Both the position numbers and the translations under genes were made by a program. Source: Tubulanus polymorphus (Eukaryota; Nemertea; Palaeonemertea; Tubulaniformes; Tubulanidae). Taken from it: a stretch of DNA of 64,000 nucleotides. Each line of letters starts with the position of its first letter. The stretch's first letter is position 1. Shown one piece after another: positions 1 to 64,000 of the stretch. The DNA lies in the NCBI RefSeq assembly GCF_964204645.1, contig NC_134036.1, positions 11,332,704-11,396,703 of the forward strand, in the 5' to 3' direction. The notes under the pieces are model-generated. The model was not told where the DNA came from. It saw nothing but the letters and a program-made list of their open reading frames with translations, and made no database searches.

Positions 1-1305
1 GTTGGACTGTATGTACTTGATGTCGTACTTGATTTTCACGTGGAAGCGTCCCGAGAAAATCAATTACAAATAAAATCAAAATTGCGTTTGGCGTCGCGAG
101 TTTTTATCTCAACATTAATTCGTTTATGCTAAAGGAGGTGTTTACGTAATCACTGTCTGATTTCATGAATTTAACGCAGCTTTGGAAGACGTCCTTTTTA
201 GCGAAAAAATTATTATTTTTTCAAATGAAATCAGGTGATTCATCTATATCATTCTTTTTCTGTAATCCTTAGGTCGAAACAGTATGCGCACATACACCCG
301 GGACATACACATTTACTAAAACTATAAAAGCATGATATACGACATGAAAAGTTGTCCATTTTATCCTTTTAGGTGTTTTTGATTGAGAGATCATCAGTTA
401 AAGAAAAGGTATTATGATATTTGCTGATATCTGAACAAAAATTCCGCGATTCCGTCTTTCCGCGATATGACAACACCGCATTTCATATGCAATGTTTTCA
501 GGATATTGTGTCCACCGGCTGATTACAATTACTCTCAGAATGTGATGTTAAAATCAATAAATTAATAAAAATCAATCAATAAAAGACTGCATAAAAAGAA
601 AATACGTTACATTGTCAAAAAATCTAAAGACAACGAAAATAATGATTAACACCATGATAAGCAACAAAATGGCATTCAACCATATATAAGCTTAAAATGA
701 ATAGTTGGTTTTTTAGAAAACAAATGACAAAGTAAGAATATAGCTGCAAAGCAGCGATAACGGGTTTTCTGGATGTATGTGATCGAAAAATTAATTACCG
801 GGTATTCGATGGAAAAAATAAAATGAGATGATTTGGATATTATCGGAGCAATCCTCTTTTTGGTTGAATGGTCTAACCCCAGTATAGTCCCCCGTGATTT
901 GGAAATTCTCGGAGCCCTCCGTTATTTACTTACTAAATGACGTCACAAACTGTTATTTCGCCGGTGCTTGTTGTCTAACAATTTAATTCAATTCTTTATT
1001 TACAGTAACCTAATAAGTAATTTTAAGTTTCAAATAGGATGGAAAGTACATTCAGACAATTTGTTGGTTCAGAGAGACCGTTATTACAGTATCAATTTAT
1101 ACATTTCGTTTCGAAGCTGTCAGTTGCCGAATCTGAATGAAGATGAATTTTATTTGACGAAATCGGCGGAAAATATATAATAATAATCAACAGAATTTCA
1201 AGAGGGTTTTCGACGAAAGTCAGAAAACCCTAAAAATTCGTCGTCAATCGAATTAATCGTATAATTCATTGAAATTCATCAAAATGTGTATATTTCACTT
1301 TCAGA
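1..1305. other. Non-coding 5' flank with a dispersed repeat start
   Basis: No supportable gene. Bases 738-769 carry the start of a dispersed repeat (core AGCTGCAAAGCAGCGATAAC) that recurs near 29390 and 32920. The rest is AT-rich sequence without a recognisable coding signal; a 70-codon open stretch at 968-1180 looks like chance. Confidence 0.6.
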
Positions 1306-2230
1306 ATGTTCACTAAATTCTTGTTCCTCGCCTTGATCTTGTTTATTGTCATCGGAGCTATTGAAGGTATATGTATATAACCTACTTATTATTAGAGAGA
1401 AGTTTTGTGTACTCGGAAGTGGAAATAGTATTGCATGTCAGTTCATATATTTGAGTTGACCATGTTGGCTTATTGGAAGTCGTTGATTATCAATTATGTA
1501 GTAATGGCATTCCTCACTAATTCTGATTATATTTGAGTTGATTCAAAACGGTCAATTTTCAAATTTTGATGACACAGTCATTTTTTTTCTCATCAGGGTG
1601 TGGGAACTATCTCGGATGTTATAAGGACGGCCCTTAAAGAGATTTGACTAGTCGTGCAGCCGATACAAAGAAAAGAACAATCCAATCATGCGTGCAAACA
1701 TGTAAGGATAAAGGTACTGACAATTCTACTTGTATCTTAGACCAAAAGACTATGAGAGGTAAAATGACGAGATTTTGAATTTGACAAGTTCGCCATGGAT
1801 CACAGCCTTAAGCTCTGCAATGTACCACAAATTGAACAAAAGTCATTTATGATTCGTGTCTTCCTTGAAATGCGGCGACACAGACAATCGCAACTACTTT
1901 TTCAACTATATCTACAATAAAAACTTCGATGAGGACCGTGTTAACAAAGTTAAACTAATAACTACACATAGACTTTTCACGAACCTTTAGCCCCTCACAC
2001 CTTTGTTTTTCCGATGAATAATGGTTGGATTTACTCAAATTTATCTTTTTTTTTCAGGATATAAATTCGCTGGACTTCAGGCTGGTTGGCAATGTTTCTG
2101 TGGCAATCGTGTTGGCAAGTATGGACCAGCACCAGAATCTGAATGTAACATGAAATGTTTAGCAAACCCGAATGAAACATGTGGAGGCGGCTATTGGAAG
2201 AATTCCGTATACGTTACTTCAATCATGTAA
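1306..2230 (+). pseudogene. Small secreted WSC-domain protein, three exons, nonsense codon in exon 2
   Basis: Exons 1306-1366, 1597-1713 and 2058-2230, with GT/AG borders and phase-1 introns. Exon 1 encodes a hydrophobic signal peptide (MFTKFLFLALILF...). Exons 2 and 3 encode one WSC domain: the YLGCY start, a C-x3-C pair, then the diagnostic [18 protein letters not shown] block and [11 protein letters not shown] end. WSC domains are cysteine-rich extracellular modules thought to bind carbohydrate. The gene ends soon after the domain, so the product would be a stand-alone secreted WSC protein of about 115 residues. An in-frame TAA at 1635-1637 interrupts exon 2 just before the conserved RDLT. 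All splice sites are intact, so the break is recent, a polymorphism or a sequencing error. AATAAA lies at 2269-2274. The signal exon resembles that of the cysteine-rich gene at 28.6 kb. Confidence 0.8.
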
Positions 2231-2414
2231 ATATAAGATGAATTCGATGTTCGTCGATTTAGAACCTCAATAAAAATTGATTAAAAATGCATGTATTATG
2301 TTTTCTTTGATCAACTTCAATTGACGTCAGAGACGGGGATGAGTCCTTTGTGCTGGATCTAAACAGGGCTACCCCATCACCGGAAACATTTTTTTCCGAT
2401 AAAACGGTAAAAAA

Positions 2415-2583
2415 ATCCAGCAGCAGATGAACCAGAAATTTCCGTTTAGAAATCCGTTTTATATTAGGTCGTTTTATAATCATAATCCGATAGTCAAAAA
2501 ATCTGAAAAACGGATTTATCCGTTGAAAAAATGCAACGGAAAATCCGTTGAATTACAGATATCTGGTTCATCTGCTGTCGGTT
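2415..2583. repeat. Short inverted-repeat (MITE-like) element
   Basis: The sequence CAGCAGATGAACCAGA near 2420 is repeated in inverted orientation near 2564-2579 (TCTGGTTCATCTGCTG). The interior has repeated AAATCCGTT and AACGGATTT motifs. The size of about 165 bp and the terminal inversion fit a small non-autonomous element. No clear target duplication was found. Confidence 0.5.
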
Positions 2584-3052
2584 TTTTTAAATGTTTTCAT
2601 CCGATGTATCCATGAGTTTTCCGTTCTAAAACGAACTCCTTCCGCGCCTAAAGCGAGCAAAAATCCATTGAACAGACTGTCACGAGGTACACGTGACCGA
2701 GAGTGACTCCTCCGAAAAGGAGAACCGAATTACTGAGATAACTCTTAAATATAATTACAAATAGTTTAATTAACACAAAAAAACGGAGAAAAAAAAATAA
2801 AATAGAAATGCTACAATTTGAATCTGATTGAAGGCAGTGGTCACATTGAAGATGGTCGTTTATGGAGCGGAGATATCCGTCTACTTGAGAAAAGTTATTC
2901 TGATGATTAGGCGACGTCCGTATATGACGGCATTTACGGTGACGATAGTCATCCGGGTCAGTTCGGTTAATAGCTGATTGCTGACTGCTGACGAATCTCA
3001 GTCGAGTCGGATGTAGTGATATGAGTATTAATGATTACAATATACTATTGAT
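2584..3052. other. Non-coding
   Basis: No gene or repeat I can support. Scattered simple AT-rich sequence with no long open frames. Confidence 0.5.
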
Positions 3053-3352
3053 ACTAACAACAGCAAGAAGAAGGAGCTGCAAATATACACATAACAAACA
3101 TTTACAATTCAAATATACATATGATCACAAACATATGATAAGGCGAAACAGTTATTCATACATCTATAAACGCCTTGTTTTATAGAGACAAGTATTTGAG
3201 TCACTAACAACAGCAAGAAGAAGGAGCTGCAAATATACACATAACGAACATTTACAATTCAAATATACATATGATCACAAACATATGATAAGGCGAAACA
3301 GTTATTCATACATCTATAAACGCCTTGTTTTATAGAGACAAGTATTTGAGTT
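3053..3352. repeat. Two tandem copies of a 150-bp unit
   Basis: Bases 3053-3202 and 3203-3352 are nearly identical; both begin ACTAACAACAGCAAGAAGAA and end AAGTATTTGAGT. I see about one substitution (ACAAACATT versus ACGAACATT), so the duplication is recent. Non-coding. Confidence 0.95.
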
Positions 3353-5037
3353 ATTCGAATCGAATGACCAAATGACAAATTACGACAATTAGCCAAAATA
3401 GTATTTGAAAACATGAAATAATTACCTAATCCGCTAATTATTCTACCTAAATTGAACTAATTAACATTACTAGCAATAATTCTACTGGTTTATACAAATA
3501 ATTTTTCCTTACCCCATCACACGCGGCAAACATCTCTGAACAGCTTTAGCCTGTCCGTGCTTCACGGGCTTGCAAATAATTTCTGACCACGAGAAATGGT
3601 CACCAGGTCTTATATAGACTTACCACAATATGGAATGCAACGATATGATAGGTCGTCGATAGCATTACAACGACCACAAAGAAACTATAGTTTGCCCACG
3701 TCGAAGGACGGCACGCATTCGTCGCTACACTGCTACGTCAACGAAACGAAAAAAGACCCTGCATGAGTAGTTAAATGTACACTAAAGCTTATATGAACAC
3801 GGCTGAATACAACTAGGAGAGTTAACAAAATTTAGCTCGTGACACAGACAGAATATAATTCAATAATACAGGGTTTAATACGATCTAAAAATGGTACAAA
3901 ATTATGACTGGCTTTAAGTAAATGTAATAACAAAACCGTTGCAAAATGCGTGTTCTATCTAGCATCCTTTTTACACATTTACTGTAATGATTAAAGAAAA
4001 TAACTAAATATCCCTTTCTGTAAGAATGGCTGCGATGATGTTTCTTGGGTGGTGATTTGAATTGACATATGTACATACAGAAAAATCCTAACAAATTAAC
4101 ATAAAAGAGTATTCAATTCAAACTTATCAACTCTTGACTCACTTAAAAACATTCACTTTTCTAAAAGCCTGTTACATTATTTCAAGGGATGACTGCACTT
4201 GTGAATGTGATTCTAATAATATGTCTACTAGAACAATTGGTCCACGTACGATTAAGCTACTGACGTAGAAAACAACCGAAAAAGCGTCTCAATTGATCCA
4301 TTCTTAATCATTTTTGTGCTGGTGTAGTTTTCTCCTTGAACGCAAAGACTGAGGGAACAGCGTCTGGTTTCAAGATTTTCCATTCCCCTGAAATTCAAAT
4401 TTGAACAACACGTTTAAAGTAATAAACGGTCGTTGTTTGCGAGTGCGTCGGAGTCTGAGAGTTTACGTGTACGATAGTTCTCGAACCCGACAGGTTCCAA
4501 GTATTTGTTTGTCTTGTTATACTCGTTACTTTATTGACATATGGATGCAAGCTCGAGTCAAGTTTAGCCTTGGACTTGTTTATAGAAGTTGATATCATCC
4601 TCAAGGGTATCATCCTCATCGACTGAATCACCACGGTCCTAATGCATTCGTGGCTGGGGGTCAATACAGTATTTTTAAACTCAATTGCATGCTTTTAGGG
4701 TATGACAGATGTGAGGAAAACAATAATATGTGTGACGAAAGTAGTGAGTGTTGCAGTAACAATTGAAGTGTGAAGAAGTGAAAAATAACACCAATGACCG
4801 GGTTGTTACTAAAATGATCCGTCGGTGAAGATTTTCGAAATCATCAGTATAAGAGATGTGCGTCAGCCGTGAGGAAAAAATTCCGGTTACGGTTTTTACT
4901 CTTATGCTGAGCAACCAACTCAGAGTATACAGAATGATAATCTGCCATTTTAGATGGTATTCCTAATGCAACACATGCGGAATCTTGCTGCAAATGTTCA
5001 TTTTTTGGAATACTTGCAGGGGTATTCGAATTAACCG
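3353..5037. other. Non-coding stretch
   Basis: No gene supported. Open frames of 63-89 codons near 3885-4914 overlap each other on both strands and show no recognisable domain, signal peptide or splice structure. Confidence 0.5.
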
Positions 5038-5200
5038 ATAAATTGAAATAGGAGGATGTTGATTTCTGTTTGGTGTTTCGAGGACTAAGGTGTCTAGTTT
5101 ACTATAAGCTATTGGGTTCGAATCCCACTATAACCGTTTTCGTGCAGCGTACGAAAAAAGTGCCTGGCGGATTTGGGCGGCTTGAGGAGTAGTAGGCAGG
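5038..5200 (+). repeat. tRNA-derived SINE-like repeat, copy 1
   Basis: Contains an RNA polymerase III B-box-like sequence, GGTTCGAATCC, at 5115-5125, followed by CACTATAACCGTTTTCGTGC and a G-rich tail. The same sequence recurs diverged at 14158-14345. Shared body plus a tRNA B box indicate a SINE. No complete tRNA cloverleaf could be traced, so I do not call a tRNA gene. Confidence 0.6.
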
Positions 5201-6013
5201 GCGATTTGATTAATTTTTCGTCATCAAGCTTTTCATCCAGATGAGGATTGCTATAAGCTAAAAATATATAACCTTCAATCGTTCCCCAAAGAACCCGGTC
5301 TAGAACCATCTGTGTCACGAGTGTCCGTGGAAAACCCCAACAGGATATCCGATAGCAGAGAATAAACAACGGACAACAAGAATTCTTAAAACAAAACGAG
5401 TTACAAGTTTATTCTAACGTTACTTCTACAGTTAATTGGAGTAGAGTTCGTTCACACTTTTCCAGTAGTGAGCCGTGGTGGTATCCGCGTAGGACGCGAT
5501 CTTGATGTGTGCACACTGATCAACGTATGACGAGCCTCCCAGGATATAGTGAATGTTGACGACCGTACGTTAACCGCACTAACTTACGTAGCTTGAGTGC
5601 GGGAGGTTTCGAGACACACACACAATTGACGTATCTGAGTGGATATAATCCACTAACTAAAAGACAACAACAGTTACTGTTACGACATTTTTACAAACCA
5701 AACGTGCGTCTCAATGGTAACGTTATTTTATTATAATGCAAAGATTTATCCGAAGATAGTACAATACAATGGTTAATCTATCAATCAATTTGCTTGGAAT
5801 GATTATTAAGAATGAACATTAGAATAGTTTAACTAACCCCGTGAACAGCATACATGTGTTAATATATTACACCCAATACGGTGTCCTAACAGCTGGACGG
5901 GTTTTTCGTGTCTAGTGAAACGACCCTTAAACCAAATCTTATATAGAATTGACCGCTATGGTTGAATGGTCACATTGAGAAAGGTGCGCTGATCCCAACA
6001 AACACACAGCTAG
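5201..6013. other. Non-coding
   Basis: No supportable gene. Confidence 0.5.
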
Positions 6014-6665
6014 CTATAAGCTTTGCATGCATACAGAAATTAAAGGCGCCGACAGAGCAGCAGAATGTGGTTGCAGCGATGAAGATGAGGAAACTGATTG
6101 ATGGAATTGAGGCAAATGTACTGTCAAAGATAGGGCAGATGGACCTGAAATCTTAACAGGTAACTGCTGTACAGAAGTAAGAATTTCCTCTGCATGGTTG
6201 AAGAAGTGAAGAACTCCCCACCAATACGCTTTGACTGATCTTTCAATCTCCAATCACCTTGATTCAGATAGATAGGCTTGTTCTACATTAAGTTGTTGCT
6301 GCTTTACAATTGATTGAAGCTCTGTAACAAACCGGACAATATCGTTCTCCTTAAAATTAGTGAATCTTCTTAATTTTGCATTCAGAGATTCAACTCTATT
6401 GCCATCATAGGTAGCATATCCTGAAAATTCAACGTTTTCTGGGACAAGGACCATGATCTCTCAATATATTTGCAAAATGAGATTTGAATTGTGGGGAAAA
6501 ATGTTCTTTCTCTTTCATAGGATAATTCCAGATCACTCCATTTCTTTTCTAGTAAAGCTAAGCGTTCAATGAAATTGATGCTTTTGCTATGAACTAACCC
6601 TAACTCTGATTTTGATCCAAAAATATCCTTCAAAATGACCTGCCGTATACTAACAGACAAAGCAA
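6014..6665 (-). pseudogene. MULE/SWIM-type transposase remnant (C-terminal part)
   Basis: Open frames at 6660-6382 and 6454-6254 overlap on the minus strand and read as one frameshifted protein. The second contains GNRVESLNAKLRRF, resembling the conserved NRVESxNxxLKxF segment of Mutator-like/SWIM-domain transposases; the upstream part has aromatic-rich W/F motifs (FPTIQISFCKYIERSW) typical of the region before it. No catalytic DDE residues or SWIM zinc finger remain visible. It abuts the truncated end of Polinton copy A near 6.7 kb, so it may be the insertion that cut it. Could also be another transposase class. Confidence 0.45.
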
Positions 6666-6727
6666 GTTAAGTCATCAACTTTTCAATATTACGTCGTAAA
6701 TGAACCATACATCTTAAGTGGATCTTA

Positions 6728-7365
6728 AGTTTTCATCAGTTACTGTCTCATATTCTAAACAAATATTTGATAATTTAAAATCCATATCTTTAACAACGCT
6801 AGATAATACAATTTCATAAATAGGAGCAAATATTATTTCGAATATAATATCTTCTTGCATAGCATATTTATACAAAGGTACATATTATTAATCAATTCAA
6901 AGTCTCATGGAATTTTATATTTGCTTCCATAAATAGTTACTACTGCGTTATGTGCTTCAGATCTTAATTTATTTTGGTTTTCTGATTTGATGACTTGAAA
7001 TATCATATTATTTCTATTTTCTTTTGCTAACCATGAATCTTTATAATGCGTAAATAAATAATAATCATCTAATGTAAAGATTGTCTCCGGGCGATCTTTA
7101 TTGTTAATTTTGTAACTAAATATCTTCCAACATTATCTACGACATAATTATTATTATTACCAGTTACTTTTATATCAGCTGATAGATAAATACTATTTGG
7201 AACATAAAAAGTATTTTGTGTTAATCGAGGAATTCTAACATATAAAGTTTCAACAGGATTAATATTAGATGGATTATGAGAAATTATATGATGAGATCTT
7301 TCTGCTTTAATTGCATTAGATATTCTAGAATTCTTAGAAGGATTTATAGCACTTCCACTAGCCAT
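6728..7365 (-). pseudogene. Polinton major capsid protein (double jelly-roll type), amino-terminal fragment
   Basis: The frame starting at the ATG at 7365 encodes MASGSAINPSKNS, then VRIPRLTQNTFYVPNS and a LSADIKV strand, matching the start of the Polinton PY-type capsid protein as I know the family. After a frameshift near 7090 the similarity continues in another frame: a DYYLFTHYKDSWLAKENR-type segment, a YGSKYKIP motif followed by a stop, and LSNICLEYETVTDENLR. The protein then breaks off at about 6.72 kb. In intact elements this protein forms the virion shell. Here it is truncated to roughly the first third to half, with at least one frameshift and one stop. Confidence 0.7.
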
Positions 7366-7565
7366 TTATTAAGAAATAAAATTACTTTTTATCATATTCA
7401 CGAATCCAAAAATAATTGCGCAAACAACTGATTAAAAATAATATTATATGTTCAGCAGCAAAGCTAATAAAATTTCCTGCAAACTTCAAAACAAAACTAA
7501 CAATAATTCCGGATAATGCTGCAGCAGATTTGTAGATAGTTCCCATAGATATTTTGCTAATTTTT

Positions 7566-8090
7566 TTAAAACATTTTAACTTTATCTTTAACTTTATCTT
7601 GTGTAGAATTATGACTTGGAGGTTTATCCGATTTATTAGGGTTCGGTGTAGATTTTAATGAATTTGATATAGCTAAACCTATTGTTTTAAATATCATAAT
7701 TACCGCTGTTAGAATTGAAAGAATTGTGATACCTTCTAATTTAGATAATAATTTTATTCTATCTTTTAATGATATTTCAGAATTTGGTTTTATTAACAAA
7801 TCTTTAAAAATAACTTTTAATCTATTAATATTATAATCATATGATTTTAATGATAAATCTTTTTCTTCTTTCTGTACTTCTACATTATATTTTTAATCAT
7901 CAATTTCTTTTTCTAAACGTAATTCATTTGTCTACATCGAATTTCATCAATTACTTGATGATCTAAATCAGATTTTGATTGTTTTAATTCTTCATTTGCT
8001 TTAGATAATTCATCTTCTAAAGTATCAATTTTTTGATCTCTAATCGTTTTATTGTGCGCAATTTTATCATTTTTTAATTGATCATAAAAC
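7566..8090 (-). pseudogene. Polinton structural/accessory protein with coiled coil and membrane segment
   Basis: Upstream is a lysine/glutamate-rich heptad-like stretch (IDTLEDELSKANEELKQS) predicted as coiled coil. Downstream, in 7799-7566, is a hydrophobic segment, ITILSILTAVIMIFKTIGLA, suggesting a membrane anchor, followed by a polar proline-rich tail. It lies between capsid and PolB. The amino end is fused to truncated PolB by the deletion near 8.05 kb, and small frameshifts separate the two blocks. Polintons carry several poorly characterised genes here; I cannot assign one. Confidence 0.5.
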
Positions 8091-8932
8091 TGTTCTTTTA
8101 ATAATTCTGTTACATTAAAATCATCGTGTGTTTTATAAAATGAATAAGGAATTGCACCTTCATATCTCAATAATTTAAAATCTTGTTCATTTGGATAATA
8201 ATGTTGAGTTATTATAAAATCATTAATGAACTTGCTAAAAATCTATAAGAATCTAAAAATCTCAAACAACCAAATTGAAATGAAATGTAATTTTCAGATG
8301 TCTTAGCTAATAGTTTAAAATCATATTTTTTAACATTTGCATCATTTATAGCATTATATTCTTGATCAATTGCGCCTAATTTCCTTGAGAATTGTTTTAT
8401 AAATAGATGGTTATCATAACCTGATAAATTATGAAATAATATTGGTACGAAATTAACTCTATTTGCTTGCAAATTACAATCTTCATGAGCAGCTCCACGA
8501 TATTTTGAATTTAAATTATCATGATCTTTAACTTTTTTTATCAAATGAATAAAAACGTTTTTTCACAATAACAACAATGAGTTGCATAAATTAAATCAAC
8601 TTCATCTTCTTTAGTCATAATTATTTTTTTATTTTTATTTAATAATCGTGCAAAATCACTTTCTAGCTCAATTATTTTACTACAAAAATCATTTACTACA
8701 TCTTCACCTCTAAAAGACATATTTTGACTTTCATATAATTCAGGATAATTTGATTTTATATAGATTCCTTAAGCAGCAGCTCTTTGATGAACTTTTTCAA
8801 TTGTATTTATAATTGGAGGGTCTTGAATTGTATCTTCGTTTAATTCATTTCCTTTATCCACTGATTTTAAAATTCGCTTTTTGTTGTATATTTTTTTTCT
8901 ATTTTCTTTTTTGAACGGTTAATTCTTTATTT
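8060..8932 (-). pseudogene. Polinton PolB copy A, exonuclease-domain part
   Basis: The 8544-8212 frame contains DHDNLNSKYRGAAHEDCNLQ, the conserved Cys/His patch seen in Polinton-type PolB, followed by LFHNLSGYDNHLF (Exo II region) and LRFLDSYRFLASSL. The next frame has the EGAIPYSFYKTHDDF block. All are typical of protein-primed family B polymerases of Polintons. Frameshifts separate the parts. This copy keeps the segment that is deleted in copy B, and lacks the palm that copy B keeps. It is split from its amino-terminal part by the insertion at 8933. Confidence 0.85.
8929..8932. repeat. Target-site duplication ATTT, left
   Basis: ATTT immediately precedes the element at 8933 and is repeated at 11632-11635 after its end. 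Polinton copy B, at 45001-45011, shows the uninterrupted site (TTTATTTAAC), supporting a 4-bp duplication. Confidence 0.8.
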
Positions 8933-11631
8933 GAAAGGCTGAATCCAAGAACATGTCTATCGCACTTTTGAGCCCAAACGTCTACTTTTACTTAGTAGCC
9001 ACTTGAGAACAATAAGCAATTAACGATATCGGCTACTTTTCCAGTAGTATACATTTCAAAACAGTCACTCTGGAATAGTATTCCTTTCAATTCGGTTGGT
9101 TTTCTATAGTGGCTGTTTCGAAGAGTCTACTATTGAAAAGTGACAATTTTGAAACATCTGGTTTCGATAGTGCACACTAGCAGTAGAGGTGACTGTAAAA
9201 CCACCCGCCTGTTAACAGTGACTTAGTGATAGTAACTCCTACCATAGCAGCTACTCTCAAAACACATCGTTTCTAAAAGTCAACTATTGAAAAGTGACCA
9301 TTTTGAGATGGCGTGGTTATTTCCTTTTCAAAATAGCCACATCTGTTAAAGATTTGCAGTGATACGTGACAGGTTCAAAGGTACTGTTAAACCCTATATG
9401 CTTTGTATACAGAACTCTGTATGCTTTGAATACAGTTCTGTGAATAGAAAATCAAAGTTTTTGAGATGCTAAGAATCCCCTAAATTATATTACGCTCAAC
9501 AGAATGGAAAACTATTCATTCATATAACATCATCATGGATTAAATCCATTAATACTAAAATATGGTGCCAGTCCTAGAATTCTTAGAATTTTAAGATTTT
9601 TGTTTTACATTTGCGATTATAAAACATTCTGGTAGACAAAAAAATAAATTTGTCTAATAGGCTTAATTTGTTTTTAGGGGTATATGAGAGAGGAATATAC
9701 AAAAAAAATTTATGTTAAAAAAAATGAATTACGAAAAAAATTAAGTCAGCAATTTCATTTGATAGAGAAAACTTCTTTTGGCTTAAGATGTGAAAGAAAT
9801 GCATTAGGCTGTAATTCTAGTTTCACATACTTTCCTACTTTGTTTAGTAAATTGTTTATATAGGTTATCAAAAACCCAGCAGCAGCTATCGGTCAGCAGG
9901 TCAATTACACTGGCTAACTAGACAGTGATTAATGAACGAATGAACAAACTGCATTGGCCACCAAAAGACCACAAACCAGCACCGCAATATCTCTATGAAA
10001 CTTTATTTCAAGGTGCCAATGTAATAACATGCCAAAATGTACGGTGTTTGAACTTCGCTGAATCGATGAACCAATGAATCGCTGAATTATAAGATGACTA
10101 TCAGTTTTCTCCTACTAAACTCTTTTTCTCAAATTATCGTAAACCAACGTTACCAATACTTGAATTTGGAAGTGAATGCGGGCTAGAACCAACAAAGGTA
10201 CCGGTTTAAGGTGCAGATATACAGGGAATCCCTCTCATAGCGACCAACACGGTTGTATATCCCTTCTTTGCCGATTAGTAAATAATTTTCGATCTAAACG
10301 ACTACAGGACCCGAAGAAGTCGAATAAAATACTCTAAAGCGTGTTAACTGTAGATAAATGAAGAAATTCCACAATAGAATTTAGTTACACCACAACGTTT
10401 CAGCTGTTGACTGACAGCCATCTGACTAAAAGCCCTTATCACTAGGAATGTCTACATTCCACCTGATGATGGCTGTTAGTCTACAGTCAAAACGTTGCGG
10501 TTTCACCTTAACTAATTTTATCATATTTAAAATTCTATTACGGGATTTCTTCATTCATGACCCCAGGGACGATCACCAAAGGCCGTTACCGTAATCCAAA
10601 TGAAATCTTGAATACCATACAAAGTTTCTTCTATTAAATTCGATCAAATATGGGCACAATTTGATGATTTCTTTAGAATGTTAAAAGTCCACATGGATAT
10701 AGCATGTTTGAAAAAAATCAATGATTTCGCGAAATTAGAATTCAGGGAAATTCGAACACTCCGAAATGCACATCTTAATTCAAGAAGCAAAGACATCCAG
10801 GCCCCTGTTGAAAATAAACCACCATTTCAATAATGAGAGGTTAGCCTGAATTTATGATTGCGCTTTTAATCTAAGAATTTAAATAAAAAATAAATGCAGA
10901 CCTATGCTTGAAAATAGCTGCATTTGTTCAAATTGAATTCTTTATTGAATTATATCGCCATGAAAAGAAGGAAATTTTGATTTATCTTAAAACTACATAA
11001 CTATTGACAATTTGTAAACAAATTTAACTCCAACATCGACTTTTATTGTTTAGAGCTGGGAATCGCTCATTACATTTCACATCCTCAAAGAGTATCTACA
11101 ATATCTTCAGATCTCAACTGAGTCACTCTAAATAGAACTATACCCCAAACTAAAGCGTGAGTAGAGTTTTCCGTAGGTTTATATTGTCACGTATCACTGC
11201 AAATCTGAAGCATATGTTGCTACAGTGTATTTATAACAGGGAATCTGGCAAGCGATCTCAAAATGGTCACTTTTCAATAGTTGACTTTTAGAAACGATGT
11301 GTTTTGAGAGTAGCTGCTATGGTAGGAGTTACTATCACAAAGTCACTGTTAACGGGCGGGTGGTTTTACAGTCACCTCTACTGCTAGTGTGCACTATCGA
11401 AACCAGATGTTTCAAAATTGTCACTTTTCAATAGTAGACTCTTCGAAACAGCCACTATAGAAAACCAACCGAATTGAAAGGAATACTATTCCAGAGTGAC
11501 TGTTTTGAAATGTATACTACTGGAAAAGTAGCCGATATCGTTAATTGCTTATTGTTCTCAAGTGGCTACTAAGTAAAAGTAGACGTTTGGGCTCAAAAGT
11601 GTGATAGACATGTTCTTGGATTCAGCCTTTC
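8933..11631. mobile_element. 2.7-kb DNA transposon-like element with long (~440 bp) terminal inverted repeats
   Basis: It starts GAAAGGCTGAATCC and ends with the reverse complement. The inverted repeats run about 8933-9372 and 11190-11631, and are close to identical except for an internally diverged block near 9315-9350/11205-11245. They contain several copies of a subterminal motif like CTATTGAAAAGTGAC. Insertion made a 4-bp ATTT target duplication inside Polinton PolB. The interior (9.4-11.2 kb) has no open frame above 60 codons and no transposase, so the element is non-autonomous. The superfamily is not assigned; 4-bp duplications occur in several. Confidence 0.9.
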
Positions 11632-11669
11632 ATTTAACCATTCAAAATCCCCATAAATTACTGTACTAT

Positions 11670-12271
11670 CACAGGCACTCGCCGATGGGCTTGGGATACA
11701 GTTGCTGGGGTTTTTGATAGTGTATTTGTGTTTTCATTCGTTATTAATGCTATATATTCGTTATTAAAAACTTTACAGGCGTTGAGACGGCAACACTAGG
11801 TCACCGAACGTCGTTCAACCGCTGAGTGACGTCATAACGAAATCCCGCTTTATTTGAATATACAAGGGGAATACTTGTAGCAGGTGCCCGTGTGACCTAG
11901 TGTTGCCGTCTCAACGCCTGTAAAGTTTTTCCTATAGGCTCACGCTTCGTCAACTACCTTTTCTTTTATATTACTAAAGACGTTTCACAAATTGACAGTG
12001 TCTCACAGTCGGATGGAGTAATAGGATATATAACTGTCATATCACTAGTAAGTGTCATACAAAATAAAAGTTTTGATTTTAGATTGAAAAACGAAGTTTG
12101 TTCAGTGTTTTGTGAGGTCGCCGTGTGTGGAGCCAACGGCCATTATCTTTCTAAACGTATCAGTACCAAGACGTTTTTTCTCGGATTTATTGCAGAATAA
12201 CGAATGAAAACATAAATACACTATCAAAAGCCCCAGCAACTGTATCCCAAGCCCATCGGTGAGTGCCTGTG
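11670..12271. mobile_element. 602-bp inverted-repeat element with 7-bp target duplication
   Basis: It begins CACAGGCACTCGCCGATGGG and ends with the near-perfect reverse complement; arms extend at least 75 bp. The flanks GTACTAT (11663-11669 and 12272-12278) are identical, giving a 7-bp target duplication. It inserted into Polinton PolB only 38 bp from the 2.7-kb element. There is no coding capacity. A second inverted repeat is nested inside (11766-11933). Confidence 0.85.
11766..11933. mobile_element. Nested ~168-bp inverted-repeat element
   Basis: The arm AAAAACTTTACAGGCGTTGA at the left returns inverted as TCAACGCCTGTAAAGTTTTT at the right; the perfect arms are about 38 bp and continue into CGGCAACACTAGGTCA. 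The interior is non-coding. It lies inside the 602-bp element, which lies inside PolB, which lies inside Polinton copy A. Confidence 0.8.
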
Positions 12272-12299
12272 GTACTATGAAACTATATTTTTAGATTTA

Positions 12300-13784
12300 T
12301 GATTAGTAGATTTCAACGTATAATCTATTTCTGTTGGCATTATTAATTTTCAAAAATGTTTATTATCACATAATTCTTTATGTTTTATGCATTCTCAGTC
12401 ATAAATTTAGACAAACATTTTCTACATAGATATATAATTATAACATAAAATTTTATGATGACTGTTGAAATAACTTTCTGTTCTAAAGAATAAATCTATT
12501 TGTTTTAACCACATATAATGTTCATTTTCATCTTTTTGTAATATAATAAATCTATAACATTTTCATCATCATAATATTCTGTTAAATTTAAAGCTTTTAA
12601 TGTATAATCTTTAATATTTTCACCTTTTGTCTTTGGTAATTGCATTAATTCGAATACATTTATTTCTAAATTATTAACTTTTTCTATTCTAGGAATCATT
12701 TTTATAGTTACTGGATATTGATCAATGTTATATACTGTTTCGTATCTCCGATAATCTGTTACTCTAAAAGTATGCGTAATATCTTCTGTTGGGTGTACAA
12801 CTAATAATTGACCATAGAAAACGTTTATTATCTTCATTTTGAACATTTATTACTGCTTTTGTTGTACGGTAAATGGTAATTTGATATAAGATGATGCTTT
12901 AACATCCTTTTCTCTCGAAAATTTTGAATCATTTTTAATCATTGTATTACTTTTAGATGCTTTATTCCTTTTAGTATTATAAATATTTAAATCTAAAAAT
13001 ATAATTTCATTCAATGTTAAACCAGAACCCTCAAAATATCTTTCTTCAATATGACGTTCAAATTCATTAAAATTCATTTTTTTTCTAATTTCTCTTTTAT
13101 TTGTGTTTCCGAAATTTTTTCTTCAGAATATGTTTGAATATTATACTCCATTTTTTCTTCTGATTTTATAAAACTTACTTTTCCAGAAATACTAATTTTT
13201 GGATATTCAACATCTGTAACAAAGTCCATTATTTTTCCTTTATTTCAATATATTTTCTATAATCTTCTATTGTTGTACCTTTAAAAAATCTAAATATAAT
13301 AGCTGCAGGACCAAATTTACTACGTTATGTTTCTAAAATTTCAATTTTATCTTTTATTTCTAGTGAATGGATATAATTCCTAACATTTTCCATATAAGGT
13401 TTATTTTAAAAAGATTTAGTTTTTTTTTTTGAAGCTGGTTTTTTTACAGGTTGAGGTTTATCATCAAAATATTCTGTTCCTAAAATATTTTTATTTAAAT
13501 TGTGTTAATGTTTTTGTGATTCGAGATGTCTTTCATAATTCCTTTTTGCTATAACTTCATTACAAACATTACATTTGATTTTATCTTTTTTCATATTTTC
13601 TAATTGTTCTTTTCTTTCATTTGAATTTTCTGGTGTTTCAAAATCTATAACATTTTTTTATGATATGCAGTTTTTTCATGATGAGATTTATTAGATTCAT
13701 CGATGTACTTTTTTACAATATGGACAATAATATTGATTTTTGTTAACATCAATTTTTTTCTGTCTGGTACGCACAGTCTCCCAT
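12300..13784 (-). pseudogene. Polinton PolB copy A, amino-terminal zinc-finger and TP-like region
   Basis: The ATG at 13784 corresponds exactly to the start of copy B at 46504. Downstream it reads NKNQYYCPYCKK and further C2H2-like fingers, then NEFERHIEERYFEGSGLTLN (13077-12850), then a block with FRVTDYRRYETVYNIDQYPV and INVFELMQLPKTKGENIKDY (12846-12505), all matching copy B. Several frameshifts and stops. In Polintons the polymerase is protein-primed; this amino-terminal extension precedes the exonuclease. Confidence 0.8.
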
Positions 13785-14157
13785 TTATAAGGGAAAAAAT
13801 TACTAGTGGTGATGAGTGATTTGTCGTACTCTCGTACTCTGGTATGAAAACGCTTTTTTTCCAATTTCTGCTGCTTCTTGCCAAAAGTTGAGTGGGAAAT
13901 CAGACTTAAAGGAATGTCACTTCTTTCTGCACAAGGTCCGCGGTCTTGAGGGAGCAGAGTTCTATTCGAGATCTCGATTTCCATACATAATAAGTTAGTG
14001 TTATTTTTCAGTAAATTGTCAAGGTTTTCATATGATGTAAGAATTGCTGAGGCGGGCCACCAAAATCATGTGCTTTTGGCCCCCCGCAATTCATCCAAAC
14101 TTACTTAAATTCGAAGTGAGCTCTCAGATGTGTCATGTTCAAATTTTAAATACTCGA

Positions 14158-14345
14158 GAAATTGAAATAGGAGAATGTTGATTTTTGTTCGGTATTTCAA
14201 GAACTTAGGTGTTTAGTTTATCATAAGCAATTGGGCCCGAGTCCCACTATGACCGTTTTCGTGCAGCATACGAAAAAGTGCCGGCCAAATTCGGGTGGTT
14301 TGAGGAGTATTACCTGGGCGGATACGGGCGGCTTGAGTGCTAACG
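14158..14345 (+). repeat. tRNA-derived SINE-like repeat, copy 2
   Basis: Diverged copy of the repeat at 5038-5200: shared AAATTGAAATAGGAG start, a degenerate B box (GGGCCCGAGTCCC) and the CGTTTTCGTGCAGCATACGA segment. Followed at 14371-14417 by three copies of the 14-mer TTCTAAGAATTCAT. Confidence 0.6.
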
Positions 14346-14370
14346 GGTTTATAATATTTTCAGTCAGATT

Positions 14371-14417
14371 TCTAAGAATTCATTTTCTAAGAATTCATTT
14401 TCTAAGAATTCATTTTC
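14371..14417. repeat. Three tandem copies of a 14-bp unit
   Basis: TTCTAAGAATTCATT repeated three times. Simple local expansion next to the SINE. Confidence 0.9.
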
Positions 14418-14527
14418 ATTTGATGCGAACAATAAATTGTGTGCGTAAATGAATGTACGTCATGGCTTGCACGTAGCGTCAGTCTATTGATTCAATCAGT
14501 CCACACACCTCTGACACTTAATCGAAT

Positions 14528-14725
14528 CATGAATTCAACTCAAATGCAGTTTAACAGTTACATCGCTATAATGCGTGTAGTGAACAGATCTGGAGCATAC
14601 CGAACTGAGTTAATTCTCGTGAATCATGAATTCAACTAAGATTCGAATTGGTCGAACGTATAACAGTTACATCGTTCTAATGTCGGTGGAGAACAGGTCT
14701 GGAACTTACCGTACTGTGTCGTTGG
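14528..14725 (+). repeat. Diverged ~101-bp tandem duplication over the GPCR start
   Basis: The segments beginning ATGAATTCAACT at 14528 and 14626 align through AACAGTTACATCG and GAACAG(A/G)TCTGGA. The second contains the GPCR start and glycosylation-site codons. The first copy is in another frame relative to the receptor and ends in a stop. Confidence 0.8.
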
Positions 14726-15573
14726 TCATTCTGCCTATCGTGTTTCTGTTTGGAGTCTTTGGAAATTCAGCTACTTTTCTTATAATGACAAGTCGCAAAT
14801 TCCGCAGTTTATCTTACGCTAACTATCTTGTCATTTTGTCAGTCTGTGATTTATTGTACTGCATAGATTTTACAATGATGCCTGTTTTACAGTTTGTTTT
14901 ATTGAATCTAAACACCAATCCCATATTCATCATGAATTCACTGATCAGTTGTAAGATATATGAAATGTGGATGGCAGTTGCGACTGCTAGCAGTTCATGG
15001 TTATTGGTAGCTGTATCTGTAGAACGTGCGGCAGTTGTTCTCTTTCCGTTCACTTCTCGTTTGATATGTTCACCTAGATTTGCTAGATTTACTATATTGA
15101 TAATTAATACAGTGAGTGCACTGGTTCAACTTCCCGTTGTTTTGTCCATACATTTTGACGACCAGTTTTTCGGATGTTACTATAGATTAATTGAACAAAT
15201 GAAATTTCTTACTCCACTTGGTGTCTACGTTTTCGTTTCTCCATTATCGTTTATTCTAATATCAAATTCTATTATAATAGTTCAGTTATTCAGAGGTTCA
15301 AAAATGGTTTCGTCTGTTCAGAAAAATACAAAATCAAAACGTACAACAATAATGCTTGTAACAGTTTCACTCGCATTTGCAATATTCACACTTCCAACCA
15401 CTGTTGTTGCATTTTTACCAATCCTTACGGAACAGAAAGAATTTCTATATGGCATTTTTACACAATTTCTTATGTGTAACTATGTGGTAAATTTCTACAT
15501 ATATCTTTTGCTGGGACGAGAAATTCGAGAATATTTCTGTATGAAAATCCGCTGTAGAAAGTCAATCAAATAA
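14626..15573 (+). CDS. Intronless class A (rhodopsin-like) GPCR, probably peptide receptor
   Basis: Complete 315-residue frame. The extracellular amino end has N-x-S/T sites (NST, NRS). Seven hydrophobic segments: TM1 with GVFGNSATFLIM (conserved N), TM2 with LSVCDLLY (conserved D), Cys at the top of TM3 (SCKIYEMW) paired with ECL2 Cys (FFGCYYR), and VERAAVVLFP in place of the DRY motif. TM6 is FTLPTTVVAF and TM7 is VVNFYIYLLLG in place of NPxxY, followed by a short basic tail. The short third loop and VERxxVVLFP pattern resemble the FMRFamide/myosuppressin-like invertebrate receptor group; the ligand is unknown. The frame is intact. The start at 14626 is preferred because the upstream ATG at 14528 runs into a stop. 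Confidence 0.85.
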   Translation: MNSTKIRIGRTYNSYIVLMSVENRSGTYRTVSLVILPIVFLFGVFGNSATFLIMTSRKFRSLSYANYLVILSVCDLLYCIDFTMMPVLQFVLLNLNTNPIFIMNSLISCKIYEMWMAVATASSSWLLVAVSVERAAVVLFPFTSRLICSPRFARFTILIINTVSALVQLPVVLSIHFDDQFFGCYYRLIEQMKFLTPLGVYVFVSPLSFILISNSIIIVQLFRGSKMVSSVQKNTKSKRTTIMLVTVSLAFAIFTLPTTVVAFLPILTEQKEFLYGIFTQFLMCNYVVNFYIYLLLGREIREYFCMKIRCRKSIK

Positions 15574-15924
15574 CAGCCGATTTCAAATTTAATTCGTTTT
15601 GATTCACTTAACATCTTTTATAAGTAGAACATGGTTATAAGTGTTAAATGGTTACTGTGAACCGTAGCCTTTCAATCATTAAATCTACGTTCCTTCCCCC
15701 ATATCCCCTAACCAACATAGTCATAGCATTTGAAACCTTAGTGTAGTCTGGTAACAGTGTGATATTCAGCTAATGAAATTCGTTTGTTGATCTATACAGC
15801 TGCAAAGATATAATAAAACAGTTTGAACAATCGAAATTTTCTTTCCACATATCGTTGAATCTTAACATTTTCGTTGCTCATTTTACTACACAACACAAAT
15901 ACAGTAGCTGATCATAGCTTTATT

Positions 15925-16027
15925 GTAACTGGGACGAGAAATTCGTAAATATTTCTAGTATGAAAAATATTTCTAATGCGAGTATTATAGTATGAAAATC
16001 CGCTGTAGAAATTGAGTCATGTAATCA
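15925..16027 (+). pseudogene. Fragment copy of the GPCR carboxy-terminal end
   Basis: CTGGGACGAGAAATTCGTAA and ATGAAAATCCGCTGTAGAAA repeat the sequence at 15511-15570 of the receptor. A small internal duplication (AGTATGAAAA, twice) separates the two blocks. A relic of a local tandem duplication of the receptor. Confidence 0.75.
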
Positions 16028-16460
16028 ATCATTCATCATTGCTTCCAAGTTTGATTCACTTCATTTCATTTCATTTCACTTTTATTGTTCCACAAAAACG
16101 TGTTTTGCACAGAACATTCATACATTTAATTTTAACAGTACAAAGCATTGTACAGCGAAGCAAATAGTTGACAAGTTTACGTAAAGAGACACATATACAT
16201 GTACGCTGGGTAAATATTATGGGACCTCATTTACGCACCCCCAACTAATTTACAAAAGTTACTGAGCTTTACCGCCAGTTTGTGCGTATTGAAAAGTCCC
16301 CCTGGTTTTCTATTGTCTGTACCCCCCAATAGTGACGCGAGAAAAGGCGCGCTCTTTCATTCGCATACAGGGCATTCTAAAATGGAATGCCTTTCATCCC
16401 CCAGGGTTCGGGTGTTACACTTCATACACTTCGTGACGGGAATTAAGAGATTTAGTTGTA
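16028..16460. other. Non-coding
   Basis: Contains an ATTTC simple repeat (about 16060-16080). No gene supported. Confidence 0.5.
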
Positions 16461-16841
16461 CTACACACTGCCGTTGCAGGAAAGTAAAAAATCACTATCG
16501 AATTCGGTATAATATTCGTTGTCACTTGTAACGGCGATATACTGAGGTAAACCAAAAATTTGAGTCGTATTAGCACCAATGGCATTCGACGGTACAGGTA
16601 ATGTATCAATATGATAAACATCCATAAAACCATTCAAACTATGGATGGGAATGGTGATAGTTATATATAAATACTTTTCCGTCTGCGTGAACGTGATATC
16701 CCGCATTTGATAATAAAAACTAGGCTGACTATGCGTAACCTTAAAACTAGGATAATAATCGCTGAGAATATCCTGTACATTATTAATTACTTTATTGATC
16801 TGTTCAGGACCCACGAGAGAAATAGGCAAAAAGCCATCCAA
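16461..16841 (-). pseudogene. Retroelement/viral envelope (F-protein-like) fragment
   Basis: A 126-residue open frame with a dense aromatic/hydrophobic pattern: TFTQTEKYLYITITIPIHS, then YHIDTLPVP, then FGLPQYIAVTSDNEYY. The order 'LYI-x-IPI ... Y-x-(I/L)-x-x-LPVP ... P-x-(Y)-(I/L)-A-V-(S/T)-x-D-x-x-YY' matches the post-fusion-peptide region of envelope proteins carried by gypsy/errantivirus-like and BEL-like retroelements (baculovirus F homologues). The fusion peptide, carboxy-terminal membrane anchor, LTRs and pol are not seen. An isolated fragment; it may come from another envelope-carrying element. Confidence 0.5.
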
Positions 16842-18375
16842 TAATAACTGAGTTGCCTGTAGAAAATTCTCCGACTGGCCAACTACTACCCCAAAACGGT
16901 ATTGTATATATAAACGGGCTAACGACGCTCACAAACTACTCAACTTCAGTCACTTACTATTTCGTTATTTCTCATCCAATTTCTATAATCCAGGCATGAT
17001 AGCTAATAGCTAAAAGCTAATCCCGTTAACTTACAATGAATAGTTCGTGATTTATATGTCTTTGAACGCGAAATTCGGACCGAAATCGCCTGGACCGAAA
17101 ATGCTATGACGCCGGTTTTCGTCGATTTCGAAATTTCAAACGTTGAGTTCGACGCGAAATCCTCCACCGATTTTGATGATCGAGGGCTTCAAATGCGTAC
17201 AACATTCTGTATTTTCTGAATATCGCGTTTGTTTCGTTAATCCGTCCGATCTTATAACTATGCATACGAGAATTTTCCGATTTTACGTCAATTCACGAAC
17301 TCCACGCGCGAGCTCAATGATGGCGACTGTCATCTCCCACAATGCTTAGCACAAAGCGATACTGTGGTGAATTTTATTTCGTTTTATTTTTATTTTTTCA
17401 CAGATTATTCAAACTTATAACTGTATCATGTTTATTTCTATTTGAATATGTACATTCCGTAATTCAGCTAATACAATAAAATTGTGCACAATGAAAAAGA
17501 CATGATTTTAAATACATGACTTAGTGTTGCTTGTTGCTTATTGGTCAAAAGTTTGATGACGTCACAGTGCGGTTAGTTTGAAAAATCTGAAAATTGAATA
17601 GAAGTCACTGGAGCATGAAGCATAAAGCAAAATGTCACTTTCTAAGCACATCGGAATTGTTTCATGGTAATTAATTAGATTCGCAATAGGCTCATATTAA
17701 AGTAGGCCTACTAAATAAAAAGTTTTATTCTTAATATTTCGGATAGACCCTATTTTGATATATTTCTAGGATTTCACGCCCTTGATGCCCTAGCTTGAGG
17801 CTACATTAAATTTATAAATCTAATATCTAAAAAAACCAAAAACTTTTGAAAAAAGACCTGCCATTTTAGGATTTTTAAGGCCATCTATGCTTGATTTTAT
17901 GATCACTTGAAAATAATTAAGTTTGTAGGCAAAACCGAAGGCTAGTGTTTTATCAGGCCCAATTTAAAAGTGGCTGATATCATTTCTATACAACATAAGT
18001 AAAAGAATTTGTTTTGGCAATCCTGCAATAGCCTACATCATTCCAGTACTGGTACCCAAATTGTCTATAGGCCTACCCAATGAAATACAAATAGGTCTTA
18101 AAATTGCCTGCTTGTGCAGTGCTGAGGTATATTTTTAGATGAAGTACAATTTTTCGGTAGCAATATTGTGCTATACGAACCATCGAAGAACATGAATCGC
18201 CTCTCTTCTTCCAATGAAAAAGATATTATCATTATAATGAAACAAATATTCCAAACTGCATCAGGTATGTAATCTAATATTACAGTTACTCGACTAAAAT
18301 TAATCTTAATCACCTTAATTGGCATGCATGATATTTTATCAACTGATGAAATGAAAATATTAATACAAGAAACAA
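16842..18375. other. Non-coding
   Basis: No supportable gene. AT-rich with scattered short open frames only. Confidence 0.5.
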
Positions 18376-19930
18376 TTGAAAGCTCTCAACAAGCCAGATC
18401 AAAAATACCACAGATTGGACAAATCCTTTTTGCGGCAATGTCTATCAATATGGTCACTTAGTCCGAAGGTATACGAAGATCTAAGGTCAAGTGGGTTTTT
18501 AAAACTTCCTTCGAAACAACTATTAAAACTGTGCAAAAGTTCCGTCCCGCAAGAACCAGGCGTCAATTCAGATAAAATGCAATGGATGGTAGAAGAGGCA
18601 AAACGGATGAAAATACCTGGACATGGATACGAGGGTGGAATCGTTATCGATGTCAATTGAAGAAACCATACAGACAGTTAATGATGGCTACTGTTTGAAA
18701 CTTGTTGGTTTTGTTGACATGGGCGACGAATGTCAAAATCTGAAAAGAATAAAGGAGAAAACCATCGAGAGAGAAACTGCAAAGTACGTACTTCAAGTTG
18801 AATTTTTGGGGTTTTCTTGATTTCGATTTCCCATTTGCCACTATCCAACCAACCAAGCAAGTGCTACTGATTTATACGTGCTACTTTGGGATATCGTCAG
18901 TGAGCTGCGAATGTATGGCTTCAAGGTTTTGTATTGTAGTCTAGATGGGGACATCACAAACCGACAATTCATGAAACTTCACTTTAAAGGCGATCCGGCA
19001 ATAGATGACTTTCATATAAGAAATCCAATTACACAAACGGAGGATATCTTCCTTATAATGGATACAAAGCACAATCTAAAGAAGATACGAAACAGTGTTT
19101 ATTCGAGTGGAATTGAAAAACCTAGACATTTAAAATTTCAAGAGTACTATATTACTTGGAATATGTGGGAAGAAGTTTACGAGTGGGATCGGCGGAACCC
19201 AGTACAAGTTCACTACAATTTGTCAAGTGAGCTCATCTACTTAGACTCGGCAACCAAAATGAGGAATCACTTAGTGGAAGAAAATCTTGACATGGATATG
19301 TTGCAGCTTTTTATTTCATATCGGGTAAGATAATTCAGCTTAATATAGCCAAATAGCATTCAATATTTTGCTAATGACAACATTCATAAGATAAATGAGT
19401 TTTCACTTTTCAAATTGCAGGAAAGTCTTGGACAAAGCGGAAAAAACTGAACGGATTTATTGAGCTTTTACAACAGTTGTCATTACTAGTTAACATATTT
19501 CGCGATCAAAGAATACTACATGAACTATCGGATAATCGTAATGAGCAACTGAATCATATATTAGCTTGGTTGGTTCAAAGACTGGGAACACAGCGTTTTT
19601 GAATTGACGGATCTATCGGACGTAAAAAAGAGTAAAATTTTGCTAACTAAAGATGTCGTCAAGATCTTTATTCTTCAACCCAAGGCTTTCTAGCATTGTG
19701 CAAAGAAAGGTAAATAAATAAGAAACTTAAATAATTGTTCTGATTCTGAAATAATTATGATTGATATAAATCGTTAACAATTTTTCAGATTTAAGAAAAC
19801 ATCTGACATCAATATAAACCCGAGTCGGCTTAACAGCGATTCAGTAGAAAATCATTTTTGTCAGCAACGAGGAATCAACCATGGAAACAAGACCAATCCA
19901 ACATGTTTTGATTATCCGAAGGCCGAAAAC
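18376..19930 (+). pseudogene. P-element/THAP9-type transposase, broken, multi-exon
   Basis: Visible blocks in order: LSPKVYEDLRSSGFLKLPSK (18376-18660), GYCLKLVGFVDMGDE in a shifted frame (18650-18740), then VLYCSLDGDITNRQFMKLHF and FLIMDTKHNLKKIRNSVYSS (18878-19333). These match the RNase H-like core of P-element and THAP9 transposases; the aspartates in DMGDE, SLDGD and IMDTKH are at expected catalytic or near-catalytic places. A likely intron (GTAAGA at 19325, TTGCAG near 19421) leads to an exon with LLQQLSLLVNIFRD. Another (GTAAAT near 19711, TTTCAG near 19788) leads to PSRLNSDSVENHFCQQRG, the conserved carboxy-terminal segment. At least two frameshifts between 18.6 and 18.88 kb. The amino-terminal THAP finger is not visible and no terminal repeats were found. 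Confidence 0.75.
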
Positions 19931-20344
19931 ACGATCATATTATCTGAACACATTTTTCCAAGAAGTCAAATCCAGCTGTGAATCATTACAAATCTCAGCC
20001 ATTCGCATTTTATTCCTCAAAACCTTAAAGGAAAAGAAAGGCATTGGATGATTTGACGAATAAATTACCAGGTACGTTAGACCACAGGACAGAATCCAGT
20101 TCCTCAGTTGCGAATTTAGATTTGACTCAGAAAATCAGAAATTTAAACATCGAAAATAATTGGAATTCATCAAAAATGAACTAAATTTAACTCATTGAAA
20201 AATGAACTCATTTTAACTTAAGAGTATTAATCAATTATTCTTTTCCTCCACATTTAGTTTGTGTGGCAAACATGTGATTCAGATTTCAAACGATAGGGGG
20301 CAGCACAAGCTTAATGAATTATATGACATCAAATCTATGAAACT

Positions 20345-20875
20345 ATGTCTTTTTCATACAACTTTAGAACAACTATTACAAATAAATTCTTTGTCTTCAT
20401 TCTCCTGCAAATACTCCCATTCATCATCATCAAAAATGTCCGCACGGAGACGATGGAGCCATCTTTTATGTACATTGCACTGAATTCACTGTTCATCATC
20501 ACGATAAACTTGTTGGCAATCACGACAAGTGTTCTCATTGCTTCTCGTTCTCTTTCTACGATTTGACGAAGGAACAGCAACGCTAGTAAACGCATCAGGT
20601 GTTCTCATACTATCGGCGCGATTTATCGAATCCTTCAGTTTCTCGCGAATGTTGTCTCTAGCGAGAAATTTGCAATTATACGCACGAAAAAGTGTTTGAA
20701 GCTCATCTTTTGAAAACTTTGGCAAATTATGTGATGTACATAGCTCTTTCATCCATTTATGCGATTCCTGTTTTCCTACGCTTGAGTCATCAATTATTGA
20801 CTGATATGAAAACTTTTTTCTATTTTCTGTTGAGAAGACTTCGATCCAATTAAAACATTCTTCCTATGTGCAATC
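20345..20875 (-). pseudogene. PHD-finger protein fragment (SAP-like + PHD)
   Basis: The minus-strand frame opens near 20870 and holds a KELCTSHNLPKFSKDELQTL segment resembling a SAP helix-turn-helix, then a basic linker. The PHD finger follows: CRDCQQVYRDDEQ, a stop, then IQCNVHKRWLHRLRADIF and FICNSC. The spacing C-x2-C ... IQC-x2-H-x-x-W-x-H ... C-x2-C is PHD-like, with one position altered. Such fingers occur in host chromatin proteins and in ORF1 of some non-LTR retrotransposons. There is no ATG in frame at the front, so the 5' part is missing. Confidence 0.55.
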
Positions 20876-21004
20876 CCTTTTTTCTTTTTCTCCTCATTCA
20901 GGGAGTCTAATCCTAACTGCTTTGTTGCCATTCGTGAATAGAAGTAGTTAGGGTATGTCACTATGGGGCCACAATGGAGGGAGGAGGAGGAGTGAGGAAG
21001 GACA

Positions 21005-21128
21005 TTCTTAAGATGTTTGTCTTAAGACGTTTGTCTTAAAAAATTTTTCTTGAGATTTTTTTCTTAAGATTTTTTCCTCAAGATATTTTTCTTAAGATTT
21101 TTTTTTCTTAAGATTTTTTTTTCTTTAG
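21005..21128. repeat. Tandem TCTTAAGATTTTTT-type repeat
   Basis: About eight imperfect copies of a 13-15 bp unit, TTCTTAAGATTTTTT, increasingly T-rich towards the right. Non-coding. Confidence 0.85.
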
Positions 21129-21367
21129 GGGGCAGTAAAATTCAAATCATTGGCTATGTAAATTCCAAATCAATTTAGTGGTCTGATTAATTCCCTAGAT
21201 GGCGTCATTATTACGCGATCCTATGCGTATGTGGAGGGGAGAGGGAAGTGAAGTTGAATCCTAGATGGCGCTTTCTTTTCCAGAAATCCTGAGTACGAGT
21301 GAAACGAAGAAACCACAAAAAAACAGTATAAAACAATAAGAAAAAAACGTTTATTGACCGTTATAAT

Positions 21368-21916
21368 TCACAATTTAAACACGATTTCACTCCAAATTCC
21401 TTCGCGCACGAAATATGAATATAAGTACCGCAGCAGTCTGTCTTTTGTCATTTCCAAACATACCGAACACGTATTCATTTTACAATTGGTTGTACAAGTA
21501 AAACAAAAGTTTTCTTCGTATCCGTCATACGTTCCGACGTCTCTTAAACATGACCAACATATAGTTTTATCACAACAATGAAGCAAATCTTCTCGCGCGT
21601 GACAGCGATAACAGTCTTTTTTCGCTAAACGTTTGATAATCCTAAAATGCACCACACAATCCTCGATAGGGCATTCGAAATTATGTTGAACGCTTAACCA
21701 CCGCGCATTCACTAACCAGCAATCTTGACAAATCGGTGTCTTGCAACACGTCGTTACTTGAAAACTACCGTATGTAATTGACGTATTACAATATTTGCAT
21801 ATTGTTGATCCGGTAGACCAGTCGATATCTTCAAAGTCGATATGTTCCGTGGTAACTGATCCTTTGCGGAAAATATTTTCAACGGTGAAAAATTTGGCAG
21901 ACATTTTGTACATCAC
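21368..21916 (-). CDS. Cysteine-rich zinc-binding protein, RING/treble-clef-like (copy 1)
   Basis: Intact 182-residue frame. It has about 22 cysteines in CxxC pairs: CKYC, CCKTPICQDCW, FECPIEDC, CYRC, CCDKTICWSC, CFTC, CSVC. The order and the NFECPIED signature are shared with the protein at 25699-26343, making the two paralogues. The repeated C-x2-C / C-x-x-x-I-C-x2-C pattern suggests two or three treble-clef zinc sites, as in RING or TRIAD proteins, but no standard RING spacing fits throughout. AATAAA (minus strand) at 21350-21355 lies just after the stop. A YY1-like AAGATGGCGTC lies about 120 bp upstream (22037-22047). Function unknown. Confidence 0.65.
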   Translation of the reverse strand: MMYKMSAKFFTVENIFRKGSVTTEHIDFEDIDWSTGSTICKYCNTSITYGSFQVTTCCKTPICQDCWLVNARWLSVQHNFECPIEDCVVHFRIIKRLAKKDCYRCHAREDLLHCCDKTICWSCLRDVGTYDGYEENFCFTCTTNCKMNTCSVCLEMTKDRLLRYLYSYFVREGIWSEIVFKL

Positions 21917-21949
21917 GTTTCGCTTATGCGTGTGTAAGCGAGCGAGTGT

Positions 21950-22005
21950 GAGCGAGTGAATGAGCGACTGGTTAAATCGGGTGCGTGCGTGCGTGCGTGT
22001 GTGTG
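21950..22005. repeat. GAGCGA/GTGC/GT simple repeats
   Basis: GAGCGAGTGTGAGCGAGTGA followed by GCGTGCGTGCGTGCGTG and GTGTGTGTG. Microsatellite between the zinc protein and the PC4-like gene. Confidence 0.8.
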
Positions 22006-22544
22006 TGAGGGCGGAGGGAAAGTGGGAGATAATCCCAAGATGGCGTCTTTTAACGGCTATCGTGAAATTATGAACGAGTTTGGGCGAAAAATATTTCGCA
22101 ATAACAAGTGAAACCGTAAATCGTGTTCGGGCAAGTCATTTTCTGACAATAAAAACGCGATGTAAATCCATAAATTAATCATTCTGCTCAAAGACTTTGA
22201 ACAATCAACATCGACCTGTATCAACATACATGATGGATTCGACTAGTGGACAAACTACCTTAGAAATATGTAGTACACCAAAGTCATCTACTCAATCTAC
22301 AAAAAGAAAACGCCCTTCGCACAAACTCGACTTTAGTTTCTACTTAAAAAGAAAAAACTATCTTGTAGCTTAACGTTTCAACTCAATTCTATGAGCCGTT
22401 TTCAAAAAATTCACTATTGATATTGGACAGCCACTTGTCTATGGAAACCAAGTTTCTACTTCTTTTCCGTATTTGAGATAGTAGTTTTTTTATAAAGACA
22501 CATACCGGTATAGAATATTTTATTGTTTTATAAGTTCAATCGTT

Positions 22545-23148
22545 AATGACAACGCAGTCGCGGGCCCGTCGAAAGTTCAACGGAATACCTGGAACAATGA
22601 CCCCGAGCCTCATTATCTAGGATCGCTTGTATATGCCAGTGCTAAAACGTGGAAGGGGGCAAAACGTATAGATTTACGATCTTTCGAATGCTGTGAACGA
22701 AGAAAACAACTGTACCCCACTAAAAACGGTATTGCTTTGGATCTCCAAGAGTGGGTACATATAGATTATTGTAAAGCCGATATCGAACACGAAATTGCGA
22801 TCGTTAAAGAAGACATCGATTACGTGGGTGTGATGACCGTTGGTCGTTCGAACTTTATCAAAATATATAGATCTAGTCACGATCACCGTATTTACGTAGA
22901 TATCCAAAAAATACGATGAGCTTTTCGACGTTAATCCGACTAGATGAGGCGTTAAACTAACATTGGATCAATGGAAAAAATTGAAAGACATTAATTTTAC
23001 AGAAGATATATCCGAACTGGCTAATATTAGACCGTGCTGGTATGATTCGAGTCACTCGAATCAGCAATACAGGTGTCCGTACTGCGCAAAAGACACAAGC
23101 GGGGTTAGAAAAGCACTCGAATACGGGATAATGATAACCCAAGTATAA
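22545..23148 (+). pseudogene. Protein with two PC4-like (ssDNA-binding/coactivator) modules
   Basis: The open frame through 22550-22919 contains RIDLRSFE and LYPTKNGIALDLQEWVHID. This is the PC4/SUB1 signature (beta strand IDLR-x-(F/Y), then (P)TKxGIxLxLxxW). A second module begins with RIYVDIQKIR and, after a frameshift and an in-frame TGA (near 22920-22950), continues with GVKLTLDQWKKLKDI, the same signature again. A carboxy-terminal CPYC follows. PC4-type proteins bind single-stranded DNA and promote transcription or replication; two copies in one chain is unusual. The start is unclear, with no ATG near the open frame. AATAAA at 23208-23213, so normal polyadenylation is expected here, unlike the neighbouring RING genes. 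Confidence 0.65.
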
Positions 23149-23249
23149 TTTCACAGATAATAATTAGATAATATTTATATAAGAGCTTATTAAAATGTTT
23201 AATACATAATAAACTTGCAATGGATATAATATTTTATATCTACTGTCTC

Positions 23250-23591
23250 ATTTTATTCGGATTTACTCTATAATAATCTAGCATTTTGGTCGTTTCACAG
23301 ACCCTGGATAGAATCATCAAAGAATGTAATTAAGTAATTAAGTAATTGAGCAACAAAAACCATTGACCCATCGTTACCATCTGCCATCTAAAATATCTGG
23401 TCAGTACCCCCCCCCCCCCCATATGTAACGGAATGGGGGCAGTATGAAAATTACGGAATTTAGTAATTTAGAAACCAAACCGAAAAGATAATTAAGTAGT
23501 TATGATTGGTCCATTGAAAACATCTGCAGCGTAAAGTTGCTTTTTTGCGTATAAAATATTCAGCAGAAGATATCGAAAATCCATAACCAAA
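23250..23591 (+). repeat. Duplicated upstream region of RING1 (partner at 24110-24438)
   Basis: Shares long stretches with 24110-24438: ATTTACTCTA(T/C)AATAATC, CCATTGACCC(A/G)TCGTTA, TAAAATATCTGGTCAGTACC, AGAAACCAAACCGAAAAGAT. Contains a run of 14 C followed by ATATGTAACGGAATGGGGG. The whole RING promoter was duplicated together with the gene. Confidence 0.85.
23550..23556 (+). promoter_or_regulatory. TATA box of RING1
   Basis: TATAAAA, 36 nt before the ATG at 23592, exactly the spacing seen in RING2. An inverted CCAAT (ATTGG) lies at 23505-23509. A TATA start would give a 5' leader of only about 10 nt. Confidence 0.65.
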
Positions 23592-23868
23592 ATGTCAAGC
23601 AAGTTTTTTTTATTGCAACTACGCTGCTACGCGGGGATGCTGTGTGTGCCTCAAAAGACGGCGAGCGTTGGTGGCCTGTGAAAACCATTTCTTGGCTAAC
23701 TATATTTGTATGGGATGTTTTATTCAAATGGTAGAACTACGTCCAGACTACCAACGGTATATTACATGCCCAATGTGTCACCGGGTATGGTATTTCGAGT
23801 TGATGAAAGCGCGCCATTCGACGTTGAGTGGTATGCGTGAAAGGCCACGTGAGGAAGACGCCGACTAA
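23592..23868 (+). pseudogene. Small RING-finger protein 1
   Basis: The ATG at 23592 follows the same ATCCATAACCAAAA leader as RING2. A frameshift, probably in the run of eight T at about 23605, separates the start from the RING frame. The RING reads CCVCL ... ACENHFLANYICMGC ... ITCPMC, matching a RING-HC finger (C-x2-C, C-x2-H, C-x2-C, C-x2-C). RING proteins are typically E3 ubiquitin ligases. The protein would be about 90 residues with an arginine/acid tail. Intronless. A histone-type stem-loop lies 40 nt after the stop. Confidence 0.7.
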
Positions 23869-23907
23869 GAAGAGTTATGAAAACGATACACTGCAAATAA
23901 AACGCAC

Positions 23908-23949
23908 GGTTCTTTTAAGAACCACCCTAAAATTCTCAGAAAGAGACAG
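23908..23949 (+). terminator. Histone-type 3' end signal of RING1 (stem-loop + HDE)
   Basis: Stem GGTTCT (23908-23913), loop TTTA, stem AGAACC (23918-23923), then ACCC as in metazoan histone mRNAs. CAGAAAGAGA (23937-23946) follows 13 nt later, like the U7-binding histone downstream element. A possible AATAAA overlaps just upstream (23896-23901), a caveat. Confidence 0.7.
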
Positions 23950-24109
23950 TTTTGCTAAGCTCCTCGCTTTATGCCTCAGTTTTTTCTTTTTTCTCAGAAG
24001 ATTAAAATGTGTAAAAAAATACATCAACCATTGTGAGGACCCGCTCTAACCAAAAGAGGGTTAACTAAAGTAGTGAAATTCTATCTTTTACGAATTTTAT
24101 ACGTTATTA

Positions 24110-24438
24110 TTCGGGTTTACTCTACAATAATCAAGCATTCTGTCGTTGACCAGCCCCTTCATACATTATATTATCAAAGAACGTAATTAAGTTATTGAGA
24201 AACAAAAACCATTGACCCGTCGTTAGCATCTGCCGTCTAAAATATCTGGTCAGTACCCCCATATGTATCGGAATGGGGGGGGGGGGGCAGTATGAAAATT
24301 ACGCAATTAAGTAATTTAGAAACCAAACCGAAAAGATAATTAAGTAGTTATGATTCGTCCATTGCAAAACACCTGCCACGTAAAGTAGCTATTGCGTATA
24401 AAATACTCGTCAGATGATCTCGAAATCCATAACCAAAA
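24110..24438 (+). repeat. Duplicated upstream region of RING2
   Basis: Partner of 23250-23591. Here the C run is 5 long and the G run is 13 long, the reverse of copy 1 (14 C, 5 G). Confidence 0.85.
24397..24403 (+). promoter_or_regulatory. TATA box of RING2
   Basis: TATAAAA in GCGTATAAAATA, 36 nt before the ATG at 24439. The CCAAT element of copy 1 is mutated here (ATTCG). Confidence 0.65.
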
Positions 24439-24753
24439 ATGACTAACAACAGTGGAAGATGGATGGTCATCCCGGACGATATCGAAGCAGTATTGGAGTG
24501 CGACATTTGTCTATTTTCCGGACAGCGGGCCTGACTGCTGGGCGAGCAATGCCAATATCGGCATCCACTATGCAATAATTGCACAGCAAGGCTAATCTGC
24601 ACCGGCTTGGACTCGGGCCGCGAGAATGCGGAAAATGTGATACATTGCCCGTTCTGTCGAAACGTGATTTATTGGATCCGTGTTATGAATCGGCATAGAC
24701 GAATGGTACGTAACCTGATAGAGAGGGCCAATCGGCGACGACAACAACAATAG
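24439..24753 (+). pseudogene. Small RING-finger protein 2
   Basis: A 104-codon frame from the ATG at 24439 with one in-frame TGA at 24532-24534. The RING reads ECDICLFS, QCQYRHPLCNNC, and VIHCPFCRNVIYW: C-x2-C, C-x3-H-x2-C-x2-C, C-x2-C. The carboxy end is basic (RANRRRQQQQ). Paralogue of RING1 with the same promoter. The RING core is intact, but the stop falls between the first and second zinc-ligand pairs, so the gene is dead unless read through. Histone-type signal 82 nt after the final stop; it converges with protease 1. Confidence 0.75.
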
Positions 24754-24834
24754 CTGCAGCGCCGATGATAATTAATGACGACGAGGAAAATGATGACCGC
24801 GACGACGACGACACAGGCAACCCCCACTCCAAAC

Positions 24835-24873
24835 AGTTCTTTTTAGAACTACTTCAATTTCCAAGAAAGAGCC
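24835..24873 (+). terminator. Histone-type 3' end signal of RING2
   Basis: Stem AGTTCT (24835-24840), loop TTTT, stem AGAACT (24845-24850), then ACTT. CAAGAAAGA (24862-24870) follows 11 nt later, exactly the core of the sea-urchin-type histone downstream element. Relative to RING1 the first stem pair is changed from G-C to A-T, keeping the pairing. Confidence 0.7.
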
Positions 24874-24922
24874 AGTGTTAAAACGCCTCGCCTCGCTTTT
24901 TGCTTCAGTTTTTCTCCAAGTT

Positions 24923-25440
24923 TTAACAAAACTTTTTTCCTCGGTGTGTACATAGGTGTAATAGTACAAATATAGCGTAATAACCGCATACATCGGATAA
25001 TACATTTTGATACATCTTATTATTATATTTCCAGTCTATACAATTTTCATCCAAGTATTTTTCTAATATTATAACATAAGTTCGGGGTAATTGCCCGAAG
25101 GAATAAAAAAAATAATCAATTCCGTATTCGTTTATATATATATAGCTAACCAGTGTTCGCCAGGCTCGTCGTGATTATCAGTGTTTACTACAAAACCAGC
25201 AGTATAGCTCGTTATATTCGGTAGTCTGTCACATGGGTAAACACCAAAGAAAAACGCTTTCAGACATTCGTCTTTTTTCATAAATTCTAAAATTTGGTTT
25301 GTGTACAACATGGTCTCTATATGACGTTCTTTAGTTACTTGTAGTAATTCGTCGAAAACGGCGTAAACAATCGAATTCACGTTATGCGGTAAAGCTTCAT
25401 CAAATCGCAGTAGTGATGGTGAGGTACTATAGGCCCGTGG
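24923..25440 (-). pseudogene. Adenain-type cysteine protease, copy 1
   Basis: The minus-strand frame contains FFGVYPCDRLP, FVVNTDNHDEPGEHWLAIYI (with the catalytic-type HW), then after a shift in a TA-repeat (about 25132-25145) a FYSFGQLP segment and NVLSDVCGYYAIFVL with the active-site Cys. This order (GVxPxDxLP, N-x-D ... PGxHWxAIY, (D)SFGxxP, (S)D-x-CGYY) is the adenovirus/Polinton protease pattern; these enzymes cleave virion precursor proteins and conjugates. The frame breaks in the TA run, D is replaced in FYSFG, and the end is truncated compared with copy 2. It ends 50 bp from the RING2 stem-loop, on the opposite strand. Confidence 0.75.
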
Positions 25441-25464
25441 TTAAATTGTGGTTGTGGTTAATCC

Positions 25465-25555
25465 AAGATGGCGGCGGTCATGTGAACCAAGATGGCGTCC
25501 ATCCAAGATGGCGGCGGTCATGTGACCCAAGATGGCGTCCGTCCAAGATGGCGGC
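25465..25555. promoter_or_regulatory. Five-copy YY1-like AAGATGGCG array
   Basis: AAGATGGCGGC or AAGATGGCGTC at 25465, 25489, 25505, 25529 and 25545, with GGTCATGTGAC/CACGTGAC E-box-like motifs between them. The repeating pair has a 40-bp period. AAGATGGCGGC is the consensus of animal YY1 and usually lies at transcription starts. Located just upstream of protease 1 (minus strand). Confidence 0.6.
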
Positions 25556-25698
25556 GGTCACGTGACCCCTATGATTCAAAAATTGCGGTGGATGCTCCCG
25601 ACAGCTGTTACCCGATTACTCATGCGATAATCCGCGTTCGAATAGATTAAACAATACCAATTAACGACAGTTATATATTTCAAACAATGTTATTTATT

Positions 25699-26343
25699 TC
25701 AAACCAAGATATATATGTAATATAGGAATAGCGTTCTATTTTTACATTTCATGCATTTGTTACGATTATTGCTGAACGCCTTGATACAGACATCGTGAAT
25801 AACGCATCCACAATATCTCTCAGTTTTGCAATGTTCCATACATATCACGCACAATTTAACGCTGCAAACACGCGATAAACACTTAAAACACATCTGTAAA
25901 TCAGATGATGTTTCGAGGTCACCTTTGCATTTTCTACAAAATGTTCCGGCAATACAGGACTGATGAACGTCAGGTGACTTCCAATCTTTACAGCGCCGAC
26001 ACATTGTTGTTCGGATCCTACGCGTCAAGTTATGAATAGCTGAACTATCTTCAATCGGGCAGTTGAAATTCTTTGAGTTAGGTTCACACCTTTTAACCGT
26101 TATCTTCCAACATACCGAACAAATACCTTTCTTACAACATTTCGTCAGTTTTATGTCCGAAATATGTAAGACAAGTCTACAATAACCATGACAAACTCCA
26201 TATCCTGGTTCACAGTCGAAACTAATCATCATTATTTCGCTTAATTCTATTTCGCTGCAATCAAAAAATGATTTTTCTAAGGTGATCAAGGAATCCAACT
26301 TCTTTGCAAATATTAAAATGATGTTATGAAACAAATCAAGCAC
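25699..26343 (-). CDS. Cysteine-rich zinc-binding protein, RING/treble-clef-like (copy 2)
   Basis: The frame is open from 26343; the first ATG pair, near 26230, is the likeliest start (MMISFDCEPG), giving about 175 residues. Shares with the 21368-21916 protein the CCKKGICSVCW, NFNCPIED, CRRC, CRKC, CFKC and CVICME spacing; all are C-x2-C knuckles. AATAAA on the minus strand at 25693-25698, overlapping the end of the gene. It is divergent from RING3, whose ATG lies 50 bp from the edge of this frame, suggesting a shared promoter. Function unknown; the frame is intact. Confidence 0.6.
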   Translation of the reverse strand: MLDLFHNIILIFAKKLDSLITLEKSFFDCSEIELSEIMMISFDCEPGYGVCHGYCRLVLHISDIKLTKCCKKGICSVCWKITVKRCEPNSKNFNCPIEDSSAIHNLTRRIRTTMCRRCKDWKSPDVHQSCIAGTFCRKCKGDLETSSDLQMCFKCLSRVCSVKLCVICMEHCKTERYCGCVIHDVCIKAFSNNRNKCMKCKNRTLFLYYIYILV

Positions 26344-26392
26344 ATTTACGTCAGGATATTTGATCGTTGTTAGTTACGAGTTAGTAAAGTTT

Positions 26393-26674
26393 ATGATGAC
26401 ATATGGTAACCAAAGAGTTGACCACACGCAGCACGACCAGTGTACATTTTGTGGGTCTTTTCTCGACCTTACGTGCCGTGTGTGTTTGGAGGTGTGCATG
26501 GACACACCGACATCATGCTGCGGAAAGCAGATCTACGTTAAGTGTATAGAACGCTTATAGAACGCACGAGATTACGAATGTCCGTATTGCCGAAGAGATG
26601 ACCGCGATCCACTGCCGTCGGAACAATGTCGTTCAATCCCGACGTATATGATTCCGAACGCGTATATATTTTAA
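26393..26674 (+). pseudogene. Small RING-finger protein 3
   Basis: From the ATG at 26393 the frame has CRVCLEVC, SCCGKQIYVKCIERL, a TAG at 26558-26560, then YECPYCRRDD in the same frame, ending at 26672-26674. This is a RING: C-x2-C, C-C-G, C, and CPYC. About 93 codons including one nonsense codon. It resembles RING1/2 in size, intronless form and histone-type 3' end, but the upstream region is not the same and no clear TATA is visible. It converges on protease 2. Confidence 0.65.
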
Positions 26675-26699
26675 TATCTGATGTGTACGAAGAAAAACC

Positions 26700-26740
26700 G
26701 TCTTTTTCAAGACCAACCTAAAATTCCAAGAAAGAGTCAG
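26700..26740 (+). terminator. Histone-type 3' end signal of RING3
   Basis: Stem GTCTT (26700-26704), loop TTTC (the canonical histone loop), stem AAGAC (26709-26713). CAAGAAAGA (26727-26735) follows 13 nt later. The stem sequence differs from RING1/2 yet still pairs. It lies 26 nt after the stop. No AATAAA is seen between stop and stem. Confidence 0.7.
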
Positions 26741-26983
26741 ACCGTTGCCTAGCCTCGCTTTGCTTTTTCTTCAAAAAACTTCTTTTTTACTTCTTTTTTT
26801 CAAAATAATTCCATTCCACAAGTCATTGATAAATATTACGCGTCAGAACTAGTATATCGTCGATATTTCGAGAGAAAAATACGCACAAGTACAACCAAGA
26901 CGCGTCATTTAAATCATCTTCAACTAAGTCTACAATCAAGTCCTAGGTAAGTGTAAAAAACAAAAACTTTATGTTTTATTCCA

Positions 26984-27600
26984 TTACATCAGTTTGAAAT
27001 AATTTACATTATCGTCTGTAACAATCTCGTCATTTCCCTTGGTATTTTTCGAAAAATACTTTTCAATTTCATTCAAATCCATTCCGTGACGTAATAATAG
27101 TTGTACAAACATCGCGTAATAACCACAAGTATCAGACATAACATTTTGATATTGGATAGATTTACAATTTTCGTGCATATAATTCGTTAAGATTTCATTA
27201 TAAAAATTCGGCGTTTTGCCAAAATCCAATTTTAGATCCGTCTATAAATTTGCCAATGAGTACCCGGTTCGTACGAATTATCGTTATTTACAATGAAACG
27301 ATAGGGTTTCAAACCATTTACCGCACGCATCATATCGCATGGAAAAACGCCTTTAAATCGAGGTTTTATACATTCGTCATTTTTCATTAATTCTAAAATC
27401 TGATTAGTGTATAACATGATAAAAATGAACTTTAAAAAATCGAACGCCTTTAAAAATCAATGGTAATGTCTCTATTTTCAGCGACTTGCAAAACTTCGCC
27501 AAACACGGCGAGTAAAACTAAATTTACATCGGTCGGTAAATCTTTATCCTATCGTAACTGAATTTTTTATGATGCACGTTGAATAAGCGATAAATGGTTA
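26984..27600 (-). pseudogene. Adenain-type cysteine protease, copy 2
   Basis: Fragments in order: DVNLVLLAVFGEVLQVAEN (near 27540), then KGVFPCDMM and FIVNNDNSYEPGTHW (27417-27232), then DFGKTPNFYNEILTNYM and NVMSDTCGYYAMFVQLLLR (27229-26984). Same motif order as copy 1, with His in HW and Cys in DTCGYY; the acidic DSFG motif has lost one residue by indel. Several frameshifts. The carboxy end is longer than copy 1 (about 35 residues after the Cys motif). Minus-strand AATAAA at 26975-26980. Confidence 0.7.
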
Positions 27601-27619
27601 TCGCCCAATACAGGAGATA

Positions 27620-28308
27620 TATTGAAAATACACATGAACATACAGACGCTATCGTACAGTAGAAAATTAACTAATCAATGTTTGTTCAAATTTGGAGGGT
27701 ACTGGCTTTTAGATTTTAAGGGAATGAAAATCGATTGTGGAAAAAACCCTGCACCGTAAGGGTATTTGCAGAAGCTGGAACTTAGATGACCGCTCCCGAA
27801 GCGAAACCTGGCAATTTTTATTTCAGTGCAGACGTCTATCAAAATAAATATCACGGCTTATTTTTAGCGGCTAAGATCGATGTTTTTGTTTTAGCATGCA
27901 GGACGTATATGGCAGCAAGTGACGGTCGAGATCGACATGGTGGTTCGCATCGAAAAAAGCAGATTAAATTATTCGCTCCTGTTTCACTGGTTCTTTATCA
28001 TGCATGAACATTCACAACATCACCGGACTCCCTGTTCTCTCATTGTGATTGCTGCTAGTAATCGTTCTTTTTTCCCAAGTGATCACCCGATATCACAGAG
28101 CACTGATTTCTGATTTCCTGCTCGTCTGTTTGAGGTATGGATCAAGTTGCACATTTACTTGCTTGATATCCGGATGTATGATTTAAAAAAAATATCGGAA
28201 ATGAACTATTCTAAACTCTATATTCAAACTGAATATGGAGCTACGGAGCTAGGGATATGATGAAATTACTTTTTATTGTGTTAACTCTTTATTCGAGCTT
28301 ATGAATGA
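27620..28308. other. Non-coding
   Basis: No gene supported; 60-75 codon frames without recognisable features. Confidence 0.5.
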
Positions 28309-28614
28309 TTAACATTGTGATACAACATCGAAATTATCAGATGATGGTTCGTGAGGACAACATCTTCCCATCAATCGTAAGCAACATCCACTGGGGGGTC
28401 CACCAATCAGCCAGTAGGAACCGAATTTACCGTTACAGTAACATGGCAATCCTCTCCTTTCAATTTCAACTTCTATGACTTAGAAATTGGGAATTTGTTA
28501 ATAACAAAACCAAACTACAAATCTCGAACCAAATAAACCAAATAAATTACCTTCGACAGCGATGGCTCCAATGGCCATAAACAAGGCCAAGACGATGAGC
28601 AGGGTTTTGTACAT
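28309..28614 (-). CDS. Secreted cysteine-rich peptide, two exons (BDS/APETx-like framework)
   Basis: Exon 1 (28614-28551) encodes a signal peptide (MYKTLLIVLALFMAIGAIAV) and ends in phase 1 at a GTAATT donor. Exon 2 (about 28478-28309) encodes a short spacer ending in ERR and then a compact domain beginning LPCYCNGKFGSYW and containing SGCC and RCCP, with a last Cys just before the stop. The C-x-C ... GxYW ... CC ... CC order resembles the defensin-like fold of sea-anemone BDS/APETx peptides, which act on ion channels; whether this is a toxin, antimicrobial or other secreted peptide cannot be told. AATAAA (minus) at 28288-28293. Two acceptor AGs (28480/28479 and a few bases on) are both in frame. 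The ERR just before the domain could be a processing site. Frame intact. Confidence 0.65.
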
Positions 28615-28619
28615 TCTGA

Positions 28620-29389
28620 AGAAAGTAAATGATTAATTTGATGGTTAAATATCGAATCACTGATAAGTTGTCCGTAACGATAAGCATTAGTCACGGATAG
28701 TTTTCCGTGAATACCCACGACCCAGCGATCATAGTTAGTGTAGTTACGTTCAGGGAAAGGCAACATGTGAAATGAGGTTATAAACAATTCAGTTTATTTC
28801 CAATCCACCTTTCCAATGCATTTCTTTGAGAGAATCGAATGATTGAGATTTCATATTTTATTTTCGATCACTCATCATCGTACGATAACTATAATTTCCA
28901 TTTCAAGCACGAACGGAGCCGATGGCGCGTGTGCGATCATTTGAAGGCTTTACGGCTTTTTCTTTGATAAAATCCTCCGAAAGTTTATGAGTTGAAATGT
29001 ATGAATGACATACGTGGCAAAAAATCAATACGGTGTTTCAAAATGTTTCATATGTTCAAAGAGGTCCCCCGGTATGCTGGTTAACACGTTGAAACACTAG
29101 ATACACGATTAGAAAATGTGATAACGGTGTCAGAAATCGGTGTTCGAAAAACGCCTTATAAAAATACCGATTTGGAAAACGCATAACGCCTAATTCATAG
29201 GAACATCCAAGAAATTTACCTAAATCCCTGCGTGAACTATGTACGCAACGTTTCATAGTTCACGTAGGAGTGTGTGGAGCCCCGCTTGATACATCTTCGC
29301 TTGTACTATAGTTTCGACCTTCGTTTGGTTACACAACAAAAACACAGGCTTATCTATGTTGTTATTTCATATGAACATTATTATGACAA
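28620..29389. other. Non-coding
   Basis: No gene supported. Confidence 0.5.
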
Positions 29390-29600
29390 ATATAGCTGCA
29401 AAGCAGCGATAACGGGTTTCTGCCTTGCTGGGTAAGGAGCGCCACCTAAGGGTCAGCTGATAACATGGCTATGTTGATCCACATGGGATACTACGGGAAA
29501 AGTACTAATGTACCAAGGTTAGGGGAAATGACACCGAGAATAACGAGATACGGTACTTTTACCATGCCCAAGTGGCCGGTAATTTGCCGGTTAGCATACT
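29390..29600 (+). repeat. Dispersed repeat (partner at 32920-33190)
   Basis: Begins TATAGCTGCAAAGCAGCGAT and shares GTCAGCTGATAACATGGCTA-like, CACATGGGATACTACG and AAGTACTAATGTACCA segments with 32920-33190; a short copy of the start is at 738. Lies just left of the Polinton-derived element. Confidence 0.75.
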
Positions 29601-29675
29601 ACTGAATTACAATCGAAATAAATTGCCCATGGGCAAAGCGTGGTTTACCTTGAAAGCTAGATGTCGTTTGGAGTA

Positions 29676-29681
29676 AGGGCA
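29676..29681. repeat. 6-bp target-site duplication AGGGCA (left)
   Basis: AGGGCA directly precedes the element and is repeated at 32157-32162. Six base pairs is the known Polinton duplication length. Confidence 0.95.
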
Positions 29682-30420
29682 AGTAATAGGGAATATGTTG
29701 TTCTAGATCAAAGGTCGAAATAAATTGTACCTTTCCAATGTTGAAATATAGATTATATTAGTTAAAAATATATAATCTGATAAATCTGTGAAGATATAGG
29801 GTTTATTTCAAATAAGACCTCCTGTGTCTTTATGTCTTTAGTACTTTTAGTACATAAAGAATAAATCTTTATATCATTAGTAGTTGAAAAAGGGGGTATT
29901 ATTTGAAATATTATATATTTTCACAGATTTATGTAATTTCTCAACCACTTAATGAAGATTCAATGTATTGTTCATTATTTGGGTCATTGTTCCATGATTC
30001 AATGAATTTCTTTGCGCATAATATGTATTTAATTCATTAATACGTATTTAATACCATTAATACGTATTTGATACGTATTTAATACATTGATACGTATTTA
30101 ATACGTATCAAATACATTGATACCTAAAACCCCCTTTTTGATTAACTAATAGTTCATACATTTCAGCTTATTTAACAGTCTTATTCGTGATTTATCATTT
30201 AGTTTATGAATATACAATCTACGCAATTTAATACTTAAACAGTTTAACAATCTAATGGATTCATTGTAATCCTCTTTAATTAATGATAAATGTAAATATA
30301 TAATTGAATATGATTTATAAATATTATATTTATATTTATTTCCAAATATTTATAATAAATCTGTGAGATATATAAATATTGAAACAGAAATATATATGAT
30401 AAAACTATTTATGATATTTA

Positions 30421-30510
30421 TGTACTAGACGTACGAGTAAGAATCCAAGAATCCAAGAATTCTTACTTTCTTGGCAAGAATCTTACTTTCTTACTCATAC
30501 GTCTAGTACA
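30421..30510. repeat. Inverted repeat with 22-bp arms
   Basis: TGTACTAGACGTACGAGTAA (30421) pairs with TTACTCATACGTCTAGTACA (ending 30510), one mismatch. The centre has GAATCCAA repeats. Possibly an internal hairpin of the Polinton-derived element. Confidence 0.85.
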
Positions 30511-30678
30511 TAGATATATAAATCAGTTTTTATAAAAATTATAAATATAAATTATTAATCTAAATATAGAAATAGTTATAATATAATCTATTTTTATATA
30601 TTTCAGCCAATTTAACAGTCTATTGCTTAATTTGAATTATAAGTTTATCATTTAACTCGTGAATATATTTATGATTCC

Positions 30679-30870
30679 TTAATGATTTTTCATTTTTATA
30701 TTTTCATTGCATATTTCACAACACTTAATATTATTTATTCGATCTGATAGATAATTTATATTTTCTTTCAATTCTGTATATCTAATTTTACAAGAATCGT
30801 AGAATTCTAACGTGGGATCATTACGATCGATATCAGGTATATGCGCCAAAACGTTTTTACTTGAAGACAT
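30679..30870 (-). CDS. Small hypothetical protein of the Polinton-derived element
   Basis: 63-residue frame ending in a CCEICNENIKMKNH knuckle (C-x2-C plus His), with a charged, likely helical middle. No family recognised. It may be the truncated remainder of a zinc-finger gene. Confidence 0.35.
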   Translation of the reverse strand: MSSSKNVLAHIPDIDRNDPTLEFYDSCKIRYTELKENINYLSDRINNIKCCEICNENIKMKNH

Positions 30871-31085
30871 GAATTTGGTTAAATGAAACCCGCCTTTACC
30901 TTTGTTTTATAGTATAAACTGTGAATGAAAATAAACCTGTAAGCATAAAAATTGATTTAATATTCTGTTGATTTTTATATATTAGATGTTATAAGTTTAA
31001 TACATTTTCACTCACTCACTCATTTATTTATTTAATTAATTCACTAATCTGATTCAATAACTTTTTAATCTTATTTTAATATATA

Positions 31086-31731
31086 TTAATTATTTTTTTC
31101 ATAATTGATATGTTTAACTGTTTGATAATGTTTTGATTTATGTGATTTTAAATATTTACCACCGCAATAACAATTCACTTTTTCATTAGGATTGAATTTT
31201 CTAAATTCATTATCTAAATTACATTGAACTGCAACATCTTTGAATGATTGTTCAATATCTAATTCACATTGAATACCAATATTTGATGAATTTTCATTAT
31301 AGATAATTTGTTTATTATCAAAATTGAAATAATATAATTGTCTTTTTTCAATTATAAATTTAATCAAATCATTGTAATCTTTAGAAAGTATTATATCACT
31401 TTTTCTTTCATTGAAAGGAGTTTTAAGAATATTAATTATGTTTTCATCCAAAGTTCCTTTAAAAATGTAAAACTGTTTTGAACATTTTAGGATTGTTAAC
31501 ACCATTATCAAAAGTATCAATTAGTTCAGTAATTAAATATGTTTCATTTGATGATATTTGATTAATCATAGTAATGTTATCAATTTTATAATACCTTGCG
31601 GACACTAAATTTGTTGCTGAAATATAATTTCTAATGATAAACTGTGAAAAAAATTTATTGGTTTCGATTTTGAAGTTGGGTTCTTCTTCTTCTTTCTCCA
31701 TTTTAATAACAAAACTTTTATCAACACTCAT
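31086..31731 (-). pseudogene. Polinton accessory protein with C-terminal C2H2-like finger
   Basis: Two overlapping frames, 31731-31459 and 31520-31086, read as one frameshifted protein of about 210 residues. The front is acidic then aromatic-rich. The end has VNCYCGGKYLKSHKSKHYQT followed by a second His, a Cys-x-Cys-Gly ... His ... His finger found in many Polinton and giant-virus proteins. It starts close to the element's right end, the place where the other copies carry their zinc-finger/PolB start. Function unknown. Confidence 0.5.
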
Positions 31732-32004
31732 TCAAATATAAATATTCAATGATTCAAATATGAATTATTTCAATCACACTTTGCTCACACTTTTTATGTT
31801 TGAAATTGATTTCAATTCTAACAACTCGTTAATTACTCGTTACTTTTTCTCACACATTTTATGTTTGCCCTTTACTCGCACTTTACTCACACTTTTTATA
31901 TTGAAAATTGATTTTTTATTATTCAAAATCTATATTTGATCTTATTTTTCTAGATTATTATGCTCACACTTTACTCGCACTTTTTAAATATGAATATTTT
32001 TAAG

Positions 32005-32156
32005 AGTAATAGGGAATATGTTGTTCTAGATTAAAGGTTGAGAGGTTGAGTGGGTAGAAAATGAAAAATAAATTCGAGTGTGCGAGAATTTATTTTTCAT
32101 TTTCTACTCACTCGACCTTTCGACCTTTGATCTAGAACAACATATTCCCTATTACT
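32005..32156. repeat. 152-bp terminal palindrome of the Polinton-derived element
   Basis: The inner arm starts AGTAATAGGGAATATGTTGT at 32005; the outer arm ends with its complement at 32156. The arms match through the TCTAGAT(T/C)AAAGGT block and through AGTAGAAAATGAAAAATAAA-like sequence to a short centre near 32080. Would fold as a long hairpin. Confidence 0.9.
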
Positions 32157-32162
32157 AGGGCA
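32157..32162. repeat. 6-bp target-site duplication AGGGCA (right)
   Basis: Matches 29676-29681. Confidence 0.95.
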
Positions 32163-32382
32163 TTGCTTGAAAAATCTTATTAATTCGTGACTTCAAATTT
32201 CTAGAATTTTATATTGTATTTTATCTTTTTAACAGTATTATTTTGTAGTCAAAAAAGACCGAAGATAAACATTTGTTTGTGGTCTACGTCCAAGATTTTG
32301 TAGGGTACAGGCAGGCGTGGCAGGGTAACTATTTTATATTTTCCAAAAAACGTTTTTTACGATATGAAAAAATATTCAAATA

Positions 32383-32710
32383 AACTTCATATGATGTCAC
32401 ATATCAGAGGGTGGCTGAATATTGAGTCTTGGGAACGAAACCTCTTCCAATGTATGGCCGCGGAAGCTAAAACACCGGTATCAGATTGATTTAAATCCTG
32501 GAATTTACCACTACAATATTCAGACCTTAACCTATACCTATAGTTTGCTGCTTAGTATTTTAAGGTCACAAGCAATTACAATTAAATACAAATTCAATCA
32601 AACAGAAAACACAGCGCTCATCTTCTGCTACGACGATTATTCAGCCTGTTATCATATCAAACGTGCACACGCCAAGCAGCGTTACAGCATCACCATATAG
32701 AAGTCTGTAT
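32383..32710 (+). repeat. Dispersed ~320-bp repeat (partner 39945-40260)
   Basis: Both copies read TTCATATGATGTCACATATC, AGAGGGTGGCTGAATATTG, and later CAGCGCTCATCTTCTGCTA and AAACGTGCACACGCC-like blocks. Non-coding. Confidence 0.85.
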
Positions 32711-32919
32711 GAGCGTGTGTTTGTGTGTGTTTGTATCCTAATACTCATCTTCAGGAATAATGAATTCATTATTCCTGAAGATGACAATTAGGATATAGTC
32801 GTTGAAATAAACTACTATCTCGAAGTTTCATTTTCGGACTTTTTATTATCATTGTGGGATTCTCTCCTCATCGCGTCAACACGGATATAGTGTTCTACCA
32901 ATCGTAATAATAATAATAA

Positions 32920-33190
32920 ATATAGCTGCAAACAGCGATAACGGGTTTCTGCCTTTCTGGATAGAATGTCGTTCAGGGATGCGAGCCAAGATTTCACACG
33001 AAATCCGTTCGTCACATTTCGTTTTTTGAAAGAGTGCCACCTAGGGGTCAACTCACAGCATGGATATGTTGACCCACATGTGCTACTACGCGCATGTGCT
33101 ACTACGCGCAAAGTACTAATGTGCCAGGTTTTGGGGGAAATAACACCGATAAGAACGAAGCTACGGTGTTTTTACCATTCGCTAGTGACA
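32920..33190 (+). repeat. Dispersed repeat (partner 29390-29600)
   Basis: Same family as 29390-29600, with a local duplication of CATGTGCTACTACGCG around 33080-33110. Confidence 0.75.
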
Positions 33191-33689
33191 GTTTAAGCGC
33201 ATATTCGGTTATTATTCGTTCCGGAAAAAGTCATTGGCCTATAGGGTAAACTATGCAGGAGGGAAGGCCTTATAGTGTTACTATTAGTAGAGGAGTGACT
33301 AACAAGTCAGTCAGACAAGTCATCCGATCAGATGGGGACTACATTTCACATATGAAATTGACGTCCAATAACCATTATACAATCATAATCACGAACGGTA
33401 CATCACTCCCCATTACTGACTGTCTGTCACTGACCTCTGGCTTGCTATCATTCTTTATCGGTGCAGTGGGTAGGTATTTTCAACTGACTTTGTTCTTCTA
33501 TGACATTACCATCGCCGCTGCGTCACGATGGGATGTACATGTACAAGGGACCTCCAATGTGTAATGTATGTGATGTATAAACTGACTTTAGACCGTTTAA
33601 TATCGACAATAACAAGGTATCACCGACGCTGACATTTTCAGACGCTAACTAGTATGACCCGCCTTTTGGACCGGAACAATTCAATTCAT

Positions 33690-34085
33690 TTAAGAAAACG
33701 CGTACCGGTACAATAAATAAATAAACTGCTGTTGATTTTTCGAAGTATTGATATCCACGAACAAAACTATACTACGAAGATAATTAAACAATTGTCTATC
33801 AAAATAATCTTCACCTAAAATATCATTATTCTTATTTCTAATATGACTTATAGATTTTAAATGTTCTTTATAATATCTTTTATCACTGAATGATTGATTA
33901 CATGCATCACATTTATATGTTTCTTTTTCATTCTTTAATTCTTCTAATTTAGTTTCTAATATATCATCTTTATATTCTAGTTTCAATTTATTCTCTAAAT
34001 GTGTATTAGTTTTATTGTGTCTTGCTTTTTGGGATTTATCTATATTGATATTACCTGATGGACAGTAGTACTTATTTGCTTCCAT
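33690..34085 (-). pseudogene. Polinton PolB-type amino-terminal zinc-finger segment (third copy)
   Basis: 131-residue frame starting MEANKYYCPSG and containing KCDACNQSFSDKRYYKEHLK then a second His; this aligns with the start of the copy B gene at 46504 (KCEVCNEFIVKRNYNRHLES) and shares the LGEDYFD/LGKDYFD motif that follows. The remainder of PolB is missing. One finger has lost a ligand (CPSG rather than CxxC). Confidence 0.65.
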
Positions 34086-34165
34086 TTTAATACTAAATTT
34101 TTTATTAAAATTGATTTTAGAAGTTCAATGATTTAAATGTTATTCATTTATATGAATATTTTAAG

Positions 34166-34225
34166 AGTAATAGGGGTAATGGGCTTTCGGGTTAAAGGTT
34201 GAATGGTCGAGTTCATTAAAAACAA
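34166..34225. repeat. Polinton end relic, inner palindrome arm only
   Basis: AGTAATAGG followed by GTTAAAGGTTGAATGGTCGA, preceded by TATGAATATTTTAAG exactly as at 32005. The outer arm is missing; host-like sequence follows. Confidence 0.6.
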
Positions 34226-35094
34226 ATATTAAAAGTAATTTGAAACTATAATATATTTTCATAACCGTGTGCATTTCAGTTAAATAATGGAATAATAATC
34301 AAATCACGATATGTCCAGGAAAAAGACACTCGTTTGCATACTATACTGTATAATTCCTAAACTGAATGATCAGCCGGTATTGAACAGTATTTGCCAATTC
34401 TACATTTGAATGAATCATTTACAAATTAAAATGGAATTTTCCGTTATTAATCTAGGGAGTCAGTACATTTCCTCGAGTAGTAATTTATCTACATGGAGAA
34501 TGAAACGTATACTTTCAGCCGGAACAAATTACTGAAAAAGAGGTTTTGAGTCCTGTTATGGTAAGTGTTGATTGAAAAAATTTATAAGCTAGTGTAAAAG
34601 TAGCGCCGTTTATTTTCGATCTGGTTTCACTTATCATAATAATGTAACTTTGGCTTTTTTCATCAGATGATTGATATTAGGGATATTGATTGATTGATTT
34701 ATTGTTTGGAATTGTGTGTAGTATTTGAATGTTTTATAATTTTGTCTCATTCCAGATCATGTTCTGAATTGTTGATTGGGGGTTATCGCGGCCCAAATTA
34801 GAAAGAAAATTGGACAAATGCTGAAACAGTATAAATTGACGAAGTAAATCTGTAAATATTTGAAAAAAAAATTCCCATCAACATGTAAGCTTACACAAGT
34901 GAGTTATTACATTTGGTTGGTAATTTTGAAACTTCATTTTGTTTTGCCACTATGTGGATCTCCTTTCAGGCAATAAGTTTTTAGGAAATTGTGAAATATG
35001 GATGAAACAATGAAAGAAGTGGTCAAATTTTGACCATTATGAATGTGTGCTTATACTTCTTCTTGAATACAGTCGTGTGGAGCTTGAACAATGA
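34226..35094. other. Non-coding
   Basis: No gene supported. Confidence 0.5.
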
Positions 35095-35109
35095 GGATGA
35101 CTGCAGATC

Positions 35110-35422
35110 ACATGCGTTAAAAATCACACATGACTGTGTTATGTGACATGTGTGATTTACATTCAGGGCCGTATCACACGTACGATTCACATGTGTAAAA
35201 ATGGGTTAATTAGATTAGAAAATCACACGTGTGATACAGCTTGAATGTGAATCACATGTGTGATTCACATGTGTAAAAATGGGATAAAATCACACGTGTG
35301 ATTCACATACAAAATCACACGTGTGATTCACATACAAAATCACATGTGTGATAATGTCCCATTTTTACACATGTGAATCACACGTGTTTTTTAAAAAATC
35401 ACATGTGTGATTTTTTTGTTAG
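35110..35422. repeat. Array of palindromic AATCACACGTGTGATT motifs
   Basis: At least ten copies of (A)TCACA(C/T)GTGTGATT, a 14-16 bp perfect palindrome, separated by CACATACAAA or CATGTGTAAAAATGGG spacers. Direct and inverted copies alternate. Confidence 0.9.
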
Positions 35423-35639
35423 GGGAAGTTTACTGAAAGTGTTTGTTGGCCGGGCTAGTTATTTTTAAACAGTTTTTAAATAGTTTTTATTTAAACATAA
35501 CTAGAACTTGTCATGATCCAATGAAAACATATAACATCTAAATAAAAGAAATCTTAACATTCATTATATCAGTATATCATCGTAGTTTTCTTATTTTTCA
35601 TTGGTTTTGTACACTTGATCAAACTGCATAATATAGACA

Positions 35640-36190
35640 CGGACATACGTATAGCGGAGAAAGAATTCCCGAGATATCTAGAGCTCGTATATGCTTTGCG
35701 GATCCTGTTGCCTGCAGTGCGTATATAAGTGCTGAAAGTACTAAAACAAAAGAATACGTAATACAGATTATTCACGAAACCGCATATATCCGTTCGTATG
35801 GGGATCAACAGACGGGTGTCCAATCAAAATACGTTTGCATATACGGGATAATCGCTTCGAATCCGCAATGTATCCATTCATTGCGGTTATGACTAATCAA
35901 AGAATACGTCATATAACCGATGCGGATACTGCGGATAATTGTTTCAACTCGTCGAAACCGTCGAGTCGGATTTCTTTAATCCGTCAAGCATACGTCAAGT
36001 GTCAGTTGCGTATCTGTCTAAGTATCAGCAACGGACAACCGACGTATGGTTGGGGATCTATCAATACATACGCAGATCCGTTTTCCCGGATTCTTCAATG
36101 TCAGTTACGGATTGGGGTCAGATATCAAACATATACGACCATTATCCGTTAAGAATACGTCATAAATACGAGGTCGGATATTGGTACTTT
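35640..36190. other. Block rich in ATACG/CGTAT and GCGGAT motifs, non-coding
   Basis: Dense imperfect repeats such as GACATACGTATAGCGG and GATGCGGATACTGCGGATAA. Two overlapping frames of 105-146 codons here look like by-products of the repeat. Confidence 0.5.
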
Positions 36191-36274
36191 TCACCCTGTG
36201 GTCAGAGTATCGGTCACGTGCCAGGTGACCCCAGATGTCACAATACGCGTGTCCATTGTAGGACACGTGGGCGT

Positions 36275-36680
36275 GGTCGGAGATTGACGGAATTTACCGA
36301 GTGCTCACGGAAAACGAGATACCATCATCATGAATATAATCATATATTTGTAACTGTAGCATCATTGCTTGTTGATTGATCTAATTAAGTGTAATATAAA
36401 TTTGGATAAAATTATGACTGAAATCTGTGGAACCTTCTGGCTAAAAGACCGATTTTGTGGCGGAAAAAATCTGAATTTTGGCGAAAGTAAAACACCGTGT
36501 ATAAAGGCAAAAATGGTTTCGGGGTATGAATACCTCGAGGACTCAGGGTAGAGGTACTCATGTTTCTCTTCCACCCCGTTTAAATCTTTCGCCTTTTACT
36601 AAAGATTTCCGTGGAGAGGAACAATCAATGAGTCTATTGACTGATTTTTGAAGCCCTCCTCACCAGGAGGGTAACTTACA
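36275..36680 (+). repeat. Dispersed repeat flanking the second GPCR, copy 1
   Basis: Shared with 38961-39345 (GTCGGAGATTGACGGAATTT, TGGCTAAAAGACCGATTTTG, TACCTCGAGGACTCAGGGTA) and, for its end only, with 39622-39702 (CCGTGGAGAGGAACAA). Confidence 0.9.
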
Positions 36681-37173
36681 ACACTTACATAAAATGGCGT
36701 CCAGCCAATCACCTACGGCATACCGACTATCCGCGTCAACCGGTGGCCTAACTTAGATTTAAGTCCAGTCTAAGACTATTTTGGTTTTATAGTCGATGTA
36801 ACATTTTACTACCGATCTGATAACTCTTGGACTATTTAAGGCTCTATTTTAGGGTGGGTGATTTGCTGTAGGATTTTTACAACCTGATATTTCAAATGGT
36901 CAAGGAATGCAGATTAACTTGTTTTGTTAAAAAAAAGCTAACCCCAGTTTTGATGTCAGTTTTATGAATCAATCTCTTGCATAAACATTATTCAAATACC
37001 ATCGTCCTTTTTGTCCTTTTATTTTCCAGTTTGAGAAATGTTCGGACAGTTTTGATGCCTCTGTATTAGATTCTCTTCCGAGATTTTCTTAAAAATTTAA
37101 TTGTGGGTTTTTCTACAAAAATCCGGAGCGAGTTCCACTGTAGAATTGTCTCATCTCAACTCTCGCCAGCTAT

Positions 37174-38235
37174 TCATCGAAAACAAGAACCTCTTCTAGA
37201 ACAAGCTTTACTTAGAATGTCAAAGGACGATTTTCTGAATTTGTCATTTGTCACACAATATATAATGAAATTTACTGACGAATCAACAATAGAAAATGCC
37301 AATGCGATTAATCTAAAAGAAAAACCGATAATTCCTATGGGGAACAAATTTCTTCTACGATCCACAAATCCCAAACCTTCGCAAATAATAAACACGAAAA
37401 CAACTGATAAAACCATCCTTAAAACCCTCATTTCCCTTCTAGACGATTCATCAGTTATACCGAGCTGTGAAAGTCGAGTAACCCGACGGTAAAATGTCAC
37501 CGAAATAAGAATTACATTGATGAAAACCAAAATGAACAGTGGAAACGTGACAGTGAGAAAGAAGAAAAAAATACGCTCAGAAACTGAATAAATCCAGAAG
37601 GATATTGCAAAATTGTACCGGATCACTCCACGCCGTCTTGTGATATAAGGCCAATAGTAAGGACAGTTCATGAATCCAAGATGTTTGCGGGGTAGAAATT
37701 GACCTAAATGACCACAAAAAGCCAACAAAGAAATAAATAACATTGCGCCCTGTGCAATCAGCTTTCTGGGAATTCTACGAGATTTTATTGGAAACAATAC
37801 GACGATTAACCGCTCTAGACTGAGCAGTACAGTGCACCAGTTACGTGTCATCTGAAATATATAAAAAAACGGCAAAGATATTAAAATAAAAATCCACCCG
37901 AACATCCAGTCATCTACGCGGAACAAAATATCTCCCAAAACGGCGTAAATGTACGCAGTTCTCAGCGGATAAAGAATGAATGTAGCGACCATAAACAAAA
38001 TATCGTTTATAGCGAGAATTTTGATGAGAAAATAAACATCAGATTTAAACCGTTTTAGAACTAACAACGTGAATGCGTTGAATGTTATACCCAGTACAGA
38101 CGCCGGTAGATAACATCCTAAATACATTCTAATGTTGAAACTGAACCTAAATCTAACCGGACGAGTTTGGACTCTCTGACACCAGCTGAGCTGCGGGACC
38201 GGGCCACTTGTCGTATTGTCGCTAGTAGTGATCAT
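37174..38235 (-). CDS. Intronless class A GPCR, second receptor
   Basis: Complete 353-residue frame from the ATG at 38235. Extracellular NTTS glycosylation site. TM1 GITFNAFTLLVLKRF, TM2 LAINDILFMVATF, TM3 end CTVLLSLERLIVVLFPIKSR in place of DRY, ECL2 with FMNCPYYW, TM5 FFFLTVTFPLFILVFINVIL, TM6 LRMVLSVVFVFIICEG, TM7 VDSSVNFIIYCVTN in place of NPxxY, and a short basic/cysteine tail (possible palmitoylation at CSRRGSC). The ERLIVVLFP motif resembles that of the first receptor and of invertebrate peptide receptors. Direct repeats (36275 and 38961) flank the gene. Confidence 0.85.
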   Translation of the reverse strand: MITTSDNTTSGPVPQLSWCQRVQTRPVRFRFSFNIRMYLGCYLPASVLGITFNAFTLLVLKRFKSDVYFLIKILAINDILFMVATFILYPLRTAYIYAVLGDILFRVDDWMFGWIFILISLPFFYIFQMTRNWCTVLLSLERLIVVLFPIKSRRIPRKLIAQGAMLFISLLAFCGHLGQFLPRKHLGFMNCPYYWPYITRRRGVIRYNFAISFWIYSVSERIFFFFLTVTFPLFILVFINVILISVTFYRRVTRLSQLGITDESSRREMRVLRMVLSVVFVFIICEGLGFVDRRRNLFPIGIIGFSFRLIALAFSIVDSSVNFIIYCVTNDKFRKSSFDILSKACSRRGSCFR

Positions 38236-38960
38236 TTTCGACTGATGTGTCTATCGGTAGCGTTCTATTGTACGAATCATGTTGAACGATCTGTTAAATG
38301 ATAAATTGAAGTAAATTGAACCCTGGTTACATCAGACTCCTGCCGAGTATATCGGACCAATCAAGCCACGTTTCACCAAGTTATCATTTTTTTATCTCGG
38401 TTGAATGCAGTTCAGCTTATAGACCATCGTGGAACATTTGAATAGATGTGTTCTAGATCGGTCGGAGAGGAGTGAATTGAATCTAATTCTCATATCTTAT
38501 TAGATAAAGTTTTGTTAAGCCTTCGGTACTAAATTTTCTCTATTCATACATATTAATGTAGATATAGGTGAATCTTTCTGGAATATTTTACTGAAATAAT
38601 CGCGCATCGCTTTCACACAAACCACACACATGAATACGAGAGTTCTCATTTCACAGTTTGTATGGTCATTCGGGGCCGATAACAAACCCCCTGTTTCGCT
38701 CCCGGCACGTGTGGTGGGTTTGTAGGGACACCAAGATCGAAAATCAAACGGAATTTACCAATCAAATAGATAACTGGGTCAATCCTTATTTTAAGATAAA
38801 AAATATTCTGTACTGTTAAAGAAACCTAGTTCAGTAATAACTGTGTTCGAATCTATGACACTCCAAAGTTAGGCAGTTTAGCTAATGTTTAGCCGCGATC
38901 ATACTGAGACGATTTGGTCCGAGTCACATTAGAGGGTGCCGAGTGTGAGTCGTGCCCCTA

Positions 38961-39345
38961 GTCGGAGATTGACGGAATTTACCGAGCACTCACGGAAAAC
39001 GAGATACCATCGTCATGAATATAATCATATATTTGTAACTGTAGCATCATTGCTTGTTGATTGATCTTATTAAATGAGATATAAATTTGGATAAAATTCC
39101 GACTGAAATCTGTGGAAACTTCTGGCTAAAAGACCGATTTTGTGGCGGGAAAAAATCTAAATTTTGTCGAAAGTAAAACACCGTGTGTAAAGGTAATGGT
39201 TTCGGGGTATGAATACCTCGAGGACTCAGGGTAGGTAGGTACTCTGGTTTCTCTTCAACCTCGTTTAAATCTTTCGCCTTTTACTAAAGACTTCCGTGGA
39301 GAGGAACAATCAATGAGTCTATGGACTTAATTTTAAAAGCCCTCC
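38961..39345 (+). repeat. Dispersed repeat flanking the second GPCR, copy 2
   Basis: Same family and orientation as 36275-36680. A third partial copy at 39622-39702. Confidence 0.9.
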
Positions 39346-39621
39346 TTATGACAATAATATAGGAAAAGTACTGTCATTCAATCACAACCAGCCAACTAAA
39401 TAACGGGGACAATCTCTTGGTTCTATACTGTAAATCTAAATGTATGGATTTAACAACTTAGTTTAATCAATGTAACCTCATTGTATTTAGAAGCGGGGGT
39501 TTCGACCCCCCACCTCGATTCAGCTCCCCACTAGACCCAGGTGGGTGATTAGCGCCGTTGTAAATGGGGTCAATCAATTGAGGGACACGTTCCCAATAAA
39601 AGAAAGATAAGATTTTTTTTT

Positions 39622-39702
39622 AAAATTTCCGTGGAGAGGAACAACCAATGAGTCTATTGACTGATTTTTGAAGCCCTCCTGACCAGGAGGGTAACTTATA
39701 AC
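39622..39702 (+). repeat. Third, partial copy of the GPCR-flanking repeat
   Basis: Carries only the 3' part: TTTCCGTGGAGAGGAACAAC and TTGAAGCCCTCCTGACCAGG. Confidence 0.85.
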
Positions 39703-39944
39703 AATTGGAACACTGCCAGTTTCCTGGAAAACTTAAGTTAGGCCACATGTCAAGGCATGTTTTCACACGATGCACACTTGAATTCAAACATACGTACCTC
39801 ATACGTAGGCAGTGGGTCGGTCGGCCGTTTTTATCAAAAATAAAATGTATTTCAATGAATCCCAATAAAAAGTTTTCACTCGGTACCTTTGAAGTCGGGT
39901 CGGTGGGGGTATGGCAAAAAGACCATTAACATGGGATGGCCTAA

Positions 39945-40260
39945 AATTCATATGATGTCACATATCAGAGGGTGGCTGAATATTGGGTCTTCGAAACCCC
40001 TCTTCCAATGTTGGCGGCCGAAGTTAAAATACCGGTTCGTGTTATAATAGATATAATATATAACAGATCGTGTTATATCCAGGAATTAACGACTACTACA
40101 TTCAGACCTCGACCTATACTTTGGATTGCTGCTTAATATTTTCAGGTCACAAGAAATTGCAATTTATTACAGCGCTCATCTTCTGCTAGGATCATTCAGC
40201 CTATTTGCATGCCAAACGTGCACGCGTTACATCATCACCATTAGTAGTGTACTGTACGAG
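39945..40260 (+). repeat. Dispersed ~320-bp repeat, second copy
   Basis: Partner of 32383-32710. Confidence 0.85.
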
Positions 40261-40648
40261 CTTGTGTGAGTGTCGTGTAGCACTCCGTGCGCACGTGGAG
40301 GCCTCGTATAAGTGAATGTTCGCTTACACTTAAATTTCATTCAAAACAATCACCGGGTATTACAATGAAACAATACCTATGGCGGATGTATGAAATAATT
40401 ACATCCTCACCAGCAATGAGCATTTAAAATTCGCATGTATACGGCACCTAGTCTAATGAAACCTACGCCATTCTATGGCTTTCCCATAATTATTTTAGTA
40501 ATGCCGGAATTCCCCGTATATCCCAAAAACAGCCAATCCCATTCGCTCGTAGAATATATCGAGGTCATTATTATTATTTATAAAATTTTATAAGCGAGAG
40601 CTAAGAATTTTCCCGCAAAAAACAGTTTTTCGTTGAATTTTAACTCAG

Positions 40649-41101
40649 TTGACCATGTCATCGACGATGGTTCGCCATGTCTTCAATCGCATCGATTATA
40701 CGTCATTTAAGCCGAGAACCAATGAAACAAATGCTCACATAAAAAAACGTAGCGCGATTTTACATGAATTGGCTCAATGCCAACATCATATCGCAATAAT
40801 ATATAAATATATTGTCGTTTACCCTATATTCTGTACACTATTCCAGTGTCAGCATTCGGAATCAGTATTTCTCAAAAGCTGTTACTTAGAAGATCTAAAA
40901 GATGAAGAAATATTAGGTTATTTCTATGAACAAGAATTATCACTTGTACCAAATCCAGATGAAATAGAATACAAAATAGAAAAAGTATTGAAAACAAAAA
41001 CTCTTAAAGGAAAAAAGTATTCTTTGGTGAAATATAAAGGATACGATGATAAATTTAATGAATGGATTGTACCTAGTAAAATTAAAAGAATAAATGAATA
41101 A
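40649..41101 (+). CDS. Chimeric frame: unknown N-part fused to Polinton integrase tail with chromodomain
   Basis: Continuous 150-residue frame. Residues about 1-70 (MTMSSTMVRHVFNRIDYTSF...) are unrecognised. From about residue 78 it is the carboxy-terminal end of a Polinton integrase: LEDLKDEEILGYFYEQEL, then a chromodomain with EYKIEKVLK and SLVKYKGYDDKFNEWIVP. The catalytic DDE core is absent, so the join is a truncation/insertion edge near 40.87 kb that happens to keep frame. A TATA-like TTATAAAATTTTATAA lies near 40578. The stop overlaps the ATPase start (ATGAATAA). Whether it is expressed is unknown. Confidence 0.6.
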   Translation: MTMSSTMVRHVFNRIDYTSFKPRTNETNAHIKKRSAILHELAQCQHHIAIIYKYIVVYPIFCTLFQCQHSESVFLKSCYLEDLKDEEILGYFYEQELSLVPNPDEIEYKIEKVLKTKTLKGKKYSLVKYKGYDDKFNEWIVPSKIKRINE

Positions 41102-41693
41102 AGATTTATTTATATTTGAACCGCATAATATGTTAGTTACTGGAGTAACCAATTGTGGTAAAACACATTTCATATTAGATTTGTTAGAAACTATTTATAA
41201 GAATCATTTTGATAATATAATATTATTCGGTCCTACTTATGAAATGAATAAAACATATAATAGGGATATAGTTAAAATAAAAAAGTTTATTATATTAGAT
41301 CCTAAAACAGTAAAAGAAAATTTAGATAATTGTATAAAAATAGCAATTGATACTTATAAAGGATCAAATACATTATTCATTGTAGATGATTGCGCTAATT
41401 TACATGATTCAAAAGTGAGAGAAAGTGAGTTATGTTACTTAGCTTTCTCTGGGAGACATTTTGGGATAACAACATGGGTTTTAAATCAAAAACATAATTC
41501 AATTGTTAAAGACTTTAGGGAGAATATAAGATTTCTAGTTTTATTCTACAATGAAGATAGAAAATCTATGCAACAATCATTGGAAGAAAATCAAATTATA
41601 CCTACTGAATTACATGATGAATATATGAATAAATTAAAGAATAATAAAGGTTCAAAATTATTACTGAGACTACAATTTCCCTATGAATATTAA
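41094..41693 (+). CDS. Polinton packaging ATPase (A32/FtsK-HerA-like)
   Basis: Intact 199-residue frame. Walker A is GVTNCGKTH (residues about 14-22), Walker B is TLFIVDDCAN (about 95-104), followed by SGRHFGITTWVLNQ, the sensor/arginine-finger region of this family. Such ATPases pump genomic DNA into the capsid. The length is close to the family minimum. It overlaps the integrase stop by a few bases (ATGAATAA), as expected for co-transcribed genes. The only obviously intact core Polinton gene in the window. Confidence 0.9.
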   Translation: MNKDLFIFEPHNMLVTGVTNCGKTHFILDLLETIYKNHFDNIILFGPTYEMNKTYNRDIVKIKKFIILDPKTVKENLDNCIKIAIDTYKGSNTLFIVDDCANLHDSKVRESELCYLAFSGRHFGITTWVLNQKHNSIVKDFRENIRFLVLFYNEDRKSMQQSLEENQIIPTELHDEYMNKLKNNKGSKLLLRLQFPYEY

Positions 41694-41699
41694 TGTATA

Positions 41700-42070
41700 A
41701 AATAACTATTAGTATACCTATGTATTACATACCCTAATACCTGATACCCTATTAGATACCCTAATACCTACTATGTATTAGATACCCTATTAGATACCTT
41801 AAATACTTAAAACCCCCTTTTTTAAAATAAATATTATCTATACAATTTTCAACCAATTTATTTTTATTTTTTCAACTATTATATGAATAAGTTTGAAAAT
41901 AATAAAGGTTATTTATTATTACTGAGGTTTCAATATAAATTTAAAAAAGAAATATAATTTAAGGTATTTTCAAATAATATGTATTAGATATGTATTAGAT
42001 ATGTATTAGATACCTTAAATACTTAAAACCCCCTTTTTTATTTACTATTATTTTATACAATTTTCAACTA
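41700..42070. other. Convergence region of Polinton copy B with AT-rich short repeats
   Basis: Repeats of TATGTATTAGATACC and two copies of a TACTTAAAACCCCCTTTTTT block (about 41800 and 42020). The second part near 41880-41960 is a diverged copy of the ATPase end (AATAATAAAGGT, TTACTGAGG). The same CCCCCTTTTT block is in the 2.5-kb element at 30.13 kb. Confidence 0.7.
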
Positions 42071-42103
42071 ATATTATTATTTGAGTTAAATATAATTAAT
42101 ATT

Positions 42104-42507
42104 TTAATCACTTTCACTATCATACCCTAACATTTTTTTCAAATTCTCTACCGAATTTTCTTCTTCAAATTCTTTATTATTTTTATACTTATTCTTCACC
42201 CTTTTTATCGCATCATCAATAGTTGTTTCATTGTTATGCTTATTCATCCAATCAAATTTATCACTATTTTCTACTTTATGTTTCATAGAATCTTTAATAT
42301 CAATATCTGTAACTATATTTTCATTATCATCTTTATAAGTGTTTGCTCCTAATATTTCATTTACAATGTTTGATCCTAATATTTTATTAGCATCGGTTAA
42401 ATCTAATTTATCTTTATTAGGTGTTGCTAATAATAAATCTTCATATAATTCTTTACCATTTACTTTTTTATCTGAAACAAACTTTGTAACATATTCAAAT
42501 GGGTGTT
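42104..42507 (-). pseudogene. Polinton hypothetical protein, acidic, downstream of PolB
   Basis: The frame is open from about 42507 but has its first ATG at 42286. The text is charged and low in hydrophobics (NKYKNNKEFEEENSVENLKK) and ends MLGYDSESD. It is joined to the truncated PolB carboxy end near 42.5 kb. No family recognised; the position suggests a structural or accessory Polinton gene that lost its start. Confidence 0.4.
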
Positions 42508-45500
42508 TTTAAGTCTTTTCTTATGTCATTTGTCTTGATTTTTAGTATGTACGCATCAGTATTGAAGCAAATTAATGGAAATCCGCAGTTAAATGTACGA
42601 TCTTCAGTTGATAAATCATAAACATAATCTGTTGGGTTATATATTTCAAATAAATCTTTAACTTCTTCAGTTAAATCTTTTTCTGTGTGGCTTAAATTAA
42701 AGCAATTTGGTTTAGATTTAATCAATCCAATATTCATATTGAAGCCTAATGAATTACATAATATGTTTAACCCTGATATAGCAACTTTTCCGTTTTGAGC
42801 TAAAGATATTGCAGGAGAACTCGTAAATTTTTTAGCACCATCTGCTGCGTAGAATCCAATGAAGAACCATTTTCTTAAATTATCTTTTGCATTTAATACA
42901 TAATCTGGAACTATCTTTTCTTTTGTTGAAGTATTACTTTTCACTATTGGATGAATATAGAATTCATCATTATATTTTATAGCAAAATCTTTAGGATTAT
43001 TTACAAGTATTCTATAAACTGCTGATGATTTCATAACATCCAGGATTCTAAATGTTTTATGTGGATAAACTTCTTCACAGAATTTCTTAATTCATTCTAA
43101 TAATTTCAAGTCTTGATTGCATAAATACCAACAATATTTATTACCCCAAACATAATTATACACACCTGCTGAACCATCTCCCATAAAAAATTCTTTGATA
43201 AAATATTCTTTTTCTTCTAATGTTTCGGGTTCTATATTGTAAATATTATCAATTATTTCATCAAATGACATATGATTCATTCTTGGGAAAAATCTTTTAT
43301 GTAATAATTCATCTCCAATTTTTATATCAGTTGGTTTTATTTCATCGCCATTTCGTTTAATTAAACTATAATCTTCTGTAACATCTACAAACCCTAATTT
43401 AGTTCTAACTCTATAGATCTTCTTATTTGTTTTATGCCTAATAATATTCTTTAATTTTTTTCCATCCATTTCTTGTCCAAACATCCATTAAAGCATTTAT
43501 TTATATCAATTCTTTTTCACCATATGAAATATAACATTCATTTTGTTTTGGAATTATTTCTGAAATTCTTCTTATCAATATTTTATCATTACATTTTAAT
43601 AATATTGGGGTGTCAGCTGTTACAGAATCAAAAAATAATATTTCAATATGCTTTTTCCCAAAAAGCGGTTGTAAAACACTATAATAAAAATCATACATTA
43701 ATAATTTTGATACTTCTAAAACAGTTGAACCAATGAATATAGGTTTATTAAATTTCATTGACGTTCTTTTTAATTTTACTGCTGTTAAATAATCTTCAAA
43801 TCTTTTATTTCCTAAATGTCTAGGACTTGATTGTAAATGTCTTAATCTTTCAGAATTATTTACTAATTCAATATCATTTCTATTTCTAATATTTTCACAT
43901 CTTTTACCATAAAAACTATTATTCATTAATTTGAAGAAATCTTTTTCAAAATCTGTTTTTGATATGGTTCTCTGTTGAGTATTGAAATCTATATATTTTT
44001 CTAACCACTTCGATTGATTAAATTCAATATATCTATGTACTTTTTTCAATTTCATTCCTTGTTTTAGATAAAATTTTAACATTCTATGATGAACGATATA
44101 ATTGTATTTATTATTTTGAGTAAGTATTAATTTTTCTGTAAAAACATGATCTTTCGGTTTTATTTTCTTCTGGTATTCACTTAAATAACTATCATCTACG
44201 GTTAAATGTTCTGGGCAATAAGGTAAGTTTCTTGTTTTAAACTTTAAATCTTCAGGATATTCTAAATCAACTACAAAGAAATAACCAATTGGTGCTTCAT
44301 CTTTTAAACTCGCAATTGCGCTTTCCCAATCAGTTTTATTATCATTTTCAACTTCTGTCAATATAAAATTTTTATATGGTTGAGGTTGCATCATTGCCCA
44401 ACCATATAAATTATTGGCGTCAATATATAATAATTTATATTCATCATTTGCTATAAAATATCTATCTCCCATAACACCACTAATTCCACCTCTAATTGAT
44501 TTTTCAAATAATAAAACCATATCTGGTTCTTTTAATTAACTTTCTTAGCTTGTAAATTACAATCTTCATGAGCAGCTCCACGATATTTTGAATTTAAATG
44601 ATCATGATCTCTAACTTTTTTATCAAATGAATAAAAACGTTTTTCACAATAACAACAATGAGTTGCATAATTAAAATCAATTTCATCTTCTTTTGTCATA
44701 ACTCTTCTTTTATTTTTGTTTAATAATTTTGCAAAATCACTTTCTAATTCAATCATTTTGTTACAAAAATCATTAACTACATTTTCACCTCTAAAAGAAA
44801 TATATTGACTTTCATATAATTCAGGATAATTTGATTTTATATAAATTCCATAAGCAGCAGCTCTTTGATGAACTTTTTTAATTGTATTTATAATTGGTGG
44901 GTCTAGTGTTGTGTCTTCATTTAATTCATTTCCTTTATCCATTGATTTTAATAATTGCTTTTTGTTATATATTTCTTTTCTATCTTGATCAGTTAATTCT
45001 TTATTTAACGATTCAAAATCCCCATAAATTACAAATGGAACAATATTTTTAAATTTATGATTAGTAAATTTCAATTTATAATCTTTTTCTGTTGGCATTA
45101 TTAATTCACAAAAATCTTTATTATCACATAATTCTTTATGTTTTAATAATGTATTCTCAGTCATGAATTAAGATAAACATTTTCTACATAGATAAATTTT
45201 ATTATGGTGATCACTTTCTGTTCTAAAGAATAAATCAATTTGTTTTAACCACATATAATGTTCATTTTCATCTTTTTTGTAATATAACAAATCTATAGGA
45301 TTTTCATCATCATAATATTCTGTTAAATATAAAGCTTCCAATGTATAATCTTTAATATTTTCACCTTTTGTCTTTGGTAATTGCATTAATTCAAATACAT
45401 TTATTTTTAAATTATTAACTTTTTCTATTTTAGGAATCATTTTTATAGTTACTGGATATTGATCAATTTTATATAATATTTCATATTTCCGGTAATTTGT

Positions 45501-46504
45501 TATTCTACAAACATTTTCCTGTGTTGGATGTAAGCAACTAATAATTGACCATAGAAAACATTTATTATCTTCATTTTGAATATTTATTACTGCTTTTGTT
45601 GTAAATGGTAATTTAATATAAGATGATGCTTTAATATCCTTTTCTGTTGTAAAGTTTGAATCATTTTTAAACATTTTTTTACTTTTTGATGTTTTATTTC
45701 TTTTTGTATTGTAAACATTTAAATCTAAATATATAATTTCATTCAATGTTAAGCCGGAACCCTCAAAATATCTTTCTTCAATATGACGTTTAAATTCATT
45801 AAATATTTTTTCTAACTTCTCTTTTTTTGTGTTTTTGAAATTATTTCTTCAGAGTGTGTTTGAATATTATAATTCATTTTTTCTTCTGACTTTATAAAAC
45901 TTACTTTCCCAGAGATACTAATTTTTGGATATTCAACATCTGTTATCAAATCTAGTATTTTTTCTATTATTTCATTAAATGTACTATAATCTTCTATTGT
46001 TGTACCTTTAAAAAATCTAAATATAATAGCTGCAGGACCAATTTTACTATGTAATGTTTCTAAAATTTCAATTGTATCTTTAATTTCTAGTGAATCAATA
46101 TAATTTCTAACATTTTCCATGTAAGGTTTATTTGAAATGGATTTAGTTTTTGAAGTTGTTTTTTTTACTTTTTGAGGTTTATCATCAAAATAATCTTTTC
46201 CTAAAACATTATTACTCAAATTTTGATGGTGTTTTTGTGATTCGAGATGTCTATTATAATTCCTTTTTACTATAAATTCATTACAAACTTCACATTTTAT
46301 TTCATCCACATTCATATTTTCTAATCTTTCTTTTCTTTCATTGGAATTTTCTGGAGTTTCAAAATCTATTACATTTTTTATATGATTTGCAGTTTTTTCG
46401 TGTCGTGTTTTATGAGATGTATCGACGTATTTTTTACAATATGTGCAATAATATTGATTTTTATTAACATTATTATTTTCTGGCTGGTGTTCATTCTCCC
46501 CCAT
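42508..46504 (-). pseudogene. Polinton protein-primed DNA polymerase B, copy B, intein-interrupted
   Basis: From the ATG at 46504: two or three C2H2-like fingers (YYCTYCKKYVDTSHKTRH, KCEVCNEFIVKRNYNRH), the LNEIIYLDLNVYNTKRN block, exonuclease motif FVIYGDFESL, and the DHDHLNSKYRGAAHEDCNLQ patch. A deletion near 44.53 kb skips the later exonuclease motifs. Palm: KLLYIDANNLYGWAM (motif A) and KLMNNSFYGKRCEN (motif B). Motif C is split by an intein after LFFD; the following TDA is at 42560. The polymerase is cut off soon after (LKIKTND). Frame breaks near 45.78, 45.17, 44.53 and 43.50 kb. Priming and replication of the element would need an intact copy elsewhere. Confidence 0.9.
42561..43626 (-). 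pseudogene. Intein with LAGLIDADG endonuclease in PolB motif C
   Basis: About 1066 nt between LFFD and TDA. Amino-terminal splicing block SVTADTPILLKCNDKILIRR; block B region IIRHKTNKKIYRVRTKLGF then VTEDYSLIKRNGDEI. Homing endonuclease motifs EYFIKEFFMGDGSAG and KWFFIGFYAADG each keep the acidic residue. Carboxy-terminal blocks VYDLSTEDRTF and LICFN before extein T. This is the class 1 intein layout at the pol-c site known from archaeal and giant-virus PolB. Changes: block B His is Tyr (VTEDY), the penultimate His is Phe (CFN), one frameshift/stop near 43500 and an in-frame TGA near 43092. A full-size, recently active but now decayed intein. Confidence 0.85.
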
Positions 46505-46555
46505 TTATTAGGAAAAAAAATTACTTGTGGTGATGAGTGGTGTCTCGCCCTCTCG

Positions 46556-48030
46556 CCCTCTGATCTGAAAGCCTACTTTTCCAATTACTTAGGCATAATC
46601 GATGCACGCGCATCACTATGTACTCGTATAGAGTCGATCATAAGTACATCGTTTTTCATTGGTTTCATAGGATCGGAAATCATTATATTTAATGAGCTGT
46701 CACTGATATTAGGTTTTCATATACTATTTTATCATTTTCGCTGATGTACTGCGCGTGTATAGAACACACCATTCTGACTAGTAACGCACCTGTCTTACGT
46801 CTATGATTGTAAAGCGACGACGGGATCATTTTTTCGAATTGTCGAATTGAGCTGTGCGTATTTCTTTGGGCCGAAAGATGCAATCTAGACTGCCGAATAG
46901 ATATTGTAAACCGCAGTCATTCAGTGTGTATAGCTATCCTGCATATTCGCCTCACGTTTCGAGTAAAATTGACCGTAATCTGGTCGTCGATGGCAGTAAA
47001 TATGATTTTACCCTGAAACACTGTTCTTTCAAATTTAGGTAATTTCATTCTGTCAAAATGAGATCCTTGACAGCTACGGACGATAGATCAAAACGATACT
47101 AACGCATTTACTTTAATTTTTTCTTTAAATTATCCGAACAATTGATCCACAGCTAGATTTTCGTAGTATTTGAAAATGTTTCGTAGTATTTAGAAATGTT
47201 CTTAATGTTGTTTCCGTATGCGTGGGGGTTACGTTAAAGCCGTCAGACAAGAACGTACTAGTAGTAAGAATTACGAAAGTTCTTGTTTGATGCTTTCATC
47301 TACCAACGCAAACCATAAATCAGTCTATAAACAACAATTCTTTCTCGGTTCTTCTGCTGTGAGATCTGGCAAACATTCAGAAAATCTTTATATAAAACTT
47401 TTAAATAGTTGGAACCATATTTGGTTGGGTCGGAACAATGGAGTGTATTTATATTGAGGCTCGTGAAGGGATCACGCTGATACTTGATGATATTCCCGGC
47501 TACTTTCCGTAAAAGGAAAAAACCGGAAGTTTAGGAAGATGTGGTTGTTTTGCTGATCCTGTATTAAAATAGAATTAGTTAAATTGTAGATAAAATAATT
47601 AGTATAAGTATTTCAAATAATTTAAGAATTGATAATCAATCACAATGTATTCTGAATCGTAGTTAATTATAATAATTAAAAAAAGAAACTATGAATTTGT
47701 ACTGTAGTTAGAAAAGAAAACAAAGTTTTGAAAAGATATTTAATTTGAGTAATCTAGATGTTGTTTAAGAACAAATTGTTAATAATCGCTAATGTTTTAG
47801 AAAAATTAATTTGTGTTTAATGTTAAAACTAGCTGTCTGAAGTTTCTGTTGTCTGTATGCGCTCGTTGGTAATTCACAGACAATAGCTGCTCTCTCAACA
47901 ACGACTAGCAAGGAGCGAGTAAATCACAACGCGTCATGACAGGAGGGTTGGAAGAAAAAGTTTATATCAGCAAATCAGTTTTTTAAAAAAACCTGCAGAT
48001 CAGCAAATCAGTAGGGCTAAATTTTCCGTA
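46556..48030. other. Non-coding
   Basis: No gene supported; open frames of 62-120 codons next to the Polinton end have no recognisable domain. Confidence 0.5.
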
Positions 48031-49240
48031 ACTAAAAACGGTCATGACAGTTGGGTAGCTGCTCCTTGCTAAAAAGCGGAAGAACCTGCGTGGGAGAATC
48101 GGAATTCTGAAAATGCCGGTTCTTTCTAAAAAAGGGGGCCGCTATCGAGAGAGAGGAGAGAATCTGTACCTTAGTAAGACGAGTGTCGACAGCAGGACAG
48201 GAGAAGCTTCGGAACAATAGGGATTCATATACAATAGGGATTAGGAAAATCATTCTTTGTTCAAGGTAAATAAAATATATTATCTTCAATATTATCATCC
48301 GGTATTTCAATTTATTCATTCGGATTTGTGCACGGACACGTTCTCTCGCCAGGGCCTTACTCAAGTATTTTATAGATAACGATTAAAGAGAGGATTGTGA
48401 CCGGTGTATCAATACGAATATTGGAGGTGTAAAAGATATTATACAGAATCTGAGTTCTCATACATTTTTCCCAATATCTTGACAGCTCAGCTTTTATAGG
48501 GCCGAAACGGTTGGCTTCAAGATTACTCTAAAAAGCATCAATAAACGGGCTTTCTCTGCGTTTTAGGTATTGAATGCCAAAGGTGAAGTACTTAATACTT
48601 AGTTCCTGAAAGCTATATTTCCATAATTTCATATCGAAACACGTTTGACTAAAATAGTACTTACTTCTGGCAACATCGTTTTGCTCGTGGTTCTCAATTT
48701 TAGCCATTGAACTGTTGGGGCAAAGTTTGATCCTATCGAATGGACCGTAAACCGATGAAATCTTGAAGCATTTGTCGTTTCCTGCCGGTTACCAACCCGT
48801 CTCGCATTTACACTCTAAATAAGAAACAAACGGTGTTTGGGACGGAACTGGATCTAGGGTCCCTCCTGTGGATTAATTTGATTATTTGATACTCAAATAA
48901 CTATTCCGAACAAACTTAGTATACTGTGCAATAATGTTGAAGTATTCGTATAAATAGTTTTGAGAACTTAGTCATTTCTAAGAATTCTATTTCAAGTATT
49001 TTTGGTTTTCAAATTCCCTGTTTTAGCATTTTAATTGCCACTTTACTCCCAGTGTTCGTAGTTATGTCTTATTTATAGCCAAAGAGTCAGGTGACATTTA
49101 TTTAACAGTTTAATATATTCGCTTTCTTATCAGAACTCCGTTCTTGAACGGACGGCGTAAAATGTAGCGACAATTTCAACTAGTTCGTTTCCTCGTTGTA
49201 TTTTTGGCTAAATAAATTTGGGCGTGACAGTGACAGCGCC
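48031..49240. other. Non-coding
   Basis: Nothing supportable. Confidence 0.5.
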
Positions 49241-49249
49241 GCTTCACTA

Positions 49250-49665
49250 TAACTTACTAGCCCTCGATATCAGACATGACGACCTACAAGACGTCACCAA
49301 CAGCAGCAGCGCGGCTCCCAGAGTTATGACGTAATGCATCTGTCTAAAAGACATAGACAAATATTGTATAATTCCTATCTAGTGACATTTAAGTATAGTA
49401 TGATTATATATTTGCATTTTATCTAATTGTAATTATCTAATTTTATCTAATTAGTACTTGCATAATCGTCATAATCTTTGTATTACACATGTATTTGCAT
49501 AAAGTTGGGGTTCTCAGATTCGTATACGTCACTTTTTGACTTCTCATGATCCCCTCTATTTTCATTAATGCTATATATTGTAAAAATTTCACGCGAAACT
49601 CTGTTAATTTTTCCATTTCATAATGTAATTTTGAAAAGCAAAATAAATTCAATTCAATTCAAACA
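49250..49665 (+). repeat. Probable non-LTR retroelement/SINE 3' tail
   Basis: Ends GCAAAATAAATTCAATTCAATTC, a short AT-rich tandem tail (ATTCA)n of the kind left by CR1/RTE-type retrotransposition. No coding part present. Confidence 0.4.
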
Positions 49666-50355
49666 GCTATGTGCCTTATTTGAATGTAGCCCAAGACCAA
49701 AACAATAAGTAGTTAGAGAACTAAACTTACATCCAGTGGTAATGCTTCATTTTCAGTGAAATTGGATATCGATGAAAATTGAAACGCGGTCGACTAATAA
49801 CCCACCAGCGAAACCTGTCGGGACCTCAGTGCGACTTAGTCCAAAAGTGGTCATCATCACAAGTCTGGTCATAGATTGTTAGATCGACTATAGAACCAAG
49901 ATGGTCTTAATCCCATCTGGAATTTAAGCCCCTACTTTGCAATTGGCCCATGTTCATATGCATCACATCCGCTTGTTACTTTATAAAGCCAGTCAGTCCA
50001 TCACAGTAATTGACTTTAGAGTCTCGCAATTAATCTTGCGTGGAATGTTCATTATCGCATTCAATTGAATCTTTCGCTGAGCATATGAAATAATATAATA
50101 ATTCTATTTATCATGAAACGAATGATTATTTCGCCATCGAGTTTATCGAAAATCAATAAACGGGCGAGGGCTCCCATATTGTCACTCGCATCGTCGTGCG
50201 CGATGGTTACAGAATGTTAAGACGTAAATACCTTTTCACCGATTGTCGCGGCTTTCTCATATTTCAGTTCGTCGTCGGAGTAATGCGTCTACAGCAAACA
50301 GCTCAAAGCGTAAACAATCGTCGAATTTATAAGAATCGATCTCGGAAGCGACGAC
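49666..50355. other. Non-coding
   Basis: No gene supported. Confidence 0.5.
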
Positions 50356-50359
50356 GATA

Positions 50360-50650
50360 GCAGCTTGCGAGCGAGTAAGTACTAGCATAAGCCATCCGTT
50401 TCGCCAATTCACTTAACGACGTTTCAGTTGTGAAAACAGTTTTGAACTAGCGGCGATCGAAGCTTTGGAGCTAGTAAGTATCGTCAAAGCTACTCGTCTT
50501 GCTTCATAACCAATTCACTGCGCGTTTCAGTTGTGAAAACAGTTTAGATGAGCGGCCGGTGATCGAAGCTTTGGAGTTTTAAAGTATTGTTGTCAAATAT
50601 ACTCGTTTCGCTCGTAACCAATTCACTGCGCGCTTGTCAGCGTGAAGATT
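50360..50650 (+). repeat. Imperfect tandem units of ~105-115 bp with splice-like edges
   Basis: The core CAGTTGTGAAAACAGTTT occurs near 50425 and 50530; each is followed by GATCGAAGCTTTGGAG and then ACCAATTCACTGCGCG-like spacer. The first unit ends in GTAAGTA. Possibly duplicated mini-exons. Confidence 0.6.
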
Positions 50651-50899
50651 TCGCGTCAACGTCGAGACGATCGGTCCAGTCGTTCTAGAGTTCAAGCCGA
50701 ACAGCTGTTCAATAATACCGTACGATTCGAAACAGACACGTATTCAGTGTTTAGATGCAAGACGAAAAAACGATGAAATTGAAACTCTAGAATAACCAAC
50801 GTATATCGAAATATCTTATCTTAAGTGTTGACGGGTAATAGAATATAGGAATACCCTATTCCGGTGGGGAACATAATGGATATTACATTGATATCTATA

Positions 50900-51450
50900 C
50901 AGTGATGGTAAAACAGTGATGGTAAAACAGTGATTGTAATACAGTGGTAGTAATACAGTGATAGTAATGCTGTGATAATAATACAGTGATAGTCATACAG
51001 TGATAGCAATGCAGTGATAGTAATACAATGATAGTAATACAGTGACAGTAATACAGTGATAGTAATACATTGATAGCAATACAGTGATAGTAATACAGTG
51101 ATAGTAATACAGTGATCGCAATACTGGGATAGCAATAAGGTGATAGTAATGCAGTGATAGTAATACAGTGACAGTAATACAGTGATAGTAATACAGTGAT
51201 AGTAATACAGTGATAGTAATACAGTGATCGCAATACTGGGATAGCAATAAGGTGATAGTAATGCAGTGATAGTAATACAGTGATAGTAATACAGTGATAG
51301 TAATACAGTGGTAGCAATACAGTTAGCTATACAGTGATAGCAATATAGTGATATAATAAAGTTATAGCAATGCAGTGATAGCAATACATTGACAGTAATA
51401 CAGTGGTAGTAATACAGTGATAGTAATACAGTGGCAGCAATACAGTGGGA
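50900..51450. repeat. 14-bp minisatellite, consensus ATAGTAATACAGTG
   Basis: About 38 tandem units with point variants (ATAGCAATACAGTG, ACAGTAATACAGTG, GTAGTAATACAGTG) and a higher-order block at 51100-51240 that repeats ATCGCAATACTGGG. Three units make a 42-nt period, which leaves long artificial frames (140-187 codons) on the minus strand. Not coding. Confidence 0.95.
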
Positions 51451-53921
51451 AGATGTCGTAATTGATCATATAAATAAATTTGGATTTTATCAGACCAATA
51501 AAAAATTTTTATTTTACACCGCCAATAATTTAATTTGGGTTTAACGGCAAAATTTGATTTTTCCCGCCAAAAAAAATTTGAATTTGAATTTTCCCGCCAT
51601 TTTTACCGGCACTTCCGGCTTTTTACCGTCACTTTATTCGCGTGACATGGTTCTTCGATTTTTCTGCGTACCGGATATAAACCGCAGGCTGTGGCATCGT
51701 CTGCGAACCTGTTCGCCAGTTCCAGCGGGTTTTTGGTGCACACCAATGCGCACAGTAGCTGGTATTGCATTTCAAGTCTGGCGGAAGTTCTACGAGAATC
51801 ATTTTACAGTTGGGATAGTTTGCGCAAAGACGCTGCATCACGTTTATTTCGCCCTCGACAGTGACGTGAATTTGATACATATTTGCAGCAAAAACAGCAG
51901 CAGCAGCAGCGGTGGCGGAAAAACTGAAAGTTCATATGAATAGTTGAAAGAGAAGACAAATATTATCTTGAACGATTAGAACTAAATTTGTCTTAAATAT
52001 TCGATTTTTCGCTACAAGCGCTTCAGCGGGTAAACGGTAATACTGTTACTTCATATAAATTCACCCTATTTAGCCTAAGGCAAACAAATGGATACCTTGC
52101 TTCTCCCCGTTTCTCCGTGTCTGCTGAACGCAAAAGTTGACCGCTCTATCTACTCTAATCTACATGAATTTTTAAAAAATTGTGACCAGGCATACGATAA
52201 CAGACCCGGCAGCTAAAGATATGAACTGATTCTATTTTAGTTGACTACGTATAAGTAACTACTCAGTAATTGTGACAAAGACAGACCCGACAGCTAAATA
52301 AATGAACTGGTTCTATTTCAGTTTACAAAGTGACCCGGCCGCTGCGGAGAAACAAGGTATCATTTTCTGCGTTACAGAAGGAATTTATTTTCTCGTTGAC
52401 TAATTCTCGGCTCGTCCACAGCTCTCTCATCATGTAAATAATAATCATCTTTTTCTTTCCAACTGGACACTTGAATTGTTTAAGAATTATTTCATTTCTT
52501 ACCTGAATCACGGAGTATATCGATCGAACAGGTCTCAAACACTGTGTAAGATTGAATCTCTAATGAACGCAGCCGAATTCATTATTCATTTGCATAAAAC
52601 CTGTTTCTAATTTCTGATCTAAAATGCTTTGCGTTATTAAAACAATGCGCATTGGGGATGAATATACTAGAATAACCTCTACTCCCCTCCTACCCTGCCC
52701 CTCCCCTCCTACCCCACCCCTCCTTTAACATCAAATCAACATTTGTATTACAATTTTCATATTCGAAACCAGATTGGAATTATGATAATATGATTATGAT
52801 AAGTATATAATTATGATAAGTGAGTGTAATAAAAATTTCTATTGAATATCGTCATGAAACGTGTTGTATCATGTTTCATCACATTCCAGATTTACGGGTC
52901 GTGCAAAAATGAGTTGTTGCGCGAAATTGCCACGAGTTAGAAACCACGTTATAAAACAGTTCTATCGAGATATAGATAATAAGCTGCAATTCGTGCACGT
53001 TTTTACGTACTTTTTAAAACGACGTTCGCTCAGATTTTGTGCGGAAACGTCAAAAGATGAAAACAGCTTCAGGCATCGTGTGGGACATGAATATAAAAAC
53101 AGCACGACCGTAGGATACACGAACACACACACGATTCACGACAAATCCGTCGCATTTTAATTATTCAAAAATCTAATATGAAATTAAACGGGGTAAAATG
53201 GAAAATAATCCGATCTGTAAAGAGCGGCTTAATATACAGTATGAACGCAGTAATAATCTGTACCCGTTGGGCTATAACCCCCTCCCCCTCTCTCCCTCCC
53301 GCCTCGTTGTTTTGTGATGTGTGACAAAATTATGTCCTAGGGACGGATCTATCCAACTAGAAGTTACTTTTTTATCAAGACAATGATCCAAAAAAGCTCT
53401 AAAAAAGAAATTCGACGCTCATCGTCATGGATACTGCACCGGTTCATTTCTAATAATGCCGGGTTGAGGGATGAGCGGGGATTCGGATATAGCCTTCAGC
53501 GTGATTACTTCATCCAATGAAAGTCAAGCCCTTCACGTGTACCTCCACTCTTCACCATGTTCCTGTCTATCAAGTTCTGTCACCCAATTCCCTTCTTCGA
53601 AACTTTTTCAACTTCTGTATACGGATACTAGTTCAAAATGAGGTTAGACAAGGCAACAATAACAAAAATCCTAAAGTGATAAGTTTTCTATTAACTGTTA
53701 TTTATTTCTGTCCGTTTTACGAATTGTCTTAATCGGAAGTGGACTATTAACTCATTATCGGTAAAACTTAGGTAAAGTCTCCCAGAAACGTCTTGACAAA
53801 TAGGTCTGGTTTTAAGTTATCATATTGTTTGGTTGTAGAACCAAAATGCCCTTAGACTCGTCTTAAGCTTGTTTTTTTGCTACTGGACCAAATGTTTTAA
53901 TTTATGGGATCTTACTCATTC
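51451..53921. other. Mostly non-coding
   Basis: A local duplication at about 52190-52330 (ACAGACCCGGCAGCTAAA and ACAGACCCGACAGCTAAA). Frames at 51554-51943 and 52861-53160 (129 and 99 codons) have no recognisable domain and no support from structure. Confidence 0.5.
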
Positions 53922-56900
53922 CTAGTTACAATTACTTTGAATAGATCTACAGTTGCCGTCGGAACCGCATCTAGCAGCGCACTCTAGCGTCCATCTTCTT
54001 TCACTATTCGCTGTAGATAAGGCAAACCAGGAACCTTTAACCGAACCTGAAAATATCATCACAATTATCATAACGGCTGCCGACTTGTAAAACAATCAAC
54101 TAGGCCACAGTGCGTGACATCACATCATATTCGCCAATCAATGCTCGGCTCGCAAAAGTCGAATGTCCAGGACCCAGTGTTACAGGTGACTCGAGTCCCT
54201 AAATTGTCTCAAATCTTAAAACTGAAGGGGTTGCTTCCATAGTACTTAAGTCCAAAACTTAAGCTGTTAGGTTGGCTCTAGAAGTAATTTGGTCCCAGAC
54301 TGGTCTTGAATATAAGCTGTGACTATAATGCAACTGGCCCCATCAGATCCACGATTAGATGCATTGCAATGCCGAGTAATAAGCGCAATGTCGGTGTGAC
54401 CCACCTGTTTTTGAGCAGACCTGATGCGAATATATGGATGGAGCTTTTCTCCACTCCCAACTCGAATGGCTACACCCAATACAAAATTCGACTCTCTCCA
54501 CGTAGTATATCGATTGGCATATCTTATCTTCGGAACAGAGTTTCGCGCAAGCGCTCATTGTCGTGTTTCGCTCGAAGATTCGTAAACAGTCTCGAAATTG
54601 GCGGCGATGCATACATGCGAAATCAATCTGATGCGGGGTCAGTTGAGCTAGATCAAATCCAAATGGAATAGAATATACTTAGTTTCTGCGGTATGATAAC
54701 TTTCTTTTTCATAAATCGAAATTGAAATTTATTCAGACTCATCACCTAACGACAGTTATACAGAGGGACATCAAGAAGTATTTACAATTTGTAAAACAAA
54801 TCACGGTTAAACACACTCAGTGCCACCTGTCGGATTCTTCTTGTCGAAAAAAAAACAAAAAGCTCGCAGAAACATTGGCCAAGTAACAGTCGAGTTCAAC
54901 CCTCGTTGAACATCAGTATATACCTCCTCTGGGCGCATATCAGACACCGATCCAGGACTGGAATGTTGGGACAGTTGGTAGGATAAGGAAATACAAAAAA
55001 AAATATTTTCACTTGGAAAAATGCTGTTTAAGAATCACCCTCACCCAACCGTGAAGTAATGTTACACCTCTAAAAATCCTTTTCGATGATATAGAGACGT
55101 TTAAGTGTTTCACGAGACCTTCAAAAGTATAAGGCCTTGGACGTGAACCCGTTCAGCAACTTACCTCCATAGTTATCCGATAATCCATACATACAGATTG
55201 CTCCATCGATCATTAAGTTTTTATCTGTTTTCTTGCAATATTCACTCACTCTTGCTGGCTGCGTTGATCTTTTATGAGTCTTGCATCGATAGCTTGCATC
55301 GTCTTGTTTAACCACGCTTATGGATACACATTCCCATGGTTCATTCGAACAATAATACTCACAAACATTGAGCGCGTCATCGATGTCGTTTACACCATCC
55401 AGTGCGTACTTCATCGAATGGAGAGCATCTCGTTCACAGAATATCGGTACGCACAACCGTATTCTTATTTCATCTGTGTTTAAACATCAAAATCATTGAT
55501 TGATCGGTCATTTGTCTCATATGATTTATTCTTCAAAATATCACGATGAGCTTTACGGACTCGTCCAGAGACTGAAGGCTGCAGGGGCTAGGAAATTTGG
55601 AAGGCTAGGGTCCAGAAGAAACGGAAAAGATAATTGTCAGATAGAGCAGCCATGTCATAGGCTACAAGCGGAGTTCTACCCTCGGTGTTAGATATTTTCT
55701 AAGAGATACCTCGGGAAAATATGCAATGGAGGAGTGACAACTCTACGGGTTTCAACGATCTTTATCTTGACTCTCTCACTTAGTTATCCTCTAATTCAAA
55801 CTAAAATTATTATTATTGAAATATTACAGTAAACACCTGGCTTATTAAATGATTACATCTTAATCAAGCTGTTATCATAGTTTACTATGTTTTGCTATGC
55901 ATTTTGTGTGTTAAGGGTTGACTGTGAGCATATTTTTTTCTTTATTGCATTTCTCTATTTTTCTTCTTCACTTTTCTCTTTTGAGGGACCTGTTTTATAC
56001 GAGCTATTTCTTAGTTTCTACAGGGCCCTCCAGGTCTAATTTACTGGTTTTTGTATTATGCTATGTACGCTATGCTGTAAATTGTATTTGAAAAATAATG
56101 TGTTCAAATCAAATCAAATCAAATCAAAAACTCGTCAAGGGAAACGTCAATAATGGGAAGGCAATGGTCCTCGCTGGCCCTAAATCCGCCCCTCAGCCGT
56201 TACTCAGTATGGCGTAGAAGAACGACATAGAGGTTTAACTGGGTTTAATTTCACCATACAATCAGACGATACTATGATAACTATTATAATACATGATAGA
56301 ATCATAGGAATATTGAAGGAGGAAAAGAGATATTTATAGTTATTTATGTTTAAAGTTATTTATAGCATCTATTGATGAGCGGGTGTTAATAGAAATGCAA
56401 TCCATGAAGCGAAAGTTCACAAATAGTTTTAAAACACTTTTAAAATACAATTGTGAGAACGAGAAGGTAATGATAACATCTCTGATACTGTTGAGCGACA
56501 ACAATGGCGGCATGACGCAGGACGACCGTTTGGGATTTCTATTTCTAGGATTGTTAAAAACTGGACCTAAAGTTTTACAAATGTCAATCCAATTATGTTA
56601 AGTGTGAAACGATCAAGTGAAATAGCCTGATTAGGCCAATAGTGAGTTTTCTTGTCAAGATTTGAAAATCATTGAAGAATATTTCATAGCATCGTTGAGA
56701 ACATCCGGGACCCTGACTAATGAAACCGTTATTTCAGTCCAAATGTAAAACTAGTCATTGTGGCAGGGATTACAAATGCTGATTCGACTAAAATTTCAGT
56801 GGAATGAATATGAATTTCTCATTTTTACAATTAAAACGATTAATTCTACATCTCATTAAGATGAGATAACAGCTTACTAACCTGGCCAAGTCGAATTGAG

Positions 56901-56975
56901 CTTTTTCAGCAAAGATACATTTTCATCACCGCCGATTGTTATCGAAACAGCAAACAGTCCAAACAATCCAAACAT
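53922..56975 (-). CDS. Secreted PAN/apple-like cysteine-rich protein, four exons
   Basis: Exons 56975-56882 (signal peptide MFGLFGLFAVSITIGG), 55473-55165, 54647-54405 and 54046-53922; every junction has GT/AG and phase 1, and the joined frame is open to a TAG at 53922 (about 256 residues). Exon 2 holds CEYYCSNEPWECVSISVV and a later Cys pair; exon 3 holds CAKLCSEDKICQSIYYVE and FCIGCS; exon 4 holds LECAARCGSDGNCRSIQS. The recurring C-x3-C-x4-6-C-x-(S)-I pattern is the central helix-strand of PAN/apple modules, which mediate protein or carbohydrate binding. One module per exon with symmetric phase suggests exon-shuffled duplication. Intact. Other small exons could be missed. Confidence 0.7.
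56095..56130 (+). repeat. (AAATC)n tail of a retroelement
   Basis: TGTTCAAATCAAATCAAATC tandem pentamer after GTATTTGAAAAATAATG; looks like a retroposon 3' tail inside the first intron of the PAN gene. Confidence 0.5.
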
Positions 56976-57044
56976 TATGTCGTTTATCTCGCGAATTACT
57001 TAATTAAACAGTAAATGAACTAAGTTATAACTAGTTAATGCAGG

Positions 57045-57160
57045 TTCACGTTCACGTTCAGTACCCAGTTCCACAGGTCAGTACCCGGTTCTACTGACAC
57101 AGGACCCGGTTCCACGTTCAGCGGCTCGGATCCACAGTTCAGTACCCGGTTCCACACTCG
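57045..57160. repeat. Imperfect GTTCAGTACCCGGTTCCAC repeats
   Basis: Four or five variants of a roughly 20-bp unit just upstream of the PAN gene start (minus strand). Possible regulatory minisatellite. Confidence 0.7.
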
Positions 57161-57169
57161 TAAAGTTTG

Positions 57170-60100
57170 AATCTAGAGTTATAATAAGTTCATATTCCAA
57201 TCCGTTGATCCTAAATTCAAATTCTGAGTAAGAAATAGCTGTTTAACTGGATCCAGAGTTTCTGCAATGTGTTCCCTGATGAACGTCTCATCGCACGGCA
57301 GAGAGAGGATCCGGCGCAAGGTCGCTATAGACGGAGGATTATCTCTTAATTTTGAAGCTAAGACGCAATCTCCTGTGATTTGGGTAATAAAGCCTCGGGC
57401 CACACACATCGAAAAAAACATCGGTTTGTCGACTCCGCTTGACGGAAAAGTGATTAAAGTATATTGCATTTAATGTAGAGACGCCCACATCGTAACCAAT
57501 GGCGTCTTTAGATTCTTTGATTCTGACTTGCCGGGGCACCGTGTGTGAGTCTGCAATCCCCAGCGGGCACGACAACGTCGTTTCAACGTTGAAACGACGT
57601 TATTCAAAGACGTTGAATTTTGATAGATAACTAAAATTAAATCGACTTCGTTTTCCGACCAGTTATAGACGTCATATACGCGATGGATACAACATCACTT
57701 CAACCAAATACCAACGTAATCTTTTATCATTAAGCGACATGATAACAGCTCCATATTTACGTTGAACCTTCAATCACATTTCAACCTAACCAAACCAAGA
57801 AATATAAATACAACACTATTGAATTTTATATGAAGTTTATTAAAAATTAAATGTACAATAACGTTTAACAGAACGTGCTTTTCAAGCTATACAAGTGAAA
57901 GAAAAAACATACGATATCGACTCGAGCCCACCTTAATAAAGATTTAAAACACGCCATTATCCTGGCCAAGCCAATTTGAGGCTTCATACTCTCTAATCAT
58001 AAAATGCATACCGACATCCGAATACAATACATGTACAATTACCAAAATAATTACATACTCAACTACTACATGTAGTTTCAAATGGTTTGAGTATCAATTT
58101 AAGCCATCACTCACCATCAATATTAGAAAATTATACCTCAAGGAGGTCTCAAAAAGAATTATAAAACACAGCAAATTAACTTACAGTGATTGCTAATCGA
58201 TTTGCATTGCGTTGAAAGACTACTAAAGTAACCTTCCCCACAATTGACATCGATATTGCCTCTTTCGATAAAAATCATTGTGTATAGGGGAATGCCCTAA
58301 CGAGAAGCGGCTACAATGTTTTCAAATAGCATCATTTAGATAAAGATAATGGAAAAAATTAATATTGTTCTATGGTTTTGAGGAGCTTGTTCTATCAATC
58401 AACAAAATGCAAAATCAATTAAGAATAGATTGCTAGAACTTTACGGATCGTTTAGGACTAGACCCATGAAGTCGTATGGTTACCCGAGATTCTATCAAGG
58501 TTCCACAAATCGAAATTAAACTGATGTCCTTATGTTTTGCCTCACAAACATACGTTCAAATTACTCTAACTTATCAACGACACGTCCACTTCCACCTTTT
58601 CGAACTGGGGCGTATTTCAAGTGTAGTACCTTGCGCTGAAACTCTGAGATCAAATTGAATTCCATATCAAAATTCATCTATCATCAGGCCAGAAACTATC
58701 AACATGGAAATAAATTTTAGTAAGTTTTTGTCAAATTGTGATTCTTCCTTCCTTCCTTTATGGGAAATGGATCTGATTTAAAAGATTCTGCTCCACTTGA
58801 ACATGGCGACGGGGATCGAAAAGTTTCTAGCGGAACTGGCGATCGGAGTGTTTCCATCGGAACTCTGGATCGGAATAATTCCGATGAAACTGAAAAACAA
58901 AATATAAAATACAATAGATCTATAGACCTTGCATTTTTGACATTGTGAAATTATGCAAACACTTCACGCCAAAACAGCCTGTGTTTTCAATAACTTAGCT
59001 AAATGCTCAAGTATTCAACAACCCCCGGTGGCAACAACAAAAACTGGCTACCGGTAACCCCAATTGCACATGAGGACATAATTTTTATGGTGAAGATATG
59101 TCTCTGGTAGATACATGTATAAACCAAATATCAAGACAATCCACTGAAGCGCCTTCAAAAATTCCTAAAATAACTGCATTTTGTCTACGGACACACGAAC
59201 GGACGGATGAAAATTGAACGCAATAGCCTAAGGGCCGCCGCGCCACCGCTTCTACTTGACGTTCGGTCGTCTCTTTTATATGCTACCGTACATTGTCTGT
59301 ACCAAGGCTTTGCAAGCCAAGAAGGGAACATTCTTTTTATATATCGAAATGTAAAGAATCAATGTATTTTGCGTGTGGAAATGATGTCCCCTCGGCATCA
59401 AGAACGATGAATTTTGTATTATAAGAAAATATATATATTTAATAATTCGTACTACATTCCAATCAAACTTCGAATCTTGCGTTTATTTGATTCGCCGGCA
59501 CTGGAAGGAAGGACGAGGATTTCTGTTGTCTTCCTGCTGCATCTCACCCATTTAGTTTTACGTGAGGATCATCCCCCTATTGACCGTCGCTACCGACAAC
59601 ACTTATGCATACGACTAGTTTGACAGATCAGGCATGAGTCGCAATTAGCTCCTGAGATGATGGGGGACATCTATGTGCGAGAGGGCACTTGGAATGGGGG
59701 TAGCCATATCCGCCGAGTAATCAACACTGCGAATTTCGTCCGAGGAAAGCCCCTAAAGCGGATTACTCCGAGGAGAGCGGGTTGGGGGGTCTGTATTGGC
59801 CACACAGATTAAGGCTACGTGGAGTAGGGAGGCGACTGTTTGGAGGAGAGCGTATTGCTTAAGCACCCTTTTTAGCGACATTTTTCTTTAGAGGAACGAA
59901 TTCTACATAGTTTATACAATTTACTTTCCTGGGGAAGACAAGAGTCTCCTTGCCGTATTCACTACCCGAGTGCGGTCGACCCAGGCGGACCCGTGTAGCG
60001 AGCGCCCCGGCACAGCAGAGTGACTACGACTACGCTACCTATGGACAACTGCAGTCACTACCTGAATTATTATTTTATATGTTTACACTACAACCGCTAC

Positions 60101-61860
60101 ATAGACAAGATTTGATTCGCATTAATTTAGTGTCCATTACAAACTCACCACAACCTGGCGGGAGCGACAGGAGGGAATCGATTACGGTTGGGTGCAGAAC
60201 TGTCGAATTTTGCATATTTTCTGGTCTAAATCGAAGTACAAAATCGGCGATCGGGGAACCAACTTCTTTCAATTTAGCCCAAATCGACCACCTAATCTTA
60301 TCAAATCATTTCACTGAATATCACCCATTTAATTATACTCTCCATTGTTTTTAACCATTATCTACAATAATCGTAATTTTCTTGTAATAATATAACATTT
60401 GATATAATCTTCAGGAATACTAAATTTTCAATAAAAAATCAAACCACTACTCAGTACAGTCGAAGACCTGTATCATCTACCCAATCGCCAAATCTCATAA
60501 TTCCCCAAATTTCTTAAAATTTCGATTTCAAATTTGCAATTCCACATTAGATAACTCAGAAATTCTACATTTTTTCGCAGGCGTCAAATAATTTATGTAA
60601 ATTAATTTTCTTGTTTCAATTGCCATGTTTACAATATTTGGATTAGTCGTGCTAAACGTACATGCAGAATTGAATTCATTGTTATAATGGGATGATAATA
60701 TAGGGCGTCAAGAGTCCAGCGACATACCCTTGATATGAAGCTTTTTAAAGTCTATCAGACTTGTCTTGGAGTAAACTGAATTAGCCCTTAAAATACCAAT
60801 TCCACATGGCTTAATGTTGTCTATGCTCTGCGATACAGTAGTTTAACTAATTTCCATGTATTCAAGAGTGAATTTGAATTGATTTCAAAACCAGAGAAAG
60901 CATTCTTCAAAAATTTAGAAAATCCTAGACTCATAATCAAATTCTGTGAAGTCATTTAAGGTCTTTCGCACGAATCAAGCCGAGGGCTCAGGTGGCTAAA
61001 ATTCAATTTCTCACTGTCCTATAATGCCGAGTACGACGTAGTTTACACACTGAAACACGTTGGGCTGTGTTAGTGTAATTTAGATAAGTCAGCAATACAA
61101 TGACCGCCCTGCCCCGCTGCATCTGAGACAAAAACATGTAAGACTGTATTGCTTCGATGCTTTGATAAACAGACTCCTAAGCAAGATGACCTGCCAAACT
61201 AAATCTATGCTTATTACAATACTTCAATTTCAAAATGTGGATAGGAAAAAGGTAAACAATAAGTGTGTTTGCATCGCGTCATCAAAAAAAATTATTTTCC
61301 TCGGCACAACCTGCCTCGTCACGAGACTTTATCAAGTTGATGCAACTGCTACCAGGGGACCATATCATCAGTATCCTCAAAGCAGACTTTGGCGAGACTT
61401 GTTACATCAGTATTTTTACGTGGTAGCCCTTATGGATCCACATAACCAGCATAATGTTGACACCGGAGGCGCGTCTTGGAAATATTCATATGTTATGGAC
61501 GGATTAGAAATATTCTTAGTGCAGCAATATGCAGTATGCATATGCAATATGCAGTACATTTGTGTACTCAACTAAATTTACAGTCTTTCTCTAAGAACCG
61601 GTCGTTTGTTTATATACCCCACAATGAAAATGAAAAAGTATTCCGTAACAGTGAGTTGATACTTATGTTTTGCCGTCCATTTATATCGGTTCACACGTTT
61701 AATCGACTCATATCTCTATACGACAATGCAGCCAGTGCATTCGGCTTCAGAAATGTTCAGTTCAATCGCTCAATGTTTAGTAAATGTATTCTCGAGTTCA
61801 TCTCGTGATTGAAGTGTTTGAGTGCAGCAGGTGCACTAATCTATAAAATCTCTGATGTGT
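57170..61860. other. No supportable gene
   Basis: Open frames up to 137 codons, for example 59950-60354 and 61162-61575, lack domains and splice support. A minus-strand CPLGIADSHT segment near 57570 faintly recalls the start of discoidin domains, but the rest does not follow. Confidence 0.5.
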
Positions 61861-61865
61861 TTATG

Positions 61866-61904
61866 CTACGAGCAATTATCTCAGGTTGAGATAATTGCTC
61901 GTAG
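61866..61904. repeat. Perfect 18-bp hairpin with 3-nt loop
   Basis: CTACGAGCAATTATCTCA, loop GGT, TGAGATAATTGCTCGTAG. No mismatch. Confidence 0.95.
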
Positions 61905-64000
61905 GTTTGTGTTATTCAGCTCAAACGTACATGTGTAGCTGCAGTGATCAGCGCATTTTCTGGTATGCGGATGCAATACACGTTTATAGATTAATTTTTC
62001 CTAGTCGCTCTTTTCGCGTCGTATAATTACCGCAACCCACCCGTGTATCCATATGAAAAAAATGTTTTACAAATCGACAGTGCTTTTATAACGTTGAAAC
62101 GTGAAAAGTAAGCAAGACTGGTCTTTAGCATAATGCTGTGGAATGAAAAAAACATAATAGTCGATATTGAAATGAGGTTTTCTGGTAAATGTCAGAAAAC
62201 ATTTAACCTGATAATCAATAGAAATAGACGTCAAATATTATGTTGGTCAAGTACCACTATCACTAGTATTTAACAGCAAATGTAGAAATGGGTCTAATTA
62301 GTTCGCGAGACTCCTAGACAAAGAATTATAGTTAAGCGCTTTAAATGTTGGTTCTCCACAATTTTTCGTTTCATTTGTTGTCAGCCATTCCGACCGGACT
62401 CTGCAGTTTGAGATCTAATATCACTTCACATCACAAAATGATCTTCAACATCGAAGAAAAATTCGAGGTGTATGTGTGCAAACATTAAATGCGCCCTTGA
62501 TATTTCTCTATTAAAAATCCATTCCGTTTTTATCATAATTGTTTAATCATTTCTGTCACATACTATCACTGATTTGCCCCACACGAGATATTACCGTTGA
62601 TCATCCAATTTCAAACCATTACTGGCATTTGTAAATGTAAAAAACATATTTATATATGATAAGGGTAGGTAAGAATTTAGGGCACCGCAGCTAATGATTA
62701 TTGATCAATAAGGAGAGAAACATTGGAATTAATTGAACATAAATGAAATAAAACCATTTTCAACGAAAACCATGCAATTAATTAAGGTACCGATACTAAA
62801 AGTCCAAAGGTTGTCACTTTGTAAATGAAAATGGTTAAGTTTGTCAGTTATATTAGTTTGATAATAATTCTAGTGGAATTACGAATGCATACATGTTTAA
62901 ATTGAAATTCAATTTAAATTTCATTCAGAATGATGTTTTATCGATGATGTGATCTTGTCAATCGGGAAGCAGCGTTGATAAACAGTCATTGTAGAAATCT
63001 TGTGGCATTGATCTTTAATTTTTTAGTTTGTCAGACAGCCAGACATCTATCATGTAAGTGCAATACGGGTAATTTATCTATATCACAAGGAAATAATAAG
63101 AGGCATTGATTGTTGGAAATGGTAAATTGATGATGTTTGCGAATCGCACCAGTACGTTTTAGAATCACTTTTTCTGTATTCTATCCTGATATTAACGCAG
63201 AGATCTTACTATTTTATCAAACATTTGCACCATTCATAGCTCACGTCTGACCAGGTGTACGCGTAAATACTCTCACCACAGTTTGATAAGTTCTCTTAAC
63301 GATCAGGATAAATATCGATTATTACTATGTTCTTAATATGTTTAATGACAAATCGCTAGCAATCATTACCACATTTTATAGTAAGCGTTTACAAAAAGAC
63401 ACGCGGGGTTATGGAGTGCGTTTGTTAACTAGTGTTAGGGTAAAAACGGATTCATAATGATGTGTCACTTTTTATTACAATCTACACGTGCCAGCTGGAA
63501 ACCTATGTACGTAGGCTTAATCAACCGTAACGTTTATCCAAAACATAGAGATTAATCCAGTTATCGGAAGTGATAAAAATTAGATACAAATGGGAGTGGC
63601 TCAATACTAATTTCATTTAGGATAACCTGATATAATACGTGTAATTGAATACATTTGCTATAAAATAGTGTGATGAAAGCATAGATTAAAGTGCGAAATT
63701 GAAGACAGGTGAACTAAGGGGTTTACAATAGTATAAACAAGTCGAATGAGTACAAAACGAGTGACATTTTTACACACAATCCTATTAGGTCTACAATATA
63801 CACTTATTATTGTACTCATTCAAATGAGTTCACTATTTCTATTGTGAATTTATATCTACCTCCACCGTCGTAAGTTTTCAGCTGCAAATAATAAATCCCT
63901 TTGAAAGCTATTTACTCCATTGTTTTGCCACTACGTGATTGCTATTATGTCGCTGGTTTTGCCTATTTAAACGCAATTTATTCGATTATATTCCAAACGA
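61905..64000. other. Non-coding
   Basis: AT-rich, no gene or structured element recognised. Confidence 0.55.

Follow-up and report, generated by a model that had tools for sequence, protein, structure and literature searches.

Histone-type 3'-end signals after RING-like genes of a Polinton-type element in Tubulanus polymorphus

The locus raises the question of whether a gene of a mobile, virus-like element could end in the manner of a replication-dependent histone gene. The window, the whole 64-kb stretch of Tubulanus polymorphus DNA analysed here, was initially annotated as carrying three small RING genes, each followed 26-82 nt after the stop by a stem-loop (loops TTTA, TTTT, and TTTC) and a purine-rich block.

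Stem-loops and purine blocks in the window

All three stem-loops are located on the forward strand: GGTTCT TTTA AGAACC at 23908-23923 (6 bp; RF00032 score 29.0 bits; fold -7.0 kcal/mol, z -3.8), AGTTCT TTTT AGAACT at 24835-24850 (6 bp; 26.4 bits; -5.3 kcal/mol, z -3.9), and CGTCTT TTTC AAGACC at 26699-26714 (19.3 bits; -3.2 kcal/mol, z -1.7). The outer C.C pair of the third is unformed, leaving 5 bp at 26700-26713 with the loop TTTC. HDE-like purine blocks were identified on the same strand, CAGAAAGAGACAG at 23937-23949, AAGAAAGAGCCAG at 24863-24875, and AAGAAAGAGTCAG at 26728-26740, and a AGAAAGAG-type block stands 12-14 nt past the stem-loop at all three RING-like genes. The stop-to-stem gaps, 39, 81, and about 25 nt, are close to those first given. 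A further block, CCTCGCTTT..TTCAGTTTTT, which had been described as common to the three copies, was recovered as a single 23-nt pattern at RING1 and RING2, and only in part at RING3. A T-rich tail was also observed 3' of the hairpins in the window.

The histone stem-loop model RF00032, which had been proposed as a check, matched all three stems over its full length (1-46), with E values of 3.4e-4, 3.4e-3, and 1.4 for stems 1, 2, and 3 in the whole-64-kb scan, though all three scores are below the Rfam gathering score of 34 bits. When the 64 kb was compared with all 4227 Rfam families at E <= 10, these three stems were the sole RF00032 matches.

Chance hairpins in AT-rich DNA are one alternative: single stems are frequent (126 in the window, 66 + 60, by a loose rule), and the purine motif by itself is not rare (five matches at up to two mismatches against 5.3 expected in the window). 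Both strands were scanned for stems of 5 bp or more that enclose a TTNH loop and are followed downstream by [CA]AGAAAGA. This rule returned exactly the three RING-associated sites (a lax stem scan also caught hairpins rich in A+T close to the end of PC4, which are left out of the counts), and among 200 dinucleotide shuffles, 175 contained no stem-block pair, 25 contained one, and none contained more. A strict stem pattern was also found in two IMG/VR contigs, which would agree with chance, both matches overlapping ORFs and lacking the purine block; a looser pattern of stem and HDE gave 103 stretches in IMG/VR, of which 80 were examined and three had at least 5 bp. The shuffles, the model scores, and the covariation and recurrence after RING loci described below together argue against chance, which we regard as very improbable. 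The stem-loops and purine blocks noted in the initial annotation were thus borne out by the model matches and the shuffle control.

A probable decayed copy of a Polinton-type element

The RING-like genes were found where they had been annotated, but are not intact. The RING1-like remnant (23592-23868, +) retains an open RING frame but lacks an in-frame ATG at the expected start, the RING2-like remnant (24439-24753, +) is broken in frame, and the RING3-like remnant (26393-26674, +), read by eye, contains an in-frame TAG. RING2 shares 51% identity with the RING protein of locus L039 elsewhere in the genome, over 88 aa, and in part matches PF24921 (E=1.4e-6). The assignment to RING proteins has to be worded with care: the PF24921 scores of 28.7 (window RING2), 20.3, and 20.6 bits are all below the cut-off of 50, RING1 has no Pfam match, and RING3 gave no match from either RING search, while the cysteine/histidine spacing is RING-like by eye. 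RING1 has 12 matches in the genome, itself among them. Its upstream region (23253-23591, +), which holds TATAAAA, is 82% identical by blastn alignment to the homologous region upstream of RING2 (24107-24438, +).

The other genes of the island include two ORFs for a cysteine-rich zinc-binding-like protein, both on the minus strand: copy a (21368-21913), 77% identical over 157 aa to an ORF of locus L035 and followed by A[AT]TAAA at +13 after its stop, and copy b (25699-26232), 27% identical to copy a. Two broken copies of an adenain-like protease are also on the minus strand, copy a (24923-25311) with pieces 93% and 86% identical to the open protease of L039, and copy b (26984-27418) with pieces 62% and 46% identical to it. 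A PC4-like gene (22485-23148, +; PF02229, E=2.1e-6, 27.6 bits, cut-off 25) is split over two frames, the second piece having been assigned on visual inspection and on its similarity to P0001-P0003; proteins of T. polymorphus are 93%, 88%, and 70% identical to it.

This gene set is best explained by descent of the island from a Maverick/Polinton-type virus-like element of T. polymorphus, of which it would be a decayed copy. The L039 locus encodes an integrase (rve, E=2.2e-9, with a chromodomain, 1.3e-8), a putative adenain-like protease in an open frame (Peptidase_C5, E=4.3e-4, 20.5 bits, slightly below the cut-off of 21.3), and two candidate capsid ORFs of 387 and 275 aa, which have no Pfam capsid match and are called capsid-like by resemblance. 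PolB was identified in L035 (DNA_pol_B_2, E=4.3e-23) and in L051 (5.1e-6), and a packaging ATPase in L051 (Adeno_IVa2, 27.1 bits; Pox_A32, 26.1 bits; both above cut-off); the PolB genes lie in other 10-kb stretches than the L039 genes, and the gene set is a composite of several loci. The proposal of a mobile element or virus agrees with these Polinton-type genes and with the 60 PC4-type matches in the genome, fragments counted in. An origin from a Malacoherpesvirus or another large virus was followed as a lead only, and was abandoned after the Polinton-type genes turned up. No relatives of the zinc protein, PC4, the protease piece, or the capsid-like protein were found in IMG/VR, protein searches with the zinc protein and with the open RING of L039 likewise yielded no relatives, the PC4 protein search returned only T. 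polymorphus sequences, and PDB sequence searches gave nothing informative.

Recurrence and conservation of the site across the genome

RF00032 matched 47 sites in the genome, as scored on 75 of 42273 candidates: 15 after core histone genes, 11 after RING matches, five more beside capsid-like genes, and 16 unassigned. Seven are above the gathering score (four element copies, one histone, and two unassigned), and the four element stem-loops, at 35.4, 35.4, 34.8, and 34.8 bits, are equal to or above the best host histone stem-loop. After merging, a site follows 23 of the 34 RING loci at a distance of no more than 400 nt. Fifteen of these sites were recognised by the Rfam model or by reading of the letters and eight by pattern only; no site was detected at the other 11 loci. 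Pattern searches have a large background, one giving 15 matches against 27 in the reversed control and that for the inner stem plus AAGAAAGA giving 34 against 24 in the control.

RING frames free of stops are present in L035, L037, L039, and L043, encoding 110-113 aa with the stem 48-66 nt past the stop. The dN/dS values of 0.10-0.15 (three usable pairs out of six) show that the open RING coding genes elsewhere in the genome are under purifying selection.

Covariation was examined in an alignment of 12 rows, representing 11 distinct copies, with 6 stem pairs and 66 cells, of which 98.5% are paired; sliding the stem partner lowered the pairing to 20-58%. Compensatory double changes were observed at four of the six pairs, a number reached in 3 of 500 shuffles, and double-change cells amounted to 12 against a shuffled mean of 3.9, a value reached in none of 500. 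The count of further pair types, four against 6.0 under shuffles, goes against covariation. The second (G-C) and the loop-closing (U-A) pairs are invariant; these are the pairs on which SLBP places constraints. Altogether the alignment supports the view that the stem is kept through compensatory changes across element copies, in line with the early impression that stems which differ and yet stay paired are under selection.

Alternatively, an ancestral element may have acquired a histone 3' end on a single occasion, and duplication may since have multiplied this end along with the RING gene, leaving it without a present role in processing. The element sites do look related, sharing the purine block and a CCTCGCTTT-like tail, and the RING units are duplicated and arrayed, 15 of the 34 merged loci lying inside 30 kb on C3. 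Such passive spread is at odds with the compensatory changes and with the purine block, which is 93% identical against 36% for the adjoining pre-stem spacer (6 rows picked from 12). The site is also retained beside capsid-like genes: 15 of the 27 capsid-like loci have a convergently placed site within 3.5 kb, including all three full-length copies at 57-58% protein identity, and the 12 without a site are all five at 38-40% identity, two at 27-32%, and five partial or split loci (best pieces 55-86%). The stem, predicted to be conserved in related copies, is found also beside the capsid-like gene of diverged copies. Neither the absence of a model match nor the loss of the stem in related copies, both named in the initial annotation as grounds for rejecting its proposal, was thus observed. 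Capture without present function appears unlikely.

The hairpin with its T-rich tail could also be a terminator, an insulator, or a DNA-level signal for recombination or packaging, with a convergent likeness to histone ends. At L039 the RING and protease genes converge on the hairpin, where a terminator could be needed, and the downstream T-rich tail in the window would fit. The RF00032 match, however, spans stem, loop, and flanks at up to 35.4 bits, such a hairpin would not be expected to have a purine block at the distance seen in histone genes, and the block is absent from all 14 other gene ends examined, making this reading quite improbable.

Some histone variant genes are dual-ended, producing both stem-loop and polyadenylated mRNAs, and the RING mRNAs might be formed likewise. 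The AATAAA reported before the RING1 stem is present, A[AT]TAAA being found at +28 after the RING1 stop and again at +133, and at +349 after RING2, whereas it is absent within 600 nt of the L039 and L035 RING genes. Thirteen of the 14 other gene ends carry A[AT]TAAA, which is weak evidence because this motif is frequent in AT-rich DNA. Dual ends are, in our estimation, unlikely.

Predicted processing and comparison with known systems

We consider it quite probable, from the sequence signals, that the RING-like gene of this multi-copy Polinton-type lineage ends in a histone-type 3' processing signal, most likely processed by SLBP and U7. Host SLBP would bind the stem of the RING-like mRNA, while its purine block would base-pair with the U7 snRNP; cleavage by CPSF73 between stem and block would give an mRNA that ends in the stem-loop and is free of poly(A). 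Such an mRNA would be made mainly during S phase, when U7/SLBP processing is active. We lean, with less assurance, toward the fuller proposal that the lineage matures its own RING-like mRNA through host SLBP/U7, with expression tied to S phase and free of poly(A)-dependent control; the product may also have ubiquitin-ligase activity. These features suggest that a mobile element may have borrowed the cell's finishing route for histone messages.

On the host side, no U7 snRNA gene above the cut-off was detected in the genome (best 28.0 bits against 34, E 0.05). The stem-loop sites of host H3, H2A, and H2B gave no match to the inner stem plus exact AAGAAAGA; the host block, spacing, or inner stem may differ. 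Another pattern, CTTTTHAGRGCCAC..AAGAAAG, also gave no match and was dropped as evidence, because the histone-cluster stems are absent among the 22 matches of GGYYCTTTTHAGRRCC and the pattern is thus incapable of matching them.

If the proposal is correct, a histone 3' end on a non-histone gene of a virus-like element would break the rule for ends of this kind. It would offer a natural experiment on the requirements of SLBP and U7 and reveal a novel route by which an integrated virus can sense the S phase of its host; RING genes are open in several genome copies. It would be, to our knowledge, the first non-histone gene of a selfish element to use SLBP/U7 maturation.

The site has in common with replication-dependent histone genes a stem of 6 bp, in which the second G-C pair is invariant, and a 4-nt loop rich in U. 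A purine-rich block containing an AAAGAG core lies 12-14 nt past the stem, and the gene is short, has one open frame, and lacks A[AT]TAAA within 600 nt (L039 and L035). It differs in that the gene is RING-like and part of a mobile element, and its exact block was unmatched by pattern at host H3, H2A, and H2B. AAAGAG is given as the purine core of a mouse H2a HDE (PMC7026596). The Hydractinia variant histones H2A.X.1 and H3.3.2 carry 3'UTR stem-loops (PMC5011920) and resemble the RING-like gene in that a histone stem-loop is found at a single-locus gene away from the canonical cluster, but are still histones. The statement that no such case had been described needs a qualifier, since a 2025 survey of Polinton-like virus and virophage genomes counts six histone 3'UTR stem-loop matches (PMC12220804); the elements are related, and the survey section that lists them gives a bare count with no comment on gene, HDE, conservation, or function. 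With Maverick/Polinton elements (adintoviruses), the T. polymorphus element shares PolB, an rve integrase ORF with chromodomain, an A32/IVa2-like ATPase, and many dispersed copies, and probably also an adenain-like protease and candidate capsid-like ORFs. It differs from them by its TBP-like, PC4-like, and RING-like genes and by the histone-type end of its RING gene, a combination of which we know no description in this group.

Stem-loops and purine blocks after the RING-like remnants

Downstream of all three RING-like coding remnants of the window (RING1, RING2 and RING3, plus strand), full-length matches to the Rfam histone 3' stem-loop model RF00032 were identified at 29.0, 26.4 and 19.3 bits, and the covariance model recognized each of the stems proposed in the initial annotation, albeit below the gathering score of 34. 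The E-values (3.4e-4, 3.4e-3 and 1.4) were counted over all 4227 families; Rfam E-values scale with the number of families, as stated by the tool, and those for RF00032 alone would be about 4000 times smaller. No further RF00032 match was detected in the 64-kb window up to E = 10. The pairing of stem and HDE-like purine block, HDE being the purine-rich histone downstream element targeted by U7, was also recovered: the combination was found three times, and never more than once in any of 200 dinucleotide shuffles, while the block taken alone (CAAGAAAGAG in the element, containing AAAGAG) was not more frequent than expected by chance. The isolated stems gave folding energies of -7.0, -5.3 and -3.2 kcal/mol (z of -3.8, -3.9 and -1.7), the third being the weakest by bits, E-value, folding energy and z.

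The coding sequences themselves had been described as three RING genes, a description that does not hold for the window copies: the RING1 frame is open but no ATG in that frame marks its beginning, RING2 shifts frame, and RING3 carries a TAG in frame. The protease and PC4 genes are likewise fragmented, and a tandem repeat with a 40-nt unit (ATCCAAGATGGCGGCGGTCATGTGA...) is located at 25461-25568 between the protease and zinc-protein remnants. The upstream regions of RING1 (23253-23592) and RING2 (24107-24438) are 82% identical up to the start codon, with much greater divergence in the coding parts; the RING coding part seems, from these sequences, to change faster than the surrounding regulatory frame.

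The Polinton-type element and its RING-like gene

The window corresponds to G000:C12:11332704-11396703, and searches were performed over the 267.8-Mb, 77-contig assembly of T. polymorphus. Among the related copies elsewhere, RING frames are uninterrupted over 110-113 aa at L035, L037, L039 and L043, with the stem 48-66 nt past the stop. The stem is also present at L033 and L047, where the RING frames are interrupted, and at L034, where it is preceded by a RING1-type gene with an open frame of 94 aa, only 52 aa of which follow an ATG. Since dN/dS was 0.15 (L037-L039), 0.10 (L037-L043) and 0.14 (L039-L043) in the three usable pairs, the three pairs involving L035 being saturated, the RING-like protein has evolved under constraint. 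As a separate observation, 15 of the 34 merged RING-like loci of the genome lie inside 30 kb at G000:C3:21226310-21256339, as if a RING unit had been multiplied in place, and six of these 15 carry a downstream stem-loop or pattern site. RING loci are also located on C1 (14.51 Mb) and C12 (10.44 Mb).

Opposite the RING-like gene on the other strand, L039 carries an adenain-like protease, two capsid-like ORFs, so named by resemblance, an integrase and a TBP-like gene. The RING, protease, capsid-like and integrase parts occur together at L037 (C-terminal part of the integrase only), L039 and L043, and at L033 with a broken RING, a set thus recurring at four places on contigs C1 and C12; PolB was found at L035 and L051, and the packaging ATPase at L051. 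Judged by sequence, this gene set, pooled over copies, is that of a Maverick/Polinton, for which hallmark genes, together with those of related viruses, are named in PMC10120064. The PC4-like ORF (22485-22919) is 93, 88 and 70% identical to three T. polymorphus proteins, beyond which no match at E <= 0.1 was detected in a set of 5.8 billion proteins (six candidates scored), and PC4-type matches in the genome number 60, fragments counted. The TBP-like gene is located at L039:9300-9824 (minus; PF00352, E=8e-35) and L051:9257-9784, and one Polinton-type element hence encodes two Pol II transcription factors, TBP-like and PC4-like.

Another Polinton-type element, with a GC content of about 23-30%, lies at 40655-46504 of the window. 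It has a chromodomain ORF, a Pox_A32 ATPase (43 bits) and, by eye, PolB in broken pieces that may include an intein; it gave no RF00032 match. Other features of the window are clustered U5 snRNA sequences at 36554-36672, 39239-39354 and 39581-39692 (two over the Rfam cut-off and the third below it at 26.7 bits), and, at 18821-19333, a fragment similar to transposases that have a TNP-like RNase H domain (PF21787, below cut-off at E=9e-4).

Distribution and conservation of the signal

A total of at least 47 RF00032 matches was identified in the genome, a lower bound because only 75 of 42273 candidates were scored; in prokaryote controls, matches below the cut-off appeared in nine of 14 and none above it. 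Assigned to neighbouring genes by distance, 15 of the 47 come after core histone genes (seven H3-like, seven H2A-like and one H2B-like by our reading of PF00125 matches), 11 after RING matches, and another five adjoin capsid-like genes, to which they are likewise placed convergently. For the remaining 16, including G000:C11:8859436 and C3:15758071, no adjoining RING, capsid-like or PF00125 match was found; two of them exceed the gathering score, and the sites may belong to H1, H4 or variant histones, or to additional genes that are not histones.

The 37 RING matches were merged into 34 loci, and in 23 of these a site follows at no more than 400 nt: 11 were recognized by the Rfam model, four by reading of the letters (L033, L034, L035 and window RING2) and eight by pattern only, with stem pairing not seen. 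The pattern GGYYCTTTTHAGRRCC occurred 22 times in the genome against three for the reversed control. Inner stem plus exact block gave 34 matches, 16 of them after a RING locus, and the other 18 are at background level because the reversed control gave 24; with a separate earlier pattern, 11 of 15 matches came after RING loci (reversed control, 27).

Anchored instead on the capsid-like gene (39 matches, 27 merged loci), a convergent site was found within 3.5 kb of 15 loci, the chance being about 0.0003 per locus, at a distance of 664-1262 nt at 14 loci and 3125 nt at one. These include three full-length loci (protein 57-58% identical) and a 55% identical fragment. No site within this distance was found at 12 loci, namely every one of the five with 38-40% identity, two with 27-32%, and five that are partial or split, with best pieces at 55-86%. 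From this distribution by identity, the signal seems to be a feature of a single clade of these elements, within which it has outlasted much protein divergence.

Stem covariation was examined on twelve 3' ends (11 distinct), the element sites found in the sequences read, comprising six stem-and-loop types. The structure is kept across copies: both-sided changes occurred in four of the six stem pairs, and 98.5% of cells were paired over the 12 rows. The pairing and covariation scores were reached by none of 500 column shuffles, which relatedness alone may beat, as the tool warns; the tally of doubly changed pairs, which this affects less, was equalled in three of 500. Further pair types were fewer than in shuffles (4 versus 6.0), since the variable pairs come in only two types each. 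In six rows picked from the twelve, identity was 93% in the purine block, 75% between stem and block, and 36% in the pre-stem spacer.

The purine block was present at all five RING ends examined and at none of 14 non-RING gene ends. For the minus-strand genes and the PC4-like gene the initial annotation had given AATAAA; A[AT]TAAA lies within 600 nt at 13 of the 14 non-RING ends, with the protease as the exception. The motif follows window RING1 and RING2 within the same distance and was not found at L039, L035 or window RING3; since AT-rich DNA of this kind contains it often, what is informative is its lack at RING ends, seen in few genes (three of five ends). Altogether, the histone-type 3' end signal on this RING-like gene of a Polinton-type element is real and under selection; the processing machinery that it would use, and a coupling to S phase, are inferred.

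Comparison with histone genes and other elements

Host histone 3' ends lie at C10 (8.36-8.43 Mb) and C4 (26.41 Mb). Histone matches scored 27.8-34.8 bits and element matches, including window RING1, 21.6-35.4, indicating that the better element sites score like histone sites and the weaker ones lower. No stem-loop site of the host H3, H2A or H2B genes was matched by the pattern that joins the inner stem to the exact AAGAAAGA; either the block, its spacing or the inner stem differs in the host histone genes, or the host U7 does not read the element block. The sea-urchin HDE is CAAGAAAGA. No U7 snRNA over the Rfam cut-off was detected in the genome (best, 28.0 bits); a U7 candidate lies at C2 16.587 Mb. 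The AAAGAG of the element block is also the purine core of a mouse H2a HDE (PMC7026596).

Cnidarian histone ends are described in PMC5011920. The initial annotation knew of no described case, and in the open-access literature searched we found none devoted to Polinton or viral genes with histone-type 3' ends; the claim is qualified by the survey PMC12220804, which, with none among cryptophyte elements and no discussion in the section giving the count, reports six 'histone 3'UTR stem-loop' matches in its set of Polinton-like viruses and virophages.
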